Of a DNA stretch of 40,275 nucleotides, positions 1-40,275 are shown piece by piece. The stretch is from a virus, in IMG/VR virus record IMGVR_UViG_3300009296_000007, positions 1-40,275 of that record. One strand, 5' to 3'. How positions within the stretch are numbered: position 1 is the stretch's first letter; the number at the start of each line of letters is the position of its first letter. The notes under the pieces were generated by a model. The model did not search any database. It worked only from the letters and a program-made list of their open reading frames with translations, and was not told where the DNA came from. The position numbers and the translations under genes are program-made.

Positions 1-14
1 CATAAGTTTTATCT

Positions 15-158
15 TCAACGACCTGTTGGGATTGTTTCCGAAATGGCTAGATTTGATGCCATCGGAAGGGCGGCTAGTGGCGAGTTGCACTTCCCCGGGA
101 AACCTGGTTTTAAGCCCCTTTTGCGAAGGGGATAATCCCCGAACGATCCACTGTCCAC
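15..158 (-). CDS. Putative leaderless leader ORF at the left edge, 47 aa
   Basis: A GTG codon begins exactly 6 nt after a consensus -10 box, so the transcript would start at or next to the start codon with no room for a Shine-Dalgarno site. The frame stays open for 47 codons and ends in TGA. The product is basic and Pro/Gly-rich (RKRGLKPGFPGK near residues 12-23) with no recognised domain. It may be a leader peptide rather than a functional protein, because the same RNA can form several hairpins. It would be the first ORF of the transcript leaving the left edge, which on a circular genome runs into the early operon at the right edge. The ORF is seen directly; its translation is inferred. Confidence 0.35.
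   Translation of the reverse strand: MDSGSFGDYPLRKRGLKPGFPGKCNSPLAALPMASNLAISETIPTGR
115..140 (-). promoter_or_regulatory. Two mutually exclusive hairpins in the early leader
   Basis: In the minus-strand RNA, GGGGA and TCCCC can form a hairpin with a 3-nt loop (128-140), or CCCCTT and AAGGGG can pair (115-131). Both use bases 128-131, so they cannot coexist. They lie 20-40 nt after the predicted transcription start and within the leader ORF, so translation could choose between them. No U-run follows, so neither is a terminator by itself. Confidence 0.35.
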
Positions 159-164
159 GGTTCT

Positions 165-193
165 ATTATACATTGTGGTTTTGTGACAGTCAA
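165..193 (-). promoter_or_regulatory. Sigma70-type promoter, TTGACT-17-TATAAT, leaving the left edge
   Basis: The -35 TTGACT (188-193) and the perfect -10 TATAAT (165-170) are separated by 17 nt on the minus strand. It overlaps the end of the exonuclease gene and reads toward base 1. It is the best -10 in the window. The only genes it could drive lie beyond the left edge, most likely the early operon at 40.07 kb if the genome is circular. Confidence 0.8.
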
Positions 194-750
194 CGATAAA
201 AACTCATAGCGTTATAGGCCGCCACAAGTGAGGCCCATCGCTTCATATCACTATAGTCTTTGTGTTCTTCTAGACGATATGCCCCTTTGTTGGACAATCG
301 TAATTCATATCTTGAAACCACATTAATATTGTTTCGTTGCAGCATCAAGAAATATGCGGCCAGTTGCAGTCTAGTTCTCTTATTTGCCGCTGATGGTTTA
401 AAATCGCAGACACTTAAAACTCCACCAATCTCAGCAACAAGGTCGGGTGTCCCGCAGACGCCCAAGACCTCATCAAAATATGGTTTCTCGCCGGAAATGT
501 AGACTGGCTTGACCTCGGACATGAACTTCCTGAACCCATCCACGGCCCCGGCGATAAGTTCATCGGGCTCGTTCTCCAACTCAATTCCCTGGATGATGGC
601 GTGGAACCATTCATGCCTAGCAGTCCCGAGCATCCGGCCTTCTTCTGTGTAGAACTGGATCGGAGGAAAGTAAAGGTCAAGAATGCTGCTAACTGACGGA
701 ACAGTCCTTCCGTCAACCCGGTAGACGTGGTTTTCGTCGAGAGTGATCAT
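190..750 (-). CDS. PD-(D/E)XK exonuclease, partner of the annealing protein
   Basis: A 186-aa nuclease of the RecB/Cas4-like PD-(D/E)XK superfamily. The core is visible as E94 (FDEV), GTPD with D103, DFK with D116 and K118, and a motif with Q129 and Y133 (QLAAY). Histidines H46 and H50 lie in the N-terminal helix. In phages such enzymes resect double-stranded ends to make the ssDNA used by a RecT/Bet annealase, and here that gene lies immediately upstream with a 49-nt gap. The ATG at 750 was chosen because the longer frame merely shadows the upstream gene. Its Shine-Dalgarno site is weak, and the gap holds a GCCCGC/GCGGGC hairpin that may affect initiation. A strong promoter overlaps its 3' end. 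Confidence 0.85.
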   Translation of the reverse strand: MITLDENHVYRVDGRTVPSVSSILDLYFPPIQFYTEEGRMLGTARHEWFHAIIQGIELENEPDELIAGAVDGFRKFMSEVKPVYISGEKPYFDEVLGVCGTPDLVAEIGGVLSVCDFKPSAANKRTRLQLAAYFLMLQRNNINVVSRYELRLSNKGAYRLEEHKDYSDMKRWASLVAAYNAMSFYR

Positions 751-799
751 AAATTTGTGCCCGCTATTTTTGTTTGCGGCGGGCAAGCGCAAAACGGTT

Positions 800-1690
800 T
801 CACAGACTGGCCTTTTCCATCGTGACGACGTTCTTATAATCACCGGCGATCTTGTAGCCAACGGTGATGGAGAAATTCAGAGACTTGGCCTCTTTTGCCA
901 GTTCTCCGAACTTTGAATCGAACGTACCGAACCACTCATCTCCGGACCTGACCCCGTATTTCGTCCACGGCTTCCCATTCTTCTCCCCGGACTTCTCGGA
1001 AACGGCGGCGGGAATGAAGGTCACAACTCCGTCGCAACCTTCTTGCAAGGAGTCATCATCTGGCTTAGTTGACTCTGCCTTTGCAGCAGCCTTAGGCTTC
1101 GGGGGTTCGATGGAGGTTGTTCTGCTTTCGTCGTTGTCGGCCTGTTGCATTTCGTCATCGGTATAGACGCCTCCGAGTTCTGCCGGGAATGCCTTCCGCA
1201 GGGCCAGTACCTCGGCGCACTTTCCGAGCATTAGATATGGCATCTTCCGCCACATGAACCCCTGATCCTCTCCAGGGAAATACTCGGACCATCTTGCCGT
1301 AGCTCCGAAGGCGATCCTTTCACCATTGATGAGCTTGTACACTGTCACCGTCGCAGAGACAGGTTTCCCGTCTTTCTCGACGAACACGGGATCATCGTTG
1401 CCAGCATATTTCCCGGTCCGATCTGCCACAAGTCGATAACCGTCTATCGCCGTTTGGAATGCCACCTTAGGGCCGCTTTTTGAATTGCGCTTGACGAAAT
1501 GTATCTGCTTGGCCATGGGATCAAGTCCCGTTCTCTTGCAGGTGTGCAAGAATAAGGCCAGCTCGTCATCCGTGGCCCCGACTGCCACTGTCCTTTTTAC
1601 CAGTTCGACTTGCTCCCTAGTAAAAGTCATTGAAGGGACGCCAATAACCTCATGACTAGGATGCTCCACAACCGCAACTTCATTTTGCAT
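800..1690 (-). CDS. bet: Bet/RecT-family single-strand annealing protein with C-terminal extension
   Basis: A 296-aa phage recombination protein of the Bet type. Characteristic blocks are CKRTGLDPMAKQIHFVKR, FQTAIDGYRLVADRTGKYAG, a KPVSATVTVYK strand and GKCAEVLALRKAFP (around residues 60-185). It anneals complementary ssDNA and works with the exonuclease just downstream. After a Pro/Lys/Asp linker (about residues 195-215), the last 80 residues form a separate beta-rich segment (KPWTKYGVRSGDEWFGTFD, then GDYKNVV) resembling an OB-fold. The start is ATG 1690 with AGGAGG 6 nt upstream. The family call is firm; the OB-fold reading is inference. Confidence 0.88.
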   Translation of the reverse strand: MQNEVAVVEHPSHEVIGVPSMTFTREQVELVKRTVAVGATDDELALFLHTCKRTGLDPMAKQIHFVKRNSKSGPKVAFQTAIDGYRLVADRTGKYAGNDDPVFVEKDGKPVSATVTVYKLINGERIAFGATARWSEYFPGEDQGFMWRKMPYLMLGKCAEVLALRKAFPAELGGVYTDDEMQQADNDESRTTSIEPPKPKAAAKAESTKPDDDSLQEGCDGVVTFIPAAVSEKSGEKNGKPWTKYGVRSGDEWFGTFDSKFGELAKEAKSLNFSITVGYKIAGDYKNVVTMEKASL

Positions 1691-1700
1691 GTCGTCCTCC

Positions 1701-1790
1701 TTAATCATCGAATATGTTCTTACGCTTGCGGGGCTTGCTTTCCGGTTCCGTCGCAGTCTCCTGCTCTGCATCTTTCTCAAGGTATGTCAT
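1701..1790 (-). CDS. Small charged protein, 29 aa, upstream of bet
   Basis: A 29-codon ORF fills the gap between a zinc-ribbon gene and bet. It begins at ATG 1790 with GGTGG just upstream and ends in TAA immediately before the AGGAGG of bet. The peptide has an acidic N-terminal half (MTYLEKDAEQE) and a basic stretch (KPRKRK) before a terminal NIFDD. No family is recognised. Tight spacing on both sides and its own ribosome binding site support translation. Confidence 0.6.
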   Translation of the reverse strand: MTYLEKDAEQETATEPESKPRKRKNIFDD

Positions 1791-1799
1791 AATCCACCT

Positions 1800-2033
1800 T
1801 TATTCTGTGATGTTATTTACCGGCAAACTCGCGCAACTAGACCGACGCATCCCACGGCCGCATTGCGGGCATCTGTAGACGGTGTTGTGCTTTGGCGACG
1901 CTGGCGGCTCAACGTCAACAGGGCACTCGCACTCGGGGCAGCACAACTCGTACTCGCCGCCGTTATACGATTCATCATCATCGCGATTTCGGCAGGTGTG
2001 CGTATGGGTTGGGTCCTGGTAGTAGCGGCTCAT
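1800..2033 (-). CDS. Small zinc-ribbon protein, 77 aa
   Basis: A 77-aa protein with two Cys knuckles in its second half (CCPECEC and CPQCG), spaced as in a zinc ribbon, and a Thr/His-rich N-terminus. The start ATG overlaps the preceding stop as ATGA, implying coupled translation. Such small ribbons commonly bind nucleic acids or partner proteins. The function here is unknown. Confidence 0.7.
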   Translation of the reverse strand: MSRYYQDPTHTHTCRNRDDDESYNGGEYELCCPECECPVDVEPPASPKHNTVYRCPQCGRGMRRSSCASLPVNNITE

Positions 2034-2362
2034 GGCTGGACCTCGTAAAAAGGCGAGCATGCCGAGGAGATGCCGGCTGTGCATCCGGCGTTGGTTTCGG
2101 CATGCTCGAAATCGGCCGCGCGGCAGGTGGTCAAGCCACTCTCTGTCTCCGCGCAGCTTTCGCCTACCGTCGCAGGCACGGCCCCGTCGGGCCGTAGCAG
2201 TTCGTGCGTCTTGTGGCTGCCATTCACATCTGCGGGCCCAAGGGGCAATCCCCTGCCGGCCCAAACCGAAACATGCGCCCCAAGGTAGAGGGCGGAGAAG
2301 ACGACGAAGGCCGGAAGGAGGTAGCCGTGGACCTTGGCGGCGTTGATTGCGCGGGGGGTCAC
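2030..2362 (-). CDS. Small protein with one membrane segment, 110 aa
   Basis: An unrecognised 110-aa protein starting at GTG (GTGA overlap with the gene before) and ending in an ATGA overlap with the gene after. Residues 12-32 (YLLPAFVVFSALYLGAHVSVW) form a probable transmembrane helix. The rest is hydrophilic with several cysteines. The DNA is clearly GC-richer than most of the window and contains a long inverted repeat (2054-2108), so this gene may have a different history from its neighbours. Both overlaps fit a real gene; no function can be assigned. Confidence 0.6.
   Translation of the reverse strand: MTPRAINAAKVHGYLLPAFVVFSALYLGAHVSVWAGRGLPLGPADVNGSHKTHELLRPDGAVPATVGESCAETESGLTTCRAADFEHAETNAGCTAGISSACSPFYEVQP
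2054..2108. repeat. 12-bp perfect inverted repeat enclosing a second hairpin
   Basis: CGAGCATGCCGA (2054-2065) and TCGGCATGCTCG (2097-2108) are perfectly complementary. The loop contains a further GCCGG/CCGGC pair. It lies in the coding sequence of the GC-rich membrane-protein gene. It could be an mRNA structure, a protein-binding palindrome or a remnant of inserted DNA. Confidence 0.6.
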
Positions 2363-2529
2363 TTGGCCGCCCCGATCGAGTAGCCGATCAACTGGCCTGT
2401 CTTCTCTGCTGTCCTGAGATGAGATTGGAGCATGTCCCAGGTATACAGGCTGGAAAGCGATCTCCCGTCTCGTAGCCTGACTGTCAGCATGTGCAACGTG
2501 CATCCGTCGCAGTCCTGGTTGCAGGTCAT
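2359..2529 (-). CDS. Small cysteine protein, 56 aa, start region duplicated
   Basis: A 56-aa protein with an N-terminal CNQDCDGC cluster, followed by LRDGRSLSSLYTWDML and a Gly-rich end. The first 26 codons and the start region are duplicated in tandem just upstream (77-bp unit). This copy is the one that reads on to a full-length product. The upstream copy carries the better ribosome binding site (GAGGGAG) and makes a truncated 26-aa frame whose stop TGA overlaps this ATG, so translation may continue by reinitiation. No family recognised. Confidence 0.6.
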   Translation of the reverse strand: MTCNQDCDGCTLHMLTVRLRDGRSLSSLYTWDMLQSHLRTAEKTGQLIGYSIGAAK

Positions 2530-2606
2530 GAAAGCGATCTCCCGTCTCGTAGCCTGACTGTCAGCATGTGCAACGTGCATCCGTCGCAGTCCTGGTTGCA
2601 GGTCAT
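2453..2606. repeat. Exact 77-bp tandem duplication
   Basis: Bases 2453-2529 and 2530-2606 are identical 77-bp units. Because 77 is not a multiple of three, the reading frame shifts between copies. It duplicates the start codon and first 26 codons of the 2359-2529 gene. It is either a recent slippage duplication or an assembly error. Confidence 0.9.
2530..2606 (-). pseudogene. Duplicated, truncated 5' end of the adjacent cysteine-protein gene
   Basis: The upstream copy of the duplication starts at ATG 2606 with a good ribosome binding site (GAGGGAG). It encodes the same first 26 residues and then hits TGA created by the frame change at the junction. The stop overlaps the start of the intact copy as ATGA. 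It is best read as a broken duplicate that can serve as a translational lead-in. Confidence 0.6.
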
Positions 2607-2764
2607 ATATTCTCCCTCGCGTAATCGTTCGCAGCGTCAGCGGCCATCGCCTTGTCGCAGGACATCAACTCAGCACATCGGCAGGGCTCACCATCGCAAT
2701 CCGGATGGTGCTGGCGGTCGTCCTGCTCCATCAGTGACTCGATGCGGGCTATTATTTCGTTCAT
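2603..2764 (-). CDS. Small acidic cysteine protein, 53 aa
   Basis: A 53-aa protein beginning MNEIIARIESLMEQDD, with a HHPDCDGEPCRC cluster at about residues 19-30 and one more Cys near residue 36. The frame is open further upstream through hydrophobic codons, but that part overlaps the membrane peptide gene in another frame and has no properly spaced ribosome binding site. Its 3' end overlaps the duplicated start region by 4 nt. The Cys/His cluster suggests metal binding; no family is recognised. Confidence 0.6.
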   Translation of the reverse strand: MNEIIARIESLMEQDDRQHHPDCDGEPCRCAELMSCDKAMAADAANDYARENI

Positions 2765-2768
2765 AACC

Positions 2769-2849
2769 CTATTCCAGAATAAGACCAAGAACGAAACCGA
2801 CAACCATGAAAAGAAAACATGCAGACAAAACGACTGCCAATGATTCCAT
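2769..2849 (-). CDS. Single-helix membrane micropeptide, 26 aa
   Basis: A 26-codon ORF with AGGAGG 5 nt before its ATG encodes an acidic residue pair, one long hydrophobic helix (LAVVLSACFLFMVVGFVLGL) and a final Glu. It is the first well-initiated ORF after the 2974-3001 promoter and its pseudoknotted leader. The frame is also open upstream to 2951 through the pseudoknot. A small hydrophobic peptide could be a membrane regulator or holin-like, but nothing proves that. Confidence 0.55.
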   Translation of the reverse strand: MESLAVVLSACFLFMVVGFVLGLILE

Positions 2850-2869
2850 TTCATCCTCCTTATAAATAG

Positions 2870-2968
2870 GGGCCTTGCGGCTGCTTAGGGACATGCCTAC
2901 GCCGATAGGCGAGTCCACCGCAAGGCCCGATAGTTTTAGTGCGTAGTGCATTTACTTGTCCCTAAGCA
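2870..2968 (-). promoter_or_regulatory. H-type pseudoknot leader (12-bp and 11-bp stems)
   Basis: In the minus-strand RNA, TGCTTAGGGACA (2957-2968, at the predicted 5' end) pairs perfectly with TGTCCCTAAGCA (2882-2893). GGGCCTTGCGG in the enclosed loop (2918-2928) pairs perfectly with CCGCAAGGCCC just downstream (2870-2880). One nucleotide separates the two 3' arms, so the helices could stack. A third hairpin, GCCTA/TAGGC (895-910 of the second kilobase pair block, i.e. 2895-2910), sits inside. The AGGAGG of the first gene follows 10 nt later. There is no U-run, so control of translation or RNA stability is more likely than termination. Confidence 0.75.
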
Positions 2969-2973
2969 CTTAT

Positions 2974-3001
2974 ATTGTAACACGGATTTGGAATTTGTCA
3001 A
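2974..3001 (-). promoter_or_regulatory. Promoter TTGACA-16-TACAAT for the recombination operon
   Basis: The -35 TTGACA (2996-3001) and -10 TACAAT (2974-2979) are 16 nt apart. The predicted start falls at the first arm of the pseudoknot. It heads the small-gene/bet/exonuclease block. Confidence 0.75.
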
Positions 3002-3010
3002 CAATTATTT

Positions 3011-3030
3011 AGTGTGACTTTTAGCACACT
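3011..3030. promoter_or_regulatory. Inverted repeat just upstream of the 3.0 kb promoter
   Basis: AGTGTG and CACACT flank an 8-nt centre, ending 10 nt from the -35 box. It may be an operator or part of a weak terminator for the zinc-ribbon gene upstream; no U-run follows on the minus strand. Confidence 0.35.
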
Positions 3031-3063
3031 TTAGGCAAGGTTCACGACTGAGGAATTTTTTAT

Positions 3064-3279
3064 CTATGCGTATTGTGGACTTCTTTCAAGTGGAACTATG
3101 CGCGTTGAAAGCCCCGCGCCAACTTTTTTACCTTTATATCCGCATCCTCTCCAATGGCACTCAAGCCGCCGCCAACTTTTATTGTTACAAGAGAACTCTG
3201 AATAGAAATACCACATGAGCAACCTTCCGCACTTTGGGCATGGTTCGCAAGTCTCGCCGTGGTCTATGTATGTATTCAT
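3064..3279 (-). CDS. Zinc-ribbon protein from a probable leaderless mRNA, 71 aa
   Basis: A 71-aa protein with CEPCPKCG near residues 11-18 and a second pair around CNNKSWRRLECHWRGC (residues 31-46), fitting a treble-clef or ribbon zinc site. Its ATG begins 6 nt after the -10 box of its own promoter, so the message should start at the ATG and be leaderless. A weak inverted repeat follows the gene before the next promoter. No family name can be given. Confidence 0.7.
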   Translation of the reverse strand: MNTYIDHGETCEPCPKCGRLLMWYFYSEFSCNNKSWRRLECHWRGCGYKGKKVGAGLSTRIVPLERSPQYA

Positions 3280-3285
3280 AGCCCG

Positions 3286-3314
3286 ATTTTAGGCAAGATA
3301 AAATGCTATGTCAA
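3286..3314 (-). promoter_or_regulatory. Promoter TTGACA-17-TAAAAT with start codon at +1
   Basis: The -35 TTGACA (3309-3314) and -10 TAAAAT (3286-3291) have ideal 17-nt spacing. The ATG of the zinc-ribbon gene lies 6 nt after the -10. Confidence 0.8.
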
Positions 3315-3319
3315 TAGAA

Positions 3320-3341
3320 AGACCTATTTTTATTTAGGTCT
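3320..3341 (-). terminator. Weak hairpin terminator or operator
   Basis: AGACCTA and TAGGTCT form a 7-bp stem with an 8-nt A-rich loop, followed by TTTCT on the minus strand, 5 nt before the -35 of the next promoter. It may end the lysis-gene transcript or act as an operator. Confidence 0.4.
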
Positions 3342-3405
3342 AATGGCCTAGGTGTTTTTATCGCGTCTGAGGAATGTTCCGTCTCTCCAAACTATGGGAC
3401 GGTGG

Positions 3406-3597
3406 TCATTCGGCCATTCTTTCAGAAGGCTTTTCTTTCTCTGCTTCTGCTGATTTATGCCTAAGCCAACTATCGAGCAAATAATTTGCCCTTGCGATTC
3501 CATGGAGCGTGACTGTATGGTCAAGCCTTAGCCCCCAGTTTCCGCAGGCGCACTCGATCGAGCTGCGCTGCATGTTCTTGATTCGGTGTTTGTGCAT
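3406..3597 (-). CDS. Small protein downstream of the endolysin, 63 aa
   Basis: An unrecognised 63-aa protein with a CACGNWG turn near residue 16 and a charged Glu/Lys-rich tail. ATG 3597 is preceded by GAGG at 5 nt; a TTG at 3612 is an alternative. It is the last gene of the long late block and is followed by hairpins and a new promoter. Confidence 0.55.
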   Translation of the reverse strand: MHKHRIKNMQRSSIECACGNWGLRLDHTVTLHGIARANYLLDSWLRHKSAEAEKEKPSERMAE

Positions 3598-3604
3598 GGT
3601 ATCC

Positions 3605-4105
3605 TCATGCAAGTAGCTTCCTAAATCCTTCCATGTCGAAGCCTAGCGGGTCGTTCTTGCGCCCTGGAGCAATGTCGGCGTGGGTAACTACGTTATCAAG
3701 ACTGACGTTGTATGTCTCGCACAGATATTTGACTAGATCTGCGCAGACCTTTACCTGGGCATCAGGGTAGATCATCTTCCCGTCGTTGGCGTTGACCAAC
3801 TCAATTCCGATGCTGCAATTGTTCATCGTCGGTACATTGTTGACCGGGTTGACATGCTCCATGCCTTTCCAACGAGAGTTTCCAGCGTGCCAAGCGATAT
3901 TCCCGTCTAGTACAAGGTGATAGGCGTCTCCATTGGTTCCTATCAGGTAATGGGCAGAGGCCTTCGACTCTGAAGAAGTAAGCCAATCTAGCGGACTCTG
4001 TAGGCCAGGAGTTGCGGTAGCGTGCAAGACGATGCAAGAAATATGCCTCTCAATCGGCTCTCGGAAGTTTGGCGACGGATGCCAGATTGTCTTTGGCTTA
4101 ATCAT
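3605..4105 (-). CDS. N-acetylmuramoyl-L-alanine amidase, endolysin
   Basis: A 166-aa Amidase_2 (AmpD/T7-lysozyme-like) enzyme that cuts the amide bond between MurNAc and L-alanine in peptidoglycan to release progeny. The zinc ligands are visible as H28 (VLHATATP), H142 (VTHADI) and D152 (GRKNDP). SAHYLIG near 50-56 and WHAG at 72-75 are typical of the fold. It is a single-domain enzyme with no separate cell-wall-binding domain and no signal peptide, so it needs a holin-type exit. It overlaps the DUF1353 gene by ATGA, downstream of candidate holin-like membrane genes. Confidence 0.92.
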   Translation of the reverse strand: MIKPKTIWHPSPNFREPIERHISCIVLHATATPGLQSPLDWLTSSESKASAHYLIGTNGDAYHLVLDGNIAWHAGNSRWKGMEHVNPVNNVPTMNNCSIGIELVNANDGKMIYPDAQVKVCADLVKYLCETYNVSLDNVVTHADIAPGRKNDPLGFDMEGFRKLLA

Positions 4106-4458
4106 CTAAGACCTCCCCAGCACCGGATAGGGCCATAAAGCCATGTAGCAAGGAACCAACCCATGCACCTAAGCCAGCGGCCTTCGCTTTTCAGGATATC
4201 ATGCAGGACAAAAGACGCCTGAAGATTCGAGCATGGCGAGCCGTCGTCAAATTCCCAATTCGTGCATAGCTTGTCATGCACCCACCAAGCCCGAGATACG
4301 ATATCTTCAGCTGGGCCGCTTGCTCCGTCTGAGACGAATCCTGGTTCTACGGTGATTGTCTTTCGATATCTCGGGGATCTGTAGACGATCTCATTGTTTA
4401 GACGATAACCCTTGATTCTCCCGTGGTGGTCCTTTATGATCTCAAAAGACAATTCCAT
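4102..4458 (-). CDS. DUF1353-family phage protein
   Basis: A 118-aa protein matching the DUF1353 pattern: a hydrophobic strand region, then PGFVSDGASGP (residues 39-49), WWVHDKLC (58-65) and SFVLHDIL (82-89) with conserved His-Asp pairs. The family is frequent beside phage lysis genes, but its function is not established. It has a strong GGGGGG ribosome binding site and overlaps the endolysin start. The position suggests a role at lysis or late in virion maturation. Confidence 0.75.
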   Translation of the reverse strand: MELSFEIIKDHHGRIKGYRLNNEIVYRSPRYRKTITVEPGFVSDGASGPAEDIVSRAWWVHDKLCTNWEFDDGSPCSNLQASFVLHDILKSEGRWLRCMGWFLATWLYGPIRCWGGLR

Positions 4459-4466
4459 AATCCCCC

Positions 4467-4535
4467 CTATCTACATAGAGTGAAAAGCACTCCACCGATG
4501 ATGAGCCCGATAAGAACACCGAAAAAGAAGTCCAT
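4467..4535 (-). CDS. Membrane micropeptide, 22 aa
   Basis: A 22-codon ORF fitted between the stop of the upstream gene and the ribosome binding site of the DUF1353 gene. It encodes one hydrophobic helix (FFFGVLIGLIIGGVLFTL) with Asp at the N-terminus and Cys-Arg at the end. A partial GGCGG site precedes it. Being next to the endolysin makes a holin-accessory role conceivable, but this is inference. Confidence 0.5.
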   Translation of the reverse strand: MDFFFGVLIGLIIGGVLFTLCR

Positions 4536-4536
4536 C

Positions 4537-5019
4537 TCAAGAACCGCCAAATCGGTAGGCAAGCGCGATTTGAAATTCCTCAATCCATGTCCATTTGTTG
4601 ATCGGCTTGCGGTCGGGCCAAAGAAAGACAGGTGATATGATCATGTTCGGAATAGAGGCAAGATTTACATGACTGCCGATCTTCGGAGGCAACCGCTTAG
4701 ATGCGTTGTTCCAGATGTTTCCGACATGGATGGGCAGAGCCGCACCGTAGCGCGGATTCTTTCCGTTGGCAACGGCCATGATCGGACCAAGGTCAACGTA
4801 ATCAAGCGCACCGGCCTTCCCCACGTTCAGTCCAGACTGGCCAACGCTGATGGCATCCCACCACGTCACGGCATACTTATCCTTATGCAGGCTTTGAGAT
4901 ATTCCGGCGTTTGCCTGCTGGGTCTTGAGCCATTGGCCTAGCTGGACTATCTCGTCAACTGCCTGAGCCGCTACGGAAACCGGAAGCAACATGAACAGCG
5001 AGACAATTATCTTTTTCAT
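4537..5019 (-). CDS. Exported protein of unknown function, 160 aa
   Basis: A 160-aa protein with a classical Sec signal peptide (MKKIIVSLFMLLPVSVAAQA, cleavage near residue 20). The mature part has WWDAISVGQSGLNVGKAGALDYVDLGP and ends in an aromatic beta-like EEFQIALAYRFGG segment, compatible with a beta-rich envelope protein. The start is ATG 5019 (GGAGG 8 nt upstream), overlapping the preceding stop. An exported protein next to lysis genes might act on the outer membrane, but no family was recognised. Confidence 0.7.
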   Translation of the reverse strand: MKKIIVSLFMLLPVSVAAQAVDEIVQLGQWLKTQQANAGISQSLHKDKYAVTWWDAISVGQSGLNVGKAGALDYVDLGPIMAVANGKNPRYGAALPIHVGNIWNNASKRLPPKIGSHVNLASIPNMIISPVFLWPDRKPINKWTWIEEFQIALAYRFGGS

Positions 5020-5246
5020 TACTGAGTCCTCCATAGTTTTAACAACCAGTCCATTCCTGAACCTACGATGATGCCGGCCAGGCTTGAGGCTCCTACGGCC
5101 TTATATTGCGTGGCTTCAAGATCGGCTATTCTCTTGCCGTGGTTATCGCAACGCGATTCCTTGTCTTGCAGTGCTTCTACGGCCCCTGCCAGCCGGCCTA
5201 GCTCTCTCTCTACCCCAAGAAGCGCCTTAGCTGTTTCTGAGTCCAT
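5019..5246 (-). CDS. Coiled-coil protein with C-terminal membrane helix (holin/XhlA-like), 75 aa
   Basis: A 75-aa protein with an N-terminal heptad-like helix (ERELGRLAGAVEALQDKE), a charged middle and a C-terminal hydrophobic segment (VGASSLAGIIVGSGMDWLLKL, about residues 51-71). This layout resembles haemolysin XhlA-type phage proteins found in lysis cassettes. It starts at ATG 5246 with AAGGAG 8 nt upstream and overlaps the previous stop as TAATG. It is the best holin or holin-accessory candidate here, since the endolysin has no signal peptide. The topology is seen; the function is inferred. Confidence 0.6.
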   Translation of the reverse strand: MDSETAKALLGVERELGRLAGAVEALQDKESRCDNHGKRIADLEATQYKAVGASSLAGIIVGSGMDWLLKLWRTQ

Positions 5247-5887
5247 TATCGCCACTCCTTGACGCCAAAAATAGGGATTGTGTTGTTATTGTAATTCCAT
5301 GTACCGCCTTCCATGACTGGCGCGAAGCAGTAACTATGAAATCCCGACGAAACGGTCAGAGGGATAGGACCGAAATCCCAACCGCCATGTGTTCCACCGT
5401 ATTTTTGTACCATGGCCCGCGTAACACCATATGGGGACGGAATAGACCCGTCAACTAGAACCCAAAAATAAATTTCATATCCAGAACTAGCTATCCCGTC
5501 GCCGCCATTTAAGAATACGCCCACCATCGATCCTTGCGCCGAATATGTCACCGTTGCGATACAGACAAACCCTGCCGAGAATACCGTTGTTTGATTTAGA
5601 GGTAAGGTCGTTGTAGATGATGGGGTAATAGAAAATGTGACTGTGCTAAATTGGTTTGTACCGGTCCATGTTTGATCTGACTCTAACTTTGCATTCCCGC
5701 CGCTATCTGCATCAACAGTCTCGCCAAGTTTAGTCATGTAATCCGAAAGATTGCGGAAATTCTCGTTCACGGCTCCAATGTCCTTCTGGTCCTTTAACTC
5801 GCGCAGGTAGTAGGGGACTTGTGCGGTACTTGCATTTGAATTTTTAGGAAGCCATAACGACACCATCAACAATGACGCCGCAATCAT
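5246..5887 (-). CDS. Exported fibre- or head-associated protein, 213 aa
   Basis: A 213-aa protein opening with a hydrophobic signal-like segment (ASLLMVSLWLP) ending near NSNAS. Then comes a short helical part (LRELKDQKDIGAVNENFRNLSDYMTKLG) and a beta-rich Ser/Thr/Gly domain. The NENFRNL helix is typical of the N-terminal region of phage tail appendage proteins. It overlaps the internal-virion-like gene upstream by ATGA. A role as a tail appendage is inferred from composition and place. Confidence 0.6.
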   Translation of the reverse strand: MIAASLLMVSLWLPKNSNASTAQVPYYLRELKDQKDIGAVNENFRNLSDYMTKLGETVDADSGGNAKLESDQTWTGTNQFSTVTFSITPSSTTTLPLNQTTVFSAGFVCIATVTYSAQGSMVGVFLNGGDGIASSGYEIYFWVLVDGSIPSPYGVTRAMVQKYGGTHGGWDFGPIPLTVSSGFHSYCFAPVMEGGTWNYNNNTIPIFGVKEWR

Positions 5888-7452
5888 TTTGCTTTCTTCT
5901 TCTGAATCGTATTGTTTATCATGTTGTCCATCTTGTCGCGCAATTTTTCAGCCTTGTCTATATTCCCATTCTTGGCATTGGCATTGATCTCGCTGGCGTA
6001 TGAATTGACAAGATTCAGTTTAGAACCTAACGCCTCTTTCGCCATGGCAATAGCAATAGGAGTAACCTGACGTCCATTTCTTTCCAAAAAGTCGGATATG
6101 ACTTTTCCTGTCTTTGATGCTGCAAATGCCGATGCTCCAACAAATCTTGGAGACAACAAAGGGGCTGCCATTAGAGCCAATGGAGCTTTTGCAGCCGCAT
6201 ATATCCCGCCTCCGACTATTCCAGCCTTCCAGCCTGTATCCGGGATATTCCTAACAAGTGGAGCGAACTCTTGACCAGCCATTGTATCCCTCATGGCTTC
6301 AAGTTGCTTCCTTGCCCCGGCCACGTTGTTGGCAGATTCCATAATGGCATCATGCAGTTCGCCTTTATTCTTCAATGCTCGCTTTATGGTAGCAGCCGCA
6401 TCGTCGGCGTTTAGGACTTTGGATAACTCATCATCCAGTACATGGGCATTCCTGTAGATGATATTCGCCTGTTTTATTTCTGGTACGGCTTGCTCAAATA
6501 TACCACCATCACCCATTAGAGCGTTTTTGATCTTGCCAAGAGCAGATGCGATAGGTTTACCTTCATTGGCCTTGATCATGTGGGTCAAATCACGCTGTAG
6601 ATAATATGCTTCTTCTACGGTAGCGGAGCGCATTTGATTTATTCCGTTAAAGACATTCGCAAATTCCTGCGCCTCCACATTGTTGCTAATTCTATTTGGA
6701 AGCCCATACCCGAATTGCTTGCGGATATCATTCAAAACGGGGTCAAGAGCTTCAGATATATTAAGTCTAAAGTTTTCTCCATATTTGTTGCTGTTCTTTA
6801 CTACATTGTTAATGATATCTGCATATGACTTCTCAGCCGCTTCCGTATTCTCCCGGATGATCTCTTTGAACCCCTTTGCCAGATTTGGCAGAGCGTAAGA
6901 ACTAGGTGTTATCTTTGACCATACCTCAGACGGATAATCAATCATTCTTGCCATTGATTCTGGCGTTATCCCTGTAAACACCCTTCCTAAAAATTGAGCC
7001 GCTCCCTTTCCTGTTGCCTTTATCGCAGAAGCGGAAGCCTTCGCCACCATCGGCGCTACTTTTGCCCCAGCAGCATTGATAGCTGCTTCAGTTCCTACAT
7101 CTGCTACAAGTTCTACTGGACCCTTTTGTACTATGCTAGGATCAGTAATTGACGCCACGTTTTGTATAAGGTTTTGTACTGACTTCCCAGCCGCCGCGCC
7201 TGCCGCAGTTCCCGCAATTGGCGAAGCGAATGATCCAGCTATTCCACCAACAGTAGGAAGTATATTTCTACCAACTTCCTCGGCAATGTTTCCCGTGTTA
7301 AATCCAACTTGAGAGTCCTTGCCTAGAATACCTGCCTTGAAACTTTCGGCTAACCCAGGCTTTTCTTCTACAAATTGCAAAGATTCAGAATGGATAGGAG
7401 CATCTTCAAACTCTAATTCTTCTGATGAATATGTCTCTACTTTCTTCGCCAT
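5884..7452 (-). CDS. Internal virion / DNA-ejection protein candidate, 522 aa
   Basis: A 522-aa, mostly helical protein. The N-terminal 50 residues are acidic; residues about 60-90 are a Gly/Ala zipper (PTVGGIAGSFASPIAGTAAG) likely to insert in membranes. A long helical middle follows, then a second hydrophobic Gly/Ala stretch near 410-450 and a Lys-rich end (IQKKKAK). Podovirus ejection proteins have this make-up and lie in this gene order, after the tail tube genes and next to two other helical proteins. GGTGGG precedes its ATG. Assignment is by composition and context. Confidence 0.6.
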   Translation of the reverse strand: MAKKVETYSSEELEFEDAPIHSESLQFVEEKPGLAESFKAGILGKDSQVGFNTGNIAEEVGRNILPTVGGIAGSFASPIAGTAAGAAAGKSVQNLIQNVASITDPSIVQKGPVELVADVGTEAAINAAGAKVAPMVAKASASAIKATGKGAAQFLGRVFTGITPESMARMIDYPSEVWSKITPSSYALPNLAKGFKEIIRENTEAAEKSYADIINNVVKNSNKYGENFRLNISEALDPVLNDIRKQFGYGLPNRISNNVEAQEFANVFNGINQMRSATVEEAYYLQRDLTHMIKANEGKPIASALGKIKNALMGDGGIFEQAVPEIKQANIIYRNAHVLDDELSKVLNADDAAATIKRALKNKGELHDAIMESANNVAGARKQLEAMRDTMAGQEFAPLVRNIPDTGWKAGIVGGGIYAAAKAPLALMAAPLLSPRFVGASAFAASKTGKVISDFLERNGRQVTPIAIAMAKEALGSKLNLVNSYASEINANAKNGNIDKAEKLRDKMDNMINNTIQKKKAK

Positions 7453-8576
7453 GTTTTCCCACCATCCGAGCTAATATATGCTACAGCCGCAGCATCACCA
7501 GGGCCTTTTGCCATTCTCTCCATTTGACTAGATGATTGGGCTTGTGATTTAGTCTCCTGTGTGTTTTGTACATCAATTGATAATTTAGCTCTTACGATTG
7601 CATCAATATTCTTTGTTTTTGCCTCTATCGCCTCTGGATGGTCGCTGCGCTTAGGAATCATTTCAAGCAATAGTGCTTGGTCCCTATCAGTAAAAACTCC
7701 TTCGCCAGCTACACGGAACAATTGCTTTAGAACAGGTGCCATAGCTGCAATTGAACCTTCAGCGATTTGTTGCTTTGAAGTTACTGCCGGTATTCTCCCT
7801 AAAATAGGACCAGTATCAGAACCTTTTAGACCAGATAAAAGCCCATCTCTTGCTGTCTCATAAAGTTTGAATGTAGAAGAAAGAGTTGTGTCTTTTGCTA
7901 TCTTCTTCTCATAAGCTGGCCCTCCTGGTATAGGTTCTAAATCTCCGCTTTGAGTAAACCTAAACCCCTGTGGAGCCTTTGGCATACCGATACCGCTAGT
8001 AGCTGGCTTAGTCTGCTGCTGGAAAACATTAACAGGAATAGGCTGGCCTGCTTCATAACCCATCTTTGACAATCCTGGGTAATTTTTAATCATCTCAGGC
8101 GTCAGGGTTATCATCTGGGCCTTGTCCTTTGGCCTGACAATCGCCATTTCCTTACCCTGGGGATTAAGACCCATCATCCGGTAAAGATCATGCGTCGTCA
8201 TTACCCCACCTGCCGGCATTGTCTGCATGGGAGTCATCATCTGCGGTTGATTTTGCAGGACCGTCGATAAAACAGGCTTTGACTGAGGTTGTTCAACCAT
8301 GGGTGACAGTTGGCCCTTCATTGCCAATTCAGATATGCTCTTCTTTGCCTCAAGTTCGGCCAATGCGCTATGACCGGCAGCTGCATTCTTAGCCGCCGCG
8401 TCCTGGGCGCTCTTCTGCATGATCATGCTTGATATAGACCCAAGATTTTGTTGCAGCTGTTCCATCCCAGCATTGACCCCCTCAATCATTGGATTTGACC
8501 TATTGGCCGAAAGCTGGATGGCCTTACTCCAAAGCTCAGAAGCAGGTCCAAAATTCGGGCGGCTGATAAATTCCAT
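7437..8576 (-). CDS. Internal virion protein candidate, 379 aa
   Basis: A 379-aa protein with a helical Ala/Gln-rich N-terminal third (LQQNLGSISSMIMQKSAQDAA), a Met/Pro/Gln-rich linker around residues 90-125 and a helical C-terminal half. It has no signal peptide, and an ideal GGAGG precedes its ATG. It lies between two other ejection-type proteins, as the internal core genes do in podoviruses. The end SSDGGKTWRRK resembles a short Asp-box-like turn. No sequence family was recognised. Confidence 0.55.
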   Translation of the reverse strand: MEFISRPNFGPASELWSKAIQLSANRSNPMIEGVNAGMEQLQQNLGSISSMIMQKSAQDAAAKNAAAGHSALAELEAKKSISELAMKGQLSPMVEQPQSKPVLSTVLQNQPQMMTPMQTMPAGGVMTTHDLYRMMGLNPQGKEMAIVRPKDKAQMITLTPEMIKNYPGLSKMGYEAGQPIPVNVFQQQTKPATSGIGMPKAPQGFRFTQSGDLEPIPGGPAYEKKIAKDTTLSSTFKLYETARDGLLSGLKGSDTGPILGRIPAVTSKQQIAEGSIAAMAPVLKQLFRVAGEGVFTDRDQALLLEMIPKRSDHPEAIEAKTKNIDAIVRAKLSIDVQNTQETKSQAQSSSQMERMAKGPGDAAAVAYISSDGGKTWRRK

Positions 8577-8608
8577 ATTAATATCCTCCGGTAAATATTT
8601 TCAAAACA

Positions 8609-9286
8609 TTACCCGTTTGCAAATCCTTTCCCAGCAACACCACCCAATGTTCCTCCTAATTGCGCACCCTGTATTCCTCCCATAGAACCGCCCAAAAGAG
8701 TGCCTCCTATTGTACCTACAGCACCCCATTTTGCAGCATTAGAAGCAAATCTTCTAGATTTTTCAGCCTCTTCTAACGAAGCCTGTAGTGCCTCTTTGAA
8801 CATCTGCATATCCCTCTGCGAGGTAAGCTCTTGTCCCATGGCCTGGGCAAGAGTCAAGAGCAATTCCCGGTTATTGTTTATATCTCCGGTAGCGGCCTGG
8901 TAGATCATCTGAGATAGTTGATCTGCCGTCTGAGCGTACATATTCGCTATAGCGTCCTGGCCTGCAGCCCTAGCACCTCCCATTGCAGTTGCTTCTATAT
9001 CAGACCCGGTAAGACCGCGTTTCATCATATCCGTCTGGACCTGTGCTACATTCTGATTAGTCCTTACGTCTAAGGCCTTGGCATAAGGAGATAGCTTCTG
9101 GCCGGCAGGATCGAGCAATGCTTGAATACTCGGCATGACCGTACCAGTGATTGTAGGGAGATTCCCGGCCTTCTGAATCTGTCCCATGACATCAGAATAT
9201 TGCGGCGTAGACCCGCCCGCAAAGCTCATGTCAGGCTTTGTTATGTCGGGAAGTTTGAACCCTGAAAGGTCAGTTGTGTTAGGCAT
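8609..9286 (-). CDS. Internal virion protein candidate with C-terminal glycine zipper, 225 aa
   Basis: A 225-aa protein with a helical core (residues 65-190) and a C-terminal glycine zipper (GAVGTIGGTLLGGSMGGIQG and onward), the mark of small ejection proteins that insert into the host envelope. It follows the tail-tube gene by one base and has its own AAGGAAGG site. The central helices carry a long Gln/Met/Glu register (QRDMQMFKEALQASLEEAEK). Confidence 0.6.
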   Translation of the reverse strand: MPNTTDLSGFKLPDITKPDMSFAGGSTPQYSDVMGQIQKAGNLPTITGTVMPSIQALLDPAGQKLSPYAKALDVRTNQNVAQVQTDMMKRGLTGSDIEATAMGGARAAGQDAIANMYAQTADQLSQMIYQAATGDINNNRELLLTLAQAMGQELTSQRDMQMFKEALQASLEEAEKSRRFASNAAKWGAVGTIGGTLLGGSMGGIQGAQLGGTLGGVAGKGFANG

Positions 9287-9287
9287 A

Positions 9288-12236
9288 TTATTCCTTCCTT
9301 AACGTCTGATAGTAGACTTTACCGCCAAACATTCTCCACGGCTGATTTAACCCGCTTGATTCAATCTCTAACTGTAGATACCTGGACGATACCGGGCTTT
9401 CGATTGGGAAAGGGAAATCCGCTAGAGGGATATGGCTTGGATCGTCGTTTAGATCAAGAGTCCCTAGCGAGAATGTCGTTGTCCCACGGTCTAGGACGTA
9501 CCTTGCAGTTATATCCGTACTTATTGCAGAGTCCCCCTCTGGCGAGAACTCAAAATAAGCCTTGCTATACGTCTTGCGCTTCTCCGGTTCTCCAAGATTG
9601 AAAGCCTTTGTCCTTATTCTAGAAGTGAACCCAGTCCCGCCATCGTCAGTCCCGTAATCCATCTTCCAGACGAAGCCGTCAGCAAGAGACGAACCGCAAT
9701 AGAGCTTGCGTTCGTATATTCCAAGAGAATAGCAGTCATGATGGTCAAAGAGAGTCCATTTATCATTCTTGTCCAGGACTAGAATATGGTCATTACCTGC
9801 TCCGGATGCGGTTGAGCTTGTGTAGGCTAGGTAGTACCGATCTCGATAGACGCTTGAAGCCGTCGGAGGCCGCGTTTCTCCTTCAATCCAGTTGATCGTG
9901 CAATCCTGCAATGTAGGTGCCTGTGTTGCAGAGTCAAGAGAGAATAATGTCCTATACGCAACATAAGGCGAAGTATCAAACGATATAGCAGTATTGTTCG
10001 TCTGAGACTGCCAATTCGCAGTAGTCCTAGTCACTTCATTACATGATGTACCTGTAGAAATCCAATAAGAAAATGAACCGCCATTATTTACCGTGTTGCA
10101 TTGGAAATTGCCCCACTTGGTTATATTGGTGGATGGGTTGCGACATTGGCTTATAAAATATCCGGTTGTTGTAGCCAACATTGAAACCGCATTAACCGTA
10201 GGAGTCTTTGTAGATATGTATGTATATAAATCCCCACGATATCTAATCCATCTATTCGAGTTAGAACCTATTTTAATCGTATCTGTAGCTCTAGAAATAT
10301 CGGACCAAACACCATAAGTGCTACTTGCAGACTGAGTATGGAATAAAACAGAAGTTTCGTTATTTATTGACGTAAATATTGAACTAAAAGCACCGAATAT
10401 AGGTGTAGAAAGCTGCGTATCAAAATGCCTTGAAATTAAATATCCAGAAGGGTCATAGTGATAATGGTATATATTGGACACACTGTTAGATATTAATGAG
10501 CTTTCACCAGATGGCCTAGCTAGTGAAATTTCGATACCTGACGAATTTGCAAGTCCAGAATATGAGCCAGTTAATTCTAGGCTTCCATCCCTAAATACTT
10601 TTATTTCAGATCCAGGCCATGAAGATATAACGATTTCAAAATGGGTAACTGTATTCCTGAAATGAGAACTTGATATTTTGCTTGAAATTATAACTTCTGT
10701 ACCGTCATTGCCTCGCATTAAAGCTATATACCGTTCTTGACCTGTATATGGAGATACAGTCCCGAAATCAATCCATATATTGTCTAATTCGTCAGATTTT
10801 TTGATAAACCTAAACCTAAGGCATTGAGGTACACCTGAATCACGCCGGCCACAATATTCATATCCTCCTGGCCGATCGTTTGCGAAGTAATAGTCGAACT
10901 CCCAAGAACCTGATGAGGTTGTTATCTGGCTTGAATTTAATTTGTTGTTATAAATGTATGAGCCTTCTGTTGTCGCCGTTATCCATTTCTGGCTTTGGAT
11001 GCCATCTCCGACAACAAAAGTCCCGGCTCCGACTGTCCATGTGGCTTGACCGGATGTATAGTTTCCGTCAGAAAAATTGTCTTGAAAAACTGTAGATGAC
11101 AATATTATTGAACCATCAACAGAAATATAATCAATATTTGAATATGTCCCAGCAGAAAAATCAGAACTTGAAGTGTCTATTGCAGTCCATGAACTAGGAA
11201 CAACATTCCCAGGGTTTATCGTTGTTGACATCGGCGCACCTGCGCCAGATGCAGTAATATTACCCTGGTTAAAGTCGCTTTGAGAAGAATCAACAGAAGA
11301 CCTAGGATTTCCTATTGTAGTTATAATCTGGTCCAGCTGGTCCCGGATAGGGTCAGAAATACGCTCTATTCTGGCCCCGCAGAACTTCTCAATACCGCGC
11401 TTGCTCATCCAGTAGAGACAGTTGTTTTTCTCCCTGACAGTCCTGTCGTCAATACAACCGACCTCCCGCGAAAGCTCGCGCAGGCTGAAATCAGTTGTCC
11501 CAAACCCGTATAGCCCCCAAAGCGAATCCCGCTTGCCAATGATAAGGACATCCTGGTAGACTCCCATCAGACAAGTAACGTCCTGTCCGTCATCTACGCC
11601 ACCTACGGCGATATTAGCCGGAGAAGTAGACATCGCACCAGTAGTCCAGTCCGTGCCATCGAGTTCGCCAGATAGCCTAATCCTGGACTTGCTACCTGAT
11701 ATCCCAGCTTCTACTATTCTATTCCTAAAATGCTCTACAAGAGTGCCTAACGGCATGGCCGATACTGTTGAAGTGCTTGTCCCATCCCATCTAAAAACGG
11801 CCTCTCCGTTAATGCACCATAGATACCCTAGGGCCTGGGTGCAGTCAAAATCAACAGTAGTCGAAAAAGTAGAAGAATTTATCTGCGTCCAAGTCCCATC
11901 ACCGGAAGTCTTGAAGAAAGACCCGGACGAAAAGGAAACGAAATACTTTGTACCGTCTGAAGCATCGAACGGCCATAGACCCCTGACTGATTTGCTATCT
12001 TGGATTGCGGTTGAATTGTATTTCTGCCTTCCGTTCCTGGTTACTGGTACTCCGGGTATATCCTCGTCGAGAGTTACGTTGAGAGCCTCTGTCAGCGCAC
12101 CATCGGGAATCGCATTTGCCGAGTACCTAGTAGACAGACCTTCGGTAAAAAGAGGCAGCTGGAAGGAGCGTTCCTCTTGGGCTTCTAGAGGACCGTGGAA
12201 CGCAAACAGACAAAACAGTAATGCAAGTTTCTTCAC
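9288..12236 (-). CDS. Large tail-tube / nozzle-like protein with signal peptide, 982 aa
   Basis: A 982-aa virion protein. Residues 1-20 form a textbook signal peptide (MKKLALLFCLFAFHGPLEA). Residues 25-305 and about 770-982 look like the beta-propeller of podovirus nozzle/tail tubular proteins (GLSTRYSANAIPDGALTEA, then VTRNGRQKY, and RIERISDPIRDQLDQI). Residues about 385-590 form a concanavalin/LamG-like insert. Cysteines are unusually frequent and paired (131/141, 222/261, 273/286 and more), which suits an oxidising compartment. Start is GTG in a GTGA overlap with the adaptor-like gene. The family call is by pattern; the signal peptide on a tail protein is unusual. Confidence 0.7.
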   Translation of the reverse strand: MKKLALLFCLFAFHGPLEAQEERSFQLPLFTEGLSTRYSANAIPDGALTEALNVTLDEDIPGVPVTRNGRQKYNSTAIQDSKSVRGLWPFDASDGTKYFVSFSSGSFFKTSGDGTWTQINSSTFSTTVDFDCTQALGYLWCINGEAVFRWDGTSTSTVSAMPLGTLVEHFRNRIVEAGISGSKSRIRLSGELDGTDWTTGAMSTSPANIAVGGVDDGQDVTCLMGVYQDVLIIGKRDSLWGLYGFGTTDFSLRELSREVGCIDDRTVREKNNCLYWMSKRGIEKFCGARIERISDPIRDQLDQIITTIGNPRSSVDSSQSDFNQGNITASGAGAPMSTTINPGNVVPSSWTAIDTSSSDFSAGTYSNIDYISVDGSIILSSTVFQDNFSDGNYTSGQATWTVGAGTFVVGDGIQSQKWITATTEGSYIYNNKLNSSQITTSSGSWEFDYYFANDRPGGYEYCGRRDSGVPQCLRFRFIKKSDELDNIWIDFGTVSPYTGQERYIALMRGNDGTEVIISSKISSSHFRNTVTHFEIVISSWPGSEIKVFRDGSLELTGSYSGLANSSGIEISLARPSGESSLISNSVSNIYHYHYDPSGYLISRHFDTQLSTPIFGAFSSIFTSINNETSVLFHTQSASSTYGVWSDISRATDTIKIGSNSNRWIRYRGDLYTYISTKTPTVNAVSMLATTTGYFISQCRNPSTNITKWGNFQCNTVNNGGSFSYWISTGTSCNEVTRTTANWQSQTNNTAISFDTSPYVAYRTLFSLDSATQAPTLQDCTINWIEGETRPPTASSVYRDRYYLAYTSSTASGAGNDHILVLDKNDKWTLFDHHDCYSLGIYERKLYCGSSLADGFVWKMDYGTDDGGTGFTSRIRTKAFNLGEPEKRKTYSKAYFEFSPEGDSAISTDITARYVLDRGTTTFSLGTLDLNDDPSHIPLADFPFPIESPVSSRYLQLEIESSGLNQPWRMFGGKVYYQTLRKE

Positions 12237-12970
12237 CGCGTATTCACAGCCGGGGTAATTCCTGGGTTATAATTCGGCCTATCCGTGGCCGTCTCGCCCA
12301 TGCGCTTTACGTCCTTCTGGTAATCGTTCAAATAGACCGCCGCAAGGTCCGTCTGACCGTAGATCATAGCTGCTCTGTAGGCGCAGTAATGGGCCAGGAT
12401 ATGCCCGTATTGCTGCAACTCCGCTATCCCATTGAATGGAGTCTCGGCATCGTCAGTCATGTCAACGGCTGAAGCGTTGTATTCAAGCCGGATAGTCCCG
12501 GTCGATGTAGAACCATCAGGCCAAGGATAGAAACCAACCTTTGTCCTTGAAGCGAAGGAAACGAAATAGCGCGTAGGCAGGCCGGCTACGGATTGCCATT
12601 CAGCAAGTTTATCAAGAGAGGACGGCGATTCCTCACGCAATGCCAGATAATCCCTAGTAACGCGCCTGACGCTTACGAAATCAGAAGGCAATGAGTAATA
12701 TGTCGTTCCCGCGACAAGCTCAAACTCGATGCTCTTGCGGATAGGCTGGATATCGGATATCGTCTCTCTCTGGCCTTCATTGATAAAGCCATTAAGCGTA
12801 GCGTCAGAGAAACGCCGTCTGGAACTTCCCGAGTCCCTTACAAGGACTCTGCAATCTTCACGCATTACTGCTAGAGTATCGCAATATGCAGGTAGTGCAA
12901 GAAGGAATAAGGCGAGAAGCTGGCTTAAAATTATATTCCCTAAATGGATAGAACGAAATCTCCGTAGCAT
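12233..12970 (-). CDS. Head-tail adaptor / tail tubular A-like protein with signal-like N-terminus
   Basis: About 245 aa. The core (TLAVMREDCRVLVRDSG, then RRFSDATLNGFINEGQRE, then TTYYSLPSDFVSVRRV) matches podovirus adaptor / tail tubular protein A organisation, normally a cytoplasmic assembly partner of the portal. Here the core is preceded by a basic n-region and a strong hydrophobic segment (IILSQLLALFLLALPAYC) resembling a signal peptide. ATG 12970 is preferred because GGAG lies 7 nt upstream; ATG 12997 would add nine residues. It overlaps the nozzle-like gene by GTGA. Confidence 0.7.
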   Translation of the reverse strand: MLRRFRSIHLGNIILSQLLALFLLALPAYCDTLAVMREDCRVLVRDSGSSRRRFSDATLNGFINEGQRETISDIQPIRKSIEFELVAGTTYYSLPSDFVSVRRVTRDYLALREESPSSLDKLAEWQSVAGLPTRYFVSFASRTKVGFYPWPDGSTSTGTIRLEYNASAVDMTDDAETPFNGIAELQQYGHILAHYCAYRAAMIYGQTDLAAVYLNDYQKDVKRMGETATDRPNYNPGITPAVNTR

Positions 12971-13006
12971 CTCATAGCTCCGGCTCTTCAGGTTCATTTT
13001 TTACCA

Positions 13007-13291
13007 TCATAGAGAATTAAATAACTCTTGTCGGCACCTGGCCGGATCGTCAGAGACGCCGCACACGACCGGATCAAGCCTAGCATGACCGCTAATGACT
13101 CCAACCCTTATATCCGGATTCCAGCAGCCGGAATAGGGCACACCAAAGAATAAGCCGCAGAGGGCCTTGGCTTCGTTCTCATTGATGTTGTCGTATACGC
13201 ATAGCCCGCAACTGCACGTTGGGCCAGCCAGGGGAGCAGTAGGAGCCGCCGCGCAACCCGCCATGAGCAAGGCTAGGACTAAGTATTTCAC
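13007..13291 (-). CDS. Cysteine-rich lipoprotein, 94 aa
   Basis: A 94-aa protein with an LMAGC lipobox (Cys near residue 12), so lipidated and membrane-anchored after export. The mature part has about eight cysteines (CSCGLC, CGLFFG, SGCWNP, VVCGV, RCRQ), suggesting disulfides. Start is GTG 13291 with GGAGG 7 nt upstream, overlapping the previous lipoprotein stop as GTGA. Lying among tail genes, it might be a superinfection-exclusion, spanin or envelope protein; no family is recognised. Confidence 0.65.
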   Translation of the reverse strand: MKYLVLALLMAGCAAAPTAPLAGPTCSCGLCVYDNINENEAKALCGLFFGVPYSGCWNPDIRVGVISGHARLDPVVCGVSDDPARCRQELFNSL

Positions 13292-13452
13292 CTGATAGCC
13301 TCCAAGCACCCGCGCAGAACGAATCCCATCTCACCACCTGACATATCAGAAGTCGTTGACCGATCAAAGCAGTTCATAATCATTGTGTTCCTGCGATCCT
13401 GCGGCGATGCGCAGCCCGCCAGCAATAGAATGAACGGGAGTAGTTTTATCAT
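13288..13452 (-). CDS. Small lipoprotein, 54 aa
   Basis: A short ORF between the fibre gene and the second lipoprotein, joined to both by ATGA and GTGA overlaps. It begins with a Sec/lipoprotein signal (MIKLLPFILLLAGC) with a perfect LAGC lipobox. The remaining 40 residues are hydrophilic with two further cysteines. Two consecutive lipoproteins recall phage outer-membrane spanins or exclusion lipoproteins, but the arrangement is not the usual nested Rz/Rz1. Confidence 0.65.
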   Translation of the reverse strand: MIKLLPFILLLAGCASPQDRRNTMIMNCFDRSTTSDMSGGEMGFVLRGCLEAIR

Positions 13453-15110
13453 GGCGCTGGTCGATACTCCACGGTCATGCCAGTAAGGACCATGCCTGAC
13501 GCAACCGCCGATGCTTCCGCGCCCTGGCAGGTGATTGTGTGCGCCGCTGTCTCATCTAGGGTAAGTGCCGTTATTACGTTTGTAATCCCCGAATTAACCC
13601 TAGTACTTTGAGCCCACTGAGAGCTTGCACCCCTTCGGCCAATCGTTGCATCAGTCTTTAGACCAGTTGCCGTCGTGCTTTGACCTGCGTTTAGGTTCGT
13701 GGTGTCAACGAATGGAGATAACTGCTTAGTCTCTGACGTGGCCACGGTGGAGGACCAGCAGACGACATAAACGGAATCTCCATTTGCCGCAAGGGTGTTT
13801 GCAGGCAGGGTATAAGTGCCCAGTATTTGCAAGTCAGCAGACGCCGAAGTTGCAGACGAGCCGTACCAAGAGTATAGGGTCCTGGCTACTCGACCTCCGC
13901 CCAACACTATGCTAGACGCTGTTATTTTCCCACTGACGTACGCCTCGGTACTGTAAATAATTCCGTCCACATCCAAAGAACCGCGAGGGGAGGATGTTCC
14001 AATTCCAAGTCTACCGGCTAGATAGCTAGGATCGTCTGCTCCCGCCTGGTAGATCGACCAATGAGTAGAAGGACCGCCTCCCACCATGTCCTCGATCAAA
14101 ATACCGGCCATGGTCCCGCCAGCATTTGGAGTAGACCCGTCCGAGGTAATTTGAGAACGTACGCGGAGCCCGGTAAAGATACTCGCTGGAACTGCACCTG
14201 GATAAGTACCTAGCACATAGGCTAGTCCACCGTCATAAGTAGATGCTGACCCGTAAGCGTCGGTCCTTGACTCGACACCAATCAAAGGCATTGCCGAATT
14301 GATCGTGTCGCTTGACCGGCCCAACACTCCAACACGATGCCCAGTAGTCCCAGTAACAGCCCCGTTCTCAGTGGCAAAAGAATATATCCCGGCAGTCACA
14401 TCAGTCGCGTTCGTCGCCTGACCGTTGTAATTTATCATCAACGGAATTTTCAGCAACGCCCCAGGAGTCTGCGTTGTCTCTACGATATGCAGACGATGCA
14501 GAGGGTCGGCATAGCCTATGCCAAGATTCCCATTTTTAACTGCGACTGTAGTTGACCCAACTGAGAACTCGTTGCCCTGAACGGTCATGCTCCCTGTAAG
14601 AGTCTCATACCCACGAATTATTGCGTTGCCGTTAACGTCAAGGGTGGTAGCGGGGGAAGTAGTGGCGATGCCAAAATCGCCACTAGAATTTATGGCTATT
14701 AAATCATTAGCTGTGCCTCCATTATTAATTCTCATTGAATTGTCAGCAGCACTTGAGACTATTACCCATCTATCCGCAGCTTGGTCCTCTCTGTCAGCTT
14801 GTAATGATATAGTTGCGTTTCTGTTATCTCCTGCTCGGATAGCCATTTTTGCGTCTCCACCTGCTGACGATCTATTTAGATAGATGTCTCCAGATGTTTC
14901 TAAACTGTAAGACGAGGATGGAGAAGCCGTATTAATTCCGACCGGACCTTTTAGAATCGTCGTCGTGCTGGTCAGGATTGAGCCAGGGACAGATATAGAA
15001 CCTGTGGCAGTTATTGAAGAAGGATAAAGAGCCTGACCATAGGTGGACGGTCTTAGATCAACCGCCCCGGCAGATGAGGCCAGGAAAAATATTGAAGTTA
15101 TAATCTTCAT
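13449..15110 (-). CDS. Tail fibre-like exported protein with GIGT-SP repeats, 553 aa
   Basis: A 553-aa protein with a signal peptide (MKIITSIFFLASSAGA). The body carries at least four short repeats of the type (L/F)GI-(G/A)T-SP-x-x-x-LDV (GINTASPS, FGIATTSPATTLDVNG, LGIGYADP, LGIGTSSPRGSLDVDG), each followed by a beta segment such as TGSMTVQGNEFSVG. These occur in phage fibres and in secreted proteins of some diderms. The C-terminal 150 residues are a separate beta-rich domain (LYSWYGSS onward). A receptor-binding or appendage role is inferred. It overlaps its neighbours by ATGA. Confidence 0.65.
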   Translation of the reverse strand: MKIITSIFFLASSAGAVDLRPSTYGQALYPSSITATGSISVPGSILTSTTTILKGPVGINTASPSSSYSLETSGDIYLNRSSAGGDAKMAIRAGDNRNATISLQADREDQAADRWVIVSSAADNSMRINNGGTANDLIAINSSGDFGIATTSPATTLDVNGNAIIRGYETLTGSMTVQGNEFSVGSTTVAVKNGNLGIGYADPLHRLHIVETTQTPGALLKIPLMINYNGQATNATDVTAGIYSFATENGAVTGTTGHRVGVLGRSSDTINSAMPLIGVESRTDAYGSASTYDGGLAYVLGTYPGAVPASIFTGLRVRSQITSDGSTPNAGGTMAGILIEDMVGGGPSTHWSIYQAGADDPSYLAGRLGIGTSSPRGSLDVDGIIYSTEAYVSGKITASSIVLGGGRVARTLYSWYGSSATSASADLQILGTYTLPANTLAANGDSVYVVCWSSTVATSETKQLSPFVDTTNLNAGQSTTATGLKTDATIGRRGASSQWAQSTRVNSGITNVITALTLDETAAHTITCQGAEASAVASGMVLTGMTVEYRPAP

Positions 15111-15532
15111 CGGTTATATCCATCATCCCCACTATCGCGGCTTCTTCGGCCCTTGATATAGCCTCTTGTGTCTGTAGCTCCTACAGTTTGCCTTGCCCTG
15201 CAATACCAGCCTACCTTTGTGTAATCAGATAGAGACGATCCAGGTGTCAATTCAATCCCAGGAGTGCTATCTTGACAGGCATATCCCGCTGTAGTCATTG
15301 AAGATATACAGATTGACGTAGAATTTCCAGATAGCGCCACATACAAGACAGACCGGCTAATTATATTCGAGGATACAAGGACTGTCCATGAAGTAGACGC
15401 ACACTGAACCGAATACGGAATTACCTGATCTCCTTCATCCTGGAAAATAGCCTGCGGCTGGAAAGCCTTAGCACCCTCTGCATAGGCACTAGAAGGAAGC
15501 CATAGCAGGGCCAGTAGCCCTATTTTAAGCAT
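15107..15532 (-). CDS. Exported protein, 141 aa
   Basis: A 141-aa protein with a signal peptide (MLKIGLLALLWLPSSAYA) followed by a small beta-rich domain with four cysteines (QCASTSW, SICISS, YACQD, WYCRAR). A GGAGG site precedes the ATG. It lies between two fibre-like exported proteins and overlaps the second. Probably an appendage component or chaperone of it; no family recognised. Confidence 0.6.
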   Translation of the reverse strand: MLKIGLLALLWLPSSAYAEGAKAFQPQAIFQDEGDQVIPYSVQCASTSWTVLVSSNIISRSVLYVALSGNSTSICISSMTTAGYACQDSTPGIELTPGSSLSDYTKVGWYCRARQTVGATDTRGYIKGRRSRDSGDDGYNR

Positions 15533-15547
15533 ATGAACTACCTCCTA

Positions 15548-16453
15548 TTACTGGTTAAGACCAATAGTGCCTATCTGATACCAAGTGGAGCCATCATTTG
15601 AAACCCTGATAGTATCGTACTGGGTAAGGGCGATGTTGGCTCCGTAATTTGTCTTAAACAAAGTATTGGCGTCAAGAGTCAAAGTATCAGTCCCGAGATA
15701 AACAATATCCATTGCGCAACCGGCGAGTGCAGAAGTCGGAGCTGTAATTGTGTTTGTCGTATCTGTCGTATAAGCTCCGGCGGCAGTAATTCTCTTAATG
15801 CCACCGCAGGCGTCTGCTGTTATAGTACCACCGCTGGCAACAGATTGTTGAGCAGGCATAGGCGGTAAAATGCTGCCATCAACTTCAAGAGAACCTTCGA
15901 TGAACAAGTCATCCTCACCTAAAGTCTCTTGAGGCGTCGATCCAGTTCCAATCCTAAGACCATCGCCAAGAACAAGCAAAGCCGAATCTGCATTCGTCGA
16001 AGCTCCTGTGCAACCTATACAGAGCTTTTTATTACCAGTAGTGGCCCCACTCATCGACAAGATAAACGGGCTGTCCGTACTTGTCGTTCCAATATTCAAT
16101 CCAGTTGCAGCACCATTGATGATCAAAGTGCTTGCCCCTAAAGTAACCGTATCAGACGTAGAATCTCCGAGCGTGGTATCTCCGCTTACGGCAAGATCAT
16201 CCGCAATCGTCATGTCATACGAATAAATACCGGCCCAGTACAGAGAAGAAGTGCCAAGAGTCGCATCATTCGTAGTCGTAGGGATGAAATTGCCGGAAGA
16301 ATCAATACATACTTCAGCCCCATTAATACCATCGCACCAAACATCAGTACCAGGATCAGTCCCAGTAAGGCGAGCATGAAGCCGGCCACTAGAGATACCG
16401 ACAATTACGGCCAGACAAACCAGGAATCCGGCAAGATGTAAAACCTTTTTCAT
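15548..16453 (-). CDS. Exported fibre-like protein, 301 aa
   Basis: A 301-aa protein with a signal peptide (MKKVLHLAGFLVCLAVIVGI, cleavage near LHA). The body is Thr/Ser/Gly-rich with beta repeats (NDATLGTSSLYWAGIYSYDM, LAVSGDTTLGDSTSDTVTLG) like trimeric fibres. The end is a small globular part (VYLGTDTLTLDANTLF). GGAGGGATGAT precedes the ATG. Such repeats fit a trimeric appendage; a function in host binding is inferred. Confidence 0.6.
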   Translation of the reverse strand: MKKVLHLAGFLVCLAVIVGISSGRLHARLTGTDPGTDVWCDGINGAEVCIDSSGNFIPTTTNDATLGTSSLYWAGIYSYDMTIADDLAVSGDTTLGDSTSDTVTLGASTLIINGAATGLNIGTTSTDSPFILSMSGATTGNKKLCIGCTGASTNADSALLVLGDGLRIGTGSTPQETLGEDDLFIEGSLEVDGSILPPMPAQQSVASGGTITADACGGIKRITAAGAYTTDTTNTITAPTSALAGCAMDIVYLGTDTLTLDANTLFKTNYGANIALTQYDTIRVSNDGSTWYQIGTIGLNQ

Positions 16454-16465
16454 ATCATCCCTCCG

Positions 16466-16966
16466 TCAAGAATCTCGCCGTAGCGCCTCTATCGACTGCG
16501 CTTCCGGGTTTTCAGGGTCAAGCCTAGCCATATTCGAGCGATAACGAAATGCCCGACGCTGCGTCTCAGGGCATCCAACTTCATGAGCAATCGACTTCCT
16601 GACAGCTCGGCTATATTCATAACCATGCTTTGGCATCAAATCCATTTCCTTATGCGTCAGTAGATGCTTGGAAAGATACTCGGCATCTTCCTTGGCTTCT
16701 TTCTCTAGCCTGGCGCGTTCATTTCCAGAGACAGGCTCGGGGGTGCCTTCTGCAAGGATGCGCTTCTGATGAGAAATGCTTGCATCAAGCGCAGAGGTAT
16801 CAACTTGCCTGGAAAATCCAATATCACCAGTTGGCGAAGTAAGGCCAGCAGGCATATCTTGCCTTGTAACAGCTTCACGATATGCGGTCTGAGACTCTAT
16901 CTGAGCCGATAGATTCTCTCTGGCCTGGACCGTCAACGTCGCTTTGGGTTCTTTAGCTTTTCTCAT
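16466..16966 (-). CDS. Hypothetical helical protein between capsid and fibre genes, 166 aa
   Basis: A 166-aa, charged, mostly helical protein with no signal peptide. The middle (ERARLEKEAKEDAEYLSKHL) is strongly helical and the end is Arg-rich. AAAGGAG precedes the ATG. It follows the major capsid gene after a strong hairpin, where minor head or head-completion proteins often lie, but no family was recognised. Confidence 0.6.
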   Translation of the reverse strand: MRKAKEPKATLTVQARENLSAQIESQTAYREAVTRQDMPAGLTSPTGDIGFSRQVDTSALDASISHQKRILAEGTPEPVSGNERARLEKEAKEDAEYLSKHLLTHKEMDLMPKHGYEYSRAVRKSIAHEVGCPETQRRAFRYRSNMARLDPENPEAQSIEALRRDS

Positions 16967-17010
16967 TTTATTTCTCCTTTTATGCTGCTCTTGAACTTCA
17001 TCTTGGGATA

Positions 17011-17042
17011 TCCCCCGGCCCCTAATTAAAGAGGCCGGGGGA
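17011..17042 (-). terminator. Strong hairpin downstream of the major capsid gene
   Basis: TCCCCCGGCC and GGCCGGGGGA form a perfect 10-bp stem with a 12-nt AT-rich loop. No U-run follows on either strand, so it may stabilise the capsid mRNA 3' end or reduce read-through rather than act as a full intrinsic terminator. Confidence 0.5.
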
Positions 17043-17054
17043 GTTCATATCTGC

Positions 17055-17948
17055 TTAGGAAACCTCGTGTCCGTAGACAAACCGCCAGTCAACCGCGCTA
17101 ACGCCATTCGACATATACCCAGCAAACTTCTGGGTGATCGTGTCGAACTCGCCAGTCCTGAAGAACTGAGTAGGCTCCCACTGCCGGAACTTCAAAACCC
17201 GCTTCATCAGACGCGAGTCGATCATGAACCAGTTATTGGAGTCGGTCAGGAAGTTATCCCACACGGCCAACTTGTATCGGCCAACATGAAAATTCCTGTT
17301 GTTCATGGCCGTATCGGGCTTGCCGTAGGAATTAAGAATCTCCCAAGCCTTCTCGTGCAGGTCAGTCGGAACCAAGAGCATGTCAGGAGCGGCAGTCCTG
17401 ATATTGTCGCGATTGGTCTTGAACTTGACCATCAAGATACGGGTAGCCTCGACGTTAGCGGCAGAAAACGCCGAAGTGCCCATATTGCCCTGATTAGCTC
17501 CACCATTGTTTGACGTATGCGCCGTAGAACAAAGTTGGAGGGTATCTCCGACGGTATGTGTCGTATTGAAGGCGTTATTGAAGATCGAGGCACCAATCTC
17601 CTCTTTCTTCTGACGGAAAGCCTGGGCAAGCAAGCCGACCTGTGTGCGAACCACGTCGTACAAGTCATTGCGGAGCAACTTGCGCTGGACTTTCAGGCCA
17701 AGGGCGTATTCAGTCTCGGTGACTGACTTTTTATAGCCTTCCTTGGACTCGTCATAGGTGATCTGGCCTTGGTATACAGGCACAGAACCTATATCGCCGG
17801 CCTCAAGGTCATACTCAGTTCCTTGAGTAGCATCAACAAACCGGAATATCATCGGCAGCAAGGAATCGAAATCCCTGTACTGCTCGACGAATACTTCTGA
17901 CAGGTCCCGCTGGACGACACTAGGCCAATTAGCCTGGGTGAGAATCAT
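17055..17948 (-). CDS. Major capsid protein, Mu gpT-like HK97 fold
   Basis: A 297-aa protein with the pattern of the Mu gpT group of HK97-fold capsid proteins: LCSTAHTS near residue 140, an NVEATRILMVKFKT helix, PDMLLVPTDLHEKAWEIL near 190-207 and the WDNFLTDSNNWFMID strand pair near 235. It builds the icosahedral shell with the scaffold encoded upstream. The ribosome binding site GGGGG lies 7 nt before the ATG but inside a small perfect hairpin, and a strong hairpin follows the gene. Confidence 0.85.
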   Translation of the reverse strand: MILTQANWPSVVQRDLSEVFVEQYRDFDSLLPMIFRFVDATQGTEYDLEAGDIGSVPVYQGQITYDESKEGYKKSVTETEYALGLKVQRKLLRNDLYDVVRTQVGLLAQAFRQKKEEIGASIFNNAFNTTHTVGDTLQLCSTAHTSNNGGANQGNMGTSAFSAANVEATRILMVKFKTNRDNIRTAAPDMLLVPTDLHEKAWEILNSYGKPDTAMNNRNFHVGRYKLAVWDNFLTDSNNWFMIDSRLMKRVLKFRQWEPTQFFRTGEFDTITQKFAGYMSNGVSAVDWRFVYGHEVS

Positions 17949-17952
17949 ATGC

Positions 17953-17969
17953 TAACCCCCTTGGGGTTA
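17953..17969 (-). promoter_or_regulatory. Hairpin holding the capsid ribosome binding site
   Basis: TAACCCC-AAG-GGGGTTA forms a perfect 7-bp hairpin ending 4 nt before the capsid ATG. The only Shine-Dalgarno-like run (AAGGGGG) is inside it, so initiation would require opening the stem. Confidence 0.6.
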
Positions 17970-18015
17970 AGCGTTCTCTTGGCCTATGCGTCTCTTGGGG
18001 TACGCCTAAAATCGG

Positions 18016-18040
18016 GCCGGGGTTATGCACCCTCCCCGGC
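18016..18040 (-). terminator. Hairpin between decoration-like and capsid genes
   Basis: GCCGGGG and CCCCGGC pair over an 11-nt loop and are followed by CCGATTTT. The U-run is short and offset, so partial termination or RNA processing is more likely than a full stop, since the capsid gene lies downstream without a promoter of its own. Confidence 0.35.
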
Positions 18041-18055
18041 TAGGGTGATGCTATA

Positions 18056-18790
18056 TCAGTCTATCGGGCTGAACCACGAATTTACAGGAGCGACGATAGA
18101 CCTAAAAGCAGGGGCCTTGCCGCTCAACTGCAAATTGTGATGCTTCGTAAATGTAAGCCTCTCCCAACCGGAAGAACCTTGCCACTTGCCTTCAGTATAG
18201 AGAGTCCTGAGCGTAGCCGTACCAGCGGCGGCTGTGCTGATCAGCTTTGACCTATCCGTGCTAAGGACATGCAGATTCATCCCAAGCATCAAGAGTTTCG
18301 TAAGTGTCGAACTACCAGCAACCCAAGTCGTGGTAAGTGCGCTCTTGATTGTATAGTCTGTGTCATCGCTTGAAACTACAGAAGCGAGTTGGCCGATACC
18401 TGTTCCGGCATTGGCATAAAGGAAGAAGCTCGCCAAGTTCTCGGCGCTTGTTATTCGGATAGCAGTTGTGCTAGTCATCGAGGCGATGGCGCAGCCGGCG
18501 TCAGTCAGGTCATACTCAGCCGCAAGCAACGCTCCGGGCATGATCATGTTGCAGAGTTGGAGATTATCCGCAGTTCCAAGATAGGCATAGTCGCCACCTG
18601 TAACGGAATAATCGTAGAGTCCTTCCTTGACCGCAACAGCATCAACAGCGGCAGCACCGGAAATAATAAGAGCGCCAAGGTCTTGCTCTTCTGTAGCTCC
18701 GATGGTGAGCAAAGCGCCATCGACGATATCAGCCGCACCGCCGTACATAGGAAGTTTTTCAAGAGCAGAAGGCCCTCTGCAAATTTTCAT
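18056..18790 (-). CDS. Capsid-associated (decoration-like) protein, 244 aa
   Basis: A 244-aa beta-rich, Ala/Gly/Thr-rich protein directly after a strong promoter and directly before the major capsid gene, the usual place of head decoration or minor head proteins. Segments such as DGALLTIGATEEQDLGALII and the LTTTWVAGSSTLTKLLMLGM stretch suggest beta-sheet. GAGG precedes the ATG. No signal peptide. Family not recognised; role inferred from context. Confidence 0.6.
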   Translation of the reverse strand: MKICRGPSALEKLPMYGGAADIVDGALLTIGATEEQDLGALIISGAAAVDAVAVKEGLYDYSVTGGDYAYLGTADNLQLCNMIMPGALLAAEYDLTDAGCAIASMTSTTAIRITSAENLASFFLYANAGTGIGQLASVVSSDDTDYTIKSALTTTWVAGSSTLTKLLMLGMNLHVLSTDRSKLISTAAAGTATLRTLYTEGKWQGSSGWERLTFTKHHNLQLSGKAPAFRSIVAPVNSWFSPID

Positions 18791-18861
18791 AGCGATCCTC
18801 GCAAACTCAAAACATTATCTCGGGAGGTTCGCGGCTCTAGGAGGGAACGTCTACTATCTTT

Positions 18862-18890
18862 AGTATAACAGCGTTTCTTTTTCATGTCAA
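18862..18890 (-). promoter_or_regulatory. Promoter TTGACA-17-TATACT for the capsid genes
   Basis: The -35 TTGACA (18885-18890) and -10 TATACT (18862-18867) have 17-nt spacing. A 65-nt leader with a normal ribosome binding site follows. It gives the decoration and capsid genes an extra transcript. Confidence 0.8.
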
Positions 18891-18892
18891 TA

Positions 18893-19228
18893 CTATCTTC
18901 GGTTCGCACCATAATTTTTAGAGCCGCACAATGGGCAACCGCCGCCGACTCTATACGCTTGTTCTTTTACGTTTGAATCTGAAGAATGGGAAGTGAAATT
19001 TCCCAATGCTCCAGAACCTTCTAGCGATCCTCCGCTATTGTCATGCCTTGAAAGATCAGCGAGAAACCCGCATATCTTGCATTTTACTTTCCTTCTCGGA
19101 CTTGGTTTCGCATTAGGCTGATTCTTCCCAGTCCTTGCGTTGTTGGGACGTAGTATCCCATCACCAGCAGTCGGGCTAGGAAAGATCGGCCTAAACTCTG
19201 GACCGCGCTTGTTCGCTCGCCAGGTCAT
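18893..19228 (-). CDS. Small zinc-ribbon protein in the head operon, 111 aa
   Basis: A 111-aa protein with KCKICG near residue 50 and CPLCGSKN near 98, a split zinc ribbon, and an N-terminal basic Pro-rich half (ANKRGPEFRPIFPSP, PSPRRKVK). It overlaps the scaffold stop by ATGA and contains part of the capsid promoter in its 3' end. Possibly a DNA- or scaffold-binding head factor; not recognised. Confidence 0.6.
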   Translation of the reverse strand: MTWRANKRGPEFRPIFPSPTAGDGILRPNNARTGKNQPNAKPSPRRKVKCKICGFLADLSRHDNSGGSLEGSGALGNFTSHSSDSNVKEQAYRVGGGCPLCGSKNYGANRR

Positions 19229-20046
19229 TTATTTATCAGGTCCTTTTGGAAGATAGGACCGCGCCACTCGTCACGCGGGTCCATCTGGACTGCATCTTGA
19301 ATACCAGGATGAGCGTGCATCGCCCTGATTTCAGCCTTAACCCTTGGATGAATTACAAGGCGAGTCTTTCCGTCCTTGGTTTCCCAAGTCTCGGTTTGAT
19401 TAAGCGAAGTCACTTTGTCCTCCTGGCCTTCATCTGCTTTTGGAGTCTGAGCCGGTGGAGTCGCTCGCTTGCCCTGCTGTGAAACTCCCATTTTCCCCTT
19501 AGCGTAGAACGTGGCACGCTCCATGTGCTTGGAGAGTTTCTCAGGGTCCATCTTATCCTGGACAGGGATTCCATCAAGGTATTCGTCAACGTGAGCCTCT
19601 AGCTTTACGAATTGCGGGTCATTGACTTGAGCCTGTTTCTTGGCCGCATTGACCGTCTTTTCGACCTTCAACTCCTGCTCCAAGATCATCGCCTTCTGTA
19701 AAGCCGGGGCAGCGACATGGGCGGCAATCCGGCCAATGCTTTCAATCTGGCGAGGATCGGTAAATCCAAGGTCCTCGGCCTGCTTCTGCAAGGCTTCTGC
19801 CGATGGCTGGGGCATCTGGACTTGCGGTTGAGCCTGAGGCTGTACCACTACTTGAACCTTCTGCGCGGCCTCAAGCTGCGCCTTTAGCGTCGCATTCTCC
19901 TGGGCCAACTGCTCGGCTGTAGGGGCAGCAGGCTCTTTAACCTCGGGTTCAGGCGTAGTCTTTGCCTCTGGTTCAGGAGTCTGAACCTGGGCGTCTGCTT
20001 CAAATGGGTCTGCAACTTTACTAAGGTCAGGTGCTTTCATGTTCAT
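19225..20046 (-). CDS. Scaffolding protein, 273 aa
   Basis: A 273-aa acidic, Pro/Glu/Gln-rich protein with a coiled coil (EQLAQENATLKAQLEAAQKVQ, about residues 44-64) and a helical C-terminal half with a basic end. Composition and position between portal and capsid match phage scaffolding proteins, which guide shell assembly and are then expelled. AGGAGG lies 7 nt before the ATG. It overlaps the zinc-ribbon gene. Confidence 0.7.
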   Translation of the reverse strand: MNMKAPDLSKVADPFEADAQVQTPEPEAKTTPEPEVKEPAAPTAEQLAQENATLKAQLEAAQKVQVVVQPQAQPQVQMPQPSAEALQKQAEDLGFTDPRQIESIGRIAAHVAAPALQKAMILEQELKVEKTVNAAKKQAQVNDPQFVKLEAHVDEYLDGIPVQDKMDPEKLSKHMERATFYAKGKMGVSQQGKRATPPAQTPKADEGQEDKVTSLNQTETWETKDGKTRLVIHPRVKAEIRAMHAHPGIQDAVQMDPRDEWRGPIFQKDLINK

Positions 20047-20057
20047 ATTCTTGCCTC

Positions 20058-20414
20058 CTAGTCTACGATCCCGCCACGGTTCTTGGCGAGCTTTATCTGC
20101 TGCCGTATCTCGGCTATTTCCTGCTCTGCCTTTTCTATATTCGCGTCTGTTGATTCAACGTCTCCAAGGATTCTCGCGTAGGCTATGCTCTCTCCGGCAG
20201 CAAGGCGGGCCTTGTCTACCTCACCTTTTACCAAGAATATCAGAGCGTCCTTTTCTGATGTTTCCTTGGCTAGTTTTATCTTCGGGCCGATGATTTCCCA
20301 AATCCCCTTATCCTTGCACTTGGCTATCTTCGACCACTTCTCAATCCTGGTATTTAGCTGCCCGATTCTGGCTTGAAGTTGAGTTATGCGCTCTTCACTT
20401 ACCCGCGTTGGCAT
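20058..20414 (-). CDS. Small coiled-coil protein after the portal, 118 aa
   Basis: A 118-aa protein with helical heptads at both ends (ERITQLQARIGQLNTRIEKW; EKAEQEIAEIRQQIKLAKN) and a short middle. It starts inside the portal gene (20-nt overlap) with AGGGGG 5 nt upstream. It may assist scaffold or portal assembly. No family recognised. Confidence 0.65.
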   Translation of the reverse strand: MPTRVSEERITQLQARIGQLNTRIEKWSKIAKCKDKGIWEIIGPKIKLAKETSEKDALIFLVKGEVDKARLAAGESIAYARILGDVESTDANIEKAEQEIAEIRQQIKLAKNRGGIVD

Positions 20415-22428
20415 TTAGACCCCCTGTGATATCCTGCTCTTGTTGACCTTTCATCGCCTGCAATTTCTCTGCCAAAATCTGAGGTACGCCAGGAGGGATT
20501 GCCCCCATCATCTGAGGCAACTGCTGCATACCAGGCTTGGGAGCTTCGATCAAGAAGCGGTTCAAGTCTAGAGGCTTTACAGCATAGACCATCTCATTCC
20601 ATGCTTCGATAAGTATCTGGGGTTTCATCTGCATGACAATCGGATTCGCAAGAGCAGCTTGCAGCAAAGCCTGGGCCTTCTCCATCTGGTATTCAGGAGA
20701 TAGCGCAAGTTCGCCTATTTTCAAATTGAATGACAGAGAATCAAGAGCGAATAGCGCCTTCTCCATTTCAAGTTCTATGCTCGAATCCTTGACCTTGCCC
20801 ATGTACTTGATCGACCTAGGGCCATATTGATAGTAAAGGGCATTGTGTAGCTTGACCAGTAGCGGGACTGAGCGCTTAAACTCGTTGATATAGTGGTCAA
20901 TTCTAAACGTGGATTGACGCAAAAGCGCAAGGGTCTTGGTCGCCGGCTGCTTTGGATCATTGATTGTCTCTTTACCGGACATGCCCTGAGAAGGACCTAG
21001 ACGTATTTCAAGATAGCGCATGACAGAGCCTTCTTCGTCAAGGCTGTTGTTTGTCCGGTCAAGGTTCTGCGTCACCATCTGCCTAGGGGCCTTATCTCCC
21101 ATGTACTCATCAGGCAAATAGAGAGTAACCCCAGGACGCCAAGCATAATCACCAGAACCGAAATCAATAGTATCCTTCAGACGTTCAGGTGCGATAAAAG
21201 CCGGAGCATCAGTAATCGCACGCACATTCTGACGGTGCCTGTGGAAATCGTCGATCATTCGGAACTGGTCATATCCATCACCGCAGAGAGATACGCCAAG
21301 AAGCCTACCGTCTCGCTTCAAGAATCTGAATATGACAACATTGTCGATATTGCGCCGAAGGTTATACCGCTGGATCTTCAGTATCCTGTGGCTCTGGTGT
21401 TCGTAGGTTAATAGGTATTTCTCTGGGACCCTATCACCGTCAATATCCTTCTTCAGCACAAGCCGGTAACACTCGCACCGTTTGAAATTGTCGCCTTCTG
21501 AGCTTAGACCCTCGATTGCCTCTCTGTTGTGGCCCCATACATCGTCTATCATGCCACTGGCCGCGACAATGGCTTCCTTGCCAGGTTCTTCGTCGTATTC
21601 ACCATACTTGATCTTTGTTTCTACAGTGTCAGTATGCTCAAAGAATTGCCGACCGTAGATAACGCAATCGCCAAGTTCCTCGGCTGATAGCGGGTGGAAG
21701 ATGAAGCGGGCTAGAGGTATCTTCGTAAAATGAGGAGCGTCATATATAACTTCGTCATAGATGTATTCGACGGAAAGGTCAGGGTTATATGTCTTATCCA
21801 GGTACTTTAGAGTCTTTGAGTATTTCTTCTCATCCATGCCGGCTGCTTCAGGGCTTGGATAATCAGCCATGAACTCGGCAGAGGTTTGATAGGTCTTGTA
21901 GTCTACGGCCTTCTCTACTTGACGCTTCCATTCTCCCATTACCGGGACTGTACCGTCTCGGAATAGCGGTATAGGCATGTCCCGTAGGACATCAAGAAGA
22001 TTATTTACCTTCGAGCCAAGCCAATTTACGGAATCTTCAAGCGTCTTTGCCTTCTCCCTTGTGGCCGCGCTGTTGTTCTCGGCTACCAGAAAAGACTCCT
22101 GCGAGAACAGTGACCTATCGAACGTAGCCGCCAGCGTCCTGGCAGAGCCGGCAGCTGTTCCCATCGTAACCCTTGACGCTCCAGTCCATGGGAAATCCTG
22201 TTCCTCGGTTACGCCTTCCATCAGGTCATTCCACTTCTGCAAGCGTTCTTTCAAAACGCTCGTCCCTTCCTTCCAGCGATCGACCATAACCCTTATTTCC
22301 TTCTCCAACTTGGTTAGGTAATTGCTTGATATCTTTACCTTGCCCTGCTGAAAGTCGGATTCAAGACGGTCAATCGCATCTCCTGTGCGCTCCTGGACAT
22401 TCTGCGGAGGCAGTAGAGATAGTTCCAT
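20395..22428 (-). CDS. Portal protein, 677 aa
   Basis: A 677-aa protein with features of large podovirus-type portals: an acidic N-terminal helix, FPWTGASRVTMGTAAG near residue 80, a central wing region (YIYDEVIYDAPHF near 225) with many charged turns, the GDGYDQFRMIDDFHRHRQN long-helix segment near 385 and a Gln/Met/Pro-rich C-terminal tail (QQLPQMMGAIPPGVPQ). The portal forms the dodecameric DNA channel at one capsid vertex and docks the terminase and adaptor. AGAGG precedes the ATG. The neighbours (terminase upstream, scaffold and capsid downstream) agree. Confidence 0.85.
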   Translation of the reverse strand: MELSLLPPQNVQERTGDAIDRLESDFQQGKVKISSNYLTKLEKEIRVMVDRWKEGTSVLKERLQKWNDLMEGVTEEQDFPWTGASRVTMGTAAGSARTLAATFDRSLFSQESFLVAENNSAATREKAKTLEDSVNWLGSKVNNLLDVLRDMPIPLFRDGTVPVMGEWKRQVEKAVDYKTYQTSAEFMADYPSPEAAGMDEKKYSKTLKYLDKTYNPDLSVEYIYDEVIYDAPHFTKIPLARFIFHPLSAEELGDCVIYGRQFFEHTDTVETKIKYGEYDEEPGKEAIVAASGMIDDVWGHNREAIEGLSSEGDNFKRCECYRLVLKKDIDGDRVPEKYLLTYEHQSHRILKIQRYNLRRNIDNVVIFRFLKRDGRLLGVSLCGDGYDQFRMIDDFHRHRQNVRAITDAPAFIAPERLKDTIDFGSGDYAWRPGVTLYLPDEYMGDKAPRQMVTQNLDRTNNSLDEEGSVMRYLEIRLGPSQGMSGKETINDPKQPATKTLALLRQSTFRIDHYINEFKRSVPLLVKLHNALYYQYGPRSIKYMGKVKDSSIELEMEKALFALDSLSFNLKIGELALSPEYQMEKAQALLQAALANPIVMQMKPQILIEAWNEMVYAVKPLDLNRFLIEAPKPGMQQLPQMMGAIPPGVPQILAEKLQAMKGQQEQDITGGLNANAGK

Positions 22429-22429
22429 G

Positions 22430-22588
22430 TCAATTCCTCTGGAAGATTCTATTGTGAATCACCATCGGTTCACCGTTTACGACTTCTATTTCTGGCAAGC
22501 ATGGACAGTCTGGAACGAAACCGCCAATAACTTTATTGTCACGGATAACAACATAGTCGCGGAGTTTGTGTAATTTCTCCTCGACCAT
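22430..22588 (-). CDS. Small protein upstream of the portal, 52 aa (possibly longer)
   Basis: A short ORF in the gap before the portal. From ATG 22588 it encodes MVEEKLHKLRDYVVIRD, then a VIGGFVPDCPCLPEIEVV strand and a basic end, and its stop overlaps the portal ribosome binding region. The ATG has no clear Shine-Dalgarno site. The frame remains protein-like for 12 more codons to a CTG at 22624 that overlaps the preceding stop as CTGA, so a CTG start is possible. No family recognised. Confidence 0.6.
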   Translation of the reverse strand: MVEEKLHKLRDYVVIRDNKVIGGFVPDCPCLPEIEVVNGEPMVIHNRIFQRN

Positions 22589-22620
22589 TGGATAGATGTG
22601 TGTTCCGGCTGCCCAGCGTA

Positions 22621-22926
22621 TCAGATAACCCCAGGTCCTTGCGGGCCAGGAGCGCCTTTATCTACGCCGGGAATGCCAGGAGCAGAGGTCCCCTTGGGGA
22701 TGGAAGAAACAGTCCCGATGTTCTCCATCTCGCCGTCAACCTTGCCACCGCCGCGAATGAAATCACCTGCATCCTCGAACATTGGCGCAGGTGTCGGCTT
22801 GGCTTCGTTGCTGGAAACTTCCTCGGAGGACTTAGACTGCGGAGAGACGGTAGTGATATCGGCCTTGATATCCCGACCGTTTCCCATGCGCTCAGAACGC
22901 ATGGAGTTCGTGTATTCGTCTGCCAT
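22621..22926 (-). CDS. Acidic protein with collagen-like end, 101 aa
   Basis: A 101-aa hydrophilic, Glu/Ser/Lys-rich, probably disordered protein ending in a short collagen-like stretch (APGIPGVDKGAPGPQGPG). It is the first gene after the 23.0 kb promoter and precedes the portal. Its start codon and ribosome binding site are locked in a perfect 7-bp hairpin. Function unknown; a head-assembly or fibre-linking peptide is conceivable. Confidence 0.6.
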   Translation of the reverse strand: MADEYTNSMRSERMGNGRDIKADITTVSPQSKSSEEVSSNEAKPTPAPMFEDAGDFIRGGGKVDGEMENIGTVSSIPKGTSAPGIPGVDKGAPGPQGPGVI

Positions 22927-22943
22927 GGGGATAGCCTCCCCAT
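22925..22943 (-). promoter_or_regulatory. Start-codon hairpin ATGGGGA-GGCTA-TCCCCAT
   Basis: A perfect 7-bp stem with a 5-nt loop pairs the Shine-Dalgarno region (GGGGAGG) with the first two bases of the ATG. Both initiation signals are occluded when it folds, as in translational operators or RNA thermometers. Confidence 0.65.
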
Positions 22944-22997
22944 CTTCGGCATTATCTTGTTCGGTGCTGCCTAGCCGCCTTTCAAATCTACAACTAA

Positions 22998-23026
22998 AGT
23001 ATAGCCCCGTTTTTGTGTTCTGTCAA
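22998..23026 (-). promoter_or_regulatory. Promoter TTGACA-17-TATACT for the portal operon
   Basis: The -35 TTGACA (23021-23026) and -10 TATACT (22998-23003) are spaced 17 nt. It overlaps the end of the 54-aa gene and drives the 101-aa gene, portal and scaffold. Confidence 0.8.
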
Positions 23027-23187
23027 ATCCTTTTATCACCATTGACAGATACAAGATCGTCGCATGACTCGGCAAGCACTCGCAAAGCCCATTCATGACG
23101 GTATTTATTGTACGGCTCTTTTGATATCTTCAAAGCCTGTTGCATGACACCGCTTCTCACCGGACTATCTTCTGAAAAGAGTGACAT
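23023..23187 (-). CDS. Small protein, 54 aa
   Basis: A 54-aa protein (MSLFSEDSPVRSGVMQQALK start) that is probably helical with mixed charge. ATG 23187 has AGGAG 6 nt upstream; a longer TTG start at 23214 would overlap the previous gene. Not recognised. Confidence 0.6.
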   Translation of the reverse strand: MSLFSEDSPVRSGVMQQALKISKEPYNKYRHEWALRVLAESCDDLVSVNGDKRI

Positions 23188-23200
23188 TTTTTCTCCTATT

Positions 23201-23329
23201 TTAATCGTAACCAATCAATGGCAATCCCAGATTAAATCTTGTCACAACCTTATTGTATTCTCTGTCGTTGCCAATTCGTTTATACCACTCTGCCAAAAGT
23301 TCAATTGACTTTTTTTCTTCAGCTGTCAA
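23201..23329 (-). CDS. Small protein from a TTG start, 42 aa
   Basis: A 42-codon ORF beginning with TTG after GAGGGG and ending 14 nt before the next ATG. The peptide (MTAEEKKSIELLAEWYKRIG, then REYNKVVTRFNLGLPLIGYD) has normal protein composition: an amphipathic helix and a short hydrophobic end. It closes the RNA-rich leader region. Family unknown. Confidence 0.6.
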   Translation of the reverse strand: MTAEEKKSIELLAEWYKRIGNDREYNKVVTRFNLGLPLIGYD

Positions 23330-23632
23330 AATACCCCTCTATCCTTGCAGGACTATCCAGATTCCCAGCAAGACTAAACAGGACCCTTACCTAACTGTAA
23401 AGCTTTCGCTCTTGCAGTATTCTGGACTCTCGGCCAGTGTTGGACAGTTTTGCCTGCGCATATCCCACGTCCTGCAAGTTCGGGTTGACAGTTTTTCGGT
23501 CATTGCCCGAAATTTTAAAAGGGGAGCGCCGGAGGGTTTAAAACTCAATCGCATTACCTGCGAGTGACAGGACCATTTTTTTAACTCTGAGCTTTCGCTG
23601 TGTCTGCTCGGCCTAGACGAGCTAAAAAGAAA
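23330..23632 (-). ncRNA. Candidate structured RNA region downstream of a promoter and pseudoknot
   Basis: Three hundred bases without a convincing conserved protein. The RNA contains GCTCG/CGAGC, CCTG/CAGG and TTTCGG/CCGAAA hairpins. A 10-bp long-range pair joins CTTGCAGGAC and GTCCTGCAAG. Two copies of GCGAAAGC (a GNRA-capped mini-hairpin) are each followed exactly 16 nt later by GGTCCTGT (23567-23598 and 23378-23409). A GTG-started frame (23387-23695, 102 aa) runs through it with Ser/Arg-rich, low-quality composition. Large phage RNAs near tRNA genes are known; whether this is one is inference. Confidence 0.4.
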
Positions 23633-23695
23633 TCTCCCCCTGGTGGTCCCATCAGCAGGCAGGGGGAGAAATTCGGCTGATAATTTATTGACCAC
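23624..23695 (-). promoter_or_regulatory. H-type pseudoknot with U-run (attenuator-like) at the head operon leader
   Basis: S1 is bipartite: GTGGTC (23690-23695) with GACCAC (23643-23648), and ATCAGC (23676-23681) with GCTGAT (23651-23656). S2 joins TCTCCCCCTG in the loop (23660-23669) with CAGGGGGAGA (23633-23642), directly abutting S1. TTTCTTTTT follows, as in an intrinsic terminator. A GTG codon lies exactly at the predicted 5' end, so a leaderless ribosome would melt S1. Alternatively it is simply a terminator for the tRNA transcript. Confidence 0.65.
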
Positions 23696-23701
23696 AAAAA
23701 A

Positions 23702-23730
23702 AGTCTACGAATCTTTTTTTTGTTTGTCAA
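23702..23730 (-). promoter_or_regulatory. Promoter TTGACA-17-TAGACT after the tRNA gene
   Basis: The -35 TTGACA (23725-23730) and -10 TAGACT (23702-23707) are 17 nt apart with an A-rich spacer. The same -10 occurs in the 30.7 kb promoter. Transcription would enter the pseudoknot at once. Confidence 0.75.
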
Positions 23731-23742
23731 TAGATTTGAAAA

Positions 23743-23813
23743 AGCCCCCGCGCTGAATCGAACAGCGATCTATCGCTTACAAGGCGATGGCTCTGCCATT
23801 GAGCTACGGGGGC
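23743..23813 (-). tRNA. trnT: tRNA-Thr (anticodon UGU)
   Basis: A complete cloverleaf on the minus strand: 7-bp acceptor stem GCCCCCG/CGGGGGC, D-stem GCTC/GAGC with GG in the loop, anticodon stem ATCGC/GCGAT with loop CTTGTAA (anticodon UGU, plus-strand bases 23779-23781), and T-arm CGCTG-TTCGATT-CAGCG. The discriminator is U and CCA is not encoded. It reads ACA (and perhaps other ACN) codons. It sits 6 nt after the preceding gene. Confidence 0.95.
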
Positions 23814-23819
23814 GAGCAA

Positions 23820-24155
23820 TTATATCCCGACCAACTTCTTGATATTTCCGATGACGGCATCAGCTCCGGCAATGATAAGACCTGGCTTCTTCTTCGCATC
23901 ATGCTCGCGCTTCAGGCGTTCCATGTCGTCGTAAATCGCGCATAGACGGCCCAGGGCGGTAAAGGCAAAGCCCGTGGCCAAGACTCGATTCATCCCCTTG
24001 CTGTTAAGCGGGATGCTCATGACGAACAACCCTCCTTGGAGCATAGCCATTTCGGGCTTATCGTAGGAGACGGTCAAAGTCCCGGCATTCTCGGGAGGAT
24101 TGGTTTCTCCGGGATTCCCGGTAGATGTTGACTGAGCTTCAGTCTTGTTGTCCAT
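23820..24155 (-). CDS. Protein with hydrophobic central segment, 111 aa
   Basis: A 111-aa protein with a Thr/Ser/Pro/Asn-rich N-terminus, a central segment (MNRVLATGFAFTALGRLCAIYDDMERLKREH) and a Gly/Ile-rich end (GLIIAGADAVIGNIKKLVGI). Start ATG 24155 has AGGAGG 6 nt upstream. It is the last protein gene before the tRNA. Not recognised. Confidence 0.6.
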   Translation of the reverse strand: MDNKTEAQSTSTGNPGETNPPENAGTLTVSYDKPEMAMLQGGLFVMSIPLNSKGMNRVLATGFAFTALGRLCAIYDDMERLKREHDAKKKPGLIIAGADAVIGNIKKLVGI

Positions 24156-24426
24156 TCTTGGCCTCCTGCGGCTTTTGATCGTACTTGTGCGATAGCTCGA
24201 TAAGTTTCTTCTTGAACGGCTCCGCGAAGTTGTGGCCGATTGACTTCTCGAACTCTGCCACAATCAGGTCAAAGAACTCGTTCATGACCTTCTGCATGTC
24301 CTTGACTTCCTTCGCTAACTGTTGATCGTTGTATTCGCAAACCGCTATCCTGGACAGAACGTGAACGTCCTTTGCGGCCTGAACTATCTTCTTATCCCTC
24401 AACGTCTTAGGCTGTGGCTTTTTCAC
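24139..24426 (-). CDS. Helical charged protein, 95 aa
   Basis: A 95-aa Lys/Glu-rich helical protein (KEVKDMQKVMNEFFDLIVAE near the middle). GTG 24426 is chosen because GGAGG lies 6 nt upstream; an ATG at 24432 touches the GGAGG and is less suitable. It overlaps both neighbours by about 15-20 nt. No family recognised. Confidence 0.6.
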   Translation of the reverse strand: MKKPQPKTLRDKKIVQAAKDVHVLSRIAVCEYNDQQLAKEVKDMQKVMNEFFDLIVAEFEKSIGHNFAEPFKKKLIELSHKYDQKPQEAKNGQQD

Positions 24427-24757
24427 TAGCATCCTCCATGACCATGATTATATCAGAAACGTCGCAAGCCATGTAGTGCTTGCCTTCCCACATGAAGCAG
24501 CGTTGAGCGTTCATGATGTCCAGAGACGGGTCAAGGACGATCTTCAGGCCTGGAGTCGTGCCTTCAACTAGATTGCCCACCTTAACGACCTTGGCCCAAA
24601 ACGCTTTGCGTGTTGTGTCACCGTTCTTTACCGTATCGGGAGTTATGATAGTCTCGCTCCGGGCCTTCTCAGGCAAGACCTCAACGAGCATCTTGAACCG
24701 TATCGGAGTAAAGTCGTCAGGGTTGCGCTCTGGTAGCCATTTATTGCTGCCTATCAT
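24407..24757 (-). CDS. GroES-like (Cpn10) co-chaperonin
   Basis: A 116-aa protein resembling Cpn10: IRFKMLVEVLPEKARSE (residues 19-35, compare DRVLVKVLPEE), an IITPDTVKNGD mobile-loop region, AKVVKVGN (55-62), then a KIVLDPS strand and GKHYMACDVSDIIMVME (92-108, matching the GEEYLIMREDDILAV end of GroES). Phage co-chaperonins such as T4 gp31 adjust host GroEL to fold the capsid protein. It lies between the terminase and head genes. Family call from pattern only. Confidence 0.65.
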   Translation of the reverse strand: MIGSNKWLPERNPDDFTPIRFKMLVEVLPEKARSETIITPDTVKNGDTTRKAFWAKVVKVGNLVEGTTPGLKIVLDPSLDIMNAQRCFMWEGKHYMACDVSDIIMVMEDASEKATA

Positions 24758-24784
24758 GTGGTATGCCTCCTGGTTATACTAAGT

Positions 24785-25198
24785 TTACTGAGGTTTACTG
24801 GTTTTTGATAACTCTATCCGTTTCTGTCTTTCATCTAAACGAACCTTCTCAATTTGTGAACCTACATTATGGTCATAATTTATTTCTGTTTCTCCAAATA
24901 CTTCTTTCTCCGCAACTGCCCATGCCGCACGTTCTGCTCTGTCAAATTGTTTCGCTGCCGTTGCTAACAAAATATCAATCAATACTTCTGCATGTTTCCT
25001 ACAAACCCATGGGCCATTAGCATGCGCCTGATATCGGCCAATTCCACGACATGGACCAAGATGCCATTGACAATATATCCCATGCCCATAAATAGACTTA
25101 ACCTCATTTATGGCGGCTTTTAATCCATGTGTTCTAATCTCTCTTACAGCTTCGATCTGTCCGGTAATTATAGCCCATAGTATTTTTAGTAATTTCAT
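24785..25198 (-). CDS. Small protein with CxWHxGPC motif, 137 aa
   Basis: A 137-aa protein with a hydrophobic N-terminal helix (MKLLKILWAIITGQ), a Cys/His cluster (IYCQWHLGPCRGIGRY, then VCRKHAE) and an amphipathic helical C-terminal half. ATG 25198 overlaps the preceding stop as ATGA. A related QWHxGP-xxC motif occurs in the protein at 28126-28404. Probably metal-binding; function unknown. Confidence 0.6.
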   Translation of the reverse strand: MKLLKILWAIITGQIEAVREIRTHGLKAAINEVKSIYGHGIYCQWHLGPCRGIGRYQAHANGPWVCRKHAEVLIDILLATAAKQFDRAERAAWAVAEKEVFGETEINYDHNVGSQIEKVRLDERQKRIELSKTSKPQ

Positions 25199-25416
25199 AT
25201 ATAAATTGTTCCTATCGACGATGAATGACATTTTCTGTTATCGTCAATTCGTTCTATAAATTTTTCGCAGCCCCTATTTATCCCAGTGCAAAAAATAAAT
25301 GGATGATCCCTGCGCCATCCACCGCAATCAGCGCATGTATCAAATTGTGGTTCCCTCCTCATCCAATGCCCCCGGTTTAATTCTATAATTGGACCCGGTT
25401 TGCAATCTTCTCTCAT
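25195..25416 (-). CDS. Small zinc-ribbon-like protein, 73 aa
   Basis: A 73-aa protein with DTCADCGG (residues 26-33) and FCTGINRGC (42-50), typical of a small zinc fold. It overlaps the terminase stop and the next start by ATGA. Not recognised. Confidence 0.6.
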   Translation of the reverse strand: MREDCKPGPIIELNRGHWMRREPQFDTCADCGGWRRDHPFIFCTGINRGCEKFIERIDDNRKCHSSSIGTIYI

Positions 25417-27056
25417 TGATAACCCGTCCTAAACTTCGGAATATTCATCCTAGATGAAACGCGGCCTTTAATTATCCTGTCTGATTCGTGCGTTTCCTCG
25501 GGAATGTATTCAGATTTGGCCAGCATGATTGCACCGATTCCGGCAGTTATTACACAATCGCTGAACGCTCCGGGCATGTGGTCCATCTCATCATTTTCCA
25601 GTTTAACGAACGACCGCATTTCTGAGATTGTCTGCAAGCTGTTGATCTTGAAACTGAACTCTCTAACAGCGGCCCTGGCTGAATTGATTATCTCGATTTT
25701 TGTTCCCTGCCGGCCTGGGCTTGTGTAGAATCCTAGATCAGAACCGCCAGTTGACTTCTCTCGGCGGTAGAGATTCGGATATTGATTATCCTGGATGCGC
25801 GTGCAAGTGGTAAGACCGTGGTTATTGACCTCAGGAACGAGCTGCGCGTAGTTGTAATAGGCCCCTAGCAAGCACAGGACATCGCCAAATAGCTCAGGAG
25901 CCACATGCCCGCGCCATTGGGCTACCTGCTCATTGTTGGCAAGATCCCAAACATCAGCTACAGAAAAGCAACCTTCGCTTATTCCAGCCGCAACATCTGC
26001 GCTGATAACATATTTTCCGTTTCGGCTTGGAACTCGATAGACTGACAGCCGGCCACGGTCTGACGGTTCCATCCCTACTCGATCTCCCTTGTCTATGATC
26101 TCACCGCGCCACAATACCGGCCTAGCAGTTTTTTCATGCTTGGCCAATGCCAGAGCATCAAAGACCATCGCGCCTGAAACCAAGAACGCTTCTTCACAAA
26201 AAGCAGGATATTCCTGCTCGAAGAGTGAAGGGTCGAACATTGATTCCTTCTTCATTCGACGCCATAGCAATTGACTGTCAGTAACGCCAAATTCAGTTTT
26301 TAGATTTCTCTCGTACTCATTAACGTCAGTAAGCGGCCTCGTGCAATCAACTTTAAGCGTGTTGTCCTGCCACCACCCGTAGAAGTGCCTGGCGTATTTC
26401 CTAGGCGCACCGTCAGGAAGGATTATACCGGCTTCGCCCTTGTCTGATTTTACCCATAGCATGTGAAATGGATTTCCGTAGCCATGGGCAGTTGACTCTA
26501 TGCAGCCCTCGGAGTCCTTGACGCAGGCCTCTTCGATGCCAGTGATTAGGTCAGGCTTCTGCCACCAAGCAAACTCGGTCAGGTGATAATCTGTAACGTC
26601 ATCACCACGACCGAAGGCCTTGGCTCCGGCAGTCCCGATATAGAGAGAGCTTTTCATCTGCGGAAATGAGATTGTGCTTTCCGTGACCTTAGCGCAGAGA
26701 TTGATAGCGCAGTTCTTTATCATCTCGACTGCGCGGCTAAGAATACGCTTGGTTGACTCTTCTTCGTGGCTTACGACAATAGCCCTCCGGTAAGGTATAG
26801 TCGCGCACTTGGCAACCATGCGTGCCAACCGTATAGTAGTAAACCCTTCCTTGCGCGATTTGAGAACCAAATCCCTCGTAGTTATTCTAGGCCAATAGTG
26901 GCTCTGGACATCGTTGAATACGAACGGGACCAGCCGAGACTCTTTGTTGAGAATGTAGAACGTGGACTCAATGAGAAATCTAGGGTCAACCTTGATCTTG
27001 TCCGTCAACAACTCGGCCCTTGCCTGGCTAACGGATATCGCCATATCTTGGGACAC
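25413..27056 (-). CDS. terL: Terminase large subunit
   Basis: A 547-aa packaging motor. The ATPase half has an adenine motif (NDVQSHYW, about 48-55), a Walker-A-like LKSRKEGFTT (65-74), Walker B with catalytic Glu (YHLTEF, E161) and a coupling ESTAHGYGNPFH motif (187-198). The nuclease half has acidic residues D353 (ISADVAAG), E409 (VPEVNNHGL) and D500 (GAFSDCVITAG). It cuts concatemers and pumps DNA through the portal. Start is GTG 27056 with a weak AAGG site; ATG 27044 is an alternative. It overlaps the upstream gene by 29 nt. Confidence 0.92.
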   Translation of the reverse strand: MSQDMAISVSQARAELLTDKIKVDPRFLIESTFYILNKESRLVPFVFNDVQSHYWPRITTRDLVLKSRKEGFTTIRLARMVAKCATIPYRRAIVVSHEEESTKRILSRAVEMIKNCAINLCAKVTESTISFPQMKSSLYIGTAGAKAFGRGDDVTDYHLTEFAWWQKPDLITGIEEACVKDSEGCIESTAHGYGNPFHMLWVKSDKGEAGIILPDGAPRKYARHFYGWWQDNTLKVDCTRPLTDVNEYERNLKTEFGVTDSQLLWRRMKKESMFDPSLFEQEYPAFCEEAFLVSGAMVFDALALAKHEKTARPVLWRGEIIDKGDRVGMEPSDRGRLSVYRVPSRNGKYVISADVAAGISEGCFSVADVWDLANNEQVAQWRGHVAPELFGDVLCLLGAYYNYAQLVPEVNNHGLTTCTRIQDNQYPNLYRREKSTGGSDLGFYTSPGRQGTKIEIINSARAAVREFSFKINSLQTISEMRSFVKLENDEMDHMPGAFSDCVITAGIGAIMLAKSEYIPEETHESDRIIKGRVSSRMNIPKFRTGYQ

Positions 27057-27282
27057 GACCTTCTTGACAGTCTAACCAGCCGCTTACTCGATCTAGGTAT
27101 CTTAGCTGTCGGCGGTGGATTACTCGGTCTTTGGCAATTTCCATTTTCACGGCAGCTTCAGATAATCGGTCATATCCTTTTTGGTCGATTGGTTCTTTAA
27201 AAGGCAGATAAACACATATCGCAAATGCCAACATCAGGATAGCGAGAATTATAATAAACGCCTCAAAACTATCTCTTAACAT
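27028..27282 (-). CDS. Membrane-anchored small protein, 84 aa
   Basis: An 84-aa protein with an N-terminal transmembrane helix (FIIILAILMLAFAICVYLPF, residues 9-28) and a charged helical C-terminal half. It overlaps both the SpoVG-like gene and terL. Could be a spanin- or holin-type protein by shape, but it is far from the lysis cassette. Not recognised. Confidence 0.6.
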   Translation of the reverse strand: MLRDSFEAFIIILAILMLAFAICVYLPFKEPIDQKGYDRLSEAAVKMEIAKDRVIHRRQLRYLDRVSGWLDCQEGRVPRYGDIR

Positions 27283-27547
27283 AGGCCAGATATTGAGTGA
27301 TAATATCTGATTCGAGAAATTCCCTTGCCGGCGCAGTCATTGGGAAAAACATATCCTCGAATACTGGACCTTCCATCCCCTCTTTTTTCCATGCAGGCAT
27401 GGCAAGGTGTAGTTTGTCCTTGCCCAGGTCAATTAGCCTTATACCCCTGATACAGAACCGCATTGGACCGTCAGATATGACTATCTCGGCGCTAGCCAGG
27501 TATTGTTCCTTTGGCCGACCGAATAACCTGACGCGTTCTATGATCAT
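27269..27547 (-). CDS. spoVG: SpoVG-family protein
   Basis: A 92-aa protein with the SpoVG layout: an N-terminal strand (IERVRLFG), a central strand with FCIRGIRLIDLGKDKLHLAMPAWKK (residues 31-55; compare the VxDIRVI and LFVAMPS motifs of SpoVG), then EDMFFPMTAPAREFLESDII. SpoVG is a small RNA/DNA-binding regulator of bacteria, sometimes carried by phages. The overlap with both neighbours places it in the packaging operon. Confidence 0.75.
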   Translation of the reverse strand: MIIERVRLFGRPKEQYLASAEIVISDGPMRFCIRGIRLIDLGKDKLHLAMPAWKKEGMEGPVFEDMFFPMTAPAREFLESDIITQYLAYVKR

Positions 27548-27687
27548 TTCTTCCTGCTCTTTTCCTTGGATTTCTTTTCGGATTCGCTCTTGTCTCTGTT
27601 CGTTATTGCGTCCATAAATTCAGGATGGACATATTCCAGACCTTTAGGACCAAACGTGCATATAAGCCTGTCCTGGTCATGACTCAT
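27544..27687 (-). CDS. Small basic-tailed protein, 47 aa
   Basis: A 47-codon ORF joined to both neighbours by ATGA overlaps. It starts MSHDQDRLICTFGPKGLEYV and ends in a Lys/Ser/Glu-rich tail (SEKKSKEKSRKK). No family recognised, but the tiling is exact. Confidence 0.65.
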   Translation of the reverse strand: MSHDQDRLICTFGPKGLEYVHPEFMDAITNRDKSESEKKSKEKSRKK

Positions 27688-27920
27688 GAATTATTCTCAC
27701 GAATTATAATCTTTCGGCCTTGTGCCTTGAGCCACTTGGCATACTTGCGCCCGCACTCCTGGGCCTCATTGACCATACGGTCAGTCTGCTCGCTTAACCT
27801 GGGGTCTCTCGGGTTCATCCGGTTTAGTCGTACATTCTGCTCATAGGCTCTTTCCTGGGCCAGCTTGGCCTCTCGGATAGCCTCTTTGCGTTGCTTCTCG
27901 CTCATCCAGCCGCTAGTCAT
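27684..27920 (-). CDS. Arg/Glu-rich helical protein, 78 aa
   Basis: A 78-aa charged helical protein (EKQRKEAIREAKLAQERAYE). ATG 27920 overlaps the preceding stop (ATGA) with GGAAGG upstream. Possibly nucleic-acid binding; not recognised. Confidence 0.6.
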   Translation of the reverse strand: MTSGWMSEKQRKEAIREAKLAQERAYEQNVRLNRMNPRDPRLSEQTDRMVNEAQECGRKYAKWLKAQGRKIIIRENNS

Positions 27921-28129
27921 GCTAAACCTTCCCGTATTGCCCAAAGCTGTTCCCTAGCGCATGATATTTCAATGAGAGCTTCAAGCATCGGACATGGTAG
28001 TGCTATTGATTTTTTCTTACCTTGGAATATTGTAGCGGCACCCCATAATCCGAAATCGTAGAATGCAGGAACGCCTGATTCCGAATCTCTCTTTTCAATT
28101 TCATGCCACCAAGGGAAGTTGCTTTTCAT
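27917..28129 (-). CDS. Small protein, 70 aa
   Basis: A 70-aa protein (FPWWHEIEKRDSESGVPAFY near the start, then GAATIFQGKKKS and a helical end). Overlaps on both sides by ATGA. Not recognised. Confidence 0.6.
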   Translation of the reverse strand: MKSNFPWWHEIEKRDSESGVPAFYDFGLWGAATIFQGKKKSIALPCPMLEALIEISCAREQLWAIREGLA

Positions 28130-28404
28130 TTTATTGACTCGATGCTTTTTCTATCGTGCTCTTTGATTTGTTGTGAGTCCATGTTGCATTGGTCTGGGCC
28201 ATAATGCCATTGACCTTTGTCCGGGCCATGACTGCAATTAGGACGCCAACATAGCTGCTCTGGTCCATTGGGTATGACCTGCAAATTTAGCACGCTGCCT
28301 TTGACCTGGGCAGTCGCAAACGCCCACTGGCACCGACCAAACTGATCCCGCAAGTGTACGAAGAAACCACCCTTTGACATATCGCCGCCGCCCTCGTAAA
28401 GCAT
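28126..28404 (-). CDS. Small protein with QWHxGPxxC motif, 92 aa
   Basis: A 92-aa protein with a beta-like N-terminal half and a Cys/His cluster (LCWRPNCSHGPDKGQWHY, then GPDQC). ATG 28404 has an ideal AGGAGG 6 nt upstream. The QWHYGPDQC part resembles QWHLGPC in the 24785-25198 protein, suggesting related metal-binding elements. Function unknown. Confidence 0.6.
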   Translation of the reverse strand: MLYEGGGDMSKGGFFVHLRDQFGRCQWAFATAQVKGSVLNLQVIPNGPEQLCWRPNCSHGPDKGQWHYGPDQCNMDSQQIKEHDRKSIESIK

Positions 28405-28414
28405 CTGATACCTC

Positions 28415-29902
28415 CTATTTCGCCGTGTGCAACACTCGCAAAGGGTCAAGCTTCAGAGCGTATTTAGCAATCGAGATTGCCGCCTTTGGCCGGCCTATCA
28501 ATTGCAGAGCAACAGACGATGCCGTTATAGACATTGGGTTATATCTATGCACCCTAGATGATTTTATTGACGCTCTAGCTACTGCCTTGCGAATGTCATT
28601 GTCAGTCGGCAAGGACGTGGCCGCTCTAGCCGGGTAGTAAAACTCCCATGGCGCAAACTTGGCAGCGCGTAGAAAATATCTGGCCGCGTCGTTGTATCTG
28701 CTTGACCTGTCTGCATGATGACCGCGCCTAGCCATCACATCTGATGCCAAAGATGAGGACATAACCGCAAATACAACACCAGCCAGTAAAGTCATGACCG
28801 ACCGCCTTGCTATAGTCGATCTCTCATCCCCGCTGGCACATGACCCTACTGCTACGGCCATTACGATATAGACCACTGGCGGGATAGGGTTAAATAGACC
28901 GAATATGCCAACGACAAGAAGCGCGCCTCTAACCGTGTCTGTCGCAGTTCGCCAACAATAGCAGGCCATGACCGCCCAGCCGGCTAGGCCAATCACTCCC
29001 TGTGATGCGAGTATGTTTGTAATCCAGTTGTGGCTGTGGACCTGAATAACAATGCTATCTCCCATCCTGGATGCAGTCAAAATATCCCTGACCCTCAAGA
29101 ACCATAGCGCACCAGTCCCAGGCCCCCAGCCTAGCCATGGGTGCTGCCACCATGCCAACATAGCCAATCTGTTTTGCTCTATCCGCATTACGTCAGATTG
29201 TGAGCCATGGTAGCCTAGGTAAATAACTGCAATAGCCGACATAGCAACAAGCAATGCCGCCAGTGTCCTCGGCAGTCGGTCACGGTAATGCCAGACGGCA
29301 GATACTACAGCCGCGATAATAGCACCGCGTGATCCGGTCAGTACCAACCCTATTACGCATACAGCTATGCTCAGATACCATGTGTCATCATAATCTGACA
29401 GGTACAGCGCAAACGGTATCGTCATTGCCGCCATCAAGCCAGACCATGCTGGATGACCCATAAGCCCTGGCATGCGGTTATATGACGCTGGCGCATTCCA
29501 GGCTAGAGGATTTATCCCCATGCCCTGCAAGACCAAATACATAGCGGCTATCGTTCCAAATATCGTTATGGCAATTGCCACAACATGATCGTCAACCCCA
29601 ACAGCATTGCTCATGAGCAAATAACACAACAGCATTAACATGACTGTCTCTGCCCCGCAATACCACTGACCCATAATCGACATTGACGGGTCTATGCTAG
29701 TCAATATGCTGGGAACAGCGCATAGTCCGAACACTGACCATGCCCGGGCCTGCATCGGGCTGTATCGCCTCTGGTAAATGGCTCCCAATAAGGCCGCAAG
29801 CGCAGCAACCCAAAGCCTAGGCATTGTCCATACCGACAACGTGGCCGGCAACACAACGACAAGAGATGATATAGCTATAACCGCCGCAACTGCTCTAACC
29901 AT
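28415..29902 (-). CDS. O-antigen ligase/polymerase-like membrane protein (WaaL/Wzy superfamily)
   Basis: A 495-aa protein with about ten transmembrane helices and motifs of the O-antigen ligase/polymerase superfamily: TGSRGA (189-194), a periplasmic WWQHPWLGWGPGTG (251-264) and HSHNWITNILASQG (289-302), followed by more helices. The last 100 residues are helical and TPR-like (YNDAARYFLRAAKFAP). Such enzymes polymerise O-antigen or transfer it to lipid A-core. In a phage it could change the host surface and exclude rivals. It overlaps the terminase small subunit by 8 nt and has its own GAGG site. The family assignment is reasonably clear; the role is inferred. Confidence 0.75.
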   Translation of the reverse strand: MVRAVAAVIAISSLVVVLPATLSVWTMPRLWVAALAALLGAIYQRRYSPMQARAWSVFGLCAVPSILTSIDPSMSIMGQWYCGAETVMLMLLCYLLMSNAVGVDDHVVAIAITIFGTIAAMYLVLQGMGINPLAWNAPASYNRMPGLMGHPAWSGLMAAMTIPFALYLSDYDDTWYLSIAVCVIGLVLTGSRGAIIAAVVSAVWHYRDRLPRTLAALLVAMSAIAVIYLGYHGSQSDVMRIEQNRLAMLAWWQHPWLGWGPGTGALWFLRVRDILTASRMGDSIVIQVHSHNWITNILASQGVIGLAGWAVMACYCWRTATDTVRGALLVVGIFGLFNPIPPVVYIVMAVAVGSCASGDERSTIARRSVMTLLAGVVFAVMSSSLASDVMARRGHHADRSSRYNDAARYFLRAAKFAPWEFYYPARAATSLPTDNDIRKAVARASIKSSRVHRYNPMSITASSVALQLIGRPKAAISIAKYALKLDPLRVLHTAK

Positions 29903-30386
29903 TCGTAGCCTCTCCCTCGATCACGTCAGGTATTGGCAATCCTCGCTTCTCCCGCTCCTGCATGATCAGTATTGCGATTGAGAGTTTGTCGCCATTGATA
30001 CCAGAACCATCTTGAGTCCCGATGTTGCGCCATTTACGATTTGCCTCAACGGCTTTTAGTCGGGTGTCATGGTCGGGCAGAGTCTTGCCAAACTTGCCCT
30101 CAGTATTTGCCTTATGCGCATCGGCTATGACTTTTGCAGAGGCGTCAATAGTGGCTCCGGCTTTGTCAAGAGCCTCTTGCACAGCAGCCTGGACGTGAGG
30201 CAATTTTAGGGTTTGCGAGCCAGTGACACAAGCAGACAATCTATTAGTCCCATACCCCGAGTCAAGAGCCGCCTCAGTTATAGATTTGCCCTTGACTATA
30301 TTTGCAACAAGACGCCGCTGCTTGATTGTAAGCCCACGACGTTTTCGGATATCTACTTTTTTTGGTGCCTCTTTGTTGTTGTCCAT
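29895..30386 (-). CDS. terS: Terminase small subunit
   Basis: A 163-aa protein with a basic N-terminus (KKVDIRKRRG), a helix-turn-helix (LTIKQRRLVANIVKGKSITE, then AALDSGYG), helices likely for oligomerisation and an acidic tail. This is the standard small-terminase layout for recognising the phage DNA and starting packaging. It lies upstream of terL, separated by several small genes and the O-antigen-ligase-like gene. Confidence 0.8.
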   Translation of the reverse strand: MDNNKEAPKKVDIRKRRGLTIKQRRLVANIVKGKSITEAALDSGYGTNRLSACVTGSQTLKLPHVQAAVQEALDKAGATIDASAKVIADAHKANTEGKFGKTLPDHDTRLKAVEANRKWRNIGTQDGSGINGDKLSIAILIMQEREKRGLPIPDVIEGEATNG

Positions 30387-30389
30387 TTT

Positions 30390-30551
30390 CTATTTCGATT
30401 TCTCAATGTTTTCAACAACCATTTTTCTCAAATCTTCATAGACCCCATCTCGATATGATTTCCAGGCAGCATCAACTATATTCGTATACCATTTTGGATA
30501 AATATTTTTTTTCAGGACTTTATTTACGCTTATAGGACGTGACCTACTCAC
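30390..30551 (-). CDS. Small basic protein upstream of terS, 53 aa
   Basis: A 53-codon ORF beginning at GTG with AGGTG 6 nt upstream and ending 3 nt before the terS start. The peptide (MSRSRPISVNKVLKKNIYPK, then WYTNIVDAAWKSYRDGVYE) has normal protein composition with a basic N-terminus. It starts just after the U-run of an intrinsic terminator, so it is the first gene made when that terminator is read through. Not recognised. Confidence 0.65.
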   Translation of the reverse strand: MSRSRPISVNKVLKKNIYPKWYTNIVDAAWKSYRDGVYEDLRKMVVENIEKSK

Positions 30552-30562
30552 CTAATACACCT

Positions 30563-30596
30563 AAAAAAAGGAGCCCATGATTTATAGTCATGGGCT
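30563..30596 (-). terminator. Strong intrinsic terminator ahead of the packaging operon
   Basis: AGCCCATGA and TCATGGGCT form a perfect 9-bp stem with a 7-nt loop, followed by CC and seven U residues on the minus strand. It lies only about 70 nt after a promoter and directly before packaging genes, so it acts as an attenuator or the end of a small RNA. Confidence 0.85.
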
Positions 30597-30662
30597 TGGA
30601 GCGCTTGCTGAGGGCGCGCCGAGAGTTGTATGGTCATGATCTGCCCAGCCAGCCCTCAGCAC
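30597..30662 (-). promoter_or_regulatory. Structured leader with short ORF stopping in the terminator
   Basis: The leader begins with TGCTGAGGGC (30652-30661), which pairs with GCCCTCAGCA (30606-30615). A GTG at 30662 opens a 24-codon ORF whose TGA (30588-30590) lies in the terminator loop region, so a ribosome finishing it would cover the 5' arm of the terminator hairpin. This is the geometry of translational attenuation. The transcript could also be a 98-nt small RNA. Confidence 0.5.
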
Positions 30663-30666
30663 TATC

Positions 30667-30695
30667 AGTCTAATTTGTAAACATTATTTTGTCAA
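30667..30695 (-). promoter_or_regulatory. Promoter TTGACA-17-TAGACT for the packaging operon
   Basis: The -35 TTGACA (30690-30695) and -10 TAGACT (30667-30672) have 17-nt spacing in an AT-rich stretch. The -10 matches the 23.7 kb promoter exactly. Confidence 0.8.
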
Positions 30696-30848
30696 TATTA
30701 TTGTTAAATTTGTGCAGGGAGACCAAGCCGTGGACTGTATCTCCAATTGCTCGTTTAGCACAGGGTCAGGAGTAGCGGTGCAAACGCTATTAACCCAGCC
30801 TCCACAATTATGGACTGCACGGTATCATTGTACAAAAAAATCATCCGA
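30696..30848 (-). other. Non-coding gap after the lipoprotein gene
   Basis: About 150 bases without a convincing gene. It holds a T7 run soon after the lipoprotein stop but no clear hairpin before it, and a TAGCG/CGCTA hairpin flanked by GGGT/ACCC near 30768-30800. A hydrophobic 21-codon GTG frame lacks a ribosome binding site and is not accepted. Confidence 0.5.
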
Positions 30849-31184
30849 TTATGGCAACAACTCCTTAGGACAAGAAACTTTCTTTATATTCTCAAATCCT
30901 TGTCTTGGATCGCGTTCAGGGTTGTACATGTATCCAGACTCTACCACCTCCCATGGGTCCGACTTATCCGCGATGTTATTATGTTTTACTGAGTATTTCC
31001 CGACGTACATAACGCGACACGTTCTATTAATCCACATGGCATCACCGCTCATCATGCGGTAGCAATCCCCCGCCGATAGCATCACTGCCTTTGAACTATC
31101 CAACGGCTTATCAACTTTTCCTGCTCCATTCCTCGAACATCCAGACAACAACAACAGCAGCAGCAGCAGCGCCAATTTCTTCAT
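30849..31184 (-). CDS. Lipoprotein, 111 aa
   Basis: A 111-aa protein with a lipoprotein signal (MKKLALLLLLLLLSGC, lipobox LSGC). The mature domain has a GDCYRMMSGDAMWINRTCRV core with two cysteines and VGKYSVKHNN. Its ATG overlaps the stop of the upstream frame (ATGA), which supports coding of the stretch after the amber codon there. Possibly an exclusion or envelope lipoprotein. Confidence 0.7.
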   Translation of the reverse strand: MKKLALLLLLLLLSGCSRNGAGKVDKPLDSSKAVMLSAGDCYRMMSGDAMWINRTCRVMYVGKYSVKHNNIADKSDPWEVVESGYMYNPERDPRQGFENIKKVSCPKELLP

Positions 31185-31447
31185 TTTTTAGCCTCCACTT
31201 TGGTCCAATTACCTGCCAAAAATGTATTTATTATAATCGTGTGTCGCGCGTAGTAGTCATATAGCTATCTAACCCTCTCTGTTGTCTGCAACAAAACAAA
31301 ATCTAACAGCCTTGCCCATATCCATTTCGGCATCCACCATCTCCTGGGGCGTATGTAGAGCGTCAATTTCTCCTCCCAAATCCTGCGCTCCTCCCAGTCA
31401 ATTTTTATCATGTGATCTGCTATTTGTTTGTATCCATCCAAGCTCAT
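31181..31447 (-). CDS. Small protein interrupted by an in-frame amber codon
   Basis: From ATG 31447 the frame encodes 60 residues (MSLDGYKQIADHMIKIDWEE, then YIRPRRWWMPKWIWARLLDF) up to TAG at 31265-31267. Directly after the TAG the same frame continues for 27 protein-like codons (LYDYYARHTIIINTFLAG, then NWTKVEAKK) to TGA at 31181-31183, which overlaps the lipoprotein start as ATGA. There is no usual start codon soon after the TAG. Either an amber mutation truncates the protein or read-through gives an 88-codon product. Conservatively, the reliable product is 31265-31447. Confidence 0.6.
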
Positions 31448-31551
31448 ATTTTATTCTCCCAGTATACCCAGCAGTTGATAAGTACGCCAAACATCCAAAC
31501 GGCTACGATAGCGGCGCAGATTGCCCAGTCGTTTCGCAGGAGGCGGGTCAT
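31444..31551 (-). CDS. Single-helix membrane peptide, 35 aa
   Basis: A 35-codon ORF linked by ATGA overlaps to the DUF5131 gene before it and the next gene. It encodes a short basic N-terminus (MTRLLRND) and one transmembrane helix (WAICAAIVAVWMFGVLINCW). Function unknown. Confidence 0.6.
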   Translation of the reverse strand: MTRLLRNDWAICAAIVAVWMFGVLINCWVYWENKI

Positions 31552-32324
31552 GGGAGCTGCCTGGGGCCTATTGGCTGTCCGTAGGAATCGACCTTTCCGA
31601 AAAACGGGACCTCCGCCTCTCGGCATTGGACGACAAGACTCGAATAATCCCGTGTGTCCATGCGTCTTTTGTGCGGTCCTGTCTCTCCTCCGCAGACGAC
31701 CCAATCAATGCCCTCTTTTAGCGGTCCGCCAAAACGATCTCCTGGACCTGCCGGTAGAGTCGATCCTATGGGCACATCTCTAAAAAACACAGGCCCCAAC
31801 ATCGGCTCCACCGATATCCACCTTTTGGCCGCTGGCGTCTGCAAGAGCAACGGTATTCGCTCATCCGCTGCGGCCTGGTTCTCGACGCTGACGCCGAGCC
31901 AGATATTGTCTATGGCCGGACCGTTGCTTTCGTTCCAGTAGTGCTTCATCCATTCGAGCATACGCTTGGGCCTCTTGGTCAGAATCAAATAGGTGTGTTG
32001 GTGTTGCTCGTGCATGACGTGGAAAATATCGCTCAACCACATCTGTCTAATATCTTCGTGGAAGATATCTCCCATGAACTGGACAGCAATCATGGCGGGC
32101 TTGCGAACCTTGGTTGGCGCAAGAAGCTCGTCAACGTCTATCCGCAACGAGTCGCCGGAATATGCCTTGCGGTTTTTCGCGCTGAACGTCGGGTTGGCCG
32201 CATGACGCTTGGCGAACCGCAGGTGCCAGCAGTTTTTGCAGCCTTCGGACACTGGATCGCAGCGCATCTTGATCGGGTTCCAGCTGTACCCGCCCTGCAA
32301 ATACTCGATCTTTGACCGTTGCAT
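31548..32324 (-). CDS. Phage Gp37/Gp68-family (DUF5131) protein
   Basis: A 258-aa protein matching the Gp37/Gp68 (DUF5131) family: SWNPIKMRCDPVSEGCKNCW with cysteines 22, 29 and 32, then FMGDIFHEDI, LILTKRPKRMLEWM, IWLGVSVEN, WISVEPMLGP and WVVCGGETGPHKRRMD. The three-cysteine cluster suggests a metal or Fe-S site, but the reaction is not established. The start is ATG 32324 in a TAATG overlap with GGGAG upstream. Common in phage accessory regions. Confidence 0.85.
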   Translation of the reverse strand: MQRSKIEYLQGGYSWNPIKMRCDPVSEGCKNCWHLRFAKRHAANPTFSAKNRKAYSGDSLRIDVDELLAPTKVRKPAMIAVQFMGDIFHEDIRQMWLSDIFHVMHEQHQHTYLILTKRPKRMLEWMKHYWNESNGPAIDNIWLGVSVENQAAADERIPLLLQTPAAKRWISVEPMLGPVFFRDVPIGSTLPAGPGDRFGGPLKEGIDWVVCGGETGPHKRRMDTRDYSSLVVQCREAEVPFFGKVDSYGQPIGPRQLP

Positions 32325-32494
32325 TATTTCTCCCTCTCCGCGATCATGGCGTCGGCATAACGATACGCCTCTATCGCACATTGTGACGGGTCCGGGCAAT
32401 AATCAGGCAAAAATGCGCGCATCGCATTTGCGGCAAAATAATCCCTGAGCGACATCACTTGCGGAAACGCCTGACCTACGTCTGGTTTATTCAT
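32324..32494 (-). CDS. Small protein, 56 aa
   Basis: A 56-aa protein (SLRDYFAANAMRAFLPDYCP core, then AIEAYRYADAMIAEREK). The LRDYFAAxAM and YxxADAMIAER blocks are familiar from many phage early-region proteins of unknown function. AGGAGG precedes ATG 32494. Confidence 0.7.
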   Translation of the reverse strand: MNKPDVGQAFPQVMSLRDYFAANAMRAFLPDYCPDPSQCAIEAYRYADAMIAEREK

Positions 32495-32909
32495 CGTTAT
32501 CCTCCTGCTTCCCATCGTCATTAGCCTTCCCGTCTGACTGGGGAGCGAGGGCGTTTTTTATCACGCCAAGGCATATTTCCTTTTTACCCGATTCGTCTTG
32601 CACGGCCAAACGGATGTAATAATCTGCTGCATTTAACGCTTTCCTAAGATCCAAATTCCTCGCGTTCATTTTGTCGATGATACCCTCCAACTTCTCGACC
32701 TGATCCATGAGTTCAGGTCCGTCTTTTTCCCACATCCTCAGACGTTCGTTTAGCTTTGAAATCATGCCCCGGAACTCGTCGCGCTCCTTGACCGCCGCGT
32801 CCATGAAAACTGCTATCGTTGACTTTGCATCCGCATAACATGACGCGCAGTACGCGACCATATTGTCCGTCCCGTGCTCGGACTTGCAGTTATGGCAGGT
32901 GTATCTCAT
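32487..32909 (-). CDS. Zinc-finger plus coiled-coil protein, 140 aa
   Basis: A 140-aa protein. Residues 1-23 hold CHNC and CASC pairs (a zinc finger), 35-80 a coiled coil (EFRGMISKLNERLRMWEKDG onward), and the tail is very acidic (NDDGKQEDNDE). It overlaps the Ea22-like gene by ATGA. A nucleic-acid accessory role is conceivable. Confidence 0.65.
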   Translation of the reverse strand: MRYTCHNCKSEHGTDNMVAYCASCYADAKSTIAVFMDAAVKERDEFRGMISKLNERLRMWEKDGPELMDQVEKLEGIIDKMNARNLDLRKALNAADYYIRLAVQDESGKKEICLGVIKNALAPQSDGKANDDGKQEDNDE

Positions 32910-33301
32910 TTGTTTGCCTCGTTCACTGTTTTTAGAGAAGCAGCCCTTTCCCACTCAACCAATTCATCGACACCGTTACCTTCGTCATATTTTACTGCCC
33001 TCCACAATGACTCTCCGGCGCTAAGCATCCTAGACAACTGATTTTCCAATTCGTCACACCTTATTTTTGCCTGCATAAGTTGTGACTTTGCCTCAATCAC
33101 ATCGTCGATTAGTAGAGGGATATCCTGACGGGCTTTGGAGATAAATTCAGCATCCATAACGCAAGCGTCAAGAGGCCTGCGTCGCATACCTGCAATAAAA
33201 TATTTCTCGCTGGTCACTAAATGATTTGTTCTATACCACGGCCCCGGACTCGCCGCCTCGCACCGCGCCTTCATCTCCGCAAGCTCAGCGTCGGTGATCA
33301 T
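32906..33301 (-). CDS. Ead/Ea22-like protein, 131 aa
   Basis: A 131-aa protein with hallmarks of lambda Ea22-like proteins: ELAEMKARCEAASPGPW at the N-terminus, DAEFISKARQDIPLLIDDV in the middle (residues 50-68) and a coiled coil. These are accessory early phage proteins of unclear function. ATGA overlaps link it to both neighbours. Confidence 0.75.
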   Translation of the reverse strand: MITDAELAEMKARCEAASPGPWYRTNHLVTSEKYFIAGMRRRPLDACVMDAEFISKARQDIPLLIDDVIEAKSQLMQAKIRCDELENQLSRMLSAGESLWRAVKYDEGNGVDELVEWERAASLKTVNEANK

Positions 33302-33762
33302 GGCTCAACCTCAACCGAATCGGTAAGAATCTTTACCGTGTTCTGAAATGCCTTCTCCAATAATTCGTGAGGAAGTTTCAACGGGTAAACGCTGCCACTA
33401 CGCGCCTTACCGGCCATGACGCAATCGACGACATATTCCAAAACGTCGATTAGGTTTACATCATAACGGATTACGGCTTGATTACTTATGTGGTGACGTT
33501 CTACCGCCTGGTGCATCTCCCACCATTTTGTCGTCTTGAAGCCATTTTGAAAATCAGCAAAGAAAGAATCTATTGCGCTGATCTTGGTATGATCGTGATC
33601 ATCTGATGCCTTGATAATCATTCTGACGAATAGGTGCAACCCTTCTCGAACATCTTCGATGTGTTGACGTGACGACGACAACAGAACATCCTTTGTCACC
33701 TTTGACCAATCGCAAGTCCTCGTATCTGCCGTGCTAGACTTCTTTATTCTGATTTTGCTCAT
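33298..33762 (-). CDS. His/Asp-rich (HD-like) phage protein, 154 aa
   Basis: A 154-aa protein with SDDHDHTKISAIDSFFADF (residues 53-71), WWEMHQAVERHHIS (79-92) and DVNLIDVLEYVVDCVMAGKARSG (101-123). The HDHTK, HH and D-x-x-E pattern resembles HD-type metal proteins found in phages (DUF5662-like), so a metal-dependent phosphohydrolase fold is possible. GGAGGGGAG precedes the ATG. Confidence 0.6.
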   Translation of the reverse strand: MSKIRIKKSSTADTRTCDWSKVTKDVLLSSSRQHIEDVREGLHLFVRMIIKASDDHDHTKISAIDSFFADFQNGFKTTKWWEMHQAVERHHISNQAVIRYDVNLIDVLEYVVDCVMAGKARSGSVYPLKLPHELLEKAFQNTVKILTDSVEVEP

Positions 33763-33801
33763 CTCCCCTCCTAACCTTGCTGACGGACAGGCTGCGCTGA
33801 T

Positions 33802-34635
33802 TCATTTGGACTCCGTGTTAAAAAACGCCTTGAACATATCCGCTCCGTAAGCCCCCGCCGTGATCTTGATTATTCCTGCTACCGTGATCTTCTCCGGAGT
33901 CTGGCGCTGATTCATCCACGCTCTAACCCCTGGCTCACATGCCCCAGTTATGGTTCTGTATGCCCGGATCGCGTCCCGCTTCGTTACTTCTAGGTCCAGC
34001 TTCCACGCCTTAAATTCCGTCGTGTCGCGATTGCCTATCTTGTACATCAAGCCGTCGCGGGCCTCGGACAAAGTCTTTCCGTGCGAGAACGCCTCTCCGT
34101 CGGTGACGAGGTAAGATACCTTGGTCTGACCGCAAACAATAACTCGGGAAACTGGTCCGCGCTGTGACACGATACGCGCCAGGATACCGTCGGCAAACGA
34201 GAAACCGGCAGCAGCGAATGCCGACAGCAGCATTGCTCGGCAACGATTCGGTGCTTCTGTGTCGTTTGACTTTACGCCGGACCAATCGCCACTGGCGTCG
34301 ATGGAGCCGCCCACCGAGGTCAGCTTCGGGAACGCAGACTTCGTGTCCGCGCCACTGGCGTAGATGTAGCCGCCCACCGAGGTCAGCTTCGGGAACGCAG
34401 ACTTCGTGTCCGCGCCACTGGCGTCGATGGAGCCGCCCACCGAGGTCAGCTTCGGGAACGCAGACTTCGTGTCCGCGCCCCTGGCGTCGATGGAGCCGCC
34501 CACCTTTTTAAGATTTGGGAACAACTCTTTTTTATACTCTACAGCGGAAAGATTTCCTGTTATCTCGGTGTAATCGTAAACCTGGCCGGCATTGGCCACC
34601 AAGTCCCCTGTAAAGATATTCTTCTTGTTTTTCAT
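33802..34635 (-). CDS. Protein with 21-residue solenoid-like repeats, 277 aa
   Basis: A 277-aa protein in two parts. Residues about 35-115 contain near-identical 21-residue repeats (GG-SIDASGADTKSAFPKLTSV), with a leucine-rich-repeat or beta-solenoid look and 63-bp DNA period. The remaining residues form a globular domain with GQTKVSYLVTDGEAFSHGKT and a WKLDLEVTKRDAIRAYRTIT segment. GGAGGG precedes the ATG. Repeats of this LTSVGG type occur in phage and bacterial proteins that bind partners; the function is unknown. Confidence 0.65.
   Translation of the reverse strand: MKNKKNIFTGDLVANAGQVYDYTEITGNLSAVEYKKELFPNLKKVGGSIDARGADTKSAFPKLTSVGGSIDASGADTKSAFPKLTSVGGYIYASGADTKSAFPKLTSVGGSIDASGDWSGVKSNDTEAPNRCRAMLLSAFAAAGFSFADGILARIVSQRGPVSRVIVCGQTKVSYLVTDGEAFSHGKTLSEARDGLMYKIGNRDTTEFKAWKLDLEVTKRDAIRAYRTITGACEPGVRAWMNQRQTPEKITVAGIIKITAGAYGADMFKAFFNTESK
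34288..34510. repeat. 63-bp tandem repeat, about 3.5 copies
   Basis: Near-identical 63-bp units begin at 34288, 34351, 34414 and 34477 (the last diverged). They encode the 21-residue solenoid repeats. The low divergence indicates recent expansion or active homogenisation. Confidence 0.85.
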
Positions 34636-34649
34636 TTACTTTCCCTCCG

Positions 34650-35276
34650 TCAGTGATTTTTATTTGGCCCCGTCCCGCCGTTCAGCGCAGCGTCATGTTG
34701 TTTCCGCAGTGACCGCTTCAATCCTTTTACATCTGGGCGACTGTGGCCGCTTTCCACAATCTCTCTGGCCATTTTCCGGAATGAGTTGACGCGGGTCCTT
34801 ACTGAGTGTACGTTCATCTTCAATTTCCGCGCTGCGAAAATTAGATTGTTTTTAGTCTGTGAATCTGCCATTACCATGAATATCTCTAAGTCACTGTTCA
34901 TGCTCGACAATAACAAGGCAAGCGTCTCTCTGAGCACTAGCCTATGCGATGGACATTCTAAATTGAGATCGCGCATAGGGACATTGATACGGTCTAACAA
35001 AGTTTCATCAGAGTTTTCGTCCATTGAGCTCTCTATGCTTACGGACGGACACAACCTTTCACGTCGTGCCATCTTTCTCACTTGGCTCTTGATCGCCCAC
35101 AGGATGTTCTGTTTGATGCAGACGGGGGCATTTGTCCAGGCTTCTCCTTGGTGCCGCCTTAACTTTTCAAATACAGCTGTAACGACGTCCGCTCCTTCTT
35201 GCTCCGAATCTAGCAGTCCGAGCAGGTAGGCATTACGAGTGGCGAAATCAAGGTAATCATCCAGGTTATCTATCAT
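34650..35276 (-). CDS. Sigma-factor-like protein, 208 aa
   Basis: A 208-aa protein resembling ECF-type sigma factors. The N-terminal half has a region-2-like block (DVVTAVFEKLRR, then NILWAIKSQVRKMARRERL). The C-terminal half has LRETLALLLSSMNSDLEIFM and a helix-turn-helix (NNLIFAARKLKMNVHSVRTR, then VNSFRKMAR) as in region 4. A basic tail follows. It could redirect host polymerase to phage promoters, though most promoters here look like ordinary sigma70 sites. Assignment is by pattern and is moderate. Confidence 0.6.
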   Translation of the reverse strand: MIDNLDDYLDFATRNAYLLGLLDSEQEGADVVTAVFEKLRRHQGEAWTNAPVCIKQNILWAIKSQVRKMARRERLCPSVSIESSMDENSDETLLDRINVPMRDLNLECPSHRLVLRETLALLLSSMNSDLEIFMVMADSQTKNNLIFAARKLKMNVHSVRTRVNSFRKMAREIVESGHSRPDVKGLKRSLRKQHDAALNGGTGPNKNH

Positions 35277-35416
35277 CGTTCTGACCTATTTCTCTCATCC
35301 AACTTACGATGATGCCCGCACAGCCACCGCTTCCCGACGCGGTAGACAACGCGCTTGAGGCAACGGTGAGCCGGTGCGTAGGTGCTCGCGGGGACGGGGG
35401 CTTGACAGGTGGTCAT
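35273..35416 (-). CDS. Small basic cysteine protein, 47 aa
   Basis: A 47-codon ORF linked by ATGA overlaps to the ORF before and to the sigma-like gene after. It is Arg-rich with a Cys/His set (TTCQAP, HRCLKRVVYRVGKRWLCGHH), possibly zinc-binding. Not recognised. Confidence 0.6.
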   Translation of the reverse strand: MTTCQAPVPASTYAPAHRCLKRVVYRVGKRWLCGHHRKLDERNRSER

Positions 35417-35538
35417 GAACCTGCCGCCATCGAATGCTCTACTACAAGTTCCAGCATTTTACCGTCAAGAGCTTTATTTATCTCCCTAGGATTGTTTCCC
35501 CTGCAACCTCGCATGTAACACATGTAAAGTTCAGTCAA
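35413..35538 (-). CDS. Small protein from a TTG start, 41 aa
   Basis: A 41-codon ORF starting at TTG (AGGA upstream) within the end of the helicase gene; ATG 35523 is a shorter option. The peptide (MTELYMCYMRGCRGNNPREI, then NKALDGKMLELV) ends in an ATGA overlap with the next ORF. Not recognised. Confidence 0.55.
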   Translation of the reverse strand: MTELYMCYMRGCRGNNPREINKALDGKMLELVVEHSMAAGS

Positions 35539-36850
35539 TTCCTGCTCGGTCAGTTCCAACGATATCATTTTCTTTGTGTTCATATATCCTCAGGCTTTGT
35601 GGGTCCATTTCTAGGATGACTTTCATTTTGCGTCGTGACTCTCGGCTTTTGCAGTTTATGGCCTGTAATATTCTCTTGCCTTGATTTTTATTTGCATCGG
35701 ATTCGATGATTGGCGGCTCCCATATCAACACGACTCGGCTGCTCTCCTGCTCTACAGCAGATGACTCAGCAAGCTCGCCCATAGTCGGGGCCGTGTCAGC
35801 CTTTCCAGCGTAGGCCATTCGGTTTAGCTGGCTTGCAAGGTGGACTACAACATCATGACGGCGGGCTATCGAGTGCAGACGGATCATAAACTCCTTGATC
35901 CGCAAGCGCATCGGGTCAGACTTGGACAGCGACGGAAGGTTGCAGTGGGTCAGGTAGTCGATAAAAACAACATTCGGCTTGCTCTCAGATATTGCAGTCT
36001 CTATGTCCTGCAAACTCGGCTCTGGGTTATCCATAAGCCTAATCCCCATCTTCTGCAATTCTTCTGCTGTATCTCTGTACTTTTCAAAACCTGACAGAGA
36101 TAGACCGCGACGAAGATCATAGGCTCCGGGACCTCCGAAGATAGACATTATCCGGTCGCTCTGCTCAGTGTTGCTCATCTCGGTCCCGACCATCAGGCAC
36201 GGCCATCCCTGCTCGGCGCAATGGCGCATTATGTTGACCATAAGTAACGACTTACCGACGCCAGGAGCTGCGGCCCAGGTGGTTATCTCTCCAGGTAGGC
36301 ACCCACCCCATAGATCGTCAAACCCTCTGTACCCAACAGTGTAAAGCACGCGCGGTGTCTTTTTGTCGTATCGCTCAATAGCCTTGTGCAGAACATCGCC
36401 TATTGATTCAGTCCTGTCTTTACCTACGGAATCAAGGCACCTAACAGCATCGGCAATCTTGTCTATATTGCATGGGTCCTTGCATTCAACTAGGCGCAAG
36501 CACTCATCGTTTATCCTGCGCTCCCAGTAGTGGCGGGCCACAATGTTGCAGTAGTGCGTAAGGTGAGATGCGTGTCCGATAGAGTGTAATATGTCTGTAA
36601 GCGCTTCTATGCCGCCTACATCGTCTAGTTTTCCAATCTCTTTAAGTAGGCCTGGAAGGGTAACGATATCTATAGGCACCGTAGGCCCCATGTCCAACAT
36701 GGCCTCATAGATTGCCCGGAATGAGTCAAAATAGAACATCTCTGGTTTTATCCTTGCCATTGCCGAACGCAATGAACATCCGCCAGAATCAACAAGGATT
36801 GACGCCAGGATTGCCTTTTCGGCTTGTTGGTTGTTTGGAGGTGTTAGCAT
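35531..36850 (-). CDS. dnaB: Replicative DNA helicase, DnaB family
   Basis: A 439-aa hexameric helicase. The N-terminal domain (residues 1-110) has NQQAEKAILASIL at 7-19 as in DnaB. The RecA-like core has Walker A AAPGVGKS (194-201), catalytic Glu in GTEMSN (E224), Walker B VVFIDYL (D298) and an arginine/H4 region LIWEPP near 380. It unwinds the phage fork 5' to 3'. It overlaps the initiator gene by 7 nt, matching an O/P-like replication module where the helicase is phage-encoded. Confidence 0.93.
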   Translation of the reverse strand: MLTPPNNQQAEKAILASILVDSGGCSLRSAMARIKPEMFYFDSFRAIYEAMLDMGPTVPIDIVTLPGLLKEIGKLDDVGGIEALTDILHSIGHASHLTHYCNIVARHYWERRINDECLRLVECKDPCNIDKIADAVRCLDSVGKDRTESIGDVLHKAIERYDKKTPRVLYTVGYRGFDDLWGGCLPGEITTWAAAPGVGKSLLMVNIMRHCAEQGWPCLMVGTEMSNTEQSDRIMSIFGGPGAYDLRRGLSLSGFEKYRDTAEELQKMGIRLMDNPEPSLQDIETAISESKPNVVFIDYLTHCNLPSLSKSDPMRLRIKEFMIRLHSIARRHDVVVHLASQLNRMAYAGKADTAPTMGELAESSAVEQESSRVVLIWEPPIIESDANKNQGKRILQAINCKSRESRRKMKVILEMDPQSLRIYEHKENDIVGTDRAGID

Positions 36851-37548
36851 TGCTTTGAGTCAGCCACTAATTTTTCGTATGTGTCTATTATTTTAGGACC
36901 TTTGTTATTGTAATTATTTCTCTCCCAAGTCCTAATTGCTGCCTGCCAGTCCTTCATCTTTGTTTTCCCAAGCATCCAACCTCTAGCCTCGTAATGGTCA
37001 ATAAAATTATTCGGGTCTATCCCGTTATTTCTTCCAATACAATAAGCTGTTACTAATTCAATTTTTGGAGGTATAATTTCCCTTTCTTTCCTTTCTTTAA
37101 CTGTCTTTAAATGTCTTTCTCCATATAGGCGTTCAGTGGGCTGAACGCTTCCGTTCAGTGGGCTGAACGCTTCCGTTCGGTGGGCTGAACGCTTCCGTTC
37201 AGTGGGCTGAACGCTTTTTGATTGATTCGTGCGTTCAGTGGGCTGAACGCTTGACCATTTTTCGTAGTCTTTGTTTAAATACAATCTGCCTGATTCATCT
37301 TTTATTATAACTTCATTGTCTATAAGAACTTGCATTGCAAGATGAACGCTTCCTATTGGCATTGAAAGTTCCTTTGATGCTTTCCTAAATGACCATTCTT
37401 TAATAAATTTTCTGTTCCATCCATATGAAGATCTAATGACCCATAGCGCAAATCGTAGGCCATTACCAGAAAATGGGTGCCTAACAATCGCGTCAAGCAA
37501 CTCATTAGATATTCTTGTATGCCCATTTTCTAGTTGAGGTGAAGCCAT
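36844..37548 (-). CDS. Replication initiator, phage replication protein O-like
   Basis: A 234-aa protein. Residues 1-95 match the phage replication protein O N-terminal winged-helix domain (GHTRISNELLDAIVRHPFSG, RFALWVIRSSYGWNRK, SFRKASKELSMPIGSV). A linker (100-140) encodes iteron DNA repeats (SVQPTER) and a C-terminal domain with DWQAAIRTWERNN probably contacts the helicase. The arrangement copies lambda O, with the origin inside the gene. The ATG lies 3 nt after a U6 run and has almost no Shine-Dalgarno site, so expression likely depends on the leader upstream. Confidence 0.85.
   Translation of the reverse strand: MASPQLENGHTRISNELLDAIVRHPFSGNGLRFALWVIRSSYGWNRKFIKEWSFRKASKELSMPIGSVHLAMQVLIDNEVIIKDESGRLYLNKDYEKWSSVQPTERTNQSKSVQPTERKRSAHRTEAFSPLNGSVQPTERLYGERHLKTVKERKEREIIPPKIELVTAYCIGRNNGIDPNNFIDHYEARGWMLGKTKMKDWQAAIRTWERNNYNNKGPKIIDTYEKLVADSKQC
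37000..37120. other. AT-rich, strand-asymmetric stretch beside the iterons
   Basis: This part of the initiator gene is AT-rich, with pyrimidine runs on the plus strand (repeated CTTTC near 37081-37103). It lies directly downstream of the iterons in gene direction, as the DNA-unwinding element does in lambda ori. Its role as unwinding element is inferred. Confidence 0.5.
37130..37249. repeat. Five iterons, probable origin of replication
   Basis: Five copies of the 18-bp imperfect palindrome CGTTCAGTGGGCTGAACG begin at 37130, 37152, 37174 (one mismatch), 37196 and 37232. The first four have a 22-bp period (two helical turns); the fifth is 36 bp away. They lie inside the O-like initiator gene and are translated in shifting frames, so DNA function is the constraint. 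They are the likely binding sites of the initiator. Confidence 0.88.
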
Positions 37549-37551
37549 CTT

Positions 37552-37661
37552 AAAAAAGGCCCGCGCCCCTTTGGCGGGTTGCCTGCGAGAGCGACCAACA
37601 ATTGGAGCGCGGGTTAGATTTGGTATTCATTGTTGGTCATCATCTCTCGCAGGGCTTTCAT
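37552..37661 (-). promoter_or_regulatory. Replication-operon leader: pseudoknot with U-run
   Basis: S1 has two perfect 10-bp parts: CCTGCGAGAG (37644-37653) with CTCTCGCAGG (37582-37591), and GACCAACAAT (37629-37638) with ATTGTTGGTC (37593-37602). S2 joins loop bases CCCGCGCTCC (37604-37613) to GGGGCGCGGG (37560-37569), with one G-U pair. U6 follows, 3 nt before the initiator ATG. A local CCCGC/GCGGG hairpin competes with S2. A leaderless 15-codon ORF runs through the 5' arms of S1. This has the layout of an attenuator. Confidence 0.7.
37614..37661 (-). CDS. Leaderless leader peptide of the replication operon, 15 aa
   Basis: ATG begins 6 nt after the -10, so at the predicted +1. The frame (MKALREMMTNNEYQI) ends in TAA directly before the S2 5' arm. 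A translating ribosome would open both S1 arms. It is more likely a regulatory leader peptide than a functional protein. Confidence 0.4.
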   Translation of the reverse strand: MKALREMMTNNEYQI

Positions 37662-37667
37662 GACTAA

Positions 37668-37696
37668 ATATTAAATTAATGTTTCGATGATGTCAA
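37668..37696 (-). promoter_or_regulatory. Promoter TTGACA-17-TAATAT for the replication operon
   Basis: The -35 TTGACA (37691-37696) and -10 TAATAT (37668-37673) have 17-nt spacing. The ATG of the leader peptide lies at the predicted start of transcription. Confidence 0.8.
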
Positions 37697-37741
37697 GCGT
37701 TATTTCTCAGCAACAAAAATATGCTTTCACGACTGGAAAAA

Positions 37742-38092
37742 TCAAAGAGCTTTCCATAAGGTTATGCGGACGCCTGTTCGTTCGTTCATTCTCCGGCCAA
37801 CCGCCACAATTGCGCCTCGGTCGCGCAGCTCGCTAATGCGGCTCCTGACTGTGCCTAGATGGCCCTGGGATGTTGGGTCCATGCCTATCTTTCGGCAAAC
37901 TTCCTCTGCCGTAATAGGTATGGGGCTTTCTGTGAGTGCCAAAAGGACTCGGGCTCGGATTGCATCGGCTGAAAACAAGGCCATTTGCAGGCCGTCGCGT
38001 CGGGAGTCGGCAGCATCCTGCCTAAAACGGTCAAACTCGCGTCCTGGGGCAGCCTTGGAAGCCGCAGGGGCCTTTAAATTCTGGTTGCTCAT
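37742..38092 (-). CDS. Winged-helix DNA-binding protein, 116 aa
   Basis: A 116-aa protein with a basic, disordered N-terminus and a winged helix in residues 45-112 (ARVLLALTESPIPITAEEVC, then RKIGMDP and LGTVRSRISELRDRGAIVAV). This is typical of small regulators such as MarR-like folds. It overlaps the VRR-NUC gene by ATGA and is the last gene before the replication promoter, so it may regulate it. Confidence 0.7.
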   Translation of the reverse strand: MSNQNLKAPAASKAAPGREFDRFRQDAADSRRDGLQMALFSADAIRARVLLALTESPIPITAEEVCRKIGMDPTSQGHLGTVRSRISELRDRGAIVAVGRRMNERTGVRITLWKAL

Positions 38093-38442
38093 GCCAATTC
38101 CCCATATTTGTATCCGTTTGCCTTTAGCCAGGACATGACATCTGGCACGCTCCTGGCCAGGACATAGTTATGGCCACGATCTACCAAGACCTTGGCCATT
38201 AGCTCCTGCGCGGGACTTCGCGTTCCTGTTTTGCTCTTGACCTCAATCCACAAAACCTTGCTCTCAGGCAGGAGGACTACGACATCCGGGATTCCCGGCA
38301 CAAAGTACGCGCTGGTCGGTATGTTGTAACGCCCCGTCCGCTTGTTGTAGTAGCCCATGTTCGGGATGTGGAACGAGATGTACCCAAGCGCCCGAAGTGC
38401 GCCTTGGATTCTGTTTTGGGTAATTAGTTCGGGACCCTTCAT
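38089..38442 (-). CDS. VRR-NUC domain nuclease
   Basis: A 117-aa stand-alone VRR-NUC nuclease. Motifs are an N-terminal Glu/Gln helix (ELITQNRIQGAL), PGIPDVVVL with D53, WIEVKSKTG with E67 and K69, and SPAQ with Q79. Phage VRR-NUC proteins are Holliday-junction or flap nucleases. Overlaps both neighbours by ATGA. Confidence 0.9.
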   Translation of the reverse strand: MKGPELITQNRIQGALRALGYISFHIPNMGYYNKRTGRYNIPTSAYFVPGIPDVVVLLPESKVLWIEVKSKTGTRSPAQELMAKVLVDRGHNYVLARSVPDVMSWLKANGYKYGELA

Positions 38443-39116
38443 GATGGCTCGGTGTCTGATACGTTCGCGGCCTCCAGCATGGCGCTAGCGCATTCGTCTT
38501 TTTTATGGGCATCATTCGGATCGAAATGCCCAAACGGGAGCCCGCGAGGATCGCGCGTGGGGCAATAGGTCCCGCACTTGGGGCAACTGACGTGTAAGAA
38601 TCGTTCATGCCGCCAGTTGAAGTCCCTCATGTATCCGAGAAGCACATGTAAAAGATGGTTCTCTCCAAGCGTTGTCGGGACAAAGACCGTCTGGATGTCT
38701 CTGGATTTCTTGGCGAGATTGAGTTGCCAGTGGCTTTCTCCGTGGTAACTGCCGGCGCTTACGCATTCGAGCAGACCGATCTCGGGCGGCAACTCCTCGG
38801 GCTCGATTATCCCCTTCGGAGTCGCGAAGTAGAAGCGGTTGAAGAACGGGACATAACTCCGCCACTTCTTGTCACTGGCAAAATCGGCGCGGCTGACCTT
38901 AACCTCGTATCCGTAGACGTAAAATGTCCGCAGGTCGATGACCATGAGGTCCACGCGCCCGCCAGCGAAACCGACCTCGGTCATGTACAGCGAGTCCATC
39001 CATTGGCGGACTCGATAGTATCGGCAGAGGCTCATGATCTCCGTCGCTGTCGGTCTGGGATCGGGCATTATCGGTTTTACCTCCTGGATTTTCTGCACGG
39101 ATTCGGAGCAGTTCAT
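38439..39116 (-). CDS. MmcB-like PD-(D/E)XK protein with C-terminal zinc motif, 225 aa
   Basis: A 225-aa protein resembling MmcB-family DNA repair nucleases: GGRVDLMVID with D56, VYGYEVKVSRADF with E71 and K73, then DKKWRSYVPFFNRFYFATPK and LPPEIGLLE. A C-terminal CPKCGTYCP cluster suggests an added zinc site. The start ATG 39116 overlaps the previous stop as ATGA; a second AGGAGG precedes an internal ATG at 39068 as an alternative. It probably acts in phage DNA processing. Confidence 0.75.
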   Translation of the reverse strand: MNCSESVQKIQEVKPIMPDPRPTATEIMSLCRYYRVRQWMDSLYMTEVGFAGGRVDLMVIDLRTFYVYGYEVKVSRADFASDKKWRSYVPFFNRFYFATPKGIIEPEELPPEIGLLECVSAGSYHGESHWQLNLAKKSRDIQTVFVPTTLGENHLLHVLLGYMRDFNWRHERFLHVSCPKCGTYCPTRDPRGLPFGHFDPNDAHKKDECASAMLEAANVSDTEPS

Positions 39117-39250
39117 TTGCAGCACCTAGGGAACTTCCCAACCAACTGCCAGAACACAAACGCCAGCACCTTCCCCGCTTCGGCACCGAATGATTTGGCT
39201 TTGCGCCACAGTACGCCTAGCGATTTGGCCAGGAGTAGAAGGATGGTCAT
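39113..39250 (-). CDS. Small basic amphipathic protein, 45 aa
   Basis: A 45-codon ORF joined by ATGA overlaps on both sides. It has a hydrophobic start (MTILLLLAKSLGVLWRKAKS) and a second hydrophobic helix (VLAFVFWQLVGKF), with a basic CysCys-Lys end. Possibly membrane-associated. Not recognised. Confidence 0.6.
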   Translation of the reverse strand: MTILLLLAKSLGVLWRKAKSFGAEAGKVLAFVFWQLVGKFPRCCK

Positions 39251-39408
39251 TGGCTTTCCTCGACCGTCAGGACCAAGACCTTATTGACGCACATGGCTAT
39301 GGCAGATGCCTTGGCCTGGTCCTCAGGGCTAATCTCAAACGTCAGCTTCGCGTTTCCCTCTCGATCCGTCCGGCTTCCGCAGACGGTGGCTTTGACTGTT
39401 ATCTGCAT
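39247..39408 (-). CDS. Small protein, 53 aa
   Basis: A 53-codon ORF starting 3 nt after the coiled-coil gene and ending in an ATGA overlap. It looks like a small alpha/beta protein (MQITVKATVCGSRTDREGNA, then KLTFEISPEDQAKASAIAMC). Not recognised. Confidence 0.6.
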   Translation of the reverse strand: MQITVKATVCGSRTDREGNAKLTFEISPEDQAKASAIAMCVNKVLVLTVEESQ

Positions 39409-39410
39409 GG

Positions 39411-40067
39411 TCAGATGGGCCGGACGTGGAATTTAACGCCGTCAACCTTAACCGTGTCGTGCGTCGATCTGGCCTGTTGCCCGAGCCTGATGGTATCCCA
39501 ACACAGATAGGCGCGAGCGTTTATGATCTGCTGATTCGTCATGCGCTCTATCGGGATTGGCGTAGCCATCCACGTTTCCGGGATGCGCGTCTGGACCTTG
39601 GGGATCGTGCGGGCCAGGATAACCGGAGCTGCCTGCACCGGGGCCTGTAGTATGGCCTCGGCCTGGGCCTTGTCGCCGGCCTTCTCGGCCTCTGCGGCTG
39701 CGGCGATTGCGGCGTCCTCGGCGGCTTTGTCGGATAGGTCCTGGAGGCGCTTCTCCTCCGCCTGGCGGGTGGATTCCTGCTCCAACTGATAGACCCGGAT
39801 TTTCTTCTTGTAAACGTCGCGTGTCTCGGTGATGAGGTCGGTGACTGCCTTCTTCTCTGCGACGGCGGCTTTGTGCCCCTGGTGCCATCGCTTGATATTG
39901 GGGTCGTACTTCTCATTGGCCTGTTTCTCGATCTCCTTGAGTTCTACGCAGGCTATGTCTGCCCGTTGAAGGTCGGCGTCAGTGGTGATGCAGAATGACT
40001 TAGCGGCCTCAAGAGCCGTCTTGGCCCTGGTTGCTTCTATAGCTGTTTCTACTATTTCTGTTTCCAT
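39411..40067 (-). CDS. Coiled-coil early phage protein, 218 aa
   Basis: A 218-aa protein that is mostly helical: residues 30-130 are charged coiled coil (ADIACVELKEIEKQANEKYD, then RVYQLEQESTRQAEEKRLQD), followed by an Ala-rich stretch and a folded C-terminus (WMATPIPIERMTNQQIINAR). Proteins of this shape commonly accompany RecT-type recombination genes in phages. Here bet and the exonuclease lie at the other edge, adjacent if the genome is circular. GGAG precedes the ATG. Confidence 0.7.
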   Translation of the reverse strand: METEIVETAIEATRAKTALEAAKSFCITTDADLQRADIACVELKEIEKQANEKYDPNIKRWHQGHKAAVAEKKAVTDLITETRDVYKKKIRVYQLEQESTRQAEEKRLQDLSDKAAEDAAIAAAAEAEKAGDKAQAEAILQAPVQAAPVILARTIPKVQTRIPETWMATPIPIERMTNQQIINARAYLCWDTIRLGQQARSTHDTVKVDGVKFHVRPI

Positions 40068-40112
40068 GTTTTATCTCCGTGGAGTTTCATACAGCTTACA
40101 TTTCTCATACAT

Positions 40113-40189
40113 AAAAAGACCTCCGGGCAAGCGGTTTGTTGTTGTGGACAGCAGACCGGCCCGGAGGCAAGATGGAATAAAAGAACCGC
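40113..40189 (-). promoter_or_regulatory. Early-operon leader: pseudoknot with U-run
   Basis: GCCTCCGGGC (40159-40168) pairs over 10 bp with GCCCGGAGGT (40119-40128), followed by CTTTTT, which alone is a good terminator. GCGGTT upstream (40184-40189) pairs with AACCGC in the loop (40131-40136), giving the same S1-S2-S1-S2 order as other leaders. It lies 45 nt before the first early gene, which must be transcribed through it. No good promoter was found between it and the right edge. Confidence 0.65.
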
Positions 40190-40275
40190 CGAACGATCGG
40201 GGGGTATCCCTTTGACAAAACCGCGATAAGACTCATGCGGCTATGCTGCGCCACCTGGCAACCGTCATGTGAGAG
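40190..40275 (-). other. Right-edge leader sequence without a gene of its own
   Basis: No complete gene. A minus-strand frame is open from the edge to about 40099 and would gain an ATG if joined to base 3 of the window, giving a 57-codon ORF across the junction. It contains CCGAACGATC (40189-40198), also found at 139-148 in the left-edge leader. Confidence 0.4.

Follow-up and report, generated by a model that had tools for sequence, protein, structure and literature searches.

What is a gene for a glycan-handling membrane enzyme doing between the two terminase genes of a phage? The window analysed here (the whole 40,275-nucleotide stretch of DNA from IMG/VR record IMGVR_UViG_3300009296_000007) contains such a gene, which we call wzy, and its product is referred to below as the window protein. 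Glycan polymerases of phages have so far been known as tools of lysogenic conversion. If a gene of this family is indeed expressed jointly with the two terminase genes by a phage that has no recognisable integration genes, remodelling of the host surface may also serve a lytic programme. The kind of enzyme is known; the unusual site of its gene and its absence in relatives of the phage make up the testable point.

The wzy reading frame and the packaging unit

The start of wzy overlaps the stop of terS by 8 nt, ATGGTTAG (29902-29895), inside the terS ORF, and a good Shine-Dalgarno sequence, GGGAGAGG, is present a few nucleotides 5' of the start. The translational overlap of a 495-residue ORF with the gene for the small terminase subunit, as originally predicted, was thus borne out. 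At its other end wzy is separated by 9 nt from the next gene, whose AGGAGGT motif overlaps the wzy stop. The synonymous codon score of wzy in its own frame (0.032) was within the range of the structural genes of the phage and higher than that of the five other frames, indicating that the frame is coding and resident. We conclude that wzy is a real, resident gene that belongs to a tightly packed late unit.

Genes in this unit are co-directional, in the order terS, wzy, small genes and terL (Table 1). The prediction that wzy precedes terL holds in the sense that wzy lies upstream of it in one co-directional unit, but the two are not adjacent, since ~1.36 kb with several short ORFs lies between them. 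Terminator-like hairpins were found on either side of the unit and are suggestive, although the number of hairpins in the terS-terL region was not above that in shuffled sequences.

Table 1. Features of the wzy locus and the morphogenesis genes used as reference points.
Feature	Position	Strand	Remarks
Polytopic membrane protein of the Wzy_C / O-antigen ligase superfamily (wzy), 495 aa	28415..29902	(-)	ATG start; R192, R240, H291
Terminase small subunit (terS, Terminase_2)	29895..30386	(-)	Terminase_2 31 bits vs 26.1; PHROG terS 6.7e-9
Short ORF directly after wzy, no function assigned	28126..28405	(-)	Probable ATG at 28405
70-aa ORF, no function assigned	27917..28129	(-)	ATGA overlap with ORF 28126..28405
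Short ORF, no function assigned	27684..27920	(-)	ATGA overlap with ORF 27917..28129; longer TTG form to 27944
SpoVG-domain small protein, between wzy and terL	27269..27547	(-)	PF04026, 38.7 bits, cut-off 29.6
Terminase large subunit (terL)	25413..27056	(-)	phrog_2; PHROG terL 5.2e-16
Terminator-like hairpin followed by a T run, 5' of the terS-wzy-terL unit	30572..30596	(-)	9 pairs; suggestive
Terminator-like hairpin just 3' of terL	25298..25323	(-)	Suggestive
Portal protein (SU10-like), anchors the packaging module	20395..22428	(-)	
Major capsid protein, query for sister phages	17055..17948	(-)	

Several other features of the neighbourhood were recorded. Upstream of terS, among genes on the same strand, a DUF5131 (phage Gp37/Gp68) protein is encoded at 31548-32399 (-; 204 bits), and a tRNA-Thr (TGT) gene lies at 23743-23813 (-), between terL and the portal gene. 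Also between these two genes, the ORF at 24407-24757 (-) matched Cpn10 at 14.5 bits, below the cut-off; it is the counterpart of a small GroES/Cpn10-like gene found between terL and the portal gene in two related records (L098:13693-14103 and L007:4937-5284; Cpn10 33.5 and 25 bits, respectively). Near terS, a lipoprotein-like ORF at 30849-31184 (-), beginning MKKLALLLLLLLLSGCS, showed weak matches to Rz-like spanins; an Amidase_2 endolysin is encoded far from it, at 3605-4105. The possible lipoprotein spanin hints at a diderm host.

Family assignment of the window protein

A Pfam scan matched residues 178-309 of the window protein to Wzy_C (PF04932) at 48.2 bits (curated cut-off 31.7; E 1.3e-12), and in the same library E. 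coli WaaL scored 50.0 and the beta-polymerase of Salmonella phage epsilon15 40.0 bits. A profile built from seven other Wzy_C proteins alone, with the window protein left out, matched it in a profile-profile comparison with 97.6% probability (E 3e-12). The proposed membership of the WaaL/Wzy superfamily of membrane proteins is therefore upheld. The prediction had named the family match and the periplasmic His/Arg residues as its points of failure, and a WaaL-type Arg/Arg/His triad was present: R192, R240 and H291 align with R215, R288 and H338 of WaaL and with R210, R273 and H315 of the epsilon15 protein. The three WaaL residues are important for function in E. coli and are conserved in PglL (PMC3643930). 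Judged by hydropathy alone, many hydrophobic segments occur along residues 4-386, and a non-hydrophobic stretch (232-293) contains both R240 and H291. No family matching the window protein was found in NCBIfam or PHROGs, and the AlphaFold model, computed from an input of 3 sequences, reached a pLDDT of 38.

The window protein is almost certainly a glycosyltransferase of the Wzy_C type, as judged from these comparisons. Its sequence features fit a ligase (WaaL), a polymerase (Wzy) or a protein oligosaccharyltransferase (PglL) alike, and do not separate the three. A PglL-like enzyme would glycosylate a protein of the phage or of the host envelope rather than take part in LPS building, and the Wzy_C domain together with the same Arg/Arg/His residues is common to PglL and WaaL (PMC3643930). 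We consider this improbable, however, as Wzy_C was the sole domain above threshold in the Pfam scan, with no PglL-specific or Wzy_C_2 domain, and no pilin-like target gene was recognised nearby. The C-terminal tail of ~110 residues had been described as TPR-like, which could not be established: TPR_2 scored 17 bits against a cut-off of 27, and the best PDB sequence match had an E value of 0.8.

Relatives of the gene and lifestyle of the phage

A tblastn search with the window protein as single-sequence query (E 1e-3) detected no relative in GenBank phages, plasmids, IMG/VR or the GTDB species genomes, and peptide-pattern searches that included IMG/VR found no close relative. Searching GTDB with an alignment as query retrieved two distant genes from Rhodobacteraceae, and one of 398 Pseudomonadota genomes contained a weak match (4e-5). 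The relatives detected in this way are too distant for transfer of function. The sole weak match labelled as phage, the GenBank 'Bacteriophage sp.' scaffold MT836287.1, was rejected as viral, for it carries phosphate-transporter-like and regulator-like ORFs and no phage gene; it appears to be a bacterial contig that was entered in GenBank under a phage name, and its Wzy_C protein to be bacterial.

Among 150 viral records related by terL (100, two GenBank phages among them) or by capsid protein (50), many of which are fragments and none a very close sister, no Wzy_C domain was found, while control genomes in the same search were positive. Because of this, wzy looks like a lineage-specific acquisition. 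The nearest relative with synteny, the 44.1-kb record L098 (identity 36% for TerL, 42% for the capsid protein and 23% for the portal protein), lacks Wzy_C throughout its length. In L098 and in L007, the nearest relatives, a short ORF that is not of the Wzy_C type lies directly 5' of terL. These short ORFs were suspected to encode TerS and matched no family, and for that reason insertion of wzy between terS and terL is something that we infer rather than observe. Membrane ORFs near terL in relatives occurred in minus-strand (antisense) frames alone and were judged spurious. L007, which has the closest TerL, carries between terL and the portal gene (6027-8828, +) a gene for a 933-residue protein with alpha-galactosidase domains (Melibiase_2 and Melibiase_C), another sugar-active gene beside terL.

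That wzy is a singleton in its lineage would also be expected of a mere passenger, acquired from a host through illegitimate recombination and of no use to the phage. An intact frame of 495 codons, conserved catalytic residues and codon use like that of the structural genes speak against such a passenger, and the precise translational packing of wzy argues for maintained expression, so that we regard this explanation as very improbable.

The phage had been described as apparently lytic, and support for this part of the prediction is weak. Neither a Phage_integrase nor a Resolvase domain was present in the six frames of the record, and integrase was likewise not found in the closest relatives (L098, L044 and two fragments, L007 and L101). 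On the other hand, five of the nine longer (>=30 kb) terL-related records searched contained an integrase, and the ends of the record showed neither terminal repeats nor a gene clearly spanning them when joined. Lacking end repeats, the record may be incomplete. The phage may be lytic.

The same observations bear on whether the phage may be temperate and wzy serve lysogenic conversion, the genes for integration being missing from the record or unrecognised, in which case expression from the prophage would matter, as in D3 and epsilon15. The integrases of the longer relatives and the possible incompleteness of the record are in keeping with this, and nearly all described phage Wzy_C genes come from temperate phages or prophages. 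Apart from the missing integrase and resolvase domains, it is opposed by orientation: the D3 and epsilon15 genes run against the late genes, whereas wzy sits inside a late unit that would normally be silent in a prophage. We therefore hold lysogenic conversion to be rather unlikely, though clearly less so than a PglL-like function.

Possible role of the enzyme

Enzymes of the Wzy_C family work on the periplasmic side of the inner membrane, and their substrates are glycans linked to undecaprenyl pyrophosphate. The explanation that we favour, with some reservation, is that wzy is an acquired glycosyltransferase gene of the 'moron' type, situated between terS and terL, read with the late packaging genes, and altering a surface glycan that serves as receptor. 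Inserted as an accessory gene, it would be transcribed with its neighbours, and its product, by analogy with the family, would reside in the inner membrane of the host and take undecaprenyl-pyrophosphate-linked glycan from the periplasmic side. R192 and R240 may contact the pyrophosphate and H291 may belong to the catalytic site, again as in the family, and the enzyme would then either join repeat units, as Wzy does, or transfer the chain to an acceptor, as WaaL does. Production late in infection would alter newly exported surface glycan, and the changed glycan would most likely hide or alter the receptor. At this late stage, or in a carrier state, related phages or progeny would then no longer be bound by the infected cell or its debris.

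The steps of this scheme differ in how firmly they can be held. By analogy with characterised phage enzymes, the wzy product probably acts on a host surface glycan; control of adsorption or superinfection as its purpose is suggested more tentatively. The Wzy proteins of phages D3 and epsilon15 change the surface glycan and the receptors of their hosts (PMC9658991), as does wzyPh1 of Acinetobacter prophages (PMC9241936). Masking of the receptor appears to be the most economical benefit because lysogens whose LPS has been modified by D3 resist phages that depend on LPS (PMC9658991). Against this benefit, the late phase of infection may leave little time for most of the surface LPS to be changed, which would favour slow infection, a carrier state or the lysogenic-conversion alternative. 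No partner gene (iap, O-acetylase or flippase) was recognised. A bolder version of the receptor-altering role, to which we give a low likelihood, is that a virulent phage makes the enzyme from its packaging operon and so changes the receptor just when virions are assembled, keeping its progeny and later phages from binding the dying cell or its debris; this would amount to a late, non-lysogenic serotype conversion.

Comparison with known phage and bacterial enzymes

Phage proteins of the Wzy_C type are already known from D3, epsilon15, VarioGold and YPHTV-1, mostly as products of lysogenic-conversion genes. New here are the position of such a gene, flanked by terS on one side and terL on the other, and the lack of recognisable genes for integration in a record that may be incomplete. 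The epsilon15 beta-polymerase (NP_848229, O-antigen ligase family), annotated as serotype-converting, is like the window protein a phage Wzy_C membrane protein with the same Arg/Arg/His residues, but it is shorter (392 against 495 residues), and the two share 16% identity. Epsilon15 is temperate and has an integrase, and its beta-polymerase gene, accompanied by an alpha-polymerase inhibitor, lies between the tailspike and lysis genes and is read against the late genes, from the other strand. Wzy-beta of the temperate Pseudomonas phage D3 is likewise a phage-encoded O-antigen polymerase, with a weak Wzy_C match (21.9 bits); its gene also opposes the late genes, and it works with iap and an O-acetylase (PMC9658991). 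The D3 and epsilon15 proteins match separate PHROGs, which would fit repeated independent acquisition from hosts.

VG_p25 of the temperate phage VarioGold is an O-antigen ligase/polymerase-type membrane protein whose gene belongs to a moron-like cluster that adjoins the lysis genes and runs opposite to the late genes (PMC9658991), and the phage-encoded Wzy of Acinetobacter, wzyPh1, is found in prophages and polymerises capsule (PMC9241936). E. coli K-12 WaaL belongs to the same Pfam family, with a similar score and a nearly equal spacing between the second arginine and the histidine (50 residues, against 51 in the window protein); it differs in being chromosomal, in sharing 14% identity with the window protein and in lacking the C-terminal extension.

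A parallel in gene arrangement is the 'O-antigen ligase' of Halomonas phage YPHTV-1 (UUG68605; Wzy_C 85 bits), whose gene is co-directional with the tail genes in a late operon. Its similarity to the window protein was weak (E 3e-5 in a single pairwise comparison), and the phage has an integrase (PMC10305713). It is a precedent for a Wzy_C gene in a phage late operon, to be set beside the original claim that surface-modifying genes are rare in the middle of a late packaging operon of an apparently lytic phage, although the site of wzy remains unusual: the YPHTV-1 gene lies among tail genes, beside an O-acetyltransferase gene, whereas wzy lies between terS and terL.
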